DNA of 64,000 nucleotides from Oehlia diaphana. Its lineage: Eukaryota; Glomeromycota; Glomeromycetes; Glomerales; Glomeraceae. Positions 1 through 64,000 of the stretch are shown piece after piece; the stretch's first letter is position 1; each line of letters opens with the position of its first letter. Both the position numbers and the translations under genes were made by a program. The notes beneath the pieces are model-generated. The model did not search any database, had not been told where the DNA came from, and worked only from the letters and a program-made list of their open reading frames with translations. The stretch lies in assembly GCA_003833135.1 (NCBI GenBank), contig QZLH01000259.1, positions 1 to 64,000 of the forward strand, written 5' to 3'.

Positions 1-1158
1 AAATCGGCAATTGTATATCGATATAAATCGGCACATAATATCAGAAATCGACATGTACACAAATGTACTGTGTTCATATCGGATCGTCATATATCGTTGG
101 AAATCATATGAACAAGATTTCGCATAACAGTAGTACTCAAGATCAATTTTAGTGTCATGCTATACTCTTAGCAAGCCGATCCTACCACTTGCATACTATC
201 TTTCGTCCATCTTACCGGTTTATTTATAATCACGGAATTTGAAGAATCAAATGTTTATGCTTGTTGGAAAGTATTGCTTATTTATTAAAAAAATTTAAAT
301 TCGTCTATATTTCTTATCTGCAGTAGGGATCATAAGTAAGTAAGTAACCGACGCCTCATAATTTTTGAAGTATTAACACTCATTAAAAATTTTTCAAACC
401 CAAGTATAATGCTAACCTTGATAACATGCAAATTTATAGACTTATATAAGATTGTTAGCGTCAGTAATTGTTTATGTAGAAGGTCTAATAAAAATGGATC
501 AACGTACTGTATATGCTAAAATCAATCCAATCTGATGTAAACAATGTATCGCTCTATCCTTTTTTTTTGTTAGTAACGTTTTATATACGATAAAATATAT
601 AAAATACAATTTACGTGATAATCTCAAGAAATACATAGAAGCAATTTTCTATCTACTAAGTACTAACTCCATATTGATATATGGATGCGTTTTCTAAACA
701 ACAATACGGAGGGCAACTGATAACCATCTCTGAAAATGTAAATAAACTATTCATAATATCTTCTTAATATGGAGGGATAGAACTGGGATGGTTCGGCCTA
801 TTTTTTCAGTACTTCCCCCTATTCTCAATCACTTCCATGAGTTGAGTTCCACCCTCTCATATCCTCAGATCCTTTTTCAATGTTGTAGCCGTCTTATCTT
901 TGAATTACCAATTGATAAGCCTCACTCAATCCCTTCCAAAGAACCCAAATCCACAATGATTGTAATCTCGGAGCTTCCAGCTTCCTCATTAGCCCTAATT
1001 CTAAACCTGAACCTGAATCTTATTTTTTTCAAACTTTTATAACGTGAAATCTATCACGTGACTCGAGAATAAGGTTCCCTTACTACCAATCGAATTAATG
1101 TATCGCTCTATCCTAGCGCATACACTGAGATACAAATAAAAGGATAGCAGATTAGCAA
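1..1158. other. gene-free AT-rich stretch
   Basis: No coding region could be supported. The open frame at 788-1042 has no recognisable motif, no splice context and no family resemblance. The first 120 bases hold loose repeats of an ATCGGC/ATATCG-like word. A CACGTG site is at about 1052. Confidence 0.5.
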
Positions 1159-1160
1159 TA

Positions 1161-1588
1161 CAGTCGACTCTGGTTATAACGAACCTGTTTGTACCGAAAC
1201 CTCGTTATACCGAATCATAATTTCCAGAACCGATTTTTATAAATAATTTCACTGGATATAACGAACTTTTATAATAAAACACTATATAACGCATCCGAAC
1301 CGAACTTAACCAGCCCCTATATATCAGCTATATAATAATTTTATACTTTCTATAACGAACGGTCATGTGACTATATAGTAGTCCAGGCCAATTTTATAGT
1401 GCTGGCCAGAATGACTAATAATTTTTTCGAAAATTTACGTTAAAAAGAAATTATAATTTTGGCCAGCATTACAAATTTGGCCCAAATTACCTATAAAGAA
1501 AACCAGTTCGGTATATTATATAACGAATTCACTATATACCGAACTAAACCTCCTGGAACGGAAGGTTCGTTATATCCAGAGTTGACTG
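1161..1588. mobile_element. 428-bp MITE with 25-bp terminal inverted repeats and TA target duplication
   Basis: The left end at 1161-1185 starts CAGTCGACTCTGGTTATAAC. The right end at 1564-1588, read in reverse complement, starts CAGTCAACTCTGGATATAAC; 23 of 25 bases agree. A TA dinucleotide flanks both ends (1159-1160 and 1589-1590). TA target and CAGT-type ends fit the Tc1/mariner/pogo superfamily. The interior repeats TATAACGAAC-like words and encodes no transposase, so it is non-autonomous. The 97-residue open frame starting at 1459 runs across the right end and is not a gene. Confidence 0.88.
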
Positions 1589-1823
1589 TAGTCAATAAAA
1601 TATGCAATAATGATAGGCTAGTTGTCACGTGTCGGAATAAAATTGTTAAAAACCATAAAAATTCTGTTTTATTCCATAATACAGCAAAAATTCCGATTTA
1701 TTCATTTATTATAAAAATGGAATTTTCCCGGGTCTCTGAATCAGGGACATAAACAAAAAGTGTTGTACACGTAAACAAATCTAAGGTTACACCTGATCTT
1801 TAAATTTTATTGGTCATACACGT

Positions 1824-4800
1824 GTGCGGACAGTCAACACTTGCATGGTTTGGAGTAGTATGGAAGCTTACGCTTCAGACAATAATCTCTTTTGCCAAAC
1901 GCCCGTAAATAATCTTTTCACTCTCATGTCTGAAAATAATTATTTCGATCGTACTCCTTTCAAATGGAGTATCTTGGGGTTTCTTGACGAGTCGGACATT
2001 GAGCCATTTGATTTAAAAGTTGATTTCTACATAAAATCTCTTGAAGCCATTTTTGACCGTGAAAAAGGCGCTCGGAAGGAAAGAGCACGAGTTCTTCTTG
2101 ATAGCTATAGAGAGGCGAGTAAATTGTTTTTACTGAATTTAAGTAGGAAAAAAGTGACGTGACGGGGGCTTACTGGGTCGTCATCATTCAAGGTTATTGG
2201 CTGAGTCACAAAATCAGTACTGGAGCACAGGTGGCTTACTGGGTTGCCTGTGTTCAAGGTTACTGGCTGATCCAGTACTGATCCTACTGGAGCACAGGTG
2301 GCTTACTGGGTTGCCTGATGTTCAAGGTTACTGGCTGATCCGGTGGGATGAAAAATTGGAAGATGGATGATAAATTGTAGTTGAACATATTTTTAATTTT
2401 CCAATCTTTCGTGCTAGGGTGATGAGTCGGACATTGAGCCATTTGATTTAAAAGTTGATTTCTACGTAAAATCTCTTGAAGCTATTTTTGACCGTGAAAA
2501 AGGCGCTCGGAAGGAAAGAGCACGAGTTCTTCTTGATAGCTATAGAGAGGCGAGTAAATTATTTTTACTGAATTTAAGTAGGAAAAAAATGACGTGACGG
2601 AGGCTTACTGGGTCGTCGTCATTCAAGGTTATTGGCTGAGTCACAAAATCAGTACTGGGGCACAGGTGGCTTACTGGGTTGCCTGTGTTCAAGGTTACTG
2701 GCTGATCCAGTACTGATCCCACTGGAGCACAGGTGGCTTACTGGGTTGCCTGATGTTCAAGGTTACTGGCTGATCCGGTGGGATGAAAAATTGGAAGATA
2801 GATGATAAATTGTAGTTGAACATATTTTTAATTTTCCAATCTTTCGTGCTAGGATGATGATCAGAAAATCGCTAAAAACTGGAATAAAGAGCGTAAGTCA
2901 GGCAAAACGAATGCCCCTTCAATTAACATTAACCACTCAACAATTTCGGAAAGTGGAATTGGGACTATTGAATGTGGAACTTTCACTTCTGAGAAAAGAG
3001 AGCAGAAAGAGGTACATATATATTATAATTCGTAAAAGGGCCTCCTATTAAAATGGCAGTTATTTACTTGTATATTATTTTGTAGACGAATCTAAAACAC
3101 TGCCAGGATGATGAAGGGGAAATAACGGACAAAGTGAGCTTACTATTAGACTGATTTTGAATAAAATAACTAATATGTTCTGTGCAATTACCTTCCTTGC
3201 GATCTAGACGAAATTGAAATCTCCTCGAACAGAGGATGATAATTTTCTTGATGAATTAAAAGATGACGAATATATTTCATATGAACGTCACCGACGTGAT
3301 TCTACTCCGGAAGATAAGGTAGCCATCATGTTTTTAATGTGTGGCTCACTAAAAAACGTCTTCTCACTTCTCAGGTGCTTTTGCAGATCAAAACAGTCAA
3401 CTTGGATGAGGTCCGTCTGCAACGACAACAACTTCGTTATATGTTCCATCTTTTCCATCTACTCCTGATTGCGACATTAGCGGAGAATATATAATTGTAG
3501 AAAATCGTAATTATTCTATGGATTACCTCACTGGTCCATGTATTCCCGAATGGCACCTGAACGAAGATTCAATTCGAGTAAGCATTTTTAATGCATGACG
3601 TGATATGAATGAAATATTAATTATTTTTTATTTGTTATTCCTCTCTTTCCAGTGGGTTGTAAACGACATCGACATCACTGAGATATGTCGTGAATATCGT
3701 GCAGTTGTGGTTAAAAAATGTGAGTTACTTTGAGTGCTACAGAAGAACTGTAAGTATCATATAGTAATATAAGTTATGAAGACATGACTAAGCTTTTCTT
3801 CTTTTACAGGATTTTAAGCCACGTATTCGTATTTCAAGAACAAAGTCTCCTTGGATTATGTGAATATTTTGATGACGAATTATGGGTGGAGCTTTTTGCC
3901 GAGTTTCGTGGGCTGTATCCATATGCACCAATCCCGGATAAGATTAGTAATCTGTTTTTAAACATCGTTAAGGTAATATATTTAGTTTCTGAGGAGGCAC
4001 ATATTTCAGTTCTAATTATGAGTATCTGTAGATCCCGTGTGAGGACCAAATCAAACCGAACGTCAAAAACTTGCAAGGCGCTATTTACGAAATTTTGAAG
4101 TTATAACCGAAGAAGAAGAAATAATCATAGAGATCTGTATGTTTCGTGAAAATTGCAATGAAGTTTTGTGTTCAAAATGAACTTATTCTCGTTTGTTACA
4201 GGGTTGATAATGAGCAGTCCCCATTCACAAGAAATTATATTGTTGAAGACACCCACACAATTCGAAACATCACCCCAATAATATTAAAACCTTTCTTTAA
4301 GAACAAAAAGAATTACTTTTGAAGGGTATATGTTGATAATTAATAATTAATGGAGTGGTTTTAGTAGTATTATGTTTTTGTTGTATACAAGCCTTATTTT
4401 ATTTTTCTTTTTTCGTGTACAGGGCGAATAAGATGTCAGAATCATCGGCAATCGCAAAAAGACGGTTTGATCCTGAACGTTTGGGTACGAAACCTGATTT
4501 CACTGTCATGACCACGAATCTATAAAAACACGTTGAATTGTTTATCGTTGAGATCAAACCGAATAAAACGAACAATGCTCTTGTTTCGGAGGATCTTGTC
4601 TCCCTCGGGAAAATGATGAAGTGTGCGATAGATAAATCTATCAAAGACGGTGCAGATGACCTGGTTATATGTGGCATGCAGGTTATCGGTAAGTACATTT
4701 TGTAAATAAATAACAGTGCAATCTTCTGTTTTTCATATTGAATTTTCATTTTTTGTTTTCAGGGTTCTTGGGAAGAGCCTATGTGATGGATCTCCGGTTC

Positions 4801-5088
4801 GAAGGGATCTACTGCATGATATTAATTGGAGAGTTCGAGCTTTCAATGGGTTCCACATCGTGGGGTACTGCCCTGCAGTGCTATCAAGTCCTGAATATAA
4901 TTCGAGTAAGCAGGCGATAAATTGTGCAGACATTATTTATATAAGGTTATTAATCCTAATGTACCTTTCTAGGTTATAGTATATAAGGGGGTTACATCGT
5001 ATCAGACCGCAATAAGAATGAACAAAAAATCAAAATCAAGAATGATGATCAAGCCAATGTTTCATAGTCCGACGAAGGTACAAAAATG
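1824..5088 (+). pseudogene. damaged multi-exon gene of a lineage-expanded PD-(D/E)XK-like family
   Basis: A series of short exons separated by GT..AG introns can be followed from about 1824 to 5088. Exon pieces include 1824-2160, 2854-3013, 3088-3135, 3209-3320, about 3420-3580, 3652-3718, 3810-3970, 4428-4690 and 4764-4905. The last third has a PDFTV segment, then VELFIVEIKP, then LVSLGKMMK and a VICGMQVIG/YVMDLRFEGIYCM block. This is the layout of a gene family common in Rhizophagus and relatives. The spaced D and the E-x-K suggest a PD-(D/E)XK nuclease fold (inference). The copy is damaged: a TAA stop sits just before VELFIVEIK (about 4523), and an exon-plus-intron segment is tandemly duplicated (1986-2855). 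It could still be a live gene if that stop lies in an unrecognised intron. The N-terminal 110 residues match nothing I know. Confidence 0.5.
1986..2855 (+). repeat. 435-bp tandem duplication (two units) containing an exon and a minisatellite intron
   Basis: Unit A 1986-2420 and unit B 2421-2855 are nearly identical and directly adjoining. Each carries the coding block with KGARKERARVLLDSYREASK followed by non-coding sequence. Inside each unit, a 40-50 base word beginning GGCTTACTGGGT and containing TTCAAGGTTA occurs three times (about 2166, 2232 and 2299 in unit A), so this is a repeat within a repeat. Each unit ends in GTGCTAGG, an intron-acceptor-like sequence, so the exon was duplicated with its splice signals. 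Confidence 0.92.
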
Positions 5089-5161
5089 CAAACAATACTG
5101 ATTATAGTATCCATGCTTTCATGGGAGCGAGCTTTTTCTCACAATGGGCTCTTAAAGCAGG

Positions 5162-5532
5162 ATGACCGCCAACAAGAGTATAAGCCTCAATTGCATTATT
5201 CCTGGCGATGAATTCGAAGATATTTTCACGTTGGAGATCTCTGAAGATAAGGTGGTCAACCTCCTCAAACCAATGATCAAAAAGTGGTGGCCAAGCCGAT
5301 TCCGACATACAAATTTAATCTCTACAAAGCATCATATCCTAATTCTGCTATAAGTTTAATCCAAGTCTTAAAAAGGCTGAAGGAAGAAGGTGTTAAGGAA
5401 TACGGAGCAGTTATGGCTCCATTGTCGAAGATCGGTATGTATTTTAGCGAGGGAGAAAATGAATATCCCGCTAGCGACAGGCAGAAAGATACTTATATCT
5501 GCATCATTGTATGCCCCCCTGTCGATGATTAG
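5162..5532 (+). pseudogene. Crinkler-like N-terminal module, frameshifted
   Basis: From the ATG at 5162 the reading begins MTANKSISLNCIIPGDEF and continues with TLEISEDKVVNLLKPMIKK. This is the ubiquitin-like start of Crinkler (CRN) effector-type proteins. At about 5275-5290 this frame loses the family pattern and closes at 5353. The second half of the module (ASYPNSAISLIQVLKRL, then KIGMYFSEG and CIIVCPP) continues in another frame to the stop at 5532. At least one indel therefore separates the halves. No C-terminal effector domain follows before the second CRN module. CRN proteins are host-directed effectors in oomycetes and are widespread, with less certain roles, in Glomeromycotina. Confidence 0.6.
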
Positions 5533-5869
5533 AATTTTTTTATCTATATTTTTGTCATGTAAAAGCGAAATATTTGCAATTTTATGTATTGTAAGCCGGC
5601 TTCCGGCAAGTACTGTACATGAGAAACGGGTCACGTGTAATGATGCGGTCCTTGGACTATACATCTAACATTTTTATCCAAGCCAATCTAGCCTGTATAA
5701 AAACGTAACACTATATGGAATGTGAAGAGTCTACAGGCGCAGTGATTAGCGATCGTTGCATCTACCCATATGCAGGAGCCGCATAATATATTTTATAGTA
5801 AGGTGGGTCAAAGATTCATGCTTGTCCTCACTTACGCTAGTTTACACACAAAAAATACTATATAGGCCC

Positions 5870-7290
5870 GAAAACATGTCTATCACTTTGCGAACGCTTT
5901 TCCTGTCGATATAGGGAAGGACCAGCTTGTTGGCCACCTCAAGGAAGCTATAAAGGCGAAAAAACAAAATGACTTTGCTGGTATAGATGCAGACAGGCTC
6001 AGGTGCCAATCTCTGGCTATCATGACGATCAGTTGAGGAATCTATCACTCCAGGACAGTGACGAGCTGTTAGCAATAAGAAAGATCTCGAAATACTTTCC
6101 AGACTCACCTCCCGAGGAACATATTCATGTCAGTCTCTCCGCCAGGGGCCACCACCACTTCGAGCCGTGAACAGGAATTACTTGAGGTAGTCGCCTCGCT
6201 TCGTGCATTGATCAAAAAGTCAAGTCTGTTTGTGGTACGTAATATGTGAAAATTTTAGGTCGAGAGATTTCGTGGTATTCTTACTAACCCTGTCATTGCA
6301 TTGTAGATTTTGACGTTGTAGTTAGCCAAAACGGTCTAAGGACCGTTAACATCGAGGACGCAACTCTCGAAGGCCTCAAAGAATATATACAAAAAATGGA
6401 GAAACCACCGGCTCTCGAGAACGATTCTATGGTATTAAAGTTAATAAGTGATGGGAAAGATATTCACCTTGGAACCTTGGAACGATCAAGATCTCTGCAA
6501 AGTGCTCCGTATCAAAGAAGAATTTCAAGTTTACTTATCGGGACGCCATCAAAACCATTTACTGAGTGGAACTTTCCGAAAGTGTGTGAACTCTATGAGC
6601 TTAGCGATGATCCGAATCCCGACATTGACGTGTACTCTGTTTTTCATGTGATTCAGCTGACCTAAGTAGCGATAAGTTCAAAGCTGTGTTAAGCATCTAA
6701 TGGCCGAACTGAACTTTCGTAAAAAGACAACCCATTGATATTATCATATGAGGCGACGAAATCTATCTATTCGTACTGTTACCTAGCTAGCGGTGTATCA
6801 TTATACGAAAAAAATTCAAAATAGTCCCGGAAAAACTCGTCAAGGATCATAATGTGCAAGGAAATCTCGATTTTGCGATTGAATGTCGTTCAACAGGGAA
6901 GGATAGTGGGATTGGTTGAGGTCAAAAGAGATGACTTTAAACAGGGCTTCGCCGTGCAGATGGAATCGTCCCTAACATATCGTAAGCGCAAAGCTAATGA
7001 AATCGATGATGAATATGGTATGAATAAAGTGTGGGGTATTGTAACAGATGCGGAAAAATGGTACTTTATGGAATGCACGCTTGATGAGGAGAGAAAACCA
7101 TCGTTTAAGCTGTCAGAACCAGTGATTGTTGAGTACAATGATGAGAATACTAATCAAGGTGGAAAAGGTTCTCGGTCATATTATTTGGTTGTTGGATGAG
7201 GCGCAAAAGCCGGGCTCATCTCTTGGCATAGATGATGAGAAAGTAGTAAAAAAGCATAGGTCATTGAGCAATCTTGCGGGGAATAGTTAG
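5870..7290 (+). pseudogene. Crinkler-like gene with PD-(D/E)XK-like C-terminus, several frame breaks
   Basis: Family-typical pieces appear in order: AFPVDIGKDQLVGHLKEAIK (about 5890), a DSDELLAIRKISKYF segment (about 6060), a REQELLEVVASLRALIKK helix (about 6165), an acceptor-like TTGTAG before DVVVSQNGLRTVNIEDATL (about 6310), KPFTEWNFPKVCELYELSDD (about 6555), then VEVKRDDFKQGFAVQ (about 6920) and YGMNKVWGIVTDAEKWYF (7015). The VEVK with the following Q/E resembles the catalytic edge of PD-(D/E)XK nucleases found in fungal CRN C-termini. The pieces fall in different frames with intervening stops, for example just after IMTIS near 6035. It is therefore probably a decayed copy, although some breaks might be unrecognised introns. 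An LLDEAQKPGSSLGIDDE tail ends at a stop near 7290. Confidence 0.6.
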
Positions 7291-8108
7291 GTTAATGGAT
7301 AGAAACGTAGTAACAGTAATGCAGTAACTTCATCATGTATCACGGGCTTTGTATTTATTCCTTGCATGTATTAATAAAAAAAAAATCAAATTTTGACTGA
7401 CTCTGATATATTTATATCAAATAATTCTTTATTTATTTCTAAAGTTTTACATTGAATTTTTACATTAAAATTTTACATAAAAAATTGATGATATGTTTGT
7501 TGTTGACATAGAAGATATGAATATCTGTAATTTGTGTTAATGGGAAGCTTTCAAATGATACTAATTGATTATTTTTTCTTTTGAAAATAAATGCTGGAGA
7601 CGGTTCAGAAGGTTTAGAAGGAGATGCTGGAGACAGTTCAAAGGTTTAGAAACGGATGCTACAGATGCTAGTTGAGGAATCTTTATTTGCTCACTTGGAA
7701 TCAAGACAAGGTGCACGTTCCAGCACCCAACAACGCGGTTGTTCCAATCAAACTTGTAAACATTATCCCCGTTGTTTTGGGTGGTAATATTTTTATTTCT
7801 TTCTTCATACTATCTACTTCGTTCCTCGTCTTGTCTACTTTCAATTCTAAATCATTCCATCTCTTTTCCGTCTTCGATTCTAATTCATTCTAGTTAACCA
7901 CGTCCTCAATTTTTTCGTTTATTCTCTTTTCCATTTTCATGTTTGAGTCTGCCAAGTTCTCAATTTTTGATTAATTTTTAATTTCATATCATTCAGTTTA
8001 TTGTAAACTGATTCGTATGTGTTATTAATAGTGTTGGTCTCCGTAAATAGTTGTAAGTCCAAAAGTCAAGTAAATACATACATACAAATGTATCATTAAC
8101 TGTTGTGC
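7291..8108. other. gene-poor stretch
   Basis: AT-rich sequence with two close copies of a GATGCTGGAGAC/GATGCTACAGATG word at 7590-7665 and pyrimidine-rich runs at 7790-7920 (repeats of TTCTAATTCATTC-like words). The 73-residue frame at 7672-7893 is low complexity and is not supported as a gene. Confidence 0.4.
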
Positions 8109-8109
8109 G

Positions 8110-10095
8110 ATATCATGTCCTTCATAAAGGAAGGGATCAAAGTGTCCTGCAACAAAAGACTTTCGTACAAGAATGGGAATATGGACGCATCTTCTGTAAA
8201 TTGATTACAGTAATCTTTAAACTCAGAAGTCGGGTCCCAAATTCTTTTTCTAGCACCTGATTAAACCATGATTTCTGTCCTTCATTTAGCTTTGATCGTA
8301 CACTTTTCTTCACTCCGGGATCTGTCATATCAATTATTCCGTTTAAAACTAGATAACGGGATCTGTTGTAATGTCCAAAGCATCATTAAAATCACGCGTC
8401 AGGCGTGTCACCGAAAATCTGATCACGTGATAATAATCAATACACAGACATACAATATGTCTAACAATTAATGTCCTCCGCTACGCTTCGGACAAAAATC
8501 GAATCCATTATCGTTTGCCTGATTCAAAATCCCTAGATCGGAATTGATGTAGAACTTCAAGAAAGATATCCCAAATTAATAAATCATTCGCGTCCAAATG
8601 CTTCACTTCCTGATTAGAATATATTTTATGTGCAGAAAAATAAAGGCTAAATTACCTCAAATAGTTCGCAATTTAAATAATGGTCTTCATCATGCGAATT
8701 CGAGGAATACTTCGCCATACGATTCATCATCATTACATTGTTGGGACTCGTCTTCAACGTTATTATGAATCAGAGGAGTATTCTCATTCTCAGGTGAAGA
8801 GATGGATTGTGATTTAGACTTGGCCTAAAAAAAGGATTGTACCAAATTTATTTCTGATTATCATATCATCTCTTTGTCCACATTATTCTCTGGTTCAAAA
8901 AACGAGGCTTTGTAACACGTGCAAATTATTAATCCGATTTAAAGATTATCTTCATGGTTGACGGATTCCCTAATCACGTGACTACGTGACATACGTTTAA
9001 ATATACGAACGTGCGGATTGTTTTCAGCATCCACTACCCCTAATAGATTAGTTTTTCGCTACCTGTAGTTGTTAACTCCTATTATGTTTTCATTGGTTAC
9101 TCCTCTCTGGAATAAAATAAAATAAAAAAATAAAATAAAGTTTTCAGCATCCACAATTGGCTAAATGAATGATAATGTGTTAATAACAGGCATCAAAACG
9201 AATGATGAACGTGATGAAACTTACGCGCATTGTCTCTTCTGTAACGAATTTTGCTAATATCTTTTCTCATAACCATCAAATCAGATTCGTGTCCTTTATT
9301 TTCTGGGAAAGCTGAACCCTAAATGAAGAGGAACAAAAATATCAATTTACCGCGAATGCGGAAATAAATGTAGTCAAATACTTACGCAATTTCGTTTCCG
9401 TGACTCTAATTGCTGGCCATATCAGATATCTAATATGTGTAATATTTTTTTTAATATCTGTAACTAATTAAATATATGTCAAATATTTATATATTAGATA
9501 CCTAATTTGTTACTTAATATGTACATTTTAAATATATTTTAAAAAAAATATAAATTGGGCTGGAATATAATTTCTTTTCCTCTCTCACATGAGTATTTAA
9601 TGAAGTTTCGTACTTGTACTGTATAAATCAAATCAAATAATTAATAGAAGGAAAGGATCAGAGTTAAATGTTAAAATTTGAATTCACCTCTTCAATTTCT
9701 TCGTTTTGTGCCAATGCACCAAGCTCAGTCAATCGCTCTCTTTTCATCTTTTTGTCAATCTCAAAAGGGTAAATATATACTGTATATATATATATAGAGT
9801 AATAAATAAACGAAAATAAAATTAGGTATAAAGCATCAAAAAATATTACGCCCTAACCCTGTTTAGTATCGATGCTTTGTTAATAAGAGCACAACAGACG
9901 AAAACATGCCAAGGAAACCCAGGGTGGCGCGTGGGCACCCTGTTTAGTATTGACCTGACTCAAAGCCAAGTTATGTTGTCAACAAATTATACCATTCTGC
10001 ACGCGAAATATACTAACCTTAAACGATTTCTTTAATAATTTGCTTTTGAGTAAGTTTGAATATGACCAATTATCAACAGGGTATTCGTTGAAATA
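8110..10095 (-). pseudogene. eroded multi-exon gene of unknown function
   Basis: Read on the minus strand, several exon-like pieces have good splice borders. 10095-10022 lies after TTTTTCAG and reads GYFNEYPVDNWSYSNLLKSK. 9765-9688 contains KKMKRERLTELGALAQNEE. About 9319-9230 lies after CATTTAG and contains GHESDLMVMRKDISKIRYRR. 8827-8660 lies after TTTTTTAG and is serine/acid-rich. 8328-8140 contains GQKSWFNQVLEKEFGTRLL. I do not recognise the family. No single frame joins the pieces with certainty, and a 147-bp transposable element sits inside (8349-8495), so the gene is probably broken. It may be a member of a lineage-specific repeated family. Confidence 0.3.
8349..8495 (-). mobile_element. 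147-bp Helitron-like small element (family copy 1)
   Basis: On the minus strand the element starts TTGTCCGAAGCGTAGCGGAG and ends with a short hairpin (AACRGATCCCGTT type) just before CTAG, followed by T. The same start and end occur in two other elements of this window (22663-22835 and 36961-37155). The CTRR-type end preceded by a hairpin, with no clear target duplication, is the signature of Helitron-related non-autonomous elements. It contains CACGTG and ACGCGT sites and has no coding capacity. Confidence 0.6.
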
Positions 10096-10212
10096 ACCTG
10101 AAAAAGAGGTCGACATGTTACGAGAAAAATTTATCATCAGTTTACATTTATATCAAAAAAATAACTATTGCACATGACAGATATTTCATGTGATTATCAT
10201 GTGATTTGCAAA

Positions 10213-10330
10213 TATATAAAGCTGATATGCGAAAACAGAGTACGCGGCAAGTTGTGCAAATATTGTCATTCTTGTAGAGTGAAAATTAGAAATCTCTCAA
10301 GATGGTACGAAAGCGAAGACGAATAGAATA
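10213..10330 (+). promoter_or_regulatory. promoter-like region and truncated gene start
   Basis: ATATATAAAG at about 10211-10220 looks like a TATA box. About 80 bases later an ATG at 10302 opens MVRKRRRIE and then a stop; sequence after the stop continues as ERIDDFKTL. This looks like the promoter and first codons of a gene whose body was lost. It is divergent to the eroded minus-strand gene at 8110-10095. CATGTGAT words lie just upstream. Confidence 0.3.
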
Positions 10331-12156
10331 AGAAAGAATCGACGATTTCAAGACGCTCTGATGTAAGTATGGTATTTTTGGTTTAAATTTTTGATAGAAG
10401 TTATTTATTTACATTATTAACTTTGCATTATACAATATCAGATTGGTAAGGTCACAATATTTATGCGTTGTTTGAAAGTTGGAGAAAGTTAACTAAAATA
10501 ATTTGTTAATTGATTAATTGGTGAACTCATGGTTATTAATACTAATTTAGGTTTATTTAATTCAATTTTCTATTCAAGTTCCATATTACCTTTATTCATG
10601 AACAAAATCTTTCGTATTAATGGTTGTGAAGACGTTGTTCCATTTTCCTACGTATCCATATACACGGAACCACAATCGGCCATTTCATGCATTGAACAAT
10701 GCTCTTCACATTCTTATTCCAACAGTCGTCTGTATTCCAATAATTGCCAGAGTGGGCTTTGACTTTATACGGAGAGACTGAGTCGTTTCGAATAAATGGA
10801 ATGTTCGATGGCGGACAGTACAGCACGAAAATCCAGAAAAGAGTCTAATTAATCCAATTCGTGATAAACAAATAACATCAAGGAAGAAATACGCAAATAT
10901 CTTCAATATACCCGGAAATTTACTCGGTTTGATGCTATCATTGAACCGCGTTACTGTTCCATTCTCCAAGATCAAGTTATAACCGCATGAACACCCTATA
11001 TCGGAAATCAGCCAAAGAGGAAAACTTATCTTTACGAATTTTTTTTTAATAAAAAAAAATGGATAGAATATTCATGCATTCAACAAAATTGTTCTTTATT
11101 TTATTTTAGATTTATTTAAAAAAAAGAAAAAATAGTGTAGTGGTACCACTACGCTATTTATTTTATTTCATATTTATCTTGGAATAAATACATGCTTTAT
11201 CTTTTAGATGGTATTTTCCTAAAGATTTTTTATTTTGTATCCCTAAATTTTTACTAATTTTAAATGCATAATTAGGTACACTTATATTATGGAACCAATA
11301 AGAAAGGAAATAATCACTATTACATATAGGAATAGATCTCATTAGATGCGGCTTACGTGAACCTTGTTGAGGTTTGCAAATTTTTAATTAATCTCTACTT
11401 AATACATACTAAGACGTTTACACTAATGTATTATCCAATAAATTTATACGTAAAGCATCTTCCTTTCAATTAGTGTTAATGTTAACTATGTCCGCCACCT
11501 AAATTCTTATTCCAGCTTAAATACTAAAGAAAGCTATAAAAAAGATCGCCATCAGGCGATATTTCTCTGGTGGAGAGGGGAGGAAAAGAAAAGATAGCAG
11601 ACACCAGAGGGAAGTTATACACCAAATATTAACAGAATTACATCCTTGAGTTAACATATAATTACGACATTCATTTACCCAATTATGCTTATTACATAAA
11701 CTATAATTTAATAATTTCACCTAAGATTTTGCCCTTTTTTTGAAAAGTATTTACTACAAATAATGTGGATACATTGATTACTGCCGACAGGAAAACCATT
11801 CTTGGTAATTCAAAATCGGCGAAGATTTAGAAAGCATTACTCAGGAGAAAACGATTTAGAAAGCAATAAATGGGCTATACTCTTGGGAGGGATTTATTCA
11901 AAAATCGAGAATAATGGATTAAATAGAAGGTTTGGAGAAATATAGCGAAATTTAAATTAAGTTCTAGGCTACGTTTTTATATATAGGAAATAGATCTTAG
12001 CAATGGTCTCTAATGACATGTTTTAGAACAAAAAAAAATCAGGCTAAATTTAATAAAATGATAAACAAACTCTTTAATTGAACGAATTTTTATTACTTTT
12101 CACTTTTTTTAAAAAACAATTAATAATTATAATAAATAAGTATTTCTATTAATGGT
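10331..12156. other. gene-poor stretch with undetermined fragments
   Basis: Short open frames on both strands at 10529-10975 have no recognisable domain. A plus-strand segment at about 10790-10980 reads like degraded protein (RWRTVQHENPEKSLINP), but I could not assign it. 11000-12150 is AT-rich with no convincing coding signal. Confidence 0.35.
11130..11159. repeat. 30-bp near-perfect palindrome, possibly truncated SINE head
   Basis: AAATAGTGTAGTGGTACC is followed by its near reverse complement, centred on GGTACC, with one mismatched pair. TAGTGTAGTGGT is the start of tRNA-Asp/Glu-like sequences. It also begins the SINE-like element at 37870-38090, and both are flanked by the same TTTCATATTTATCTT word. 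Confidence 0.45.
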
Positions 12157-12217
12157 ATGGAGATAAAGCTTCTATTAATAAGTAATTACGTATTATTAAT
12201 TTATTTGTGCTGGGGAA

Positions 12218-12352
12218 CAATATCCACTACAACATCCACTATAACAACATCCACTATAACAATGTCAACTATAGCAATGTCCACTATAGCAATGTCCACT
12301 ATAGCAATGTCCACTACGTCTATTATGACTACTACGTCTACTATAACCATTA
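12218..12352. repeat. 15-bp minisatellite
   Basis: About nine degenerate copies of a CAATGTCCACTATAG-like unit lie in a row. They make a Thr/Ser/Met-rich 78-residue frame (12157-12393, starting MEIKLLLISNYVLLIYLCWG), which looks like a secretion signal followed by repeats. That frame ends where the neighbouring F-box gene's stop lies, so I treat it as non-coding repeat with low confidence that it is a small secreted protein. Confidence 0.6.
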
Positions 12353-12389
12353 TGTTAAAAGAAAAAAATTCCTATGATCAGGTATGTAT

Positions 12390-13850
12390 CTAAAAGTATA
12401 CGTTCAATTTATAAACACGATTAAAATCTTTAATTACGCCATCATTTTTATATTTATTAATTAATTTTACATAATTTTCTTCTTTATAAACATGATCAGA
12501 TGTAATAATAGAAAGTGCAGGTCGACCTCTCCACTTTATTAAGAATGCTTCCAATTTCTCTAAAGAAAAACTGAAATGATCTAAAAATCTGATTTCTTTC
12601 AGATAAGTTGGTGCAGATCTAATTAATATATCTAATAATTCTTCATCAGCTTCATTTGATTTAAGTTCATTACATATCACATCATTATGATTCAATATTA
12701 ATAATATTGATTTCAAATTTTTGCAATTTTTTAGTAATTTTTCAAATTCAATAAAATGATCATCTGTTGATGAAATTACAATTGATAAACTTTCAACTAA
12801 AGGACAATTTTCATAAACTGTACGAATGAAAATAAGAGAATCTTCGTTAAAATAACCTTCATCTAAAGAATAATAATATTTTAATAATATTTCTCTTAAA
12901 TGACCTCCACTATTTTTAATTATACAAGTAGCTGTATTAATTGTAATATAATCTATTTTAATAGTTTCAAGATTACGATAAATCAACTTTTTTAATTGAA
13001 TATTATTTAATTCAAGATCATCAATTATTAATGTTCTTAAATTATGAAGTTCTGGTAATACTTTTAATAAAAATGCATGTTCATATTCAAAATATTCAAA
13101 TACAATTATTAAATGATTAAGAGTATTTGCCTTTTTTGTTAATATAGGAAAAATTACTTCATATGGATCTATAAAACATTCTTCTTTAAAATCATCCTTC
13201 CACTCAAAATATTTTAAATTTTTTTGAATTTCAATTAATTTAACGATTCCATGAATATCTTTTGAACTCGTATTAATTATGATAAGTCTTTGTATATTTT
13301 GACAAACACATGCTAATCCATAATAGTATGAAGAATCTATAATTGTATCACATCTTAATTCACAGAGTGAATCAAGACGTATATTAGCTTCCGGAAAATA
13401 AAATAATTGATGTTTGATTTTTATCATATCTAAATATTTTAATTCCGGACATTTCCTTATCAATAAACTGTAAATTTCTTGTTGTAAAAGAAATTCATCA
13501 TAAGCTGAAGGTGTACCGATAGAAATTATATTATTAATAATGCTCACGTTGATACTTCTACAGAAACTCAAATAATCAAATAAAAGTGATTGACATGAAT
13601 TTAATGGTAATTCAATCCCTTGTATTCTTAGAAAATCTTTAACATCTTCAGTAAAATAAAATGTAATAATATAAAATAAATAACTTTTTTTATTATAATC
13701 AATATTATACCGCCAAGGATTCCTCCATAAAATTGGAATTATTGTCTCACACCAAAGTCTATTAACCATTAGGCATGAAAAGAGAGATTTTGAATCGTCT
13801 TGTAATTCTTTAAATAATAAGAAAAGAACATCTTTATTAAGTTTAACCAT
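12390..13850 (-). CDS. F-box protein with leucine-rich-repeat-like body
   Basis: A single uninterrupted frame of 486 residues. The chosen start is the ATG at 13850 (MVKLNKDVLFLLFKEL). An upstream ATG would add a poly-lysine stretch encoded only by a homopolymer run, so I rejected it. Residues 3-45 form an F-box (LNKDVLFLLFKEL, then LFSCLMVNRLWCETIIPILW), the module that binds Skp1 in SCF ubiquitin ligases. The rest has leucine/isoleucine-rich segments with LRR-like spacing (LNHLIIVFEYF, LRTLIIDDLELNNIQLKKL, LKSILLIL), which would select substrates. Such F-box genes are strongly expanded in Rhizophagus. No partner gene is nearby, so the substrate is unknown. Confidence in the F-box is high and in LRR geometry moderate. 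Confidence 0.88.
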   Translation of the reverse strand: MVKLNKDVLFLLFKELQDDSKSLFSCLMVNRLWCETIIPILWRNPWRYNIDYNKKSYLFYIITFYFTEDVKDFLRIQGIELPLNSCQSLLFDYLSFCRSINVSIINNIISIGTPSAYDEFLLQQEIYSLLIRKCPELKYLDMIKIKHQLFYFPEANIRLDSLCELRCDTIIDSSYYYGLACVCQNIQRLIIINTSSKDIHGIVKLIEIQKNLKYFEWKDDFKEECFIDPYEVIFPILTKKANTLNHLIIVFEYFEYEHAFLLKVLPELHNLRTLIIDDLELNNIQLKKLIYRNLETIKIDYITINTATCIIKNSGGHLREILLKYYYSLDEGYFNEDSLIFIRTVYENCPLVESLSIVISSTDDHFIEFEKLLKNCKNLKSILLILNHNDVICNELKSNEADEELLDILIRSAPTYLKEIRFLDHFSFSLEKLEAFLIKWRGRPALSIITSDHVYKEENYVKLINKYKNDGVIKDFNRVYKLNVYF

Positions 13851-14326
13851 TTTTTTTTTTTTTTTTTGCAAACTCGGTAAATTTTTTTAATAAATTAAGT
13901 ATAGTAAGGGGGTTAAAAAGGCGAAAAAAGAAATGGGAAATCCTAATTTATACTGTAGTACCGGAATAAGACCCCCCGATTAAAGAATTTATACATGCAG
14001 AGAGATCGACAAGTTGCCACATTTTCCACGTGATTGATTAAATTGTACAATCGTCGTTTTAATTGGTTATAGACCTTATTTATAGATTTATCTTACTTCA
14101 CGTGATCGAAAGGATTTAGATCTTGCAGAAACGTATAGAAACTATTGCTATGTCAAAAAGCAAGTATATTTTATTGGTGAGTAAAAGAAAGAAACCTATA
14201 GATACTTCACCTATGTTACACAAAAAATATCCTAGCTTGATACAGACTAAGTCATTTTGATATTATAGTTCATGTGTACAGTACACAGTGCGTGGTTATT
14301 TATAATAAAATAAACTAACGGTTTTA

Positions 14327-14340
14327 TGCTATCTATATAA
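14327..14340 (+). promoter_or_regulatory. TATA-like box upstream of the small four-exon gene
   Basis: CTATCTATATAAGACC lies about 215 bases before the ATG at 14554. It is the best TATA candidate for the small gene at 14554-15208. Two CACGTG sites lie a few hundred bases further upstream (about 14028 and 14099). Confidence 0.35.
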
Positions 14341-14553
14341 GACCGAGAAATAAGTATAAACTCGGCTAATCACTCGCAATTTTCAAAAATTAGTATGAAA
14401 GTAACACTTAGTGCGACAGGGGATTAATATATATGTATATATCTTTCTGCGACTAAATTGACGAAAAATCACATTCAATCACATCACATAAATGTATGAT
14501 CAACTTTATTCAACAACTTTTTTTAGTACTTTGAACAAATTATATTTGTAAGT

Positions 14554-15208
14554 ATGGAACAAATTGAAAATTCATTAGCCAATCTTACTATTAAAGATTG
14601 TGACAAAGTAACTGAGTTTTTAGAGAAATGTAATTTTGAAAGTAAGTATAGACAGACTTAGAGTAACTTATATGTAATTTCTCTCTAATTTTCATTTAGA
14701 TTTTACTGTAGTTCCAGTTTGCTTAAAACAGAATGCAAAGATACTTCTTGATTTAGTTGAAAAAATGAGTGCTGATGAACAAATTCTGATTATAGAGTGG
14801 ACCAAACACACTAATCACAATAGTTGTAATCAGGGAAAGGTATTTCAATTGAGTTTATCTTAATTAATCTAAATTAAAACAATACATTAACAGTTAATAT
14901 TATAAAATTCCTACTTTAGGATGTTCTTATTAAACATATTACGGTTCATGGTGGTTATAATCTGTATTCTTCTAATACGATATTCGTTTTTCGTAATTCT
15001 TCAGCGCTCGCGGATTGTATTGATAGTCTTCCGGACTGGTTAGTAGAAAGTTTTGTCCTTTTTTTAAAATTATTCGTAATATTTATTTAACTATCATGAA
15101 AAAATTAGGGCAGGAAATGATATAAAAAACATAACTGGGGATATATGTCATGCTTATTTAATTTACAAGAGAGCAAACAACTATTATTCCCGGACGTACG
15201 AATTCTAA
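14554..15208 (+). CDS. small four-exon gene of unknown function
   Basis: Four exons join in frame: 14554-14641, 14700-14839, 14920-15038 and 15109-15208. The total is 447 nt, giving 148 residues and a TAA stop. All introns are GT..AG and 58-80 nt long. The protein starts MEQIENSLANLTIKDCDKV. It has a helical middle (LKQNAKILLDLVEKMSADEQ), an HITVHGGYNLYSS segment and ends with ICHAYLIYKRANNYYSRTYE. No family is recognised; there is no signal peptide or membrane segment. It is tail-to-tail with the first MFS copy, 281 bases away. The same pairing recurs as remnants at 18990-19260 and 42295-42540, so this gene was part of the amplified unit and only this copy is intact. Confidence 0.65.
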
Positions 15209-15489
15209 TTTTATATATTTTGCTTTTTGATCAGAATTTTTTACTCTTCTTTTTGCATTTCAATATAAAATTTTCATTTTTTCTTTTCAAGGCTCAATTT
15301 TCATTTAAATTCACAAATTTAAATAAAGAGAAAATTTTGAATAGGCACTTAAAAATCGGGGCGTTTTCTAGACATTAAAATTATTAAAACTTATTTAAAT
15401 ATCATAAAATTCATCACATATACGGAAAATTATAATAAAATAGATTAAGCAGTGCCGATTTGGCAATTAAATTACTTTATTTTTAATAA

Positions 15490-17724
15490 TCACAAACTAT
15501 AGATAAAATCAGGATGAAGGTCACCCAGATTTTCAATTTCTTCTTCAGTTTTTCCTTCTAAAAACGATTGTGGATTTTCTTTCTTTCTCTTATTTAAAGT
15601 TTCGAAACAATATATTGAATAATTGACATACATGTCGCAGCAATTAATAATCCTAAACATATAGAATGACCAAAGAAATAATGCGGAAAATCTTTTTGTT
15701 GATAAACTTGTGAAGCTAATGCACCTCTATATTTGTGCACATCAATACCATTGCTGTCGCTATACCTCTTTTCGCATGACCTGCTATGTTATTTGTTAAC
15801 CTGTTTAAAAAGGACGAAATATTAGATATTATTGTTTATATTAAAATAAAATAAAAAATGAGAAAAATTACCATGTGATTGAAGTTATATTTATTGGAGA
15901 TAAGCCAATCCCAACAATACAAGCTCCAACATATTTTCCTACATAAATAATATGTCGATTTAAGACAACTGCATTGCAATCACCTTTTCATAAAAAATTT
16001 TCTTACCAGGGATGCCTATTGAAGGTACGATTAACAAGATATAACCAATAATCGCAATAAATGAACATGCGAAGATAAATGGACTACGAATACGTTTACG
16101 ATCCGAGAGTATTGCTACAACTAATGTTGATACGCCAGCACAAAAAAATGGAGGTACTGATAATAATTGTGATTTAACTGTCATACGTTTGAAAAATAAT
16201 AGAATAATTATTATAACTATTATATTCATTGAAATAAATAATTTATAATTACCAAAATCAAATCCCATTCCATTTACTATTGTTGGAATAAATAATGAAA
16301 AAGAATAAAATACTATTGAACTTGCACTAAGATGTAACATAGCTAAATAGACTTTCTAAAGAAATAATTAAAAATAGAATATTAAAAAAAGGATAAGATT
16401 GATATTTTTTGTTGACGGCTAAATATCGAATATTTGCAATCATATGAACTGTTATAATTTAATATTTACACCTTATTATAAATTATCAGCATGATCTTAT
16501 GATTCTTATCTGACTGACGCAATATTTATATTATTTAAATATATTACGTACCCAATCTGTTAAAGCGGCATAAATTTGTTTTTTATTAAAATGTGCTACA
16601 TGTGCTTTTCCTGCATCATATTTTAATCGTTCAACTACATATTTACGTTCTTCATCTCTAAGCCATTTAGTTTTTTCAGGATAATTAGAGAGTAAGAAAT
16701 AAGAAATTATAGAAACTATAACTGTCATTAATCCTTCAATTATAAATATCTGTTAAGGTTAAAAAATCTTATCAATAGGAGAAAAATTATTTATAAAAAA
16801 AAGGAGTTAATACTTAATACATACCCATTGCCATCCTTTTAAACCTAACTTTCCATCTAATCTTACAATACTATATGCTAATAAACCGCTACACGAACCA
16901 GCAAAACTAGTTCCCATAAAAAGTATGGCTATACGAGAATTCGTTTCTGATCGTTTATATCATGTGGTTATATAATATACTGCGCCTGGAAATAGTCCTG
17001 ATTCACAGGCACCTAAGAAAAATCTTGCTGACATTAACTCTGCAAAATTCTTCACCTAAATAAATTTTAATTTTAATTTTGGTTTAAATTTAACATTTAA
17101 TTGATTTTTTTCTTCGAAAGTTGAAACTTACAAACGCCATAAGTATCATTACGAGTCCCCATAATGTCATAATAAAAGGAACTAAAGTAAGAAAATGAAA
17201 TTAAGAAAGTTCATTCGAAGATATTTAATGAAATAATAAAAAAGATTTACTCCACAAAGATGGATTTGTCCTGAGAAGAATTAAATTCGAGGGAATTTCA
17301 AATAAAATATATCCACTATAAAAGAAGAAATGTATTCATTATCATATAATTTGTACCCAAGTATTTTAATTTAAATAGTTACTTACAAAAAGAAAATACT
17401 TAGACACCAATTAAATTGAACTCCAACAAATCCAATATCATATTCAATATGTGCCAATTTCGCGTTTCCAATATTTACTCTAATAAAGAAAATAGCAGAG
17501 GTGAGCAATGAATTATGAGTATTTTATAACTAAATTTTACACGAAATATGAAAAATCGTTGATTCAAATAACCTGTCCAAGAAACTCAAAAGATATAACA
17601 AAGTTAATAAAGGTATAATTCTTAGATCTATTTTTCGTAATAATTTCTTTTCAAGTTCTTTATTTTCAATAAATATCTCTCTACTATTATTGGATTCAAC
17701 TTTTTGAAAATTATAAGCTTCCAT
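15490..17724 (-). pseudogene. MFS transporter copy 1 (allantoate/anion:cation symporter type), inactivated
   Basis: About ten exons on the minus strand match the other three MFS copies. The first exon begins at 17724 and ends at the signature IIPLLTLLYLLSFLDR. Inactivation is visible. The Trp in the TTWYKRSE motif is a TGA stop (16960-16962) where copies 3 and 4 have TGG. The last exon carries two single-base deletions relative to copies 3 and 4 (near 15728 and 15605). Exons for YFLLSNYPEKTKWL and for the LLSVPPFFCAG transmembrane region remain open. It is tail-to-tail with the intact small gene. Family members move small organic anions or amides across the plasma membrane. Confidence 0.82.
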
Positions 17725-18169
17725 CGTTGTTAGAAAAGGGTGTTGATAGTTGCTGTATACAGTATATGATGGTATTTATAATTACTAATATTACTAATAT
17801 ACTATATTTTATAATTACAAACTTTTTTTTACAAATATTTTTACTAACTATTTTAAAGAACCATATGTCCAATTTGAGCTAACGATATACAACAGATTGG
17901 CTAAAACAAATTTCTTAAACCTAATATAAATAAAGTAAGTAAGTTGTCAACAAAAGGTAATTATCAGTTTATATATAGTTATATAGTTTATAGTTAAGGC
18001 ACAATTGCAAATTTAGTAATAAAAATAATGAAATGAAATTTTGATAGATGCATCCAAGTCCAACAAATTTTTTACAAATTACATTAAATATATTTATCAT
18101 TCCTTTTTTCTAAATTAATTTAAAATCCCTATAAAAACTTTTATCCGTTATTTCTTTAAAAACTCCGTA

Positions 18170-18300
18170 AAAATGAGCCTTTCCCGGATCCATTCACGGA
18201 AAATGTAAATAATTCGATAAATTCCGCGATATAAGGTTATTAATTCCGGAAATATGAGCCTTTTACGGAAAAAAAGATGGAATATTTTACAGGGAATTTA
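18170..18300. repeat. dispersed repeat shared with 46940-47045
   Basis: The words CGATAAATTCCGCGATATAA and GGAAATATGAGCC recur, with few changes, at 46970-47040 in the spacer after the fourth MFS copy. The rest of 17725-18990 shows no gene. Confidence 0.6.
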
Positions 18301-18607
18301 TTAACCGGCGCAGATCATTAAAAATATTATTTTATTTAATTTAATTTCTTTATTCTAAATAATAAAAGTAAATGGTAATTATTATGTTATTTCATAGTAA
18401 TTAATTTATTTGACGTCTATTATAATGTTCATTTATTTACCCATTTGTTTTGCAGTGAAGATGCTGCTGCGGATCTAAAAAATCTTCATTAAAATAAAAA
18501 ATTAAAATAAACCCTTACGAAAATCCTGCATGTCCAAAGAATAAGCCGTATATAAAAAAAGAAAATAAAGTAGATTTATCAAAAATTTGTCAAAGAATAA
18601 ATTAAAA

Positions 18608-18870
18608 AAAAAATTCCGATTTCTCACCGAAATCCATACATTCAAAGATGCGATCGCCTAAAAAAAAGTGAAAATTTGAAACGTTTGTAAGACGTTTCGT
18701 TAAAGGAAATATAATCAATGAAAAATTCCGATATCCATCTAAATACACGTCCAAAGATGTGTACACCTAAAAAAAGTGAAAAATCGAAATGTTAGTAGGA
18801 CGTTCGTTAAAGAAAATATAATCAAAGAAAATTCAAATACCAACCGAAATATGCACGTCCAAGAAAAAGT
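18608..18870. repeat. three degenerate tandem copies of a ~110-bp unit
   Basis: Copies begin near 18608, 18721 and 18828. Each has a TTCCGAT..CCGAAATNC start, a (T/A)TCCAAAGATG word, CCTAAAAAAAGTGAAAA and then a GACGTTTCGTTAAAG..AATATAATCAA tail. No coding signal. It lies in the spacer between amplified units 1 and 2. Confidence 0.75.
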
Positions 18871-18989
18871 ATAGATCAAAGAGTTAAACTTCTTCACAAT
18901 AGTAGATCATGAAGAAGTTGAGAATAAAGCATGGCATAAATGAGCTAGAATACTCCATATATACTGTAAATTCTCTTAATTTCATTAAG

Positions 18990-19260
18990 ATTTGATTAAG
19001 ATTTGCTAACGTTCCAGATTTATTTGAAACAAATGAGTGTTAACAGTGGACTGAAACGCAAATAGTTGTAATCATGAAAAGTTATTTCAATTGAATTTAT
19101 CTTATTATCTAAATTAAAATTAATGCGTACAATATCAATCTTCGTAATACCTTAGCTTTCGCGAATTGTATTAATAATCTTTCAGACTGATTTGAATAAC
19201 ATAACCGGGGTGTACACTTATCAGATCTACAAGGGAACAACAATTATTATTCACACCTAA
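18990..19260 (+). pseudogene. remnant of the small four-exon gene, unit 2
   Basis: The sequence aligns piecewise to the intact gene at 14554-15208: GCTAACGTTCCAGATTT, a degraded second exon and intron (GTTATTTCAATTGAATTTAT), GCTTTCGCGAATTGTATTAA for the third exon, and AATAACATAACCGGGG for the fourth. Deletions and stops remove coding capacity. It keeps the same tail-to-tail position relative to MFS copy 2. Confidence 0.65.
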
Positions 19261-19456
19261 AGAATTAGGATGGAATAGGATTTTATATAAACACCGATAT
19301 TTTAGGCGTAACGCTTTTTGATTTAATTTAATTATTAATCTTTTTGAACGTCATTATAAATTTTTCTTTTTTTTTTGTCAAGTTTTCAAGTTTTAAAGTT
19401 TTAAATTCGTTTAAAGATTTAATTAAGGAAATATTAAATTTGATACATACTAATAT

Positions 19457-21843
19457 TTACAAACTATAAATAAAATCAGGATGAAGGTCGCCCATATTTT
19501 TAATTTCTTCCTCGGTTTTTCCTTCTAAAAAGGATTGAGGATTTTCTTTCTTTTTCTTATTTAAAGTTTTGAAAACAAAATATTGAATAAGTGTAATACA
19601 TATCGTAGCAATCAAAAATCCCAAAGACATTGAGTGGCCAAAGAAATATTCCGGAAAATCTTTTTGTCGGTAAATTTGTGATGATACTGCACCTCCTATA
19701 TTTCCACTCACTAATACCATTCCTGATGCTAGTATGCCCCTTTTCGCATGACCTGTTATGTTTTCGTTAACCTGTTAAAAAGGACGAGAGAAAAGAAAAT
19801 ATGGTGTTTATATTAAAATATTAAAATTTACCATGTGATTGAAGTTATAACTATTGGAGATAAACCAGATCCAACAATACTGGCTCCAACATATTTTCCT
19901 AAATAAAAAATTGAACTTAAATAAAACAATCACGTTGTAATCACCTATTTATAAAAAAAGCTTGCTTACCAGGGATGCCTATTGAAGGCGTTATTAATAA
20001 GACATAACCGATAATTGCAACAAGTGAACATGGGATGATAAATGAACCTACGAATACGTTTACGGTCCGAAAGTATCGCTACAATTAATGTTGCTATACC
20101 AGCACAAAAAAATGGTGGTACTGATAATAATTGTGATTTAACTGTCATACGGGTTAAAAAATAATAAATAAATTACTTGAATAGCTATTAAAAAAAGTAT
20201 TACTTTGTTTAAAATAAAAATTTTTATAATTACCAAAATAAAATCCCATCCCATTTACTATTGCTGGAATAAATAATGAGAAAGAATAAATTGCTATTGA
20301 CCTTATGCCAATATGTAAAATAGCTAAATGAACTTACTAAAAAATTAATTAAAAAGGAATATTAAAAAAATGATCTTTAAATAATATTTACATTATTACA
20401 GTATAAATATTTACGTACCCAATCTGTTAATGCGGCGTAAATTTGTTTTTTATCGAAGTGTGTTGTATGAGCTTTTCCTGCATCATTTTTTAATCGACCA
20501 ATAGCATATTTACGTTCTTCATTACTAAGCCATTTGGTTCTTTCAGGATAATCAAAGAATAAGAAATGAGACTACAACTGTTATTAATCCTTCAATTAAA
20601 AATAGCTGTTCAAAATTAAAAGATTTTATCAGTTAAAGAAAATTATCATAACAAATAAGAAGTTACTAATGCCTAATATACTATACCCATTGCCACCCTT
20701 TTAGACGTAACTTTCCATCTAATCTTACAATACCTGAATACCATATGCTAATAAACCGCTAAATGAACCAGCAAAATTATTTCCCATAAAAAGTATGGCT
20801 ATCAGAGAATTTGTTTCTGATCGTGTGGTTATATAATATACTGCGCCTGGAAATAAACCTGATGCCGACATTAACTCTGAAAAATTCTTTACCTAAATAA
20901 ATTTAAATTACCGTATATCGCGGGCCATAGTACCCCCCCTATGCATAGTACCCCCCTTGAAAAATTTCATAGAATTGTATAGTACCCGGGGGGATAATTT
21001 ACAATTATCTCGTGATCCAGTGATCAGATTTGAGCCATCTTTTTTTTGTTTGATAGCACTCATTGAGCTCTTCAAAATAAAAAAAAAGATCGTTCAAATT
21101 GGACCAGTAGATCGTGAGATATTCGCAAAAAACGGAATTTTTAGGCTTTGTTTAGTACCCGGGGGTACAGGGTCAAACCCCCGATTTTTGCAAGATACCC
21201 GGGGTACTGTGGCCCGCTATATACGATAATTTTGATTTAATAACATTTAATTGAATTCTTGTTTCGAAAGTTGAAACTTACAAATGCCATAAGCGTCATT
21301 ATTATTTCCCACATTAAGATAATAAAAGGAACTAAAATACGAAAAATGAAATAAGAAAAGGCATTTAAAAGATAATTAATTTAATGAAGTAATAAAATAT
21401 TTACTTACTCCACTAGATGGACTTGTCCTAATAAGTACTAAATTTGAAGGAATTTCAAATAATAAATATTATTATTTAATTTATATCAAAGGTATCCTAA
21501 TTTAAAAGGTTACTTACATGAAGAAAATACTCAGATACCAATTAAATTGAGATCCAACTAATCCAAGATCTTCAATATTTGCTAATTTGCGTTTCCAATA
21601 TTTACTCAAATAAGAATTGGTAAGTATATAGTGAATTACATAGATAATAGAAGATATTACATAAAAAATAAAAAATCGTTGATTCAAATTACCAGTCCAA
21701 GAAACTTAAGAGATATAACAAAGATCGATTTTTTTTAATAATTTTTTTTCAAATTCTTTATTCTCTATAAATAATTCTTCTATATTGAATTCTCCATCTT
21801 TATTATTGGATTCTTCATCATTTTGAAAATTGGAATTTTCCAT
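19457..21843 (-). pseudogene. MFS transporter copy 2, heavily damaged
   Basis: It is homologous to the copies at 33991-36104 and 43519-45661. The last exon (LHPDFIYSL end, KTEEEIKNMGDLHPDF) is open. Damage includes: an 8-base insertion near 20735 in the LLAYGIVRLDG exon; an in-frame loss of about 8 residues covering FFLGAFE; loss of the WYK residues in the TTWYKRSE motif; a one-base insertion near 20047; a frame-breaking loss in the GNAKLAHIEE exon; and loss of part of the first transmembrane segment in exon 1 (near 21718). A 316-bp MITE also sits in the intron after the LMSARFF exon. It is non-functional as a transporter. Confidence 0.85.
20911..21226. mobile_element. 316-bp TIR element in an intron of MFS copy 2
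   Basis: The left end CCGTATATCGCGGGCCATAG and the right end in reverse complement TCGTATATAGCGGGCCACAG share about 27 of 31 terminal bases. TA flanks both ends (20909-20910 and 21227-21228). The paralogous intron of MFS copy 3 near 35455 lacks it and gives the empty site. The interior is GGGGGTACT/AGTACCCCC-rich. The 90-residue frame at 20957-21229 is an accident of the element. Confidence 0.9.
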
Positions 21844-22662
21844 CACTGTCGATAAAAATCAATTGCTGGTAGGAGTGTTAGTTGCTGTATGATTTGTTCC
21901 TTGAATAAATGGGATGTATTTATATTTAAATTTCTTCTTTTTACTTACCATAATTATCGTTTCTTCTTATATTTTTAGTTAAAGAGTCACATCTAAATTA
22001 AGTTCTGATTGAAATTACATGATGCATCATAGTAAACAATTCATTCATGAAATATTGAATTTGTGTTTCAAAAATTTAAGATAGAATTCATTCATTCTTG
22101 CTTTAAAATTCTTGGCATTTGTATAATAAACAGTAAATTACGTAAATCTAGTTTTTTTTTGTTCAAATACTAACCATTTTTGTAATTAATTAATCTGCGG
22201 ATTTCAAAAAATTTTCCGTTTTGATCCGCGCGGGCAACAAAATTTACTATATTGCATATAAAGAAAAATATAGTATTTTCCGAATTCCCAAGTTCGACCC
22301 GGCCGAAACATTTGAAAATGGTTAAAATAATACGATACCTTAAGGCTACTCTTGTACGAGATATCCGCTCACTATGTAAAAATAAATAAATAAATAAAAT
22401 TCGCGAAAATTATTTGTTACATTTTTATGCAACTATTCATATGATAAGCGGAAGATCAATTATTACAGTAAAAAAGTAGAATTTTGTTTTGAAACTATAC
22501 ATATGTAGAAAAAAAAAAGAATCAATTTCAGAAGTATGACTTTGTTTGCACTTTCACCTTTACTATTGTAGGAGAATTATCGAGTTTGCTATTTTTAAAT
22601 CAGCTGTGCAAAAGACCATATAAAATGCATTGTTTATGCATATTTTGATTTTAAATTTCCTT

Positions 22663-22835
22663 ATTGTCCGACATTAACGGTTAGACACATTGTAATGCAA
22701 GGTATCTGTCCGCACGCGTGATTAACCAATAAGATGCATTATTGATTATTATCACGAGATCAGATTTTCGGTTACGCGCCTGACGCGTGATTTTAAACGA
22801 GTGCTTCGGACATTACAACGGATCTCGTTACCTAG
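22663..22835 (+). mobile_element. 173-bp Helitron-like small element (family copy 2)
   Basis: It starts TTGTCCGACATTAACGG and ends TTACAACGGATCTCGTTACC followed by TAG and then T. The AACG..CGTT hairpin directly before CTAG matches family copies at 8349-8495 and 36961-37155. Internal GACGCGTGATTTTAAACGAG is shared, inverted, with the copy at 8349. No coding capacity. Confidence 0.6.
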
Positions 22836-24262
22836 TAAATATAGACAAAGGGCTATTGTAAAATACGTATTTATAGCACAAGAATAAGCTCATACTAGCT
22901 AATAGCTTAGTACTAAACTATTTAGGAAAATGTTTTTTTTGTCATAGTATAATCAAACTTCCGTATTTCACTTTTACTATTCTTTTAATAATAAATATAA
23001 AGCAGCATTTATCGCATTATGAATAGCAATATTTTCCCTTTTTCTATAATACGCTTGGATCAAGAATTTTATAAAGAAGTTTTATGTTCAATTGAGTTTT
23101 AATAAATTTTATTTTCATTGTCTTATTACTATTTGCTCTTTGCAATTAGTAAATTGGTTTTCGTTAATAATTTGACGTTATAATCATGAACGTTAGTATG
23201 CTCTTTTCTATTTTTTTTAATACATACAGTGATATATTAAGATTTGTTAAAGATGATTTTTGGTACAAAATATTCCGATCCTATAAAAAAAATTCTGGAA
23301 AAATCTCCGATAAATGATCATTTTTCTGAAAAATTTTTTATAGGCGATTTTTCTAAATTTTCGTTAAATAATTAATTATATGTAAAAAAATATGTTTACC
23401 GAAAAATTTAATATCAACCAACCATTGGTAACTAATAACATCATTTTAAAAAATATTTAGAGAAATAATCATTTACGGACTTACTGGTACAATTTTGATA
23501 TAAACAACGAAGGCTAAAAATTAAATAGTCTATAGTACTAACATTTTTACTGGGCAGGCGCATTCAACTATAAGTGAGAATTTAAAGCAAATATTTTCGC
23601 TGTTTTATTACTTGCTCTACACGTGCGCATTGATGTTTAATCACGTTTATGACTGACTAAAAATTGATAAGAAATGCCATATGTTTCAAAATTGTCGCTT
23701 GGAGTCTTATTCTCTAAAAAAAAATTACATGTAAATATTAAGAATTTTATTGTTGTAAAATATTAGAGTCTATTTATAAAATTTCGCGTGTAATATCAAA
23801 AATAATAAATGAAAATTATTAAATAAAAGAAGCGTAAAATAAAAAGATTAAATTATATCAATACATTAAATTTATAATAATATTATATATAACCACATTC
23901 AGTACTAAAGTCTAACAACATACATTAAAAAATAATAGAAAATAATCTTCGCATATAAGCAATTGGTATGTGGAAACTCAAGTTAAAACTGTTGCTTCGA
24001 AAGAAGAGAATTAGTAGCTAATAACTTCTGACAAGAAATAGGTTTGAATTATTGAAATCGCAAGCCCTAAACTTATGTTGTGGCTCATTTAAGAAGCAAA
24101 CGTAGTTGATTGGCCATTAGAAAAATTAGTGTGCTTGTACGTAAAAATCAGCTCCGAAAAAAAGGCATAAGATTAAAGAGTTGTTAAACATATTATAGAT
24201 TACGGTGGGCTGTCTTTAATTTGTACTCCTCTATCTGAGATTTTCGGATTGGTATCGGGACT

Positions 24263-24886
24263 TTTCGCTGAAACTCATTTCGTTGAAGCCATTTTGCCGA
24301 ATGAACATTTTGCCGAAAAATTATTTATTTCATTGATTAAATTATTGTTTTATACTAAATACATAAATATTTTTATCTAGAAAAATTTTGAATTAGTTGA
24401 ATTTATTAAATTTATCTTATTGTTGTTTATAGTATATTTTATTTGAATAAAAGATAATTTATTTTTATTTCACTGCGCGTTGAGTCTCTAGTCTTGGGTA
24501 TCGATCATTGATTAACGACTCGATCACAAAATATTGGCCTCATTTTTGATCGAACAAATTCGGAACATATCCAAATTGATCGATAACGGAAATCTGGTGC
24601 ATGAAAACAATTTTTTTCTAATTTCTGCATAAAAAATACTTTGACCATAAATAAATTAGAATAGAAATGATGTAAAAGATGTGAAATTTTTATAAAAATT
24701 CAATCAGTGAAATTTAATGATCGATCAAAAAATAGATTGCACGTGATTAAATAAGCCAAACGATTTTTAGCACCTGCAATTCCTCGATTGCAGCTTTTTG
24801 AGTCAATTAAATACCTAAGTCTCTACCATTTTCGGCGAAATGTCCATTCGGCGAAATGGAATTCAGTGAAATGAAATTCGGCGAAA
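24263..24886. mobile_element. about 620-bp element with repetitive inverted ends
   Basis: The left end carries TTCGCTGAAACTCATTTCG, then GCCATTTTGCCGAATGAACA. The right end carries the reverse complements: GGCGAAATGTCCATTCGGCG, then AATTCAGTGAAATGAAATTC. Ends are built from repeats of an ATTTCGNNGAA word. The interior has no gene. Degraded relatives of the ends lie at 43195-43290 (CGTCCTTTCAGCGAAACATC). Confidence 0.65.
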
Positions 24887-25895
24887 TAATGAAACATTAC
24901 ATTTTGGATGATGGTTGGTTTGGAAGAAGATATATCTATCTGAATTTGATTTTATTAGAGCATTACAAATTTGGAATAGTGCATGTAAAAGAAGAATTTA
25001 AATTTATTTCAATAAAGATTAAATAAATATTTTTTTTTTACAGTATGTTTACTTAAAAATTTATTCGGCCGGTAAATTTTAGAAAATCCGGTAAAATATT
25101 TTCATTCCGGATTCTTGACCAGTAAATTTCAATTTCTATTTTAAGCACTGGCTCCATGTAAAATTAATCGAGTTTTTTCGCCACTCACATCGGATTAGTT
25201 ATTTTTATCCAGCGAAAGAAGATTATATCTTCAAATACGGAAAAAATGTTCGTTTTGGGAAAAACCGGTCTTCTTAGCATATCTTAAGGACGAAGCGTAG
25301 ATGAAAACGCCGATCAAGAATTCATCAGAAATCGAAAGTATGGACAAAGCTTGGATTATTCATGGAGAGGAGTCTTACCGTCGTCATATTCAACTCGGCT
25401 AATTCTAGAAGATGCTGCGGGTGGTGTGGGAAAGTTAAAAATGGTATATGACAATTTCATATACACTATTACGCGATGACAATATATAATACCCACCAAA
25501 CAATTGTTTTCGCACACGTGATTTTTTTGGCGTTCCTATCAGAATCATTTGATCTGTTCTTGAAGTTTCCATTAATTGTAGAGGCATGAATGAATTGTCT
25601 ATCAATCAAAGATAACGGCCAAAGTCGGAATTATGTGAAAATATCTACATGTTACACGTACTTATCTTAGCGCAAAGATGTCAAAGATCTACATATATTT
25701 AACAAACTCGATAGCCATGTTTTGATATTATAATTTTTCTAAATCCTTCTTTCGTACAGTAGATATGTCATATGATGGTGAGCATTATGATAACAATTCA
25801 AAATTATCATGAGGGCCCTAAGAAGGTACAATAGCAATATTTTGAAACAAACGCCTTTAATAATTTCACTTTAACATCCAGAAAATGATAAGGTT

Positions 25896-26214
25896 TTGTA
25901 TATGTCAAAACTCACTCGTAAAATTGAACATGATGGCCAAAAGAACCTTCGCTTCTTAGGAAAGTTTGCTACCCATCATGCAATCAAAGTGAACACGGAG
26001 AAAGGCGGACAATATTTGATTGAACGTACGTCAGATAAAGAAGGAGTTTCATCATTGCAAAGATGGTATTACACTCGAGCAGGTCAAAAATGATGCGTTC
26101 GACAAAAAAGCATATAATCTTCTGACCGCCAATTGTCAACAAGCTACTAAAAAATCCATTAGTCAAAATTCTGCTTATTCCGATAGTAAGTTACTTTCGT
26201 CCATTTTATTTTAA
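25896..26214 (+). pseudogene. fragment of an LRAT/NlpC-P60-like protein
   Basis: The upstream frame reads KFATHHAIKV then GGQYLIERT. A second frame, entered after about 26030, reads AYNLLTANCQQATKK. A His-containing first strand followed by an NC-Q/E motif is the layout of the permuted papain-like LRAT/HRASLS fold, whose members act as acyltransferases or peptidases. The two motifs are in different frames, so either a short intron or a frameshift lies between them, and no complete domain can be read. The assignment is tentative. Confidence 0.3.
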
Positions 26215-27105
26215 ATGTTTTTCAACTCACAATCTCACAATATGGTCTAAACATAGAAAATGGTCCAAATCCAAAAGTATGGACGACCTCCCAAACTCAA
26301 GCATCGACTTCCCAAACTCGAATGCCGTTTTTTTTGAATAATATTTTAAAAAAATTGTAATAATATTTGAAGAGAAAATTTGATTTTGTAATAATATTTG
26401 TAAAAATATTGAAAAGAAAATAAAGAAAATTTGATTTTGTAATAATATTTGCAAAAAATATAATATTTGAAAGAAGATTTTGAAATTCCTCAAGGAAAAA
26501 ACATCCCAAATTCGAGCATCAACCTCAAGGTCCTAATTGATTTATCTGCTATAAGCCAAATTTCGAATAAGTATTGTCATAGTTACTTTTTCTTTTTTTT
26601 AGCTACGTCACTCGTTAAGTCAATGAAAGGTTGTAACTCGTGACATAGCTCGATATTATATAAATTATTATATGTGAGCATTTGCAGTGACGTTATTGAC
26701 GTAACTTTGTTACGTCGGTAAAGTTTGCACCTCTAATTTATTACCCAGGTAAAAAATGAGGTTAAGAGAGAAATCCTCGAGACAAATGTTCTAATGATAC
26801 TTTGCGAAAAGAGCTCGAGAATATTTAAAACTATAGGTAGAGGAAATAGCGCGAATTAATATCTATCTCTCCAATATTCATCTTAAACTAATTGCAGATG
26901 ATACCAATAATACCAATAATGTAATTGCCGAAGTTTTAAAGCATAAAGTTTAATGACTGCGCCACATTTTTGCTACTTCGTGATATGTCCAGCCGTCCAG
27001 GCATCAAAAATTACGTTAAAAAATTCAAAAAAAAAAAAATATAAATGGAACACTATTTTAAAGTTTTACTTTTGTAACACAATTTTTAAAAAAGTAAAAC
27101 TATTT
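26215..27105. other. gene-poor stretch with local repeats
   Basis: At 26350-26480 a GAAAATTTGATTTTGTAATA word recurs with AATATTTG tails. At 26590-26730 TACGTCACTCG/GTGACGTTATTGACGTAAC words form loose inverted repeats. No coding region is supported. Confidence 0.4.
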
Positions 27106-27328
27106 ATTTATTTATTTATTTTAAGGTTAGTTAGGAGAAAACATTGATAATAATTAAAGCTAATAAATTATAAAATAACACAATGTTGAATCATCACCCC
27201 CCGAAGCGAGTCCTAACTAGAATAAAAAGGAAAACTATCTCACAACCCAACCGAATAGAGACAGTAAAAAAACACATAAGAACAATCGAACAAAAATCTA
27301 TCGACCCGTATTTTCCTTTCAACCATCA
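27106..27328. repeat. 220-bp repeat, copy 1 (left of gap)
   Basis: Starts with TTATTTATTTATTTA and TTAAGGTTAGTTAGGAGAAA and runs to AACCATCA. It is almost identical to 28598-28821. The gap of Ns begins exactly at its end. The open frames reading into the Ns are not evidence of a gene. Confidence 0.92.
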
Positions 27329-28037
27329 NNNNNNNNNNNNNNNNNNNNNNNNNNNNNNNNNNNNNNNNNNNNNNNNNNNNNNNNNNNNNNNNNNNNNNNN
27401 NNNNNNNNNNNNNNNNNNNNNNNNNNNNNNNNNNNNNNNNNNNNNNNNNNNNNNNNNNNNNNNNNNNNNNNNNNNNNNNNNNNNNNNNNNNNNNNNNNNN
27501 NNNNNNNNNNNNNNNNNNNNNNNNNNNNNNNNNNNNNNNNNNNNNNNNNNNNNNNNNNNNNNNNNNNNNNNNNNNNNNNNNNNNNNNNNNNNNNNNNNNN
27601 NNNNNNNNNNNNNNNNNNNNNNNNNNNNNNNNNNNNNNNNNNNNNNNNNNNNNNNNNNNNNNNNNNNNNNNNNNNNNNNNNNNNNNNNNNNNNNNNNNNN
27701 NNNNNNNNNNNNNNNNNNNNNNNNNNNNNNNNNNNNNNNNNNNNNNNNNNNNNNNNNNNNNNNNNNNNNNNNNNNNNNNNNNNNNNNNNNNNNNNNNNNN
27801 NNNNNNNNNNNNNNNNNNNNNNNNNNNNNNNNNNNNNNNNNNNNNNNNNNNNNNNNNNNNNNNNNNNNNNNNNNNNNNNNNNNNNNNNNNNNNNNNNNNN
27901 NNNNNNNNNNNNNNNNNNNNNNNNNNNNNNNNNNNNNNNNNNNNNNNNNNNNNNNNNNNNNNNNNNNNNNNNNNNNNNNNNNNNNNNNNNNNNNNNNNNN
28001 NNNNNNNNNNNNNNNNNNNNNNNNNNNNNNNNNNNNN
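27329..28037. other. assembly gap (709 Ns)
   Basis: An unbroken run of n. The two matching repeat copies on either side suggest it was caused by a repeat the assembler could not cross. Confidence 0.99.
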
Positions 28038-28597
28038 AAACTGACTTAAAAAAAGAAAAAAATACTGAACTATTCTACAAAAAGGAAAGGACTCCCAAAC
28101 TGATCTACAAAAAAGAAAAAAGAAACTGAATCTTCTCACAAAAAAAATCTGCTGGCCTATGAAATAAAAAAAAGGGATAAATATAAATAAAAAGAAAGGG
28201 GAATAAAGAATAAATCAAAAAAAAAATATTTTTTAAAAAGAGGGTAACTAAGTTAGGAAAGTTAAAAAAAATTTTTTTTAAAGGGAGGACGTCAAAGTTA
28301 AAAAAATAAAAAATTTTTTATAAAGAGGAAATAGAAATAGAAAGAAGAATTTTTTTTTTAAAAAAAAAAAGAAGAGTGGAAATAAAAGAAAAAATTTTTT
28401 TTTTTAAAAAAGTGATGAAAAAAAATTTTTTTTTAAAGGAATGTGATGAAAAAAAATTTTTTTAAAGTGAGGTACGAAAAAAAAATGTTTTTATTTTAAA
28501 AGGGGAGTGACGAAAAAAGAAGAAAAATTTAGAATTAAGACAAGAGAAAAGAGAAAGGAAAGGGAAAAACAGAAAAGAAGATCAGAAGGGTTTATAT
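28038..28597. repeat. purine-rich low-complexity tract with AAAAAATTTTTT blocks
   Basis: About eight degenerate copies of a 25-40 base unit made of A-run, T-run, TTAAAG and a short G-rich link such as GTGATG or GAGGTACG. No coding signal. Confidence 0.8.
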
Positions 28598-28821
28598 TTA
28601 TTTATTTATTTATTTTAAGGTTAGTTAGAAGAAAACATTGATAATAATTAAAGTTAATAAATTATAAAATAACACAATGTTGAATCATCACCCCCCCGAA
28701 GCAAGTCCTAACTGGAATAAAAAGGAAAACTATCTCACAACCCAACCGAATAGAGACAGTAAAAAAACACATAAGAACAATCGAACAAAAATCTATCGAC
28801 CCGTATTTTCCTTTCAACCAT
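28598..28821. repeat. 220-bp repeat, copy 2
   Basis: Near-identical to 27106-27328 (one extra C in the C-run, few substitutions). Here it runs straight into CAAGGTTGCCTTCCGTGAAT and the repeated-gene element that follows, showing what probably lies inside the gap after copy 1. Confidence 0.9.
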
Positions 28822-28828
28822 CAAGGTT

Positions 28829-30533
28829 GCCTTCCGTGAATACTGTAAGGGAAGGAATGGTTCACACTATTTTTAGTTGTTGTGATAAAGGGAAACAAAA
28901 AGGAAAAACAAATTCCTAAAATAACTGACAAATATCTAATATCTAAAATTTCAATAATACTAAACTCTCTAAATTGAGAAATATAAACTATCAGTAACCT
29001 ATTGTAATAAACTAAAAAATAACATGATAACTATATATATAGAAACAAATTTTTAAACACTAAATTAACCGCTAAGGGTTGAAGATGTAACGATCCTGGG
29101 TTCAGGTGAATCACTTATACGAACACATTTTTCGGGGTGAGGCGATAAGAGCGGATCCAAATTACGGTTTGTATTAACTGTACGTTTATTAGGTCGTAGT
29201 TCTAAGGCGCGTTCTTCCTCTGTGATGTAATAAGGTGTACCTTTTAATGATGGTAATGAGGATAAAATTTTGATGATCTGTGGCGACAATTTTCTGATCT
29301 TGTCTTTCAATTTATTGACTTTTTTCTTATTCATATTAGTAGTTAGGGGAATCATTAATATTTTTTGTTCAATTAATGCTTTTTCTCCTCGTAGATCTTG
29401 CAGGTTGGTTAGTTGAGCTGCCAGTACAAGGCGTTGATTAATCACATCAAAAGATGTATTCCAAAGTTTTGCTTTTTCTCGAAGTTCGGACACATGTTGC
29501 TTGATCAATAACTCACTTTCCTTCTTGCTTTTGAGCTCTCGTATATGCTTTTTCCAAGCTTTACTACCCACTTGTAAGGGTTGAAGTTTTGCCTTTTGTT
29601 TATCTGTGAGTTGATTATGGATATCACCTTTGTATACTGGATGATCTGGTATATACACTATTAGATCATCCAGGACCATGGATAAGTCTACCGAAAAAGT
29701 AGGAACTAGAGGTTGAGGTTCTTCCTCTATTGGTACAGGAATGACAGGTAATGGTAGAGTCAGAATTAGGAAATCATAATCTACCTGTAATGGATAAGCA
29801 AATTTTTTGTAATATTTAAGGTGCATAAGTGATTTCTTAATTTGATCTAATTTTGTCATGAGAAATAATTTACATCTCAACGCTAGATGGAGTTCCTCTC
29901 ATGATGCTGTGGCAAAATCAATGCCGGCGTTATTACAAACACGTCTACAGTTACGTTTGAAGCGTTTCTCTTGTTGGTGTTTGGTGCTTGGTTTGGTACT
30001 GAAATTTTAATCTAAATTACAATATAACTTTTTGTATATGTAAGATTGTTCTTTGTTGACGATATTATTGTAACTGTTAGCAAAGTATTGAGTAATGAAT
30101 GTCGTGCCTTGATGCGAAGAAAAACACTTTTTCTTTTTGCATTTATTCCAACGGTTGAATAATTGTTTGGCATGAAAGATCTTTCCTGGAGGTTCTGTCG
30201 TATTTTGAGAATTTCCTGACATATTGTCATGATGGTAAAAGGCCACTTTGTTAAAATGGTCAATGCATGCCTTGCGTCCATTAGTCATAATGAAAGGACT
30301 AGGTACAGTACAAAGAGGGTTGACATTATTTCCTTTAAGAGTGTGAGCTGGGTGTGAACAGGCTTGGTAAATCCCAAAGTGAAATCTATATTTCTTATAC
30401 GAAAAATTAAAAAAAGTCTTGGTCATGTGATTGTGTTGTAATTTGTTCTGACCACGTGATTGGATAAAGGATATGCGTTCTAATAATTTTTTCCGTATCA
30501 AATTAAAATATTTATCTTGAATCCGCTTGCCCT
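28829..30533 (-). pseudogene. repeated gene of unknown family, copy A, truncated with internal stop
   Basis: The minus-strand frame at 30501-30007 has a Cys/His-rich part: YQACSHPAHTLKGNN, then CTVPSPFIMTNGRKACIDHF and NKCKKKKCFSS. It ends at a TAA where copy B has CAA (about 30010). Coding sense then continues to 29880-29065: YLKYYKKFAYPLQVDYDF, VYKGDIHNQLTDKQKAKLQP, a lysine-rich helix and ALELRPNKRT. The N-terminal part present in copy B is missing because the homology stops at 30533. The Cys/His spacing suggests metal binding, and the repeat status suggests a mobile-element or lineage-expanded gene, but I cannot name it. Confidence 0.6.
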
Positions 30534-30834
30534 ATAAAAAGTAATTGTTCATTATTTGTACAGATTTTATACATTTTCATACGGAATATGTACAGAATTT
30601 GTAGTAATGTATACATTAAGATAATTTATTATATACATTTATTAGAAGAATTGTACGAAATATGACTGAATTTGTATGGTATTTTTAAATTAACAATTTT
30701 TGTACGGAATTTATCATTAAAAAATGTATGGAATTTATTCAGGTAAAAATAACTAATGACTGAATTTGTAAATTACCAATTTTTGTACGGAATTTGTTAT
30801 ATATGCCAAATACTAAAGTTCATAATTTTGGCCG

Positions 30835-30835
30835 N
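30835..30835. other. single unresolved base (n) at a repeat junction
   Basis: The lone n directly precedes GCCTTCCGTGAATACTGTAA, the start of repeat copy B. The position suggests a contig join. Confidence 0.95.
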
Positions 30836-33033
30836 GCCTTCCGTGAATACTGTAAGGGAAGGAATGGTTCACACTATTTTTAGTTGTTGTGATAAAGGGA
30901 AACAAAAAGGAAAAACAAATTCCTAAAATAACTGACAAATATCTGATATCTAAAAATTCAATAATACTAAACTCTCTAAATTGAGAAATATAAACTATCA
31001 GTAACCTATTTTAATAAACTAAAATTTAACACGATAACTATATATATAAAATTAAATTTTGAAACACTAAATTAACCGCTAAGGGTTGCAGATGTAACGA
31101 TCCTGGTTCAGGTGAATCACTTATACGAACACGTTTTTCGGGGTGAAGTGATAGGAGCAGATCCAAATTACGGTTTGTATTACCCGTACGTTTATTAGGT
31201 CGTAGTTCTAAGGCACGTTCTTCCTCTGTGACGTAATATGGTGTACCTTTTAATGATGGTAATGAGGATAAAATTTTGACAATCTGTGGCGACAATTTTC
31301 TGATCTTGTCTTTCAATTTATCGACTTTTTTCTTATTCATGTTAGTAGTTAGGGGAATCATTAATATTTCTTGTTCAATTAATGCTTTTTCTCCTTGTAG
31401 ATCTTGCAGATCGGTTAGTTGGGCGGCCAGTACAAGGCGTGGATTAATCACATCAAAAGATGTGTTCCAAAGTTTTGCTTTTTCTCGAAGTTCGGATGCA
31501 TGTTGCTTAATCAATAACTCACTTTCCTTCTTGCTTTTGAGCTCTCGTATATGCTTTTTCCAAGCTTTACTACCCACTTGTAAGGGTTGAAGTTTTGCCT
31601 TTTGTTTATCTGTGAGTTGATTATGGATATCACCTTTGTATACTGGGTGATCTGGTATATACGCTATTAGATCATCTGGGACCATGGATAAGTCTACCAA
31701 AAAAGTAGGAGCTAGAGGTTGAGGTTCTTCCTCTATTGGTACAGGAATGACAGGTAATGGTAGGGTCGGAATTGGGAAATCATAATCTATCTGTAATGGA
31801 TAAGCAAATTTTTTGTGATATTTAAGGTACATAAGTGGTTTCTTAATTTGATCTAATTTTGTCATGAGAAATGATTTGCGTCTCGACGCTAGATGGAGAT
31901 CCTCTCGTGATGCTGTAGCAAAATTAATGCCAGCGTTATTACATATACGTCTACAGTTACATTCGAAGCGTTTCTCTTGTTGACGTTTAGTACTTGGTTT
32001 GGTACTGAAATTTTGATCGAAGTTATAATATAACTTTTTGTATATGTAAGATTGTTCTTTGTTGATGATATTATTGTAACTGTTAGCAAAGTATTGTGTA
32101 ATGAATGTCGTGCCTTGACGTGAAGAAAAACACTTTTTCTTTTTGCATTTGTTCCAACGGTTGAATAATCATTTGACGTGAAAGATCTTTCCTGGAGGTT
32201 CTGTAGTATTTTGAGAATTTTCTGACACATTGTCGTGATGGTAAAAGGCCAGTTTGTTAAAATGGTCAATGCATGCCTTGCGTCCATTAGTCATGATGAA
32301 AGGACTAGGTACAGTACAAAGAGGGCTGATATTATTTCCTTTAAGAGTGTGAGCTTGGTGCGAACAGGCTTGGTAAATTCCAAAGTGAAATCTATATTTC
32401 TTATACGAAAAATTAAAAAAAGTCTTGGTCATGTGATTGTGTTGTAATTTGTTCTGACACATGATTGGATAAAGGATATGCGTTCTAATAATTTTTTCCA
32501 TATCAAATTAAAATATTTATCTTGTATCCGCTTGGGAATAACTCTTTGTAAGGAGAAAAAGTGCGTGAGGCACTTGGATATTTGAAATCTGCAGTTGGGT
32601 AATCTGCTTGTTGAATAGTACCTAATAGGGGTAGATGACATATGGTAATCATTTGTGTAAATTTTCAAGTGAATTTCATTGGTGTCTGGAACAATCTCAA
32701 AAAAGAAACTTTTTGAGCGCCTAAATTCATAGATCTTGTTAAAACCTGTTCTATGTGACTTGGTCACGTGAAATTTTTCAAACGAAATTAAGAAAGAAAA
32801 TTCTTTTTTGGTGTGGGAGAATATATTAGCCAAAGGTTTAGTAATAAGAGGTTTGGTGTACTGAGTATTAACGTTAGGAACAACATCTGTAATATCTTTG
32901 GATGGGAGCAGTGGCTTTATGTAGGTTTCATAATATTCGTCATTGTCAACTTCTGACTCAAAAAATCATCAAAGACCGAGGCGGAGCGTTCTAACTCGGG
33001 GAAAAAAATTTCTATAGTGTTTGAGGAAGTCAT
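30836..33033 (-). pseudogene. repeated gene of unknown family, copy B, longer but frameshifted
   Basis: 30836-32533 duplicates 28829-30533 at high identity, and the gene continues upstream to a possible start at about 33033 (MTSSNTIEIFFPELERSASV). It has three visible lesions: a one-base loss in a T-run near 32957, a one-base loss near 32456 in the SFIQSRGQNKLQ region, and a TGA near 32168 where copy A has CAA. The C-terminal 275 residues (31865-31038) are fully open. Lesions differ from those of copy A, so the two decayed independently or were both non-functional before duplication. Function unknown. Confidence 0.6.
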
Positions 33034-33279
33034 AGTCCTTGGATATGGACAGTAAAGTAACAAAAACCTCGTCGTAAGCCCGAGGCGCCCGTAAAGGGCC
33101 TCTTTTCCTTTGAGTTTTCTTAGAAAACTAAAATACGAATTTTGCAAAAATATTACTGCGGAATACAAACAAAATGGAAAAAAGGAGAAAGAGTTTAAAA
33201 AAGTAAAACTATTTTTAACTTGCGTAACATATCCGGATTCCGATTTACTGGGTCGAAAAATCACGTGATCGAACACACC

Positions 33280-33990
33280 CCCCGGATTTGGCTTTTAACT
33301 CATGTATGCTATGTACTGTACAATGTATTTGATGCTGTTGATAAATGTGTGAAAATAACTCAAGTTATAATCTGCATACGATACTCTCAAACTTTTTGGA
33401 AGAAATTTCCAGCTTTGATCCTGGAAAATACCTTGCCCTTGCAGAAGCTATCCTTCAATTAAACGTTTTTGCACGTATATTTTGCATGCAAGTAAAAACA
33501 ATATCTTACAGTCGCAAATATTGCGCATATAAATCTGCAAATCTGCAATTAAAAGTGAAATTGTGAATATCTCATAATCTAGCGATTGGATTTCGATGAT
33601 TGTTATATCATTCAATCCATCTCAATAAGATGAATCTAACGGTAGTAAAATCATCTCTCTATGGTTGATACTTGATATAAATGGAGTTATGACTTATGAC
33701 TTAATAATTATTAATTTAGAAACTGATCTAATGATTGGATTGACAGACAGAAACAAGAAAAGTATCAGAAACTGATATGGCATAGGCAATATTGCCGGGT
33801 AGAATATAATTTTTTATATAAACACCGATAGTTTAGACTTTAGACGCGACACCTTTTGATTAAATTAAATTTTATTAATCTCTTTGAACGTCATTTTAAA
33901 TTTTTCCTTTTTTTTTGTCAAGTTTCAAGTTTTAAATTCGTTTAAAGATTTAATTAAAGGAATAATATTAAATTGATTAAACACTAATAT
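33280..33990. other. gene-poor junction between inserted block and amplified unit 3
   Basis: Short plus-strand frames (33220-33566) include EISSFDPGKYLALAEAILQL, but the frame changes and no family is recognised. From about 33805 the sequence matches the spacers before MFS copies 2 and 4 (AACACCGATAGTTTAG and the following T-rich part). Confidence 0.4.
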
Positions 33991-36104
33991 TTACAAACTA
34001 TAAATAAAATCAGGATGAAGGTCGCCCATATTTTTAATTTCTTCCTCAGTTTTTCCTTCTAAAAAGGATTGTGGATTTTCTTTCTTTTTCTTATTTAAAG
34101 TTTTGAAAACAAAATATTGAATACCCGTAATACATGTCGCAACAATCAAAAATCCCAAAGACATAGAATGCCCATAAGTGTAGCGCGGAAAATCTTTTTG
34201 CCGATAAACTTGTGATGCTAATGCGCCTCCTAAATTTGCACACATCATTACCATTGCTGTCGCTATAGCTCTTTTCGCATGACCTGCTATGTTATTCGTT
34301 AACCTATTAAAAGAGAAATTATATTAAATAGAGTAAAAACAAAATAAATAAATTATAAAAATTTACCATGTGATTGAAGTTATAATTATTGGAGATAAAC
34401 CAGCTCCAACAATACAGGCTCCAACATATTTTCCTAAATAAATATTTAATTTAATTAAAACAACTACATTATAATCACCAAGTATTCTTAAAAAAGTTTA
34501 CTTACCGGGGATGCCCATCGAAGGCACTATTAATAAGATATAACCGATAATTGCAATAAGTGAGCACATGATGATAAATGGACTACGAATACGTTTACGG
34601 TCTGAAAGTATTGCTACAATTAATGTTGCTATACCAGCACAAAAAAATGGTGGTACTGATAATAATTGTGATTTAACTGTCATACGGTAAAAATGATAAA
34701 TTATTTGAATAACTTAAATAAAAGAATTATTTGCTAAAATAAAAATTTTTATAATTACTAAAATCAAATCCCATTCCATTTACTATTGTTGGAATAAATA
34801 ATGAGAAAGAAAAAAATGTTATACAGCTTACACCAAGATGTAACATAGCTAAATAAACTTTCTAAAAAAAATAATTAAAAGAAAATATTAAAAAAATGAC
34901 CTTTAAATAATATTTGCATTACTATAATATTTACGTACCCAATCTGTTAATGCGGCGTAAATTTGTTTTTTATCAAAGTGTGTCGTATGAGCTTTTCCTG
35001 CATCATATTTTAATCGACTAATAGCATATTTACGTTCTTCATCACTAAGCCATTTGGTTTTTTCAGGATAATTAGAGAGTAAAAAATAAGAAAATATAGA
35101 GACTACAACAGTTATTAATCCTTCAATAAAAAATAACTGTTTAAAAAGTAAAAAGATCTCTTATCAGCGAAAGAAAATTATCATAACCGAAAAGAAGTTA
35201 AAGTCTAATATATACCCATTGCCACCCTTTTAGACGTAACTTTCCATCTAATCTTACAATACCATATGCTAATAAACCGCTAAATGAACCAGCAAAACTA
35301 TTTCCCATAAAAAGTATGGCTATCCGAGAATTTGTTTCTGATCGTTTATACCATGTGGTTATATAATATATTGCGCCTGGAAATAATCCTGATTCAAAGG
35401 CACCTAAAAAAAATCTCGCCGACATTAACCCTGAAAAATTCTTTACCTAAATAAAATTAAATTTTTTGATCTTAATAATACTTAATTGAATTCTTGTTTC
35501 GAAAGTTGAAACTTACAAATGCCATAAGCGTCATTACAAGTCCCCATGCTAACATAATAAAAGGAACTAAAATACGAAAATGAAATTAAGAAAAGGTATT
35601 CAAAGATGATTTAAAGAAAAAATAAAAATATTATTTACTCCACAAAGTTGGACTTGTCTTAATGAGCATGAGATTCGAAGGAACGTCAAATAAAATATAA
35701 CCACTACAAAAAAGAATATATCATTATCTTATTATTTATATCAAAGTACCTTAGTTTGAAAAGGTTGCTTACATGAAGAAAATACTTAGACTCCAATTAA
35801 ATTGAGTTCCAACTAATCCTAGATCTTCTTCAATATGTGCCAATTTCGCGTTTCCAATATTTACTCTAGCAATAATTGATAGGAATGCTTAATGAATTAC
35901 ATGAGTAATATTATACAAAAATGTAATCTCTGTTTTAAATTACCTGTCCAAGAAACTTAAGAGATATAACAAAGTTAATAAAGGCATAACTCTGAGATCT
36001 ATTTTTCGTAATAATTTCTTTTCAAATTCTTTATTTTCAACGAATGGGTCTTCTTTATGATTATGTTCTTCATCTTTTTGATATTTTTCATTATCAGTTT
36101 CCAT
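33991..36104 (-). CDS. MFS transporter copy 3, anion:cation symporter (allantoate permease-like)
   Basis: About ten exons on the minus strand. The start ATG is at 36104; METDNEKYQKDEEHNHKED opens a hydrophilic N-terminus, and exon 1 ends at 35944 within LLYLLSFLDR. Later exons: VNIGNAKLAHIEEDLG (about 35875-35770), LVPFIMLAWGLVMTLMAF (about 35570-35518), SARFFLGAFESGLFPGAIYY with TTWYKRSE (35425-35215), YFLLSNYPEKTKWLSDEE (about 35138-34936), the FSLFIPTIVNGMGF exon, LLSVPPFFCAG (34675-34505), and a last exon ending LHPDFIYSL (34300-33991). These are hallmarks of the Dal5/allantoate ACS family, plasma-membrane uptake carriers with 12 membrane segments, about 500 residues. No stop or frame break was found. 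The substrate cannot be told from sequence. Confidence 0.82.
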
Positions 36105-36960
36105 TTTTGTTGATAAAAAGTGGGGTTGATAGTGCCTGTATGATTTGTTTTTAATAAATTGGTTGTATTTATAATTAAAATAATATTTTTTTTTTTTACT
36201 AACCATAATTGTTTTCTTCTTTTTACTAACCAAAAATACTATAAAATCCCTTCCAATTTGACCTCAAATTAAATCATGAGAATAGAGATCGCTATAAATG
36301 TGACGGTACATCCGGTGCATCCGGTACATCATCATAAAATTTAAACTCCTCGTTACAAAAGAATTAATTTTAATTTACAGTTTTGCATTGTATGAATAAA
36401 TGAAAAAACTTTGCAATAAAAGGTTTTAAATCTTTTTCATAAAGTAATTTGCAAATTTGCATTGTAAAAAAGTAAATTGCGCGTTATTATTATTTAAATC
36501 TACTTTATTATTATTTTTGTAATTAATCTGATTAATCTGTGAAATTCAAGAGAATTTTCCCATGGTTTGTCGATCAACAAACAAAATTCGATTTTACATT
36601 TCCGAATCCGCAAATTCCGACCGACCCAATAATCTTAAAATAACTAAATTAGTACGATAATTTATGATGATGACATTCGCTTACCATGTGAAAAAAGAAT
36701 AAAGAATTCGCATCATATTCATAAAAGTATTTATTATATTTTGTGCGACTAGTGATCAAAATAATTAGATCAAATAAGATCAATGGTTCTGTTACCTAAA
36801 GAACTATTGTTCGAAACTATCAATATGACATATACATATATTAAGAAAAAATCCTTCTCACTTTTACTATTACTGTTGCTACAGGATCGGATTTATTGGC
36901 CGGGGCTAAATAAACGGTATAAATGATCATGTAAATTACATATATATATTTATTTATTTA

Positions 36961-37155
36961 TTGTCCGGAGCGAAGCGAAGGACTATATATGTTTTCGAAG
37001 GACTATGTCAAATAGTGTCACGTGATGATATCCGGTTGTCACGTCATTGAAATTTCGTGCTACATCAGATGAAAATAAATTTGTGTTACATCAGATAAAG
37101 GTTTATTTATAACTTTTTTTTTCGCTCCGGACTTACAACGGTTTCCGTTTCCTAG
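36961..37155 (+). mobile_element. 195-bp Helitron-like small element (family copy 3) with an empty site
   Basis: Starts TTGTCCGGAGCGAAGCGAAG. Ends CGCTCCGGACTTACAACGG followed by a TTTCCGTTT and CCTAG, with T next. AACGG-TTT-CCGTT makes a hairpin just before CTAG. The paralogous spacer near 46490 lacks the 195 bases and reads straight through, showing insertion between A and T with no target duplication. It also has a 12-bp inverted match between its ends (TGTCCGGAGCG). Confidence 0.75.
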
Positions 37156-37416
37156 TTTTATTTTAAATTTAGGATTTCTAGTTTTATAGAATATGCAAAA
37201 AAAATGGGTTAAGCATCTCATGTTTTAATGCTTTACTTTTATGTACCATTTTAAAATATATAATTTTTCAGCAAAGAAATAATAAAACTATTTAGAAAAG
37301 TGGTTTTATCTCGTGTTTCATTTTCGATAATTCAAAATTTTTTAGTGCTTTGTCATTTATTGTGTATCAAATAGCTATTGGACACGATATTATTATATTA
37401 TCGTAATTTTTTATTT

Positions 37417-37744
37417 ACCCGTATTTGCCCAAAAATAAGCAATCTTTTTCAAATATATTATTCAACTTTTTTTTTTATTAAGCTGCGCCAAATCATCATT
37501 TTATGATCAAAATGTGATAAAAGAATTGGAAATTGGTAATCAATGAAACTGACGATTAAAGTAGTAATTCGGATTATAATACTTTTAATGACGGAATAGA
37601 GCATTTCCTTCATTGATTTTAATGCCAGAATAGCATAATTTTCTTCATTAAACATTATTTTCAATTATAATTACATTTATTATATTGTCTGTTAAAATTT
37701 TATAAAGAATTTTTAGAGTTGCCTATTTTTGAGCAAATACGGGT
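37417..37744. mobile_element. 328-bp TIR element with ATTT target duplication
   Basis: The left end ACCCGTATTTGCCCAAAAAT and the right end in reverse complement ACCCGTATTTGCTCAAAAAT share about 27 of 30 bases (37417-37446 and 37715-37744). ATTT flanks both sides (37413-37416 and 37745-37748). The small open frame inside (37458-37664) has no transposase motif. Confidence 0.82.
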
Positions 37745-37869
37745 ATTTAAACAATCACATATACCGTACTGTAAAAAAAAACATCAGGTTCTGTGTTAGA
37801 TTTGGACAATGTCCAATTGATTTAATTGGTCATTGGACATCAATTGAACAATTTCTCTTAATTTTTCAC

Positions 37870-38090
37870 ATTTTATATTTTATTTTGTTTTTTTACTTAA
37901 ACTAAGAGTTGAGCTGAATACATATTGTTATTTTTTTACTTACACTAAGAGTCGAACCAAATACCTCATAATTAATTACATTTTATTTTTATTTTTTTTT
38001 TACTTACACTAAGAATCAAACTGAATACCTCGAGATAAACTATTGATATATTAGGCCTCATTATCCGACCACTACACTTTTTGTTCTTTT
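37870..38090 (-). mobile_element. tRNA-derived SINE-like element
   Basis: Read on the minus strand: AGTGTAGTGGTCGGATAATG (like the start of tRNA-Asp/Glu, with a weak A box), then about 40 bases later GGTATTCAGTTTGATTCTTA (eroded B box), then an A-rich tail. The B-box part recurs twice more in the tail (GAGGTATTTGGTTCGACTCT, then TATTCAGCTCAACTCTTAG), each followed by TAAGTAAAAAAA. This gives a triplicated 3' part. No tRNA can be folded from it. Confidence 0.5.
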
Positions 38091-38540
38091 TTTAATTATA
38101 AGTGTTATATTTCATATTTATCTTAGAATAAAATGTGTTATATAATTTTTTTTTAGTGGAGATTAAAAAATATTTTTGATTGTTATCATATAAATTTTTA
38201 AGCAACTTTTTAAATACAAAACTATTAAAAAATATTTTGTTACATTTTCGCGTGAGCTATGCAAAATCATATATTTATGCAAATTTCTAAGCATAGATTG
38301 CTGAAACTACCTACTTATGTAGAATTTATGAAACTTATAAAACTTTGAAACTACCTATTCATGAAAATTTTATGACACTTTTTAAGATATGCCTTATTAA
38401 ATGACTTTGTTTTAAGTGTAAATTATGCAAAATTGTATATTTATAGATTTTTAAGGAATATAAATTTCCAGGAATTATACATATTTGACAACTTTATGAT
38501 AATATTCACCTCATATAACCACCTGATGAAGGTTATTACA

Positions 38541-38642
38541 GGGATACTGTATGTCAAAATTGGTTTGAATCGGTTTAATTTAACCATGGTTAGAAACATC
38601 AAACCATGGTTAACTGGTTTCAAACTAAACTGATATTATCCC
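38541..38642. repeat. about 100-bp imperfect palindrome
   Basis: GGTTTGAATCGGTTTAATTT on the left pairs with AACTGGTTTCAAACTAAACT on the right, centred on two CCATGGTT words. The same palindrome is present at 47060-47165 in the duplicated spacer, so it predates the duplication. Confidence 0.65.
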
Positions 38643-38709
38643 TATGCGTTTATAAAGTATTGGAAAAAAAATTAATAATTATTTTGTTACTTGAATTACT
38701 AGTATGTAC

Positions 38710-38795
38710 AATCAACTCTCCATATATGTGACTTTACTCAAATATGCATTTATAGGGGTGTGCACTTATAAAGGGTGCATTTATGGAGAGTTAAC
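38710..38795. mobile_element. very small TIR element (about 90 bp)
   Basis: CAATCAACTCTCCATATATG on the left and CATTTATGGAGAGTTAACTT on the right are near reverse complements. The interior repeats TGCACTTATA/TGCATTTATA. A copy is at 47220-47310. The CAACTCTCCATATA end resembles the ends of the element at 1161-1588, suggesting a related pogo-like family. Confidence 0.5.
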
Positions 38796-39510
38796 TTGTA
38801 AATAATGAAATAATTGAAATAATGAGAATAAATTCAAAGTCAAGAAAAATTTGTGAGTGGAGAAGAATTATAATAAAATGGTATTATCTTATTGACTTAT
38901 CAAGGAGAAAATTAGTTTATATAGTAAGTTTGCCATGAACCCTTGAAATTTTTTGATTTGCTGATCAAGTAGTTTCCATTTGCATTTTTTTTTTTTTATA
39001 TTTGCTTTTGTTAGATTTTTTGATCATTTTAAATTTAACCATTTTCATAAAATGGAAAGGTTGACCTGCTCTTTACATACTTTCTCATTTTTTTTGATTG
39101 AAATCTTAGTGTCTTTAATAAATTATCAAAAAGAATATTTGAGTTTCGCCACAAATCTATTTTAGAAGGTACAGTATATGATTATTAGGTTTTCTGGTTA
39201 TTTTTCAATTCAATAAAAATAATTCTAAACAAGATACATACATTTTGTTAATAAATAAATCAGTCTAGTTCAGAATACTTTAATATATTGGGGAGATATA
39301 CCATAAGTGAGAATTTAAAGCAAATATTTTCATTATTTTATTACTTGCGACTGACTAAAAATTGTTAAGAAATGCTATATTTTTTTGAAATTGTCACTTG
39401 AAATTTTATTTCTCTAAAAGATTAGGGGTGATTTAGCAATTTTTCACCTAGGTAGGGTGATTTAACCTGATAATTTTATATATTTTTATATAATTTACCC
39501 GGTGATATTA

Positions 39511-40183
39511 GAGTTTGGAACCGGATGCAACATCCAGTTTTTAAACCGGTTCCACCCATTTTTTTTACGATTCAGTTCAATCTGGATTCATGCTGCAAAA
39601 ACCAGTTTGCGTTTAAAGTGAGTGCAACCGGATGCTCAACCCGGTGTGATATCAAAACTTATAGTACCAGTCTGAATTATGAAATTACAAATCACGTGAC
39701 ACTGGGTAAATAGTTTAGCCACCAGGATTTTTATCAGTTATAGAAAATTATGCTACACAAATTCTGGAATTGTGTTACACAAGTTTTGTAATTCTGGCCA
39801 GAATTATAAACTCGGCCAATTTTATGCCGATCGCATTTAATTTTGGCCAAAATTACAGTACACAGTATACTTGACAAATTCATGCGGGTGTAATTTGTCA
39901 CGTGTCCTGTATATTTTGAATCAGTGTAGGCTGGATGCAAAAATGGAAATTCTAATCCAGGACGTAGAATTCCATAAATTAACTGTTAATAATTGAAAAT
40001 CAGGAACGTGACTTCAGATGTGGCTAACTATTACTTTATTATTTATTTATTATAATTAAACAATTATAAAACCGGGTACAAAAATTAGTTTCAACTGGGT
40101 TTGTAAAAACTAATTTAAAAAGGATCGAACTAGTTGCACCCATTTTAAATCCGGATTTCAAAAATACATCCAGTTTCAAACTC
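39511..40183. mobile_element. 673-bp TIR element with TA target duplication
   Basis: GAGTTTGGAACCGGATGCA at the left and, in reverse complement, GAGTTTGAAACTGGATGTA at the right (16 of 19). TA flanks both ends (39509-39510 and 40184-40185). The interior has further AACCGG/CCGGTT words and CACGTGAC. Non-coding. Confidence 0.8.
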
Positions 40184-40471
40184 TAGGTGATATCACCTTA
40201 TTTAAATTTTATTGGCTAATTATGTGCTGATCATTTCTTTGCATGACACTCAAGGTACGTTTTCTTTCTTTTTTTATTTTGCTTCTTGCATTTTGTTTTC
40301 TACTAACTTAATTTCATTTTTTAAGGTTCTTTGGTTCTTTCAGTTTTGCAATTAAGGTATATATGTTCAGCACTATATGACCATTTCTTATTTTTTATTT
40401 CATTTTATATTTCGTTTCTTACATTTTGTATTTCACTCTTTTTAGATCTTTCAGTTCTTCTCAGCAACTAA

Positions 40472-40941
40472 CACAGTGGAACTTAATATAATGGAACCAT
40501 CCGTTCCAATAGTAAAATTTTTCAAAATTCCAATATATCAAGAATTCTGATATATCAAGTGTAACTTAGGCCATTTAAAATTAATAATTAGTTTAACGTC
40601 CTTTCTGGCCAAAAATTTTGAGGGGGAGGAGATAATTTAAACAAACATGAAATTAAACATATTAAAAATTTCAGAAATTTTTGGTTAAATCAGAAATTCT
40701 CAGTTCTATTAAATTTTAGTAAAGGAGAAGGTGTTTTAAGCATATTTAAACATATCAAACATACTGTATATGTTTAAATCACCCTTGAATTTTTTAAAAA
40801 TAGGGACGTTAAACTAAAGATTAAATTGGAATGACCTTAATTATAGATTATAATAATCTGTTCTAGGCTTCAGTTCTGATCTATCAAGATTTTACTTATG
40901 TTCTGTTATATCAGGATTCTGTTATATCGAACTTCACTGTG
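40472..40941. mobile_element. about 470-bp TIR element
   Basis: CACAGTGGAACTTAATATAA at the left and, in reverse complement, CACAGTGAAGTTCGATATAA at the right. About 19 of 27 end bases agree. CAGTG ends and TATAAC-like words recall the element at 1161-1588. The target duplication is not clean. No coding region. Confidence 0.6.
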
Positions 40942-41029
40942 TATTAAGGTATGTTTTATATTTTTTTGTTTTTATTTATTTATTGCATGTAATTTCCATT
41001 CTTATTTCTTTTATTTATAGGTTGGTTTT

Positions 41030-41600
41030 TACTTGGTCCCTGTTTATTTCATTTTCGTCCCTTCTCCATTTTTTGTTTCTCTTTTTGTCTCTTTATTTCT
41101 TTTACTTTTTATTCTTCTCTTCCTTCATTTTTTCTGTTGTTCTTTATTTTCTCTTCGTTCCTTTCATTTTTTTTTATTCCCACTTCATCTCTTTCGTTCC
41201 TTTACACTACCCTTTATTCCTTTCATTTTTATCCCATTCCCACCTCATCCTTTTTGTTTCTTTACACTATCCTTTGTTATTTCCATTCTCACTTAATCTT
41301 TCTCATTCCTTTCATTTCTTTCACTCCCTCTTTGCTCCTCCTTTTGTTTCTTTCATTCTCTTTCACTCTCCCTATTTTTTTTTCATTCATCCTCATTCTT
41401 TTTGTTTTTTTTCAATCAATGATTCATGTAATCTATTAATAATTAATAAAATTGCTATAAACTTTTAGTGTGAAAATATTTTAAGCATGTTTATTATATA
41501 TTTGCCATCTCTTCAGGGCCGGCACTATGTAATGCTGGTAGGAATTATACAAAAAAGGAAATGATCTACACTCTTTTTTTTTTTTTTTTTTTTTTTTTTT
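41030..41600. repeat. polypyrimidine tract of about 380 bases and a long T-run
   Basis: 41030-41410 is almost pure C/T on the plus strand, with repeats of TTCCTTTCATTTTTATCCCA-like units, which creates several overlapping Phe/Leu/Ser-rich frames in all three registers. These are not genes. A run of about 30 T follows at 41573-41600, as left by a minus-strand retroposed poly(A). Confidence 0.8.
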
Positions 41601-42294
41601 GGCTCATTCTACAATCAAAAAATTTAAAAATTTATAGAGGATTTATATGCAAATTACGAAGTGCTAAATATTAAAATTTACACCATTCAAATTTAATAAA
41701 TTTAATAAATTAATCGTGAGTGAAATCACTTAGGTGAAATCACCCTAGGTGATCTTCACCTGGAGAGAAAGTTAGCAACAGTCTCTCTAAAAAATAATAA
41801 TAATAATAAAATTACATGTAATATTAAGAATTTTATCATTATATAATATTAGAGTTTATTTTATAAAATTTCGCGTGTAATATCAAAACTGAAATAATAA
41901 TAAGAAAATTATTAAATAAAGAATAAAAGAAGCGGCATTAAATTATATTAAACATTAAATTTGCAGTAATATTTGATATAATCACTTTTCATACTAAAGT
42001 TTAACATCACAACATTAAGAAATTATAATCTTTGTAATATACGCTATTCGGTATGTGGAAACTTAAGTTATGGCTGTGGCTTCGAAAGAAGGAGAATTAG
42101 TGAACCACAAGCCCTAAACTTTGTTGTCGCTACTTTTAGTTGGCTCATTTAAGAATGCAAACTTAGTAAATTGACTATTGTGAAAAATTAGAATGAGCTT
42201 GTATAGAAAAACCAACTCGTAAAAAAAGAAAAAAAACTCAAAAACCAGGAAGAACTTATCAGCTAATTCCGCCAAGATGCCGAAGATTATCAAA

Positions 42295-42540
42295 CAGAAT
42301 AAATAGAAAATTTTATTAGCTAACTTTACTATCGAAGATCATCGAAGGTCGCATCGAAGTAACTGAGTTTAAAGAGAAATGTATTTTGAAACCAGTATGT
42401 CGTAAATAAACAAGTGACAGGGCTATGTACTATTTCTCTAAATTTTTAGAACTCGCTGACGTTCCAGATTGCGAACAAATCATTAAAGAAATGGTAGGTA
42501 GGTTGAAAGACTAGTTTAAATTCTAATAATAACAGAATAT
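42295..42540 (+). pseudogene. remnant of the small four-exon gene, unit 4
   Basis: TTAGCTAACTTTACTATCGA and GTAACTGAGTTTAAAGAGAA match exon 1 of the gene at 14554-15208. GACGTTCCAGATTGCGAACA follows an intron-like stretch ending TTTTTAG. Frame and start codon are lost. It lies upstream of MFS copy 4, as expected for the duplicated unit. Confidence 0.6.
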
Positions 42541-42795
42541 AAAGATACTTTTTGGTTAATTAAAACTTCGATTTATTGCTATTATTGCGCTTTTCAAAAT
42601 TGTGCTACCCCCTATAGATCTGATAAAATTATAATCACAAACGTACACAGAATTCTGAAAACTGCTCAAGGTACAATATAAAGATTATTTTAAGTTAAAC
42701 GAAATTTATTAAATTTATCTCATTGTTGTTTATAATATATTAATCTTTCTTTTATATATTTGACTAAATGTTTTTGGGAAAATAATTGTTTTATT

Positions 42796-43175
42796 TATTG
42801 CGAAAAAAAAGTTATTTATCGCATCCCTGTAAGTCACCCCCTAAGGAAATCGGTATTCACAATTCTGGAAACCCGGATTTTTCCCGAATAACTATGTAGA
42901 GAAGGGTCGATTATTAGTGGATTTTCAGTTTAGTAGTTTCTCTTGAAATATGGTAGTGTTACACAATGTTTTAACCCTTGTTCATAGGAAAACTACTTAA
43001 ATAATTGAGATTTCTGCATGAATTCCTTTGGAAATCGCTAATAATTCTACCCTTCTCTACACAGTTATCCAATAAAATTCCGGGTTTTCCAGAATTGTGA
43101 ATAACGATTACCTTAGATGGGTGGCATCGCACTAATTTGAAAACAGCGATAAAATAATTTATTTTTTATTTCATT
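42796..43175. mobile_element. foldback element, inverted arms of about 95 bases
   Basis: Left arm 42830-42920 and right arm 43036-43130 are reverse complements over nearly their whole length. They share CACAATTCTGGAAA, CCCGGA and TGTAGAGAAGGGT. The spacer is about 115 bases. The outer flanks AAAATAATT repeat on both sides (42779-42787 and 43141-43150), consistent with target duplication. The paralogous site at about 24450 lacks the element. Confidence 0.8.
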
Positions 43176-43518
43176 GCGCGTTGAATATTTTTAAGAATGT
43201 TAATCGCTAATTTGGTGAAATGGATTCGATAAATGTACTTTATGTGAAACGTCCTTTCAGCGAAACATCCCTTCGGCGAAATGTACCGTAACCATGGGAA
43301 GCAAACAAATCTAAAGAATTAAGATGGAATTTACTAAAGAAACGCCGATAGTTTAGATGCGACATTTTAAAATTTATTTTTATTCATCTTTTTGTACTAC
43401 AATATAAATTTTCTTATTTTTTTTATTTTTTCAAGTTTTCAAGTTTTATTGGGATTAAAGAATTCAATAATTAATTAAAAAAGATGTTAAATATAAGTTT
43501 GATAAAATATTGCAATAA

Positions 43519-45661
43519 TTACAATTTATAAATAAAATCAGGATGAAGGTCGCCCAGATTCTTAATTTCTTCTTCAGTTTTTCCTTCTAAAAATGATTGT
43601 GGATTTTCTTTCTTTTTCTTATTTAAAGTTTTGAAAATAAGCAATTGAGCAATTGAAATAAATGTTGCAGTAATCAAAAATCCCAAAGATATAGAATGCC
43701 CATAAATGTAGTGTGGATAATCTTTTTGCCGATAAACTTGTGATGCTAATGCGCCTCCTAAATTTGCACACATCATTACCATCGCTGTCGCTATAGCTCT
43801 TTTCGCATGACCTGCTATGTTATTCGTTAACCTATTAAAAGAGACGAAGAGAAGAAGAAAATATGAAGTTATATTAAATAGGATAAAAAAAATAAATAAA
43901 TTATAAAAATTTACCAAGTGATTGAAGTTACAATTGTTGGAAATAAACCAGATCCAACAATACAGGCACCAGCGTATTTTCCTAATTAAATAATTTTAAT
44001 TTATTTTATACTCAACATTACAATCCAACCCTTTTAAAAAAAAACAACTTTACATACCAGGGGTGCCTACTGAAGGTACAACTAATAAGATATACCCAAT
44101 AATTGCAACGGTTGAACATGAGATGATAAATGGACTACGAATATCTTTGCGGTCCGAAATTGTTGCTAGAACCAATGTTGTTACACCAGCACAAAAATAC
44201 GGCGGTACTGATAATAATTGTGATTTAACTGTATACGGTTTAAAAAATAATAAATAAATTATTTGAATAACTATTATATGAGAACCACTTAATTTGAAAA
44301 ATTATAATTACCAAAATCAAATCCCATTCCATTTATTATTGTTGGCATAAATAATGCGAAAGAATAAAACGTTATTGAACTTACGGCAAGATGTAACATA
44401 GCTAAATAAACTTTCTAAAAAATTAATTAAAAGAGAATATTAAAAAAAAATGATCTTTAAATAATATTTATATTATTACAGTATAAATATTTACGTACCC
44501 AATCTGTTAATGCGGCGTAAATGTGTTTTTTATCGAAGTGTGTTGTATGAGCTTTTCCTGCATCATTTTTTAATCGACCAACAGCATATTTACGTTCTTC
44601 ATCATTAAGCCATTTGGTTTTTTCAGGATAATCAGAGAGTAAGAAATAAGCAAGTACAGAAACTAGAACTGTCAATATTCCTTCAATTAAAAATAACTGT
44701 TTAAAATTAAAAATCTTATCAGTAAGAGAAAATTATTTGAAACAAAAAGAATATTAAATACATACCCACTGCCACCCTTTTAGATGTAACCATCCATCTA
44801 ATCTTACAATACCATACGCTAATAAACCGCTAAACGAACCAGCAAAACTAGTTCCAATAGCAAATATGGCTATACGATAATTTGTTTCTGATCGCTTATA
44901 CCATGTGGTTATATAATATATTGCTCCCGGAAATAATCCTGACTCAAAGGCACCTAAAAAAAATCTTGCCGTCATTAACCCAGCAAAATCCTTTACCTAA
45001 AAAATGAATTTAATATTAGTTTTGATTTAATATTTAATTAATTTCTTGCCTCGAAAGTTGAAACTTACAAATGCCATAAGCGTCATTACAAGTCCCCATG
45101 ATACCATTATAAAAGGAACTAGAATATAAATTGAATTTAAGAATACTTATTCAAAGATGATTTAAAGAAATAATAAAAACATTATTTACTCCACAAAGTT
45201 GGATTTGTCTTAATGAGCATGTAATTCGAAGGAACTTCAAATAAAATATATCCACTACAAAAGAGAATATATCATTATCTTATTACTCAATTTATATCAA
45301 AAGTACCTTAGTTTGAAAAGGTTGCTTACATGAAGAAAATACTTAGACTCCAATTAAATTGAGTTCCAACTAATCCTAGATCTTCTTCAATATGTGCCAA
45401 TTTCGCGTTTCCAATATTTACTCTAATAATAATTGATAGGAATGCTTAATGAATTACATGAGTAATATTATATAAAAATGCAATCTCTGTTTTAAATTAC
45501 CTGTCCAAAAAACTTAAGAGATATAACAAAGTTAATAAAGGCATAACTCTGAGATCTATTTTTCGTAATAATTTCTTTTCAAATTCTTTATTTTCAATGA
45601 ATGTCTCTTCTTTATTATTATGTTCTTCATCTTTTTGATATTTATCATTATCAGTTTCCAT
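43519..45661 (-). CDS. MFS transporter copy 4, anion:cation symporter (allantoate permease-like)
   Basis: Same exon plan as copy 3, start ATG at 45661 and last exon ending LHPDFIYKL at 43519. Motifs in order: MPLLTLLYLLSFLD, NIGNAKLAHIEEDLGLVG, LVPFIMVSWGLVMTLMAF, TARFFLGAFESGLFPGAIYY, TTWYKRSE, LLAYGIVRLDG, YFLLSDYPEKTKWLNDEE, MPTIINGMGFDF, LLSVPPYFCAG and AKRAIATAMVMMCANLGGAL. I found no stop or frame break. Some residues lining the fifth and eighth exons differ from copy 3 (FAIGTSFAG against LFMGNSFAG), so the two intact copies may differ in substrate. That is inference. The family imports small anionic or amide compounds by cation symport. Confidence 0.82.
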
Positions 45662-46715
45662 TTTTGTTGAAAAAGTGTGGGGTTGATATTGCCTGTATGA
45701 TTTGTTTTTTTAATAAATTGGTTGTATTTATAATTAAAAATTTTTTTTTTTTTACTAACCCTTCTTTTTACTAACCAAAATTTTAAAAAATCCCTTCCAA
45801 TTTGACCTCAAATTAAATCATGAGAATAGAGATCGCTATAAATGTGACGGTACATCCGGTGCATCTCCGGTACATCATCATAAAATTTAAACTCCTCGTT
45901 ACAAAAAAATTAATTTTAATTTACGGTTTTGCATTGTATGAATAAATGAAAAAACTTTGCAATAAAAGGTTTTAAATCTTTTTCATAAAGTAATTTGCAA
46001 ATTTGCATTGTAAAAAAGTAAATTGCGCGTTATTATTATTTAAATCTATTTTATTATTATTTTTGTAATTAATCTGATTAATCTGTGAAATTCAAGAGAA
46101 TTTTCCCACGGTTTGTCGATCAACAAACAAAATTCGATTTTACATTTCCGAATCCGCAAATTCCGACCGACCCAATAATCTTAAAATAACTAAATTAGTA
46201 CGATAATTTATGATGATGACATTCGCTTACCATGTGAAAAAAGAATAAAGAATTCGTATCATATTCATAAAATTATTTATTATATTTTGTGCGACTAGTG
46301 ATCAAAATAATAATTGGAAGATCAAATAAGATCAATGATTCTGTTACCTAAAGAACTATTGTTCGAAACTATCAATACATATACATGTATTAGTTCTCGC
46401 TTTTACTATTACTGTTGCTACAGGATCGGATTTATTGGGCCAAATAAACGGTATAAATGATCATGTAAATTACATAAATTTATTCATTATTTTATTTTAA
46501 ATTTAGGCTTTTCTAGTTTTATAGAATATGCAAAAAAATGGGTTAAGCATCTCATGTTTTAATGCTTTACTTTTATGTAAATTTTAAAATATATGTAATT
46601 TTCAGCAAAGAAATAAATAAAATAATAGAACTATTTCGGAAAGTGTTTTTATCTCGTGTTTCATTTTCAACAATTCAAAATTTTTTAGTGCTTTGTCATT
46701 TATTGTGTATCAAAT
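45662..46715. repeat. segmental duplication of 36105-37375
   Basis: The spacer after MFS copy 4 matches the spacer after copy 3 almost base for base (for example CATCCGGTGCATC, CCGACCGACCCAATAATCTT and TGTGCGACTAGTGATCAAAA). It lacks the 195-bp element at 36961. Small indels only. Confidence 0.92.
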
Positions 46716-46723
46716 GGGTCTGG

Positions 46724-46882
46724 GTCATTTCATCGACAGACGTTTCACCGACAGCTAAATGTCACATACATATCACGTGATAAATATGCGTTATACATCA
46801 CGCCCAAGTACTGTCATGCACATACACGTGACCATCACAGGGGTTAAAAAAATGTTTCGGAAACGTCTGTCGGTGAAATGAA
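46724..46882. mobile_element. 159-bp TIR element
   Basis: GTCATTTCATCGACAGACGT at the left and, in reverse complement, TTCATTTCACCGACAGACGT at the right. The interior carries TATCACGTGATA and ACACGTGACC. It sits at the point where the duplicated spacer stops matching unit 3. Non-coding. Confidence 0.82.
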
Positions 46883-47034
46883 CGGTTCCCGATCAGGGAT
46901 CAGAATCTCGTTATAATACAAGCCCAACGTTGTTCATCAATCCCGATAAATTATAATTCCGAAAATTCAAAATCCCGCAACTAAATTATTCCCGATAAAT
47001 TCCGTGATATAAGGTTATTAGTTTCGGAAATATG

Positions 47035-47710
47035 AGCCTGACTTTTTTTACAGAGATACTGTATGTTAAAATTGGTTTGAATCGGTTTAATTTAACTATG
47101 GTTAGAAACATTTTAACCGCTTTGTAAACTACGGTTAACCGGTTTTAAACTAAACCGATATTATCCCTATGTGTTTATAAAGTATTAGAAAAATTATTTT
47201 GTTACTTGAATTATTATGTACAATCAACTCTCCATATATGTTACTTTACTCAAATATGCATTTATAGGGGTATGCACTTATAAAGGGTGCATTTATGGAG
47301 AGTTAACTTGTAAATAATGAGAATAAATTTAAAGTCAGATTAAGAAAAAATTGTGAGTGGAGGAGAATTATAAAAAAATGATATTATCATAAAATAGTTT
47401 CCATTTGCATTTTTTTTTACATTTGCTTTTGTTAGATTTTTTGATCATTTTAAATTTTAACCATTTTCATAAAATGGAAAGGGTTGACCTGCTCTTTATA
47501 TACTTTCTTATTTTTTTGATTGAAGATCTGTCTTTAATAAATAAAGAATATTTGAGTTTCGCTACAAATCTACTTTAGAAGGTACAGTATATGATTATTA
47601 GGTTTTCTGGTTATTTTTCAATTCAATAAAATAATTCTGAAACGAGATACATACATTTTGTTAATAAATAAATCACTGGATCCAGTCTAGTTCAGAATAC
47701 TCTAATATGT
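47035..47710. repeat. segmental duplication of 38506-39290
   Basis: Shared blocks include the AACCGGTT palindrome, the small TIR element and GGTACAGTATATGATTATTA. Between this block and the one ending at 46715, unit 3 has about 1.1 kb and unit 4 about 0.3 kb of unrelated sequence, each explained in part by different insertions. Confidence 0.88.
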
Positions 47711-48640
47711 TTGGGCTGATATAATTCTGTACGGCAATAAGAATTAACTAATGTTTACATATTAATATTCAAACCTATACAATGTGATAAAGCCGTTTCA
47801 TATTTTTATTTCATTTTAAATGTTGTTTCCTTGTACTAATGTCATTAAATTGAAATGTAATAAATTTGTTAAGAATGTAACTGATTTATCGTTTGAGTTA
47901 ATACTCGGTTAAAACTTAATTCTGGCCGGCATTAAAATTTGACGGAATTAATGCATTACGCAAAATTTAAATAATTCCGGCCAGAATCTGTTACAATATT
48001 ATTGACGATCGTCGTGATCGTGACATCCTTTAACAGAATAAATTAACTGATTAGTAGAAAATATTATATCTTAATTCTTAACCGCTTGACCATCTTAAAC
48101 GGTCCAAATTATACTTAAACGTCAATATTTTATTAATGCATATAGACAATTTGTTGTTAGCAATGATCTCAATTTATTTACTTAAAATCCAACACACTTT
48201 GAATAAACCGTCAGATAACATTTAATTCTTCTTACATTTCTTGTCACTAAAGCCTTTCTTATGTGCCTTATCTAAAAAACGCACCTGTTACCTATTTTCC
48301 AATAATTTATACTGATATGCCAAACGCTAATTCATCTTAATTGACGAGAGTAATAAAAAGGTTAAAAAGTTAATAATTTATTGAAATTAGATGAAGAATA
48401 TTTAATGCAAAAAAATATATACATATAAGTGAAAATGAAAAATATGTACGGTAAATATCAAAAAATAAAACTAATGCACGTATGTAATATGCTAACTAAA
48501 ATCTAACCTAAATAAATCTACTGTAGTTTGTTGTACTATGATATATATTGTAAATATAAGATGGTATAACAAAAAAAAAATATTTTGCAAATACGATAAA
48601 TGACATTTTTATGATTCTACTTAATACGTGTAAATCCCAT
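47711..48640. other. gene-free spacer downstream of the polymerase gene
   Basis: AT-rich. AATTCTGGCCGGCATTAAAA at about 47920 and AATTCCGGCCAGAATCTG at 47971 form a loose inverted pair that may be a small element. No gene is supported. The 3' end of the RdRP transcript should lie near 48550-48640. Confidence 0.5.
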
Positions 48641-49818
48641 CTATCCAATATAATTTTCCAAAGATGAAACATCTAAATCTCTGATCAAATTCGACATCAT
48701 TTCCAGGTGTTTGTCCATACGGATTTCTAATAACACATCTGCTACAACCCATGGAAAACTCAACAGACAAGTCTTGCCTCCTCGATCAGGATGTTCTTCC
48801 TGATTATAAGTTACGTGATACCACGCGCAAGCTTTTGCTTTGGATTCATCGTTTATTGGAATCGGTATATATAAACTAAAAGGTGTGGTATCATCCGGAT
48901 CATTATCATCATTGGTATCCTGAGTCAATCCAATTAAGAATCTTTTTCGATAATTATGAATGATATGCGATATTGTGCCGGCAATCGCTTCCCGTATGTC
49001 TTGGTTTTTTCTGCCATCTGTCCGTTTGTATCCCAACAATTGTGCGGTTAAAATCTCCGCTTCCGTCTTAACTCTGTACTTTTTCATAAGATTACGAATT
49101 TCACCATTATAATTATCCCGAAAAACGAGGGCCTCATCAATATAATCTTCAAATCCGTCAAACATAAAATCTTCATTTAGAGCAATGTCTTCTGCGTTAT
49201 ATCTTAATAAAGGGTCACTATTCGGATTATCTATTTTGATGTTACGATATAATCGTCCAAGTATTTTTCCGGATAGATATGATTCTTTGAATTTATGCTC
49301 CATAAAATCAGGATATTTACTGATGGAGGGTAGACGATCGTCTACTGGAACTCCCGTTTTATTGAAGTCGACTGCTTTTGAATGCTAAATAATTAAAACA
49401 TTAGTATTTAATTAAAAGTTACTCGAAAATATTATTAACTACATACCAGTTCGGCTAGTTTAATACATTCTTCAGATCTAACACCGTCTATACTATGATC
49501 CGCAAAAGCTAAATGAAGATTTCCGATTTGACCAAGACGATCATTCAACATGAAATCTTTAAAAAAACCGCAAACGTCGGATATTTCGACTGATCTATCT
49601 TCTATGATTTTTCTATCCGGAGGATCGTAATTCATTGGGTCTTCATTCGAGTTGATGAGAATTCGTTCGTCAAAACAAACGAAAAATTCGTCCCCATCTT
49701 ATTTATGTAAAATAAATTAATGATTGTAACCAGATTATGAAATAATAATAATTAATTATTACCTAAATCGCCTCCGGACTATAATGTTAAAAAATATAAG
49801 ATGCATAAATTAGCTAAA

Positions 49819-49857
<39 letters not shown>

Positions 49858-49861
49858 TAAA

Positions 49862-49895
<34 letters not shown>

Positions 49896-52820
49896 ATATC
49901 ATTGCATACCAGAAGATTTGGCAAAGGTCTATCTCCTTTTTGACTGAATACCACGCAGTTTCTTAAATGGGATAATTCTGGGATGTCTACTGCTTGAACT
50001 TTCCTGATATCACCAGGGTGCAAACACGGGTTCCTGGTAATCACTATTAAAGAATATATAATATTAAATAAATCAAGATATTTTACATATAATTTGTAAT
50101 GTGTGAAAAACTTACTAGCTTGACCCGTCCAAACTTTGTGCTCTCTTTGAACTTTATTGTTCGCCGAATCAAATGTTTGATGTTCGGAAACGATGGTAGA
50201 AGTTTGAATGAAAATTTCACCCTCTTCCAAAATTCCACTTTCATCAATAACACCTAGTAATAAAAATGACTTGGGCATTAAAATACGCGCTTTGTATCTT
50301 AGAGATTTCAACGCAAAAACTCGTTTGCACTCCAAGAGTGCCTTTAGGAACGGATCAACGGTTCCTCTCATCATTCCCTAAAATTACACACATTTTTTTT
50401 TTTTAAAAAAAAATCACCTAATTGAGTCTATAGTATGATAAAATATATTCAATACGAACCGCGTCAATCATACTAAGAATTGTACGCATAACATGGGAAC
50501 ACTCTCTTGTACCAATATTACGCTTTACAATTTCGCGCGCTTTTTCCTCATTAGTCATCATCGAGTCTATATCTGCGCGCATTTCGTTTTGGAGAGTAAT
50601 AAACACATCATCTTGTACTCCAAGCGCCGACAGTAATAATATAATCTGTCGGTTTAAATGACCAGGCAACGGATTTTTAACCGTTTTAACAATTTCCAAA
50701 ATGGAAGAAAGTGCGATAAATTTTTTTTGACTGGGGCGTATGCATAGGACGTCACCTTCAAGACTTGGATCAACTGCAACTACTCCCTAAAATAAATTTA
50801 TAATAAGGTTAAATTAATTTAGGAATAATATTTTAACACATTATAATCCATACCTTACATCCACCAAACCGAAATTGGAACACTGAAGGGATTTCCTTGT
50901 CTTTTGGCTTTTTTCCCCAATACCTTTTCGCTGCACGTTTTGCTAGACTCTCCGATATTTTTCCACAACCATCACTAAAAAATGATTGAAATGGTTATTA
51001 TTTCTTAAATTCAAATGATGACCAAAATGGTTCTCTCATACCCTCATACCTAAAGTTATGATCATTCCTTGTGATATCCGGAATAACCACTATTTGATCT
51101 TGATTTAAAATCAACGTTCCAACAGTGCTTGTAAAACATTGGCCCATTCGAGCTGCATATAATGAAGGAGCCTGAATGCCGCTAATTAAAATAAATCACT
51201 TAAATTAATACCATTATACGATAATTTTTATAATAAAAGATTAAAATTTATAACCTACCTAAAATCTCCCATGTAAGCACGAATAAAATTTGCGTTGAAT
51301 TCTCCATCAGAAGCAACAAACCAACATGAAGCTTCTTTTAGCTGTGACGACGAAAATGCTAGAAATTCATAATGTCGTCCAGCTAAACAAATTCCGGTAT
51401 TTAGTATAGTAACTATTCTCCTTATTATATCGATACTTTCATATTTATTGACATATAGCCTATCAAGATTCTCATCTCTAAACGAAACACGTAAGAAACG
51501 ATCTATTTTATCTTCATATAAGCGTAATATTCTATTTGATGACTCAAAATTAGGTCCATCGAAATACATTTTAGTTGGAGTAATGGTTGCGTGGTTTACC
51601 CATACGCAACGAGAATTATTTGCTGAAGGATCTGAAGGGCGCCAAACGTTAAATTTATCACAAAAATTTTTTAGCGCAGTTTTAAAAATTGATACCGGAC
51701 GTTCTTGATATCTTTTATCGAAAGGATCCCAATATTTCGTTGATATTTGATTTAGTGCATGCCACGTCACCATTTCTTGGTTTTCATAGTAAACTAGGTC
51801 AGCTAATTGTTCACCCAATTCTTCTTCGATTTCATAGAATGTCAATTTTCCATAAGACACTAAACTTTCTAATAAAAAACAAATTTTAAAAGGCAATATT
51901 TGACATATTTCATCAAAATAATGTCTTGAATAATTTAATTCAATACATTTGACCACGCATTGAGGTATAGGACGTGGAACACCTCTTATTACAAAATTAT
52001 TTAGCACATCATGCAATTGATCAAGATTATCACTAAAGGTTAACCTATATACTAAACATCTACCAAAAATGTTAACATTTCCGGTCCAATCAAAAGTTCT
52101 GATCCAAAAATCTTGTTCTTCCTGATACCACGAAGTAATACCCATTTTTTCTGCTTTAACAAACTCGCCAGCTTTGCAATAAAGGTACGGTGGTAGCTTT
52201 AGACTGATATAAAGGGAATTTGTACCATCTTTCTGGTTTTTTGTATCAAGAAAAATTCCACGCGAGTTTCCAGCCAAACTGCGAAAAGAAATCTTGACAC
52301 GTCGTTCTTCTGAAGATTCGCCCGGTAAATTGAACCCTTCTAGTATTAAAGCTTCGTCAGCCTTTGAAAAATATATCGTAGGTGTTTCATAATAATTTGG
52401 ATATATCCATTCTGTTAAGAACGTAAATTGTTCTGGAAAACCGCCATTATTTCTTCTTTCACGCATATGCGTTATAGATAATTGCTCACCCCAGTTTCCA
52501 ATTTCAATATTTGATAAAAGAAATTTAGCTATCTCATACGCATTATTAGATTTCTCTCGTCCTTTCTTATTCTCTCTAAAGGGAAGTATACATAAAGATG
52601 TTCCCCTGCAATCCGGAGGATGAAAAACTGCATATGAGATGCAAATTTTTGCATCATCTTCTTCCACAAATTCTGCAAAACCAAAAATAGAATTCTGATT
52701 TCTCATATTTCTTGGCCTTTTCAAGTCAACTTTAATAACAGGTCCATATTGTGACAAAGCTTCAACTACATCGCTTGGTATAGCATCATTTGGAATATTT
52801 TTAATAAATATTTTTGACAT
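48641..52820 (-). CDS. RNA-dependent RNA polymerase (eukaryotic silencing type) with N-terminal RRM
   Basis: Nine exons on the minus strand give an estimated 1180 residues. Approximate exons: 52820-51259, 51186-51056, 50975-50853, 50787-50461, 50374-50117, 50044-49910, 49778-49763, 49703-49447 and 49386-48641. Residues 3-75 (KIFIKNIPNDAIPSDVVEAL) form an RRM. Then come the polymerase core landmarks QAPSLYAARMGQCFTST, SDGCGKISESLAKRAAKRYW, VFQFRFGGCKG, ITRNPCLHPGDIRKVQAVD, LRNCVVFSQKGDRPLPN, the catalytic SGGDLDGDEFF with three metal-binding Asp, and ADHSIDGVRSEECIKLAELH then SKAVDFNKTGVP. These define the QDE-1/RDR family, which copies single-stranded RNA into dsRNA for Dicer. No stop or frameshift was found. 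It is divergent to a dsRBD gene 1.4 kb away. The C-terminus stops at a clear TAA/TGA-bounded frame at 48641. Confidence 0.93.
49763..49778 (-). other. 16-nt micro-exon encoding part of the polymerase active site
   Basis: The minus strand reads TTAACATTATAG, then the 16 nt TCCGGAGGCGATTTAG, then GTAATAATT. Spliced, it supplies SGGDL and the first base of the next Asp. The next exon (after AAATAAG at about 49704) starts ATGGGGACGAA and completes DGDE. Joining PLPNLL to SGGDLDGDEFF restores the family pattern exactly, and no longer exon fits. The intron therefore cuts the DLDGD metal-binding motif. Confidence 0.8.
49817..49897. repeat. alternating T-run/A-run tract in an RdRP intron
   Basis: Two cycles of about 15 T then about 24 A lie in the 131-nt intron before the micro-exon. 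T-runs and A-runs are self-complementary and could form a hairpin in the transcript. The lengths may be unreliable because homopolymers are hard to sequence. Confidence 0.8.
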
Positions 52821-54255
52821 TATGTTGAAAGAATTATATATATTAATTATGATATATTGCGGTGATATTCTTTCGTTATAGTTTCTTTTCTTTTTCTTCT
52901 TTTCTTTTTTGTAAGGATTTCTTGATATTGATTCTTGTGACGAAAGGTAAGTTGGGAAAGTTTTTTTTTCAATTTTTCAAAATGTTTAGGAATGAATTCT
53001 CTTTTATTACTTTGTTTATGGAGTAAAAACTCCGACTTAGAAAAAAGGATCTACATGAGTAAATTGAATTTACACCGGACATCAAAAGTAAATCATCTTT
53101 ATAATGAAATATTTCCAAATATGTCTACCTACCTCACTTTGTACTACTCAGGTGACTTCACGCCTTCACGATCATACTTTTACTGATTTCTCCACTCATA
53201 TGTATTACTTATCCAAACTTTTATTAACTAGACATTGAGTTCTATAATTAATAAGTATAATTCGTGTATAAATGGCAGTGGTGGCAGTGGATAACCGATA
53301 CTTTATATACCCGACGCGTGTTGCAAACATTACAATGTGGCTAATCATCAATATTTTAGTGTGTGTAAGTAGAGTATGGATCCGTTATCCGTTTGAATAA
53401 ATTATTCTTTGAAAAAATTTAATTAATGGTTTAAACCAAAAATTTTATATATTCTCGCTATAACATACGACCCAAACTTTGTCATCTGGCTTAGTGACTT
53501 AGTGACTATCCGCTAAACCATTTTTAATCTGCAGATCTGATTTTTAATGATCACTGATCCAAATTTATTAATATCCAGTCAATCTCAGTCAAAAGAACGG
53601 ATCCAAACTCTGTGAAATTATTATCACACATTGCTTATTTGCTTATAATTCTGGCCAAAAAGGTCAAACCCCACTCTTTTTCTTTTTACCCTTTTTACTC
53701 ATTTCACCATATTTGAGTTTAACACGTGATAATTAACCAATCAATGATGAACATATAATGGAGTAACAAATATAATGGAGTAACGTAACCTAGTAACTAT
53801 TTAGGTTTTCTCATTACCTTTAGACCTGATGATATGCATTACGATAACGATGTACTGAACGCCTTGATTGTTCAAATAAAATCTAATCTGTACAGTAAGA
53901 ATGATAGAATATTCGAATTTTAGAATATTTAAAATACATCGATTAAGCCGGAACTTGACAATTTTTTGACAAATTATGATAATAATAATAATAACAATTC
54001 GTCAGTTGTCAGTTGTCATATTTAGTCGGCCCGGTGATCATACCACATAAGGGTTACGTAAACAAATAAGCCACAGTTTTAAGTTAAAAATAAATAGGGG
54101 AGAAATTTTTTTGTTTTTTTTTTTTTTTTTTTTTTAGGGTTCTTCCTCCCTTCTTTCACTCAAAAAAAAAATAAAAATAATAATAATAAAATATTATTCT
54201 GTGTTAATAGTCCTCTTGCACAACAATACTTTTGTTCTAATTATATATAATTAAA
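52821..54255. other. shared upstream region of the RdRP and dsRBD genes
   Basis: 1.4 kb between two divergent start codons. It holds T/C-rich sequence just upstream of the RdRP (52870-52915), a CACGTGAT at about 53724, AATAATAATAATAACAATT at 53980 and a T-run of about 22 before the dsRBD gene (54113-54136). The open frame at 52992-53186 has no support. It could contain a shared promoter, but no TATA box is convincing. Confidence 0.45.
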
Positions 54256-56343
54256 ATGTATAGTTTACCACGTATTCCTCACTCCGTGAACTATATTAAA
54301 AACAACAGTTTTTCTAATTTACCAACAAAGATAAATAATGATGTTTTTAACTTTATAGATAGTAATCGTTCATCCATATTGACGAAAAACAAGGTCGCTA
54401 ATATTGGTAGCAGTGGACCTTCTAATTTATCAGTAAATAATACTTTTGATATTAACCGTAATAATAATGGTAATACTTCTAATTTACCGACAAAAAACAA
54501 TGTTTTCCAACCGGTTAATAATAGCAACAACGGTAGTGGTGGTGGCTCCTCTAATATGCCAGTAAATAATAACGATTATAAGCCCACTAGTCATGTTAAT
54601 AGTAGTAGCTCTCCTAATATTCTTGAAGAAAAATCTTCTAATATACCAGCAACTAAAGTTCTTGAGGAAATGTATAAGACACTGGAATTGGAAATTCCTC
54701 CAGTGTTTACGTTTCGTCAGGAAGTTTTTACACAAAATTTTTATTGCAGTGCTGGTTTTATGAATAAATGGTATGATACAAAAGAAGCATTTCCGAATCA
54801 AGAAATAGCAAGAGAAGCTGCGGCTCAAAGCCTATTGAAGATAATTATGGCTTCGAAAGAATATGAAGATTATCTTCAAGAAAAGGAAAAACAGGGTACG
54901 AACCAACAAATTAATGTTGGGAGATTATCCAAATTTTTAAAAAATTTGCATATAAGTCCCGTCACGTCTAATACGCCTAATATGCCTAATACGCCTGACT
55001 CGCCTGACTCGCCTGATACTCCTGTTGCGCCCTTTGCACCTGTTATGCCTTTTACACCTGTTATGTCTGAAATAATGAAAAGAAAGAAAAAGAAAAATAA
55101 GGGTAGAAATTTTATTAATAATGGTAAATTTAGAAAAGGAAACAAGCAATCCTTTACCCCAAGGAATACGATTCAAAAATTATCCAGGAGTCAAAGGAAG
55201 AAGTTAAAGAGACAAATTAGGATGCAACAAAAAGTTATTGGAAAACAGGATGCAGTGCAATCTATATTTTGCCCTAATCCTGTTTCCAGACAGGAAAATA
55301 AACCTAAGAAGGTGAAGTTTGATGATAAGATACTTGTTCTTGGTCAAGACTTTATACCAAAACCAAATGGTTCAAAGAGTTTAAGAGGTATAATGAGTCA
55401 AAAAAATCAAAATTCATCTTACCAACATGATCAAATCTCTAATGAGCCCATAACCTACCAAATGTTGGTAAGGGAATTCTTGGAGAAGGATAAAATCTAC
55501 GTTACCCCAAGCAAGTTCTTGGATGATTTTTGCATCATCTCAAATATTTCGAAGCCAAATTATGATTTCTACAATGATGGTTATGGAAACTTCATTGCGG
55601 AAATTTTAGTTGGTGACGTTAAATATATAGGTGAACGAGTTTTTTGTTACGTAGAAGAAGCTCGGGAATGTGTAGCAGAGATAGCTTTTAATATATTATA
55701 TAACAAAAGTGATGGGAATATAAAAACGAAATTTAAAGACAGACTTTCGTTTGTATCTTCATTGGACATGCCGGTTATGCTTATGCCGGACATGCCTAGC
55801 GAAGCAGCTGCATCATTTGGTTTACCACAGCAAAGACATGAAAGTTACATTCCAACATACCCAAACTGCAACTCCTCTTGCATACAACAATTCGGAATGC
55901 CGCCACCTCCATTACCAACAACTTATTGCAATATTCCGATGGAACCTTCTCGACCGATGTCTAACACGTCTGAAAATCCATCAACTTTTGATTCAAGTCC
56001 TTTGACGGCGCCACTTTCTGTTTCAAATCTTGATAATGTTCAAAAAACACGTCAAGAAATTCCTACACAACAGATTCAGGTAGAACCTAAACATTCGACT
56101 ACCGTACCTCGACAACAAAATGATTCAATAACACCTTACGTTTTGCACAAACTTGCTAAAGAAAGAGGTTGGGGCGTCATTGATTATCAGTACAGTAAAA
56201 CCCTTAAAGGGTATAAATGTACTTGCTATATTAGAAAATTAAAATTTACTTCAAATCCTTGTATTGACAAGGATACTGCCAAGAATCAAGCAGCTAAAAT
56301 TGCCTTATTAGCATTGCCGGAATATAGCGATTGTGAAATCTAG
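54256..56343 (+). CDS. protein with three double-stranded-RNA-binding-like domains
   Basis: One uninterrupted frame of 695 residues. Residues 1-130 are Asn/Ser-rich low complexity with repeats of SNLPTKNN/SNMPVNNN. dsRBD-like 1, about 133-205: VLEEMYKTLELEIPPVFTF, then YCSAGFMNKWYDT and AREAAAQSLLKIIM, the last being the typical second helix. Residues 235-275 form a Pro/Asp/Thr repeat (NTPNMPNTPDSPD), followed by a lysine-rich stretch (RSQRKKLKRQIRMQQK) likely for nuclear or RNA binding. dsRBD-like 2, about 399-485: TYQMLVREFLEK, then FIAEILVGDVKYIGER and ARECVAEIAFNILY. dsRBD-like 3, about 625-690: ITPYVLHKLAKERGWG, YKCTCYIRKLKFTS and AKNQAAKIALLAL. Domain 3 is the clearest. It would bind dsRNA, and it is divergent to an RdRP gene, suggesting an RNA-silencing partner (inference). 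It is not a known Dicer or Argonaute. Confidence 0.82.
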   Translation: MYSLPRIPHSVNYIKNNSFSNLPTKINNDVFNFIDSNRSSILTKNKVANIGSSGPSNLSVNNTFDINRNNNGNTSNLPTKNNVFQPVNNSNNGSGGGSSNMPVNNNDYKPTSHVNSSSSPNILEEKSSNIPATKVLEEMYKTLELEIPPVFTFRQEVFTQNFYCSAGFMNKWYDTKEAFPNQEIAREAAAQSLLKIIMASKEYEDYLQEKEKQGTNQQINVGRLSKFLKNLHISPVTSNTPNMPNTPDSPDSPDTPVAPFAPVMPFTPVMSEIMKRKKKKNKGRNFINNGKFRKGNKQSFTPRNTIQKLSRSQRKKLKRQIRMQQKVIGKQDAVQSIFCPNPVSRQENKPKKVKFDDKILVLGQDFIPKPNGSKSLRGIMSQKNQNSSYQHDQISNEPITYQMLVREFLEKDKIYVTPSKFLDDFCIISNISKPNYDFYNDGYGNFIAEILVGDVKYIGERVFCYVEEARECVAEIAFNILYNKSDGNIKTKFKDRLSFVSSLDMPVMLMPDMPSEAAASFGLPQQRHESYIPTYPNCNSSCIQQFGMPPPPLPTTYCNIPMEPSRPMSNTSENPSTFDSSPLTAPLSVSNLDNVQKTRQEIPTQQIQVEPKHSTTVPRQQNDSITPYVLHKLAKERGWGVIDYQYSKTLKGYKCTCYIRKLKFTSNPCIDKDTAKNQAAKIALLALPEYSDCEI

Positions 56344-57636
56344 ATCCGTGTCTAGGTAAATTAAAATTATTTATCATAATATTTATTCCAAATTAATGTA
56401 TTTACTTTACTAATTAGTTTTTTTTTAAAGATATGAAATATACGAAATATTTTTGTTTGTTCGGTTATTTGGTTTGTTATAATTAGTGATCATGGTCTAC
56501 GTTTAGATTATTATTGCCACAATTTCGACATCTTATTAATTTTTTTCTTTTTCGTTTCTTTTTCTTTCGAACATATATGTAAATATGTTTATGGTGATGA
56601 CGGATCGAAATTGTATAATTTCGTTTTTCGTTCTCACCGTCGTTTGTATATAACGAATTTTTTATTTTATTTTATTTTATTTTTTTTCTTAAAAAAAAAA
56701 ATGTGTATATATATTAATTTTTCTCTTTCAAATGTGAAGCATTTTCTCTTCAATAGAGAAGATTTTATGTTTGGTGATAACGGAAGTGAAATGTATTTCT
56801 TTTTTATCTATATATATATGTTTCACATTTTTATTTCTTAAAATTAAAATAATACATATTATTTGGGATAGGGTAATTGTTTGGATTGTATGGTTAAAAA
56901 TTTATTATCACCTTTAGTTGTATATTTGAAAATTTTAATAACCATTGCAATCTTTATTAATGAATGTTTTAAAAAAATTTTATTCTCTATTAATTTTCAA
57001 AGAAGAATTAGAATATTTAACGTTAAAACTTGGCTAATAAATGATTTGGGTTTTTTTTAAATTTATTAAAATTAGATTTCTTAGAGGAATTTGGGGGATT
57101 CTGTAGTATATCTACATAAAATGTACATAATTTACAAAAAATAAAAATATAAAATCTCATTTTTTACGTGTAAAGAATTAATCACGTGATTTAATAAATT
57201 AAAATTTTTTTTTTTTTTTTTTTTTTGGAGGGGCGAAATAGTATTTTTTCAGCATTAATGTAAAGGAATCATTAATTGAAATTATCAACCGGAAGAATTT
57301 AATTTATATCGCTCGTTAATTTAGTGAAGTTAACGAAAAATTATTTTTAAGAAGCGTGTACGTTTCTAATTAATGATATTAAGTGTGCATTCATAAACGA
57401 AATTCTTCATAAATACAGTACTATAAATATTATGAATTCTTCATAAATTCATAAATTCTATGTATATTTATTCATAACACACATCAAAATTACAGAAAAA
57501 AATTACCAAGAAGTCACGTGCGGTCACGGAAAGCGAAAAAAACATTCCTACCCAACCGCAATTAAATACTATTTTATCTTATATATACTAATATCATAAT
57601 TATAACCTAATCCTAACTCTAAAACTTTTATAACCC
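56344..57636. other. intergenic region between dsRBD and Sel1 genes
   Basis: Convergent 3' region. 56344-56870 probably holds the 3' UTR of the dsRBD gene, with GTTTATGGTGATGACGGA and TGTTTGGTGATAACGGA as a repeated word. The 76-residue frame at 56611 is low complexity. A T-run at 57206-57227 and CACGTGA at 57183 and 57516 are the only other notable points. Confidence 0.5.
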
Positions 57637-59346
57637 TCAATACAAATAGTATGAAAGATCTTCAGAATCATGGTTGTTAAAATAAACGAAATAATCATCA
57701 TTTAAATTGAAAGTTTTATCAATCATTGAATTAACATTTAGATTATAATTATAAATATATTTATTATTATCCTTTCCTATTCCTTCTTTATAACAATAAT
57801 CTAAATTATTTTGAGCATCAAGATTTCCCGCTTCAGCAGATTTTGTATACCATTCAAGTGCTTTCTTTTCATTTAATTCAATTCCTATACCATATTGATA
57901 ACAAAAAGCTAAATTATTTTGAGCAAAAGAATTATTATTTTTAGCAGATAAAATATAATATTCAACAGCTTTCTTATTATTTATTGAAGTTCCTATACCA
58001 TATTGATAACAAATTCCTAAATTATTTTGAGCTTCAAAATTTCCTGATTCCGAAGATTTTAAATACCATTCAAATGCTTTCTTTTCATCTTTTAAAGCTC
58101 CTATTCCATATTGATAACAAGAAGCCAAATTATTTTGAGCATTAGAATTACCCTCTTTTGCAGATATAATAAATAATCTAAGTGCTTTTAATACATTCAT
58201 ATTCGTTCCTATACCATTTTTATAACAAAAAGCTAAATTATTTTGAGCATCAAAATTTCCAGCATCAGAAGATTTAGAATACCATTTAAATGCTTCCTTT
58301 TCATCTTTATCAATTCCTATACCATATTGATAACAACAAGCCAAATTATTTTGAGCAATAGGATTATTTCCTTCTTTTGCAGATTTTAAATACCATTCAA
58401 ACGCTTTCTTTTCATCTTTATCAATTCCTATACCATATTGATAATAAGAAGCTAAATTATTTTGAGCAAAAGAATTTCCTTCTTCAGCCCAATTTAAAAA
58501 CCATTCAAATGTTTTCATCTTTTCTTTTTTATCCATAATTATTCGTAAAGTATAAAAAATACTTAAAATTAATTTTGCTAAAATATTATTTTTTTTATTA
58601 ACTAAATTCTTATAATAATCAAAAATATTTTTTTTAATTTCATCAATATTTTTTAAACCAAATTTAACACATAATAAAAAGAAATATATATTATCATAAT
58701 AATAATAATTATTATTATTACCTAAAGAATTTTTTTTTTTTCTACATTCTTCAAAATCTTTTAAATGTTGTAAAGTTAAATTATAAATTAAATCATAATT
58801 TGAATCCAATTTTTTTATTGATAATGGTTTATTAATAATAAATTCTTTATAATAAAATAATGATAATAAATATTTTCCAATAATTACATTTTTTAATTGT
58901 AAAATGTAATCCTCAAAATTATTATCATCATCATTATCATCACCATCATCATCATCATATTCTTCTTCTTCTTCTTCTTCTTCTTCATTTTCTTCTCTTA
59001 TATTTAAATCTATCATTTTTAAAATTTCTTCATTTTTAATTGCCAATAAATATAAATTTAAACATTTATTATAATCTATAAAATAATAATCCATATAACC
59101 ACATTGATGAAATAATCCATTTAAACTTGAAAACCAAATATCATGATTTTTATGATTTTGTATTAATTTAATAATATCATTAATATCATTAAATCGTCTT
59201 AATTTATCATTAATTATTTTAAATGAATTAATTAAACATTCAGCTTGATTTTCTTTAAATTCATTGGTATTATAAATTATTGTATTAAATAATTTATTCA
59301 TAAATTCTTTTAAAAATATTTCATCTTTATTATCGTTTTTATTCAT
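57637..59346 (-). CDS. Sel1-like repeat protein
   Basis: A single 569-residue frame, start ATG at 59346. Residues 1-270 are Asn/Lys/Ile-rich with an acidic stretch (EENEEEEEEEEEYDDDDGDD) and no recognised domain. Residues about 275-530 hold seven 36-residue Sel1 (TPR-like) repeats with the pattern NAQNNLAxCYQYGIG followed by DEKKAFEWYLKSAxxGN. Such solenoids act as scaffolds for protein complexes, as in ERAD (Sel1/Hrd3) and chitin synthase activation (Chs4/Skt5). Rhizophagus has hundreds, often fused to kinases; no kinase domain is present here. Repeat units are highly alike at the DNA level (108-nt period), which favours repeat-number variation. The exact biological role is unknown. Confidence 0.92.
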   Translation of the reverse strand: MNKNDNKDEIFLKEFMNKLFNTIIYNTNEFKENQAECLINSFKIINDKLRRFNDINDIIKLIQNHKNHDIWFSSLNGLFHQCGYMDYYFIDYNKCLNLYLLAIKNEEILKMIDLNIREENEEEEEEEEEYDDDDGDDNDDDNNFEDYILQLKNVIIGKYLLSLFYYKEFIINKPLSIKKLDSNYDLIYNLTLQHLKDFEECRKKKNSLGNNNNYYYYDNIYFFLLCVKFGLKNIDEIKKNIFDYYKNLVNKKNNILAKLILSIFYTLRIIMDKKEKMKTFEWFLNWAEEGNSFAQNNLASYYQYGIGIDKDEKKAFEWYLKSAKEGNNPIAQNNLACCYQYGIGIDKDEKEAFKWYSKSSDAGNFDAQNNLAFCYKNGIGTNMNVLKALRLFIISAKEGNSNAQNNLASCYQYGIGALKDEKKAFEWYLKSSESGNFEAQNNLGICYQYGIGTSINNKKAVEYYILSAKNNNSFAQNNLAFCYQYGIGIELNEKKALEWYTKSAEAGNLDAQNNLDYCYKEGIGKDNNKYIYNYNLNVNSMIDKTFNLNDDYFVYFNNHDSEDLSYYLY

Positions 59347-59460
59347 TGTTTTTTTTTTTAAAAAAAAAAATAAAAATAAAAATAAAAAATAAAAATAAAT
59401 AAAAAAAAATAAATAGATAAATAGATAAATAAATAAATAAATAAAAATTATTAAAAGGAT
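59347..59460. repeat. A-rich microsatellite upstream of the Sel1 gene
   Basis: T-run and A-run, then AAATAAAAAT units and a (AAAT)n/(GATAAATA)n array up to about 59455. No coding capacity. Confidence 0.85.
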
Positions 59461-60680
59461 GGTTATTTTTATATATAAAATTTACTAATTTACGAATATT
59501 TACCTATCGTAAATTTATGTGTGAACAAGAAAAAAAAAATTTTTTTTTTTTCTCCCGTCTAATTTAAACAAACAAAAAAGAGTCTAAACCATATTAAAAC
59601 GTTCGGTCATTTCCGTCCCGTAAATTTTTGTCAGGTTACACGATGTCAAAAAAACAAGGCCTTCTTTTTGATTATTATGTAGTTAGCCGTCAAAAAGCGT
59701 AGCCCCATTCCTGATTTGTCGATCACTCGGACCCGTATAATCGTGGAAATATCACGGAATTCCATGGAAGATCTATCGGCGATCAAAAGTGCAACTACTA
59801 TAACTACTATTTTTGCGGCAAACTACATTATAATCCATCTTTGGATAGAATGATGATCATTTTAAAGAAATAATTCGAAGCAAACTACAATAATGAAGTT
59901 GCCAAATCCAGAATCCAGGCAGGGAATTAGGAAAACTTGACTGTGAATTCTATAGGCTGGAGATTAAAATTCGTTATAGTGAGAAATTCACTATACTGAG
60001 GATCATATATATATAAAAATCTGTACCTGAACTTTTCTTCATTATAGCAAGTTATTCATCAGCAGGGAAGTTCAATATTTTAACCCCTCAACGACTATAT
60101 AAAAATTCACTATAGAGAGGGTGAAATTGAAGAAAGTTATAGCAAAATAGATTCTCTAGTAAAGGACTTTAAGTAAAGGCTTATTGACTTATATTTAATT
60201 CTTTCTTAATTAAATGATCGTTAAAATTAATTAACATTCTTTTTAAATAATTTGAAAATATTTCATAATTTCCCATTTTAATCTTATATCATTTATTATA
60301 ATTACCCTTTTTATAATTACCAAATACAGTATATCATCAAAAATTGTAACTTCAGATTACAACCTAGGGTTACAAAGGATTACGGCTCAAAATTACACAA
60401 AAGTACAAAAAGTGTGCTGTATTAAAGTTGTAATACGAAATTATATCGTAAATTGTAATTGGTTGTATTTCAAATTAGTGTAATGAAATCACAGTTACTA
60501 CAATCATTTTTTATCAAAATTAGATTAGCAGAATTTGGACAAAATTCCAGCCCGGATTAAGTTTTTTGCTGTGCTGTAAATGTGAATGGGGTGTAACGGT
60601 CAAAAATGGATGAAATGAACAATTAATAATAGCCAATATTTTAATAAGAACTATATGAACCCTATTACATAAAGTTACAA
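59461..60680. other. gene-free region
   Basis: 59960-60170 carries several TTATAGTGA/TCACTATA words in inverted order (TCGTTATAGTGAGAAATTCA and AAATTCACTATAGAGAGGG), probably a degraded TIR element of the same style as 1161-1588, but its ends could not be fixed. 60340-60500 is rich in GTTACAA/TTGTAA words. No gene seen. Confidence 0.45.
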
Positions 60681-61030
60681 CTTTTACGGCAATACTTTAT
60701 CGACTTTACGACAATATTTTATCGACTTTACAGCAATACGTTATCAACTTTTACGGCAATACTTTATCAACTTTACGACAATATTTTATCGACTTTACAG
60801 CAATACTTTATCAACTTTACGACAATATTTTATCGACTTTTCGGCAATACGTTATCAACTTTACGGCAATACTTTATCGACTTTACAGCAATACGTTATC
60901 AACTTTTACGGCAATACTTTATCAACTTTACGACAATATTTTATCGACTTTTCGGCAATACGTTATCAACTTTACGGCAATACTTTATCGACTTTACAGC
61001 TATCAACTTTACGGCAAATACGTCACAACT
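60681..61030. repeat. 22-bp minisatellite, about 16 units
   Basis: Head-to-tail copies of CTTTACGGCAATACTTTATCGA with variants (ACGACAATATTTT, ACAGCAATACGTT, TTCGGCAATACG). Variant units recur in a higher-order pattern: the five-unit run beginning with the CTTTTACGGC type at about 60750 is seen again near 60900. Units carry CGA or CAA at their ends. Confidence 0.93.
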
Positions 61031-61853
61031 TTTACAACCTGATTACAACCATTACGGCAGCAAACACTACTAATCCAACTTGATATAGACATAATAATTT
61101 TTAATTTCATAATTATTTATTTATATTATCAAATAATTCATTAAAATCTAATAAATAATAATTTCAGGTATTTTTTTTTTAATAATATCATTTGGACCAA
61201 GTATATTTAGGATTTAAATTTGATATTAGATTAGAGATTTTTTTTAAAAAAATTTAATATACTCTCATATTTTTATAATAAATATCTTCCACTTTTTTTT
61301 AAATCGTTTCCTTTTTAATTGGATTAATTGAATTGAGAAAATTAAAAAAAAAAGATTTTCTTGAGTTAAATCAATTGATTCAAACAAAATTTTTTTTCAG
61401 GAATTTAATATCTTCAATTATGACATAAAGTACGGTATCAGGCAACATCGACAATTAAAATTTAAAAAATAATTATAGTATTATTTGTTTATTATTTATT
61501 TTTGAAATATTATATTTATATAATTATTATTATCTACCGATCGATCACATACAACATACAAAGTATTATTAGTGTTATCCAATGTAAGAATTCGCCAATA
61601 AATATCGTATATCTAAAAACATGTACCATCAAGTAAATTATTACTAAACATAATTTAATATGATCATACATGTACAGTATGAGATCGTTTCCCTATACTC
61701 AATGTAATATTGTAATATCGTAATATTGTTATCGTATTATTAGTTATCCTCATAAGCTCATGCAAGATTTTACATAATTGTTAATTAGGTCGGTTACTAT
61801 GCATTAGCATAATAATAAAATTATTGGGAGACGGTCCCGTCAAACCGATAATA

Positions 61854-61903
61854 TTATTATTGGATGATTAAACTATATAATAGTCTAATCATCCAATAAT
61901 ATA
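61854..61903. repeat. about 48-bp near-perfect palindrome
   Basis: ATTATTGGATGATTAAACTA is followed by its reverse complement TAGTCTAATCATCCAATAAT after a TATAA centre, with one or two mispairs. It could extrude as a cruciform or be a tiny inverted-repeat element. Confidence 0.8.
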
Positions 61904-61933
61904 TAAATATTGATATCTTTCACGGGGATCAAT

Positions 61934-61960
61934 GATTTTCACGGCTGCGCCGTGAAAATC
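61934..61960. repeat. perfect 12-bp stem hairpin
   Basis: GATTTTCACGGC, loop TGC, GCCGTGAAAATC. An outer TTTCACGGGGATC copy precedes it at 61917. It has no T-run behind it and is not a bacterial terminator in this eukaryotic context. Confidence 0.8.
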
Positions 61961-62712
61961 ATGATATTCCAGTGACTCCGGGAAAGTATCCGTACCATAA
62001 AGTCCTTATTTTGACTAATAATGATAGACTTTTTTATCTATCTTTTAAATAAATCCCACCGTGAGAATACCAAGAAAAAAAAAAAATCACAAATTTTTTA
62101 ACTAAGAACCGAGGGATAAATCGTAATATTATTCATTCACCCTCTAAAAAATTATCAATATGATTTGGTCATTTATTTATTTTGAGAGAGGGGAAAAAAA
62201 TCAACTTTATTAAAAAAAAAAAAACCAATAAAAAAAACGGATTAAAAGAATACTAAACTAAATAAGTTTTAGTAAATTTTTTAAGAAAAATTCATATGAT
62301 ATTAATATTGATCGTCGTTTCCTAATTAGTAATTGTATCTAACTTATGTTAGATTAAGAAAAACTTTTAAGAAGAAAAGCCATACCGCGCAAATAACAAT
62401 ACGAATAAATACGAATAAGGAAGATAAGGAATTTGATTATTATTGTAAATCATTTTTGAAATTTGGGTGTATTTTTGTCAGAAAAAATCCTTTGTTCTTT
62501 TTTTCTTTGATATTGTTAAAACATATTATTTTTATCTTAATTCAAAAATTCAAAAAAAAAAACTTGTTTTTTAACTTTTCAAAAATAATTAAACTTGTAT
62601 GTTTAATGATTATTACTGTATATATTATTAAGTTTAATAATCATAATTTCTTTGGTTATGAAAAATTAAAATTGAACCGATTAAATTAATTCTTCGATTT
62701 GCTTGAACTTTA

Positions 62713-62900
62713 AAAAAAAAATACCATCAATCGAATTTTTTCTTTCATAAAAAAAACGAACTTTCTATAATAACTTTCTATACCAATTTGTGATACAATT
62801 ACTTCTCCGTTCATAAGGCTTTTGAAAACTGGCTCATGACCTGGAATGACCGGTATTATGCAAGAAGATCCTTTCTTCTGCTTGATGTCGATAGATAAAT
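62713..62900 (-). other. possible coding fragment, unassigned
   Basis: The minus-strand frame without ATG reads KQKKGSSCIIPVIPGHEP, then KSLMNGEVIVSQIGI. Its composition is protein-like, unlike the surrounding AT-rich sequence. It may be an exon of a gene or a relic. The plus-strand 118-residue frame at 62333-62689 looks like AT-driven chance. Confidence 0.25.
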
Positions 62901-63085
62901 TGTTTCTTCTAAATATTCAAAAAAGAAAGGAAATAAGGATAAAAGAAAATTCTTTTTTTATTGATAATGAGGTCATAAAGTCTTATGATAAAAAAGTTTT
63001 TGAGGAAAAAAAAATATGATGAAAAGAATGGTTGCATCTGATAAAGCAATCACACTTTTTAGCGTATGACCAATTCACTAAATCT

Positions 63086-63424
63086 GGGGTCGCTTAAAGC
63101 CGGATTGAACACGTGACTTAACATTTTATAAATAGGTCATTTTTTATGAACTAAAATTAACATAAATATGAAAGTTCATAGAATAAGTATATTTTTGTCT
63201 GCTCTAAAAGTTTACTTAGGGAAAAAAACAGTGTTTTTTGACTTTACATATGAATGAATAATATTTACTGATCATATCCAAAAATGGATGATGATATTCA
63301 AAACCCATGATGTGCATTAAGTAAACTTGCAAAGCAGGTTAATTATATGTTGGCGAAAAGTTTTTTTTGTAAAAAAAAATAAAATTTCAAGTCACGTGAT
63401 TGAGCCTGGCTTTAGAAGACCCCT
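63086..63424. mobile_element. about 340-bp TIR element with CACGTGAC inside its ends
   Basis: Left GGGGTCGCTTAAAGCCGGAT then TGAACACGTGACTTAA. Right, in reverse complement, GGGGTCTTCTAAAGCCAGGC then TCAATCACGTGACTTGAA. Roughly 45 bases match with a few indels. Non-coding interior. The remainder of 63425-64000 shows no gene. Confidence 0.75.
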
Positions 63425-64000
63425 AAAATTGGTAATTACATAAAAGGATAATCATAAACAACTCTAATGTTACGTTCTATCATATGAAAAGATGATTACT
63501 TACATAAGTGTACGACCATGATAAATATTGGATTATCAATACCGATTCCATACGAATACCTGATACAATTAGAAGGAATGATTATATTTAGCGTAAAAAA
63601 TGACGTAAAAATCTTATTTTTAGTAAAATAAATGTCTGCAATATTCTCTCATATAACCCTCGTATTATGAATTAAAATTAATTTCATTCAAAATTCCTTG
63701 TTATGGAGGAAAGATTCCTTATTATGGAGGAAATAATTTTTATAATTAAAATAATCAGGAATTTTTGTGTAGATTCATGTATCGAAATATTTAGATCATG
63801 CGGAAATAAAGTTTAGGGGCTAAGGAGCAAGTATATAGGAAAACCTGTTTAAAAGATTATTTATAGGTACATTTTCTCTGAGCAAATATTTGTTTATTTT
63901 CTGTGAATGATTCTTTGATTTTTCGGATCCTTTAATATTAAAGATAAATTGTTCTTTATCTTGTGTGATAATTAAATAATTATCTTTTAGTATTAATGTG

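Follow-up and report, generated by a model that had tools for sequence, protein, structure and literature searches.

Two genes lie head-to-head in the genome of the root-symbiotic fungus Oehlia diaphana, one for an RNA-dependent RNA polymerase (RdRP) and one for a protein with three segments resembling double-stranded RNA-binding domains (dsRBDs), which raises the question of whether they serve one RNA-silencing pathway or are merely neighbours. A first-pass annotation of the window, that is, of the whole 64,000-nucleotide stretch analysed, had proposed the former, placing the two starts 1.4 kb apart on opposite strands; the ATGs are indeed 1,435 bases apart and the arrangement is head-to-head (Table 1). 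This interpretation is partly supported by our analysis, with its structural part upheld and the linkage of the two genes across genera likely but indirect. The reading that we consider most likely, at a little under an even chance, is that a dsRNA maker and a dsRBD cofactor handing dsRNA to Dicer or Argonaute belong to the same RNA-silencing pathway. The shared promoter that had been proposed is conjectural; the two starts are separated by a long stretch, 1.4 kb, which contains an inverted-repeat pair.

Table 1. Features of the two-gene locus, in window positions
Feature	Position	Strand	Details
RdRP gene, RDR2-like class, 1,182 aa	48641..52820	-	splice model and translation; ATG at 52820, stop ends 48641; PF05183 complete; RRM_1
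RdRP exons 1-5	52820-51259, 51181-51050, 50974-50854, 50786-50460, 50377-50116	-	
RdRP exons 6-9	50043-49910, 49778-49763, 49697-49447, 49384-48641	-	
RdRP intron 4	50378..50459	-	GT-AG; junction matches P0010
Region between the two start codons, 1,435 bases	52821..54255	.	holds the inverted-repeat pair
Inverted-repeat pair	53371-53386 / 53596-53611	.	within the intergenic region; spans 241 bases
Gene for the three-dsRBD protein, one exon, 695 aa	54256..56343	+	one ORF; ATG 54256, stop ending 56343
Predicted dsRBD-fold segment 1, residues 128-200	54637..54855	+	
Conserved box in an unstructured part, containing KPKKVxFDD (residues 346-384)	55291..55407	+	9/9 aligned rows
Predicted dsRBD-fold segment 2, residues 414-486	55495..55713	+	
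Predicted dsRBD segment 3 (residues 623-690), the likeliest RNA binder	56122..56325	+	

The polymerase gene is intact, with the SGGDLDGDEFF core and N-terminal RRM that the annotation had described. In gene and splice models made without altering any base of the window, its nine exons yield a translation with no internal stop, in which residue 847 is the first of SGGDLDGDEFF, a motif whose codons are divided between exons 7 and 8. Pfam recognizes the entire RdRP domain in the spliced product (profile 1-582 of 582, E 2.5e-186) as well as an N-terminal RRM_1 (E 9e-08), and the complete PF05183 domain, the DLDGD catalytic motif and the open frame together fit a cellular RNA-silencing RdRP, an enzyme that would make dsRNA from which small RNAs derive. 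A broken gene, suggested by an in-frame TAG closing exon 4 in one splice model, was rejected: the GT-AG intron 4 removes the TAG and creates a junction, MIDA to GMMRG, identical to that in P0010, a public Rhizophagus irregularis protein 96% identical to the window RdRP, which indicates that the gene is normally spliced.

With P0010 as query against solved structures, plant RDR2 was matched over residues 371-1156 with an E value of 6e-130 and QDE-1 chains with an E value of ~7e-17. A QDE-1 class was therefore rejected, and the earlier likening of the enzyme to QDE-1 proved a poor fit. The window RdRP resembles RDR2 and SAD-1-class RdRPs in its complete catalytic domain, its DLDGD motif and its N-terminal RRM, differing from them as one among several Glomeraceae paralogue groups and being otherwise ordinary. 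Searches returned 136 relatives at E<=1e-20, the best 120 of 136 spanning Glomeromycotina, plants and other fungi, with fungal SAD-1-type proteins among the matches listed. In a tree of these polymerases, Rhizophagus and Glomus hold three well-supported groups, named A (which contains the window enzyme), B and C after the first tree had been seen. Gigasporales and Acaulospora form separate clades, and the two polymerases of Funneliformis geosporum cluster together, beside group C in the best tree, a position that is not well supported (79/89).

The second gene encodes, in a single ORF, the intact 695-residue protein that had been annotated. AlphaFold2 predicts a dsRBD fold (α-β-β-β-α) with a match to solved dsRBDs, among the folds in the structural lists, in every one of the three segments, which are thus almost certainly dsRBD folds; the annotation had allowed that structure prediction might show otherwise, and it did not. 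The folds sit on long linkers predicted to be unstructured, as are residues 1-128. In sequence they are faint. When the whole protein is searched, PF00035 recognizes segment 3 alone (E 0.0016, 19.4 bits vs a cut-off of 23), and this segment reaches 23.2 bits against the same cut-off of 23 when excised; excised segment 2 finds no Pfam match and excised segment 1 a chance-level match only. The dsrm profile is matched at E<=1 in five of the nine aligned family members, no Foldseek match is as strong as E 0.001, and excised segments 2 and 3 match no PDB sequence at E 10. We found no catalytic Pfam domain in the window protein or in the nine aligned members. Four other matches were judged to be due to chance: PF20519 Polycystin (one of nine members, E 0.00052), rhinovirus VP3 (E 0.44), PF03408 (E 0.15) and 6tvh (E 0.093, falling in the low-complexity N terminus).

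For all three predicted segments, the best or near-best structural likeness is to HYL1, DRB4 or the DCL4 dsRBD2-DRB4 complex. In these two plant DRB proteins, however, a pair of dsRBDs sits at the N terminus, whereas the window protein has three that are widely spaced. TRBP and Loqs have three dsRBDs, of which the third binds Dicer, and the window protein, with three predicted dsRBD folds, flexible linkers and no catalytic domain matched, resembles in layout the animal Dicer partners TRBP, Loquacious and R2D2. Its individual predicted segments superpose on the dsRBDs of TRBP, Loqs and R2D2, and no sequence similarity to these proteins was found at E<=10 except for an R2D2 alignment stretch that is not significant (E 2.9). 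The structural lists also contain the dsRBDs of Staufen, DHX29 and tRNA-dihydrouridine synthase, and the fold therefore leaves the pathway unfixed. There is a substantial chance that the two genes merely adjoin and function separately: gene order would be preserved locally in the Glomeraceae, and the dsRBD protein would have some other task involving dsRNA or mRNA, for example Staufen-like mRNA localization, translation control or virus sensing. Two adjoining proteins of dsRNA metabolism, with signs of linkage in two other genera, would nevertheless be a pointed coincidence, which is a plausibility argument and not a test. We rank a shared silencing role slightly ahead of this alternative as the best single explanation.

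A route of the kind that exists in Mucor, another early-diverging fungus, must also be weighed. According to the available portion of PMC4395119, the Mucor protein R3B2 joins two dsRBDs to an N-terminal RNase-III-like domain, is functionally tied to RdRPs, with which it works in silencing, and belongs to a family found only in Mucorales. The window protein is like R3B2 in having dsRBDs, but its N terminus is predicted to be unstructured and the RNase III profile is matched neither by it nor by any of the nine aligned members, so that no nuclease domain is in hand for such a route, which we regard as improbable. An identity of the dsRBD protein with RNase III or R3B2 was rejected for the same reasons; it is the domain layout, not a sequence comparison, that sets the two proteins apart.

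Conservation and charge give more indication of what each domain might do. Between the window protein and F. geosporum P0008, identity is 66, 71 and 63% in segments 1-3 and 64% in the KVxF box, compared with 31-46% and many gaps in the linkers, which argues that the domains are under constraint. Basic residues starting helix 2 contact dsRNA, and three lysines are typical of RNA-binding dsRBDs. Two of these three are kept in helix 2 of segment 3, which reads KDTAKNQAAK in the window; across the eight untruncated rows (P0005 is truncated there and was left out), the first position is K in seven and Q in P0007, and the later position is K or R in all eight. Helix 2 of segment 1 has one basic position in 8/9 rows, and of the nine rows two carry R at the matching position in segment 2, a single one H and the other six Q. 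Segment 2 is acidic (9 K+R vs 15 D+E over residues 398-486), and the linker at residues 201-345 has a strong excess of basic residues (30 K+R vs 10 D+E). Judging from the helix-2 residues, the order of TRBP and Loqs appears reversed, with the last domain looking RNA-binding and the middle one a candidate for docking. The same residues bear on the idea that the protein is a brake, sequestering polymerase-made dsRNA and limiting silencing. RNAi can be suppressed by dsRBD-only proteins, one of them from an invertebrate DNA virus (described in the accessible part of PMC4231766), but segment 2 is without a basic helix-2 cluster and segment 1 retains a single basic position, and with so few such residues the window protein does not readily suggest itself as a dsRNA sponge of high capacity. 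We consider a brake very improbable.

A shared role would gain from linkage retained in relatives. At E<=1, a protein search found nine protein clusters related to the dsRBD protein, including P0001, which is 96-98% identical to it; the six that are named (R. irregularis twice, R. clarus, G. cerebriforme, F. geosporum and F. caledonium) all come from Rhizophagus, Glomus or Funneliformis. R. irregularis, G. cerebriforme and F. geosporum are placed in the Glomeraceae, Glomerales, by the NCBI taxonomy. A search with the nine-row alignment, in which the 7,993 most word-sharing candidates were scored, recovered eight of the nine known clusters, missed P0009 and added none, so that absence outside the Glomeraceae marks a detection limit and is not proof; the viral contigs scanned held no relative. 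As a strong but indirect sign of linkage we compared the longest contig holding each protein, equal size being taken to mean the same contig. Three of the nine clusters share a contig size with a polymerase of the same species among the matches listed. In F. geosporum, the dsRBD protein 4587_t and the polymerase 4586_t are both on a contig of 31,610 and are numbered consecutively, which makes them neighbours if, as we assume, numbering follows the contig. In G. cerebriforme both proteins are on a contig of 491,812, and in R. clarus both are on a contig of 2,067,704, the polymerase there belonging to paralogue group B. The other six clusters, P0001, P0003 and P0009 among them, have no contig of equal size among the polymerase matches listed. 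P0001 and P0010 each pool proteins from many strains, and their unequal contig sizes consequently say little; a mis-called polymerase gene, which has eight introns, may explain three of the six.

The signs thus lean towards the pair staying adjacent in F. geosporum, by gene numbers and contig size, and in G. cerebriforme, by size; these six clusters give no such sign. The expectation of adjacency is weakened by the tree: grouping 4586_t alone with group A is rejected by the AU test (p-AU 0.0006), whereas placing both F. geosporum polymerases with A (p 0.118) and uniting A, B and C without them (p 0.183) are not rejected. A simple reading of this tree is that the locus adjoining the dsRBD gene may be ancestral and groups B and C dispersed copies. 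We consider it very probable that linkage of the two genes has been retained across the three genera. PMC10234402, in the part available, compares assemblies of one species and not gene order between genera. Counted in favour of a silencing pair are the intact catalytic RdRP, its RDR2 match, the three folds, the conservation of the segments, the signs of linkage, the basic helix 2 of segment 3 and the precedent of Mucor R3B2; counted against it are the six of nine clusters without a match, the R. clarus polymerase in another group, the 4586_t result, the unspecific fold, the Foldseek matches all weaker than E 0.001 and a spore study in which no RDRP was detected.

If the two genes do form a silencing pair, the polymerase would copy aberrant or transposon RNA into dsRNA, which dsRBD 3 and the basic linker would hold. 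The acidic dsRBD 2, devoid of a basic cluster in helix 2, could dock protein partners, whether Dicer, the polymerase or Argonaute, as could perhaps dsRBD 1. The cofactor might then feed the dsRNA to Dicer, for which PMC6399891, in the portion available, reports a single Dicer-like enzyme in R. irregularis. The head-to-head arrangement would help joint expression of maker and handler.

Silencing partners made only of dsRBDs occur in animals and plants. Dictyostelium RbdB is another (PMC4894637, as far as its available text goes), and a linked dsRBD cofactor in the present fungi would, if true, extend such partners to fungi, for which, these fungi included, we found none in the open-licence literature; nor did we find there a paper combining "dsRNA-binding protein" with "Glomeromycotina". 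In the available text of PMC6399891, R. irregularis has 40 Argonaute-like proteins, 21 RdRps, of which 19 have transcripts, and one Dicer-like protein, and we found no description of dsRNA routing between the two expanded families and the one Dicer-like gene. A linked cofactor would offer a concrete handle on this routing, on transposon control and on the small RNAs exchanged with plants, and the pair is a testable, if unproven, RNA-silencing pair. Among the RNAi components detected in a spore study, in its accessible part, were 10 AGO proteins but no RDRP (PMC8647823), an argument against the pair acting in spores.

A more specific version of the silencing role, which we think unlikely in its entirety, is that the three-dsRBD protein is specific to Glomeraceae and a dedicated, linked cofactor of an RDR-class polymerase. 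It would be a fungal counterpart of TRBP, Loqs and DRB4, separately arisen or diverged past recognition, in which the domain jobs are reordered, RNA binding coming last and docking in the middle, with possible phosphatase-1 control via the KVxF box. In this KPKKVxFDD box, the K, V and F are invariant in all nine rows, x being K, T or Q. We take it to resemble the RVxF docking site of phosphatase-1, a short motif; P0007, P0008 and P0009 carry further chance matches to motifs of the RVxF type.

The dsRBD protein carries a short conserved box, KPKKVxFDD, in which the lysine, valine and phenylalanine residues are invariant, while x varies, across all nine rows of the alignment of its relatives. 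This box resembles an RVxF docking site for phosphatase-1. The public model of the Rhizophagus clarus member (P0005) stops inside dsRBD 3 and lacks helix 2 of that domain; either the gene model is wrong or the protein is truly truncated.

Among the Glomeromycotina polymerase rows checked, the catalytic motif DLDGD was found in 17 of 24, and part of the absences look like annotation errors. The motif is retained in Funneliformis geosporum 4586_t, which is numbered next to the dsRBD protein, and is missing from the public model of the second polymerase of this species (5586_t, P0015), whose contig is unequal in size to that of 4586_t.

The inverted arms between the two genes, 94% complementary and separated by a 209-base spacer, are possibly a small transposable element, with one further match in the window (at 39510, three mismatches).

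Features of the window
Feature	Position	Strand	Details
N run	27329-28037		Assembly gap or masked stretch
Inverted arms	53371-53611		2 x 16 bases; between RdRP and dsRBD protein genes
KPKKVxFDD box	55291-55407		dsRBD protein; predicted unstructured, conserved; nine-row alignment
Sel1-repeat ORF	57637-59481	minus	614 aa; PF08238, E 4.3e-61
Three overlapping ORFs	60648-61083	plus	Repeated peptides

The Sel1-repeat ORF neighbours the dsRBD gene and is oriented towards its 3' end. The peptides repeated in the three overlapping ORFs are as expected from translation of a short DNA unit repeated in tandem. A lone N is present at 30835.
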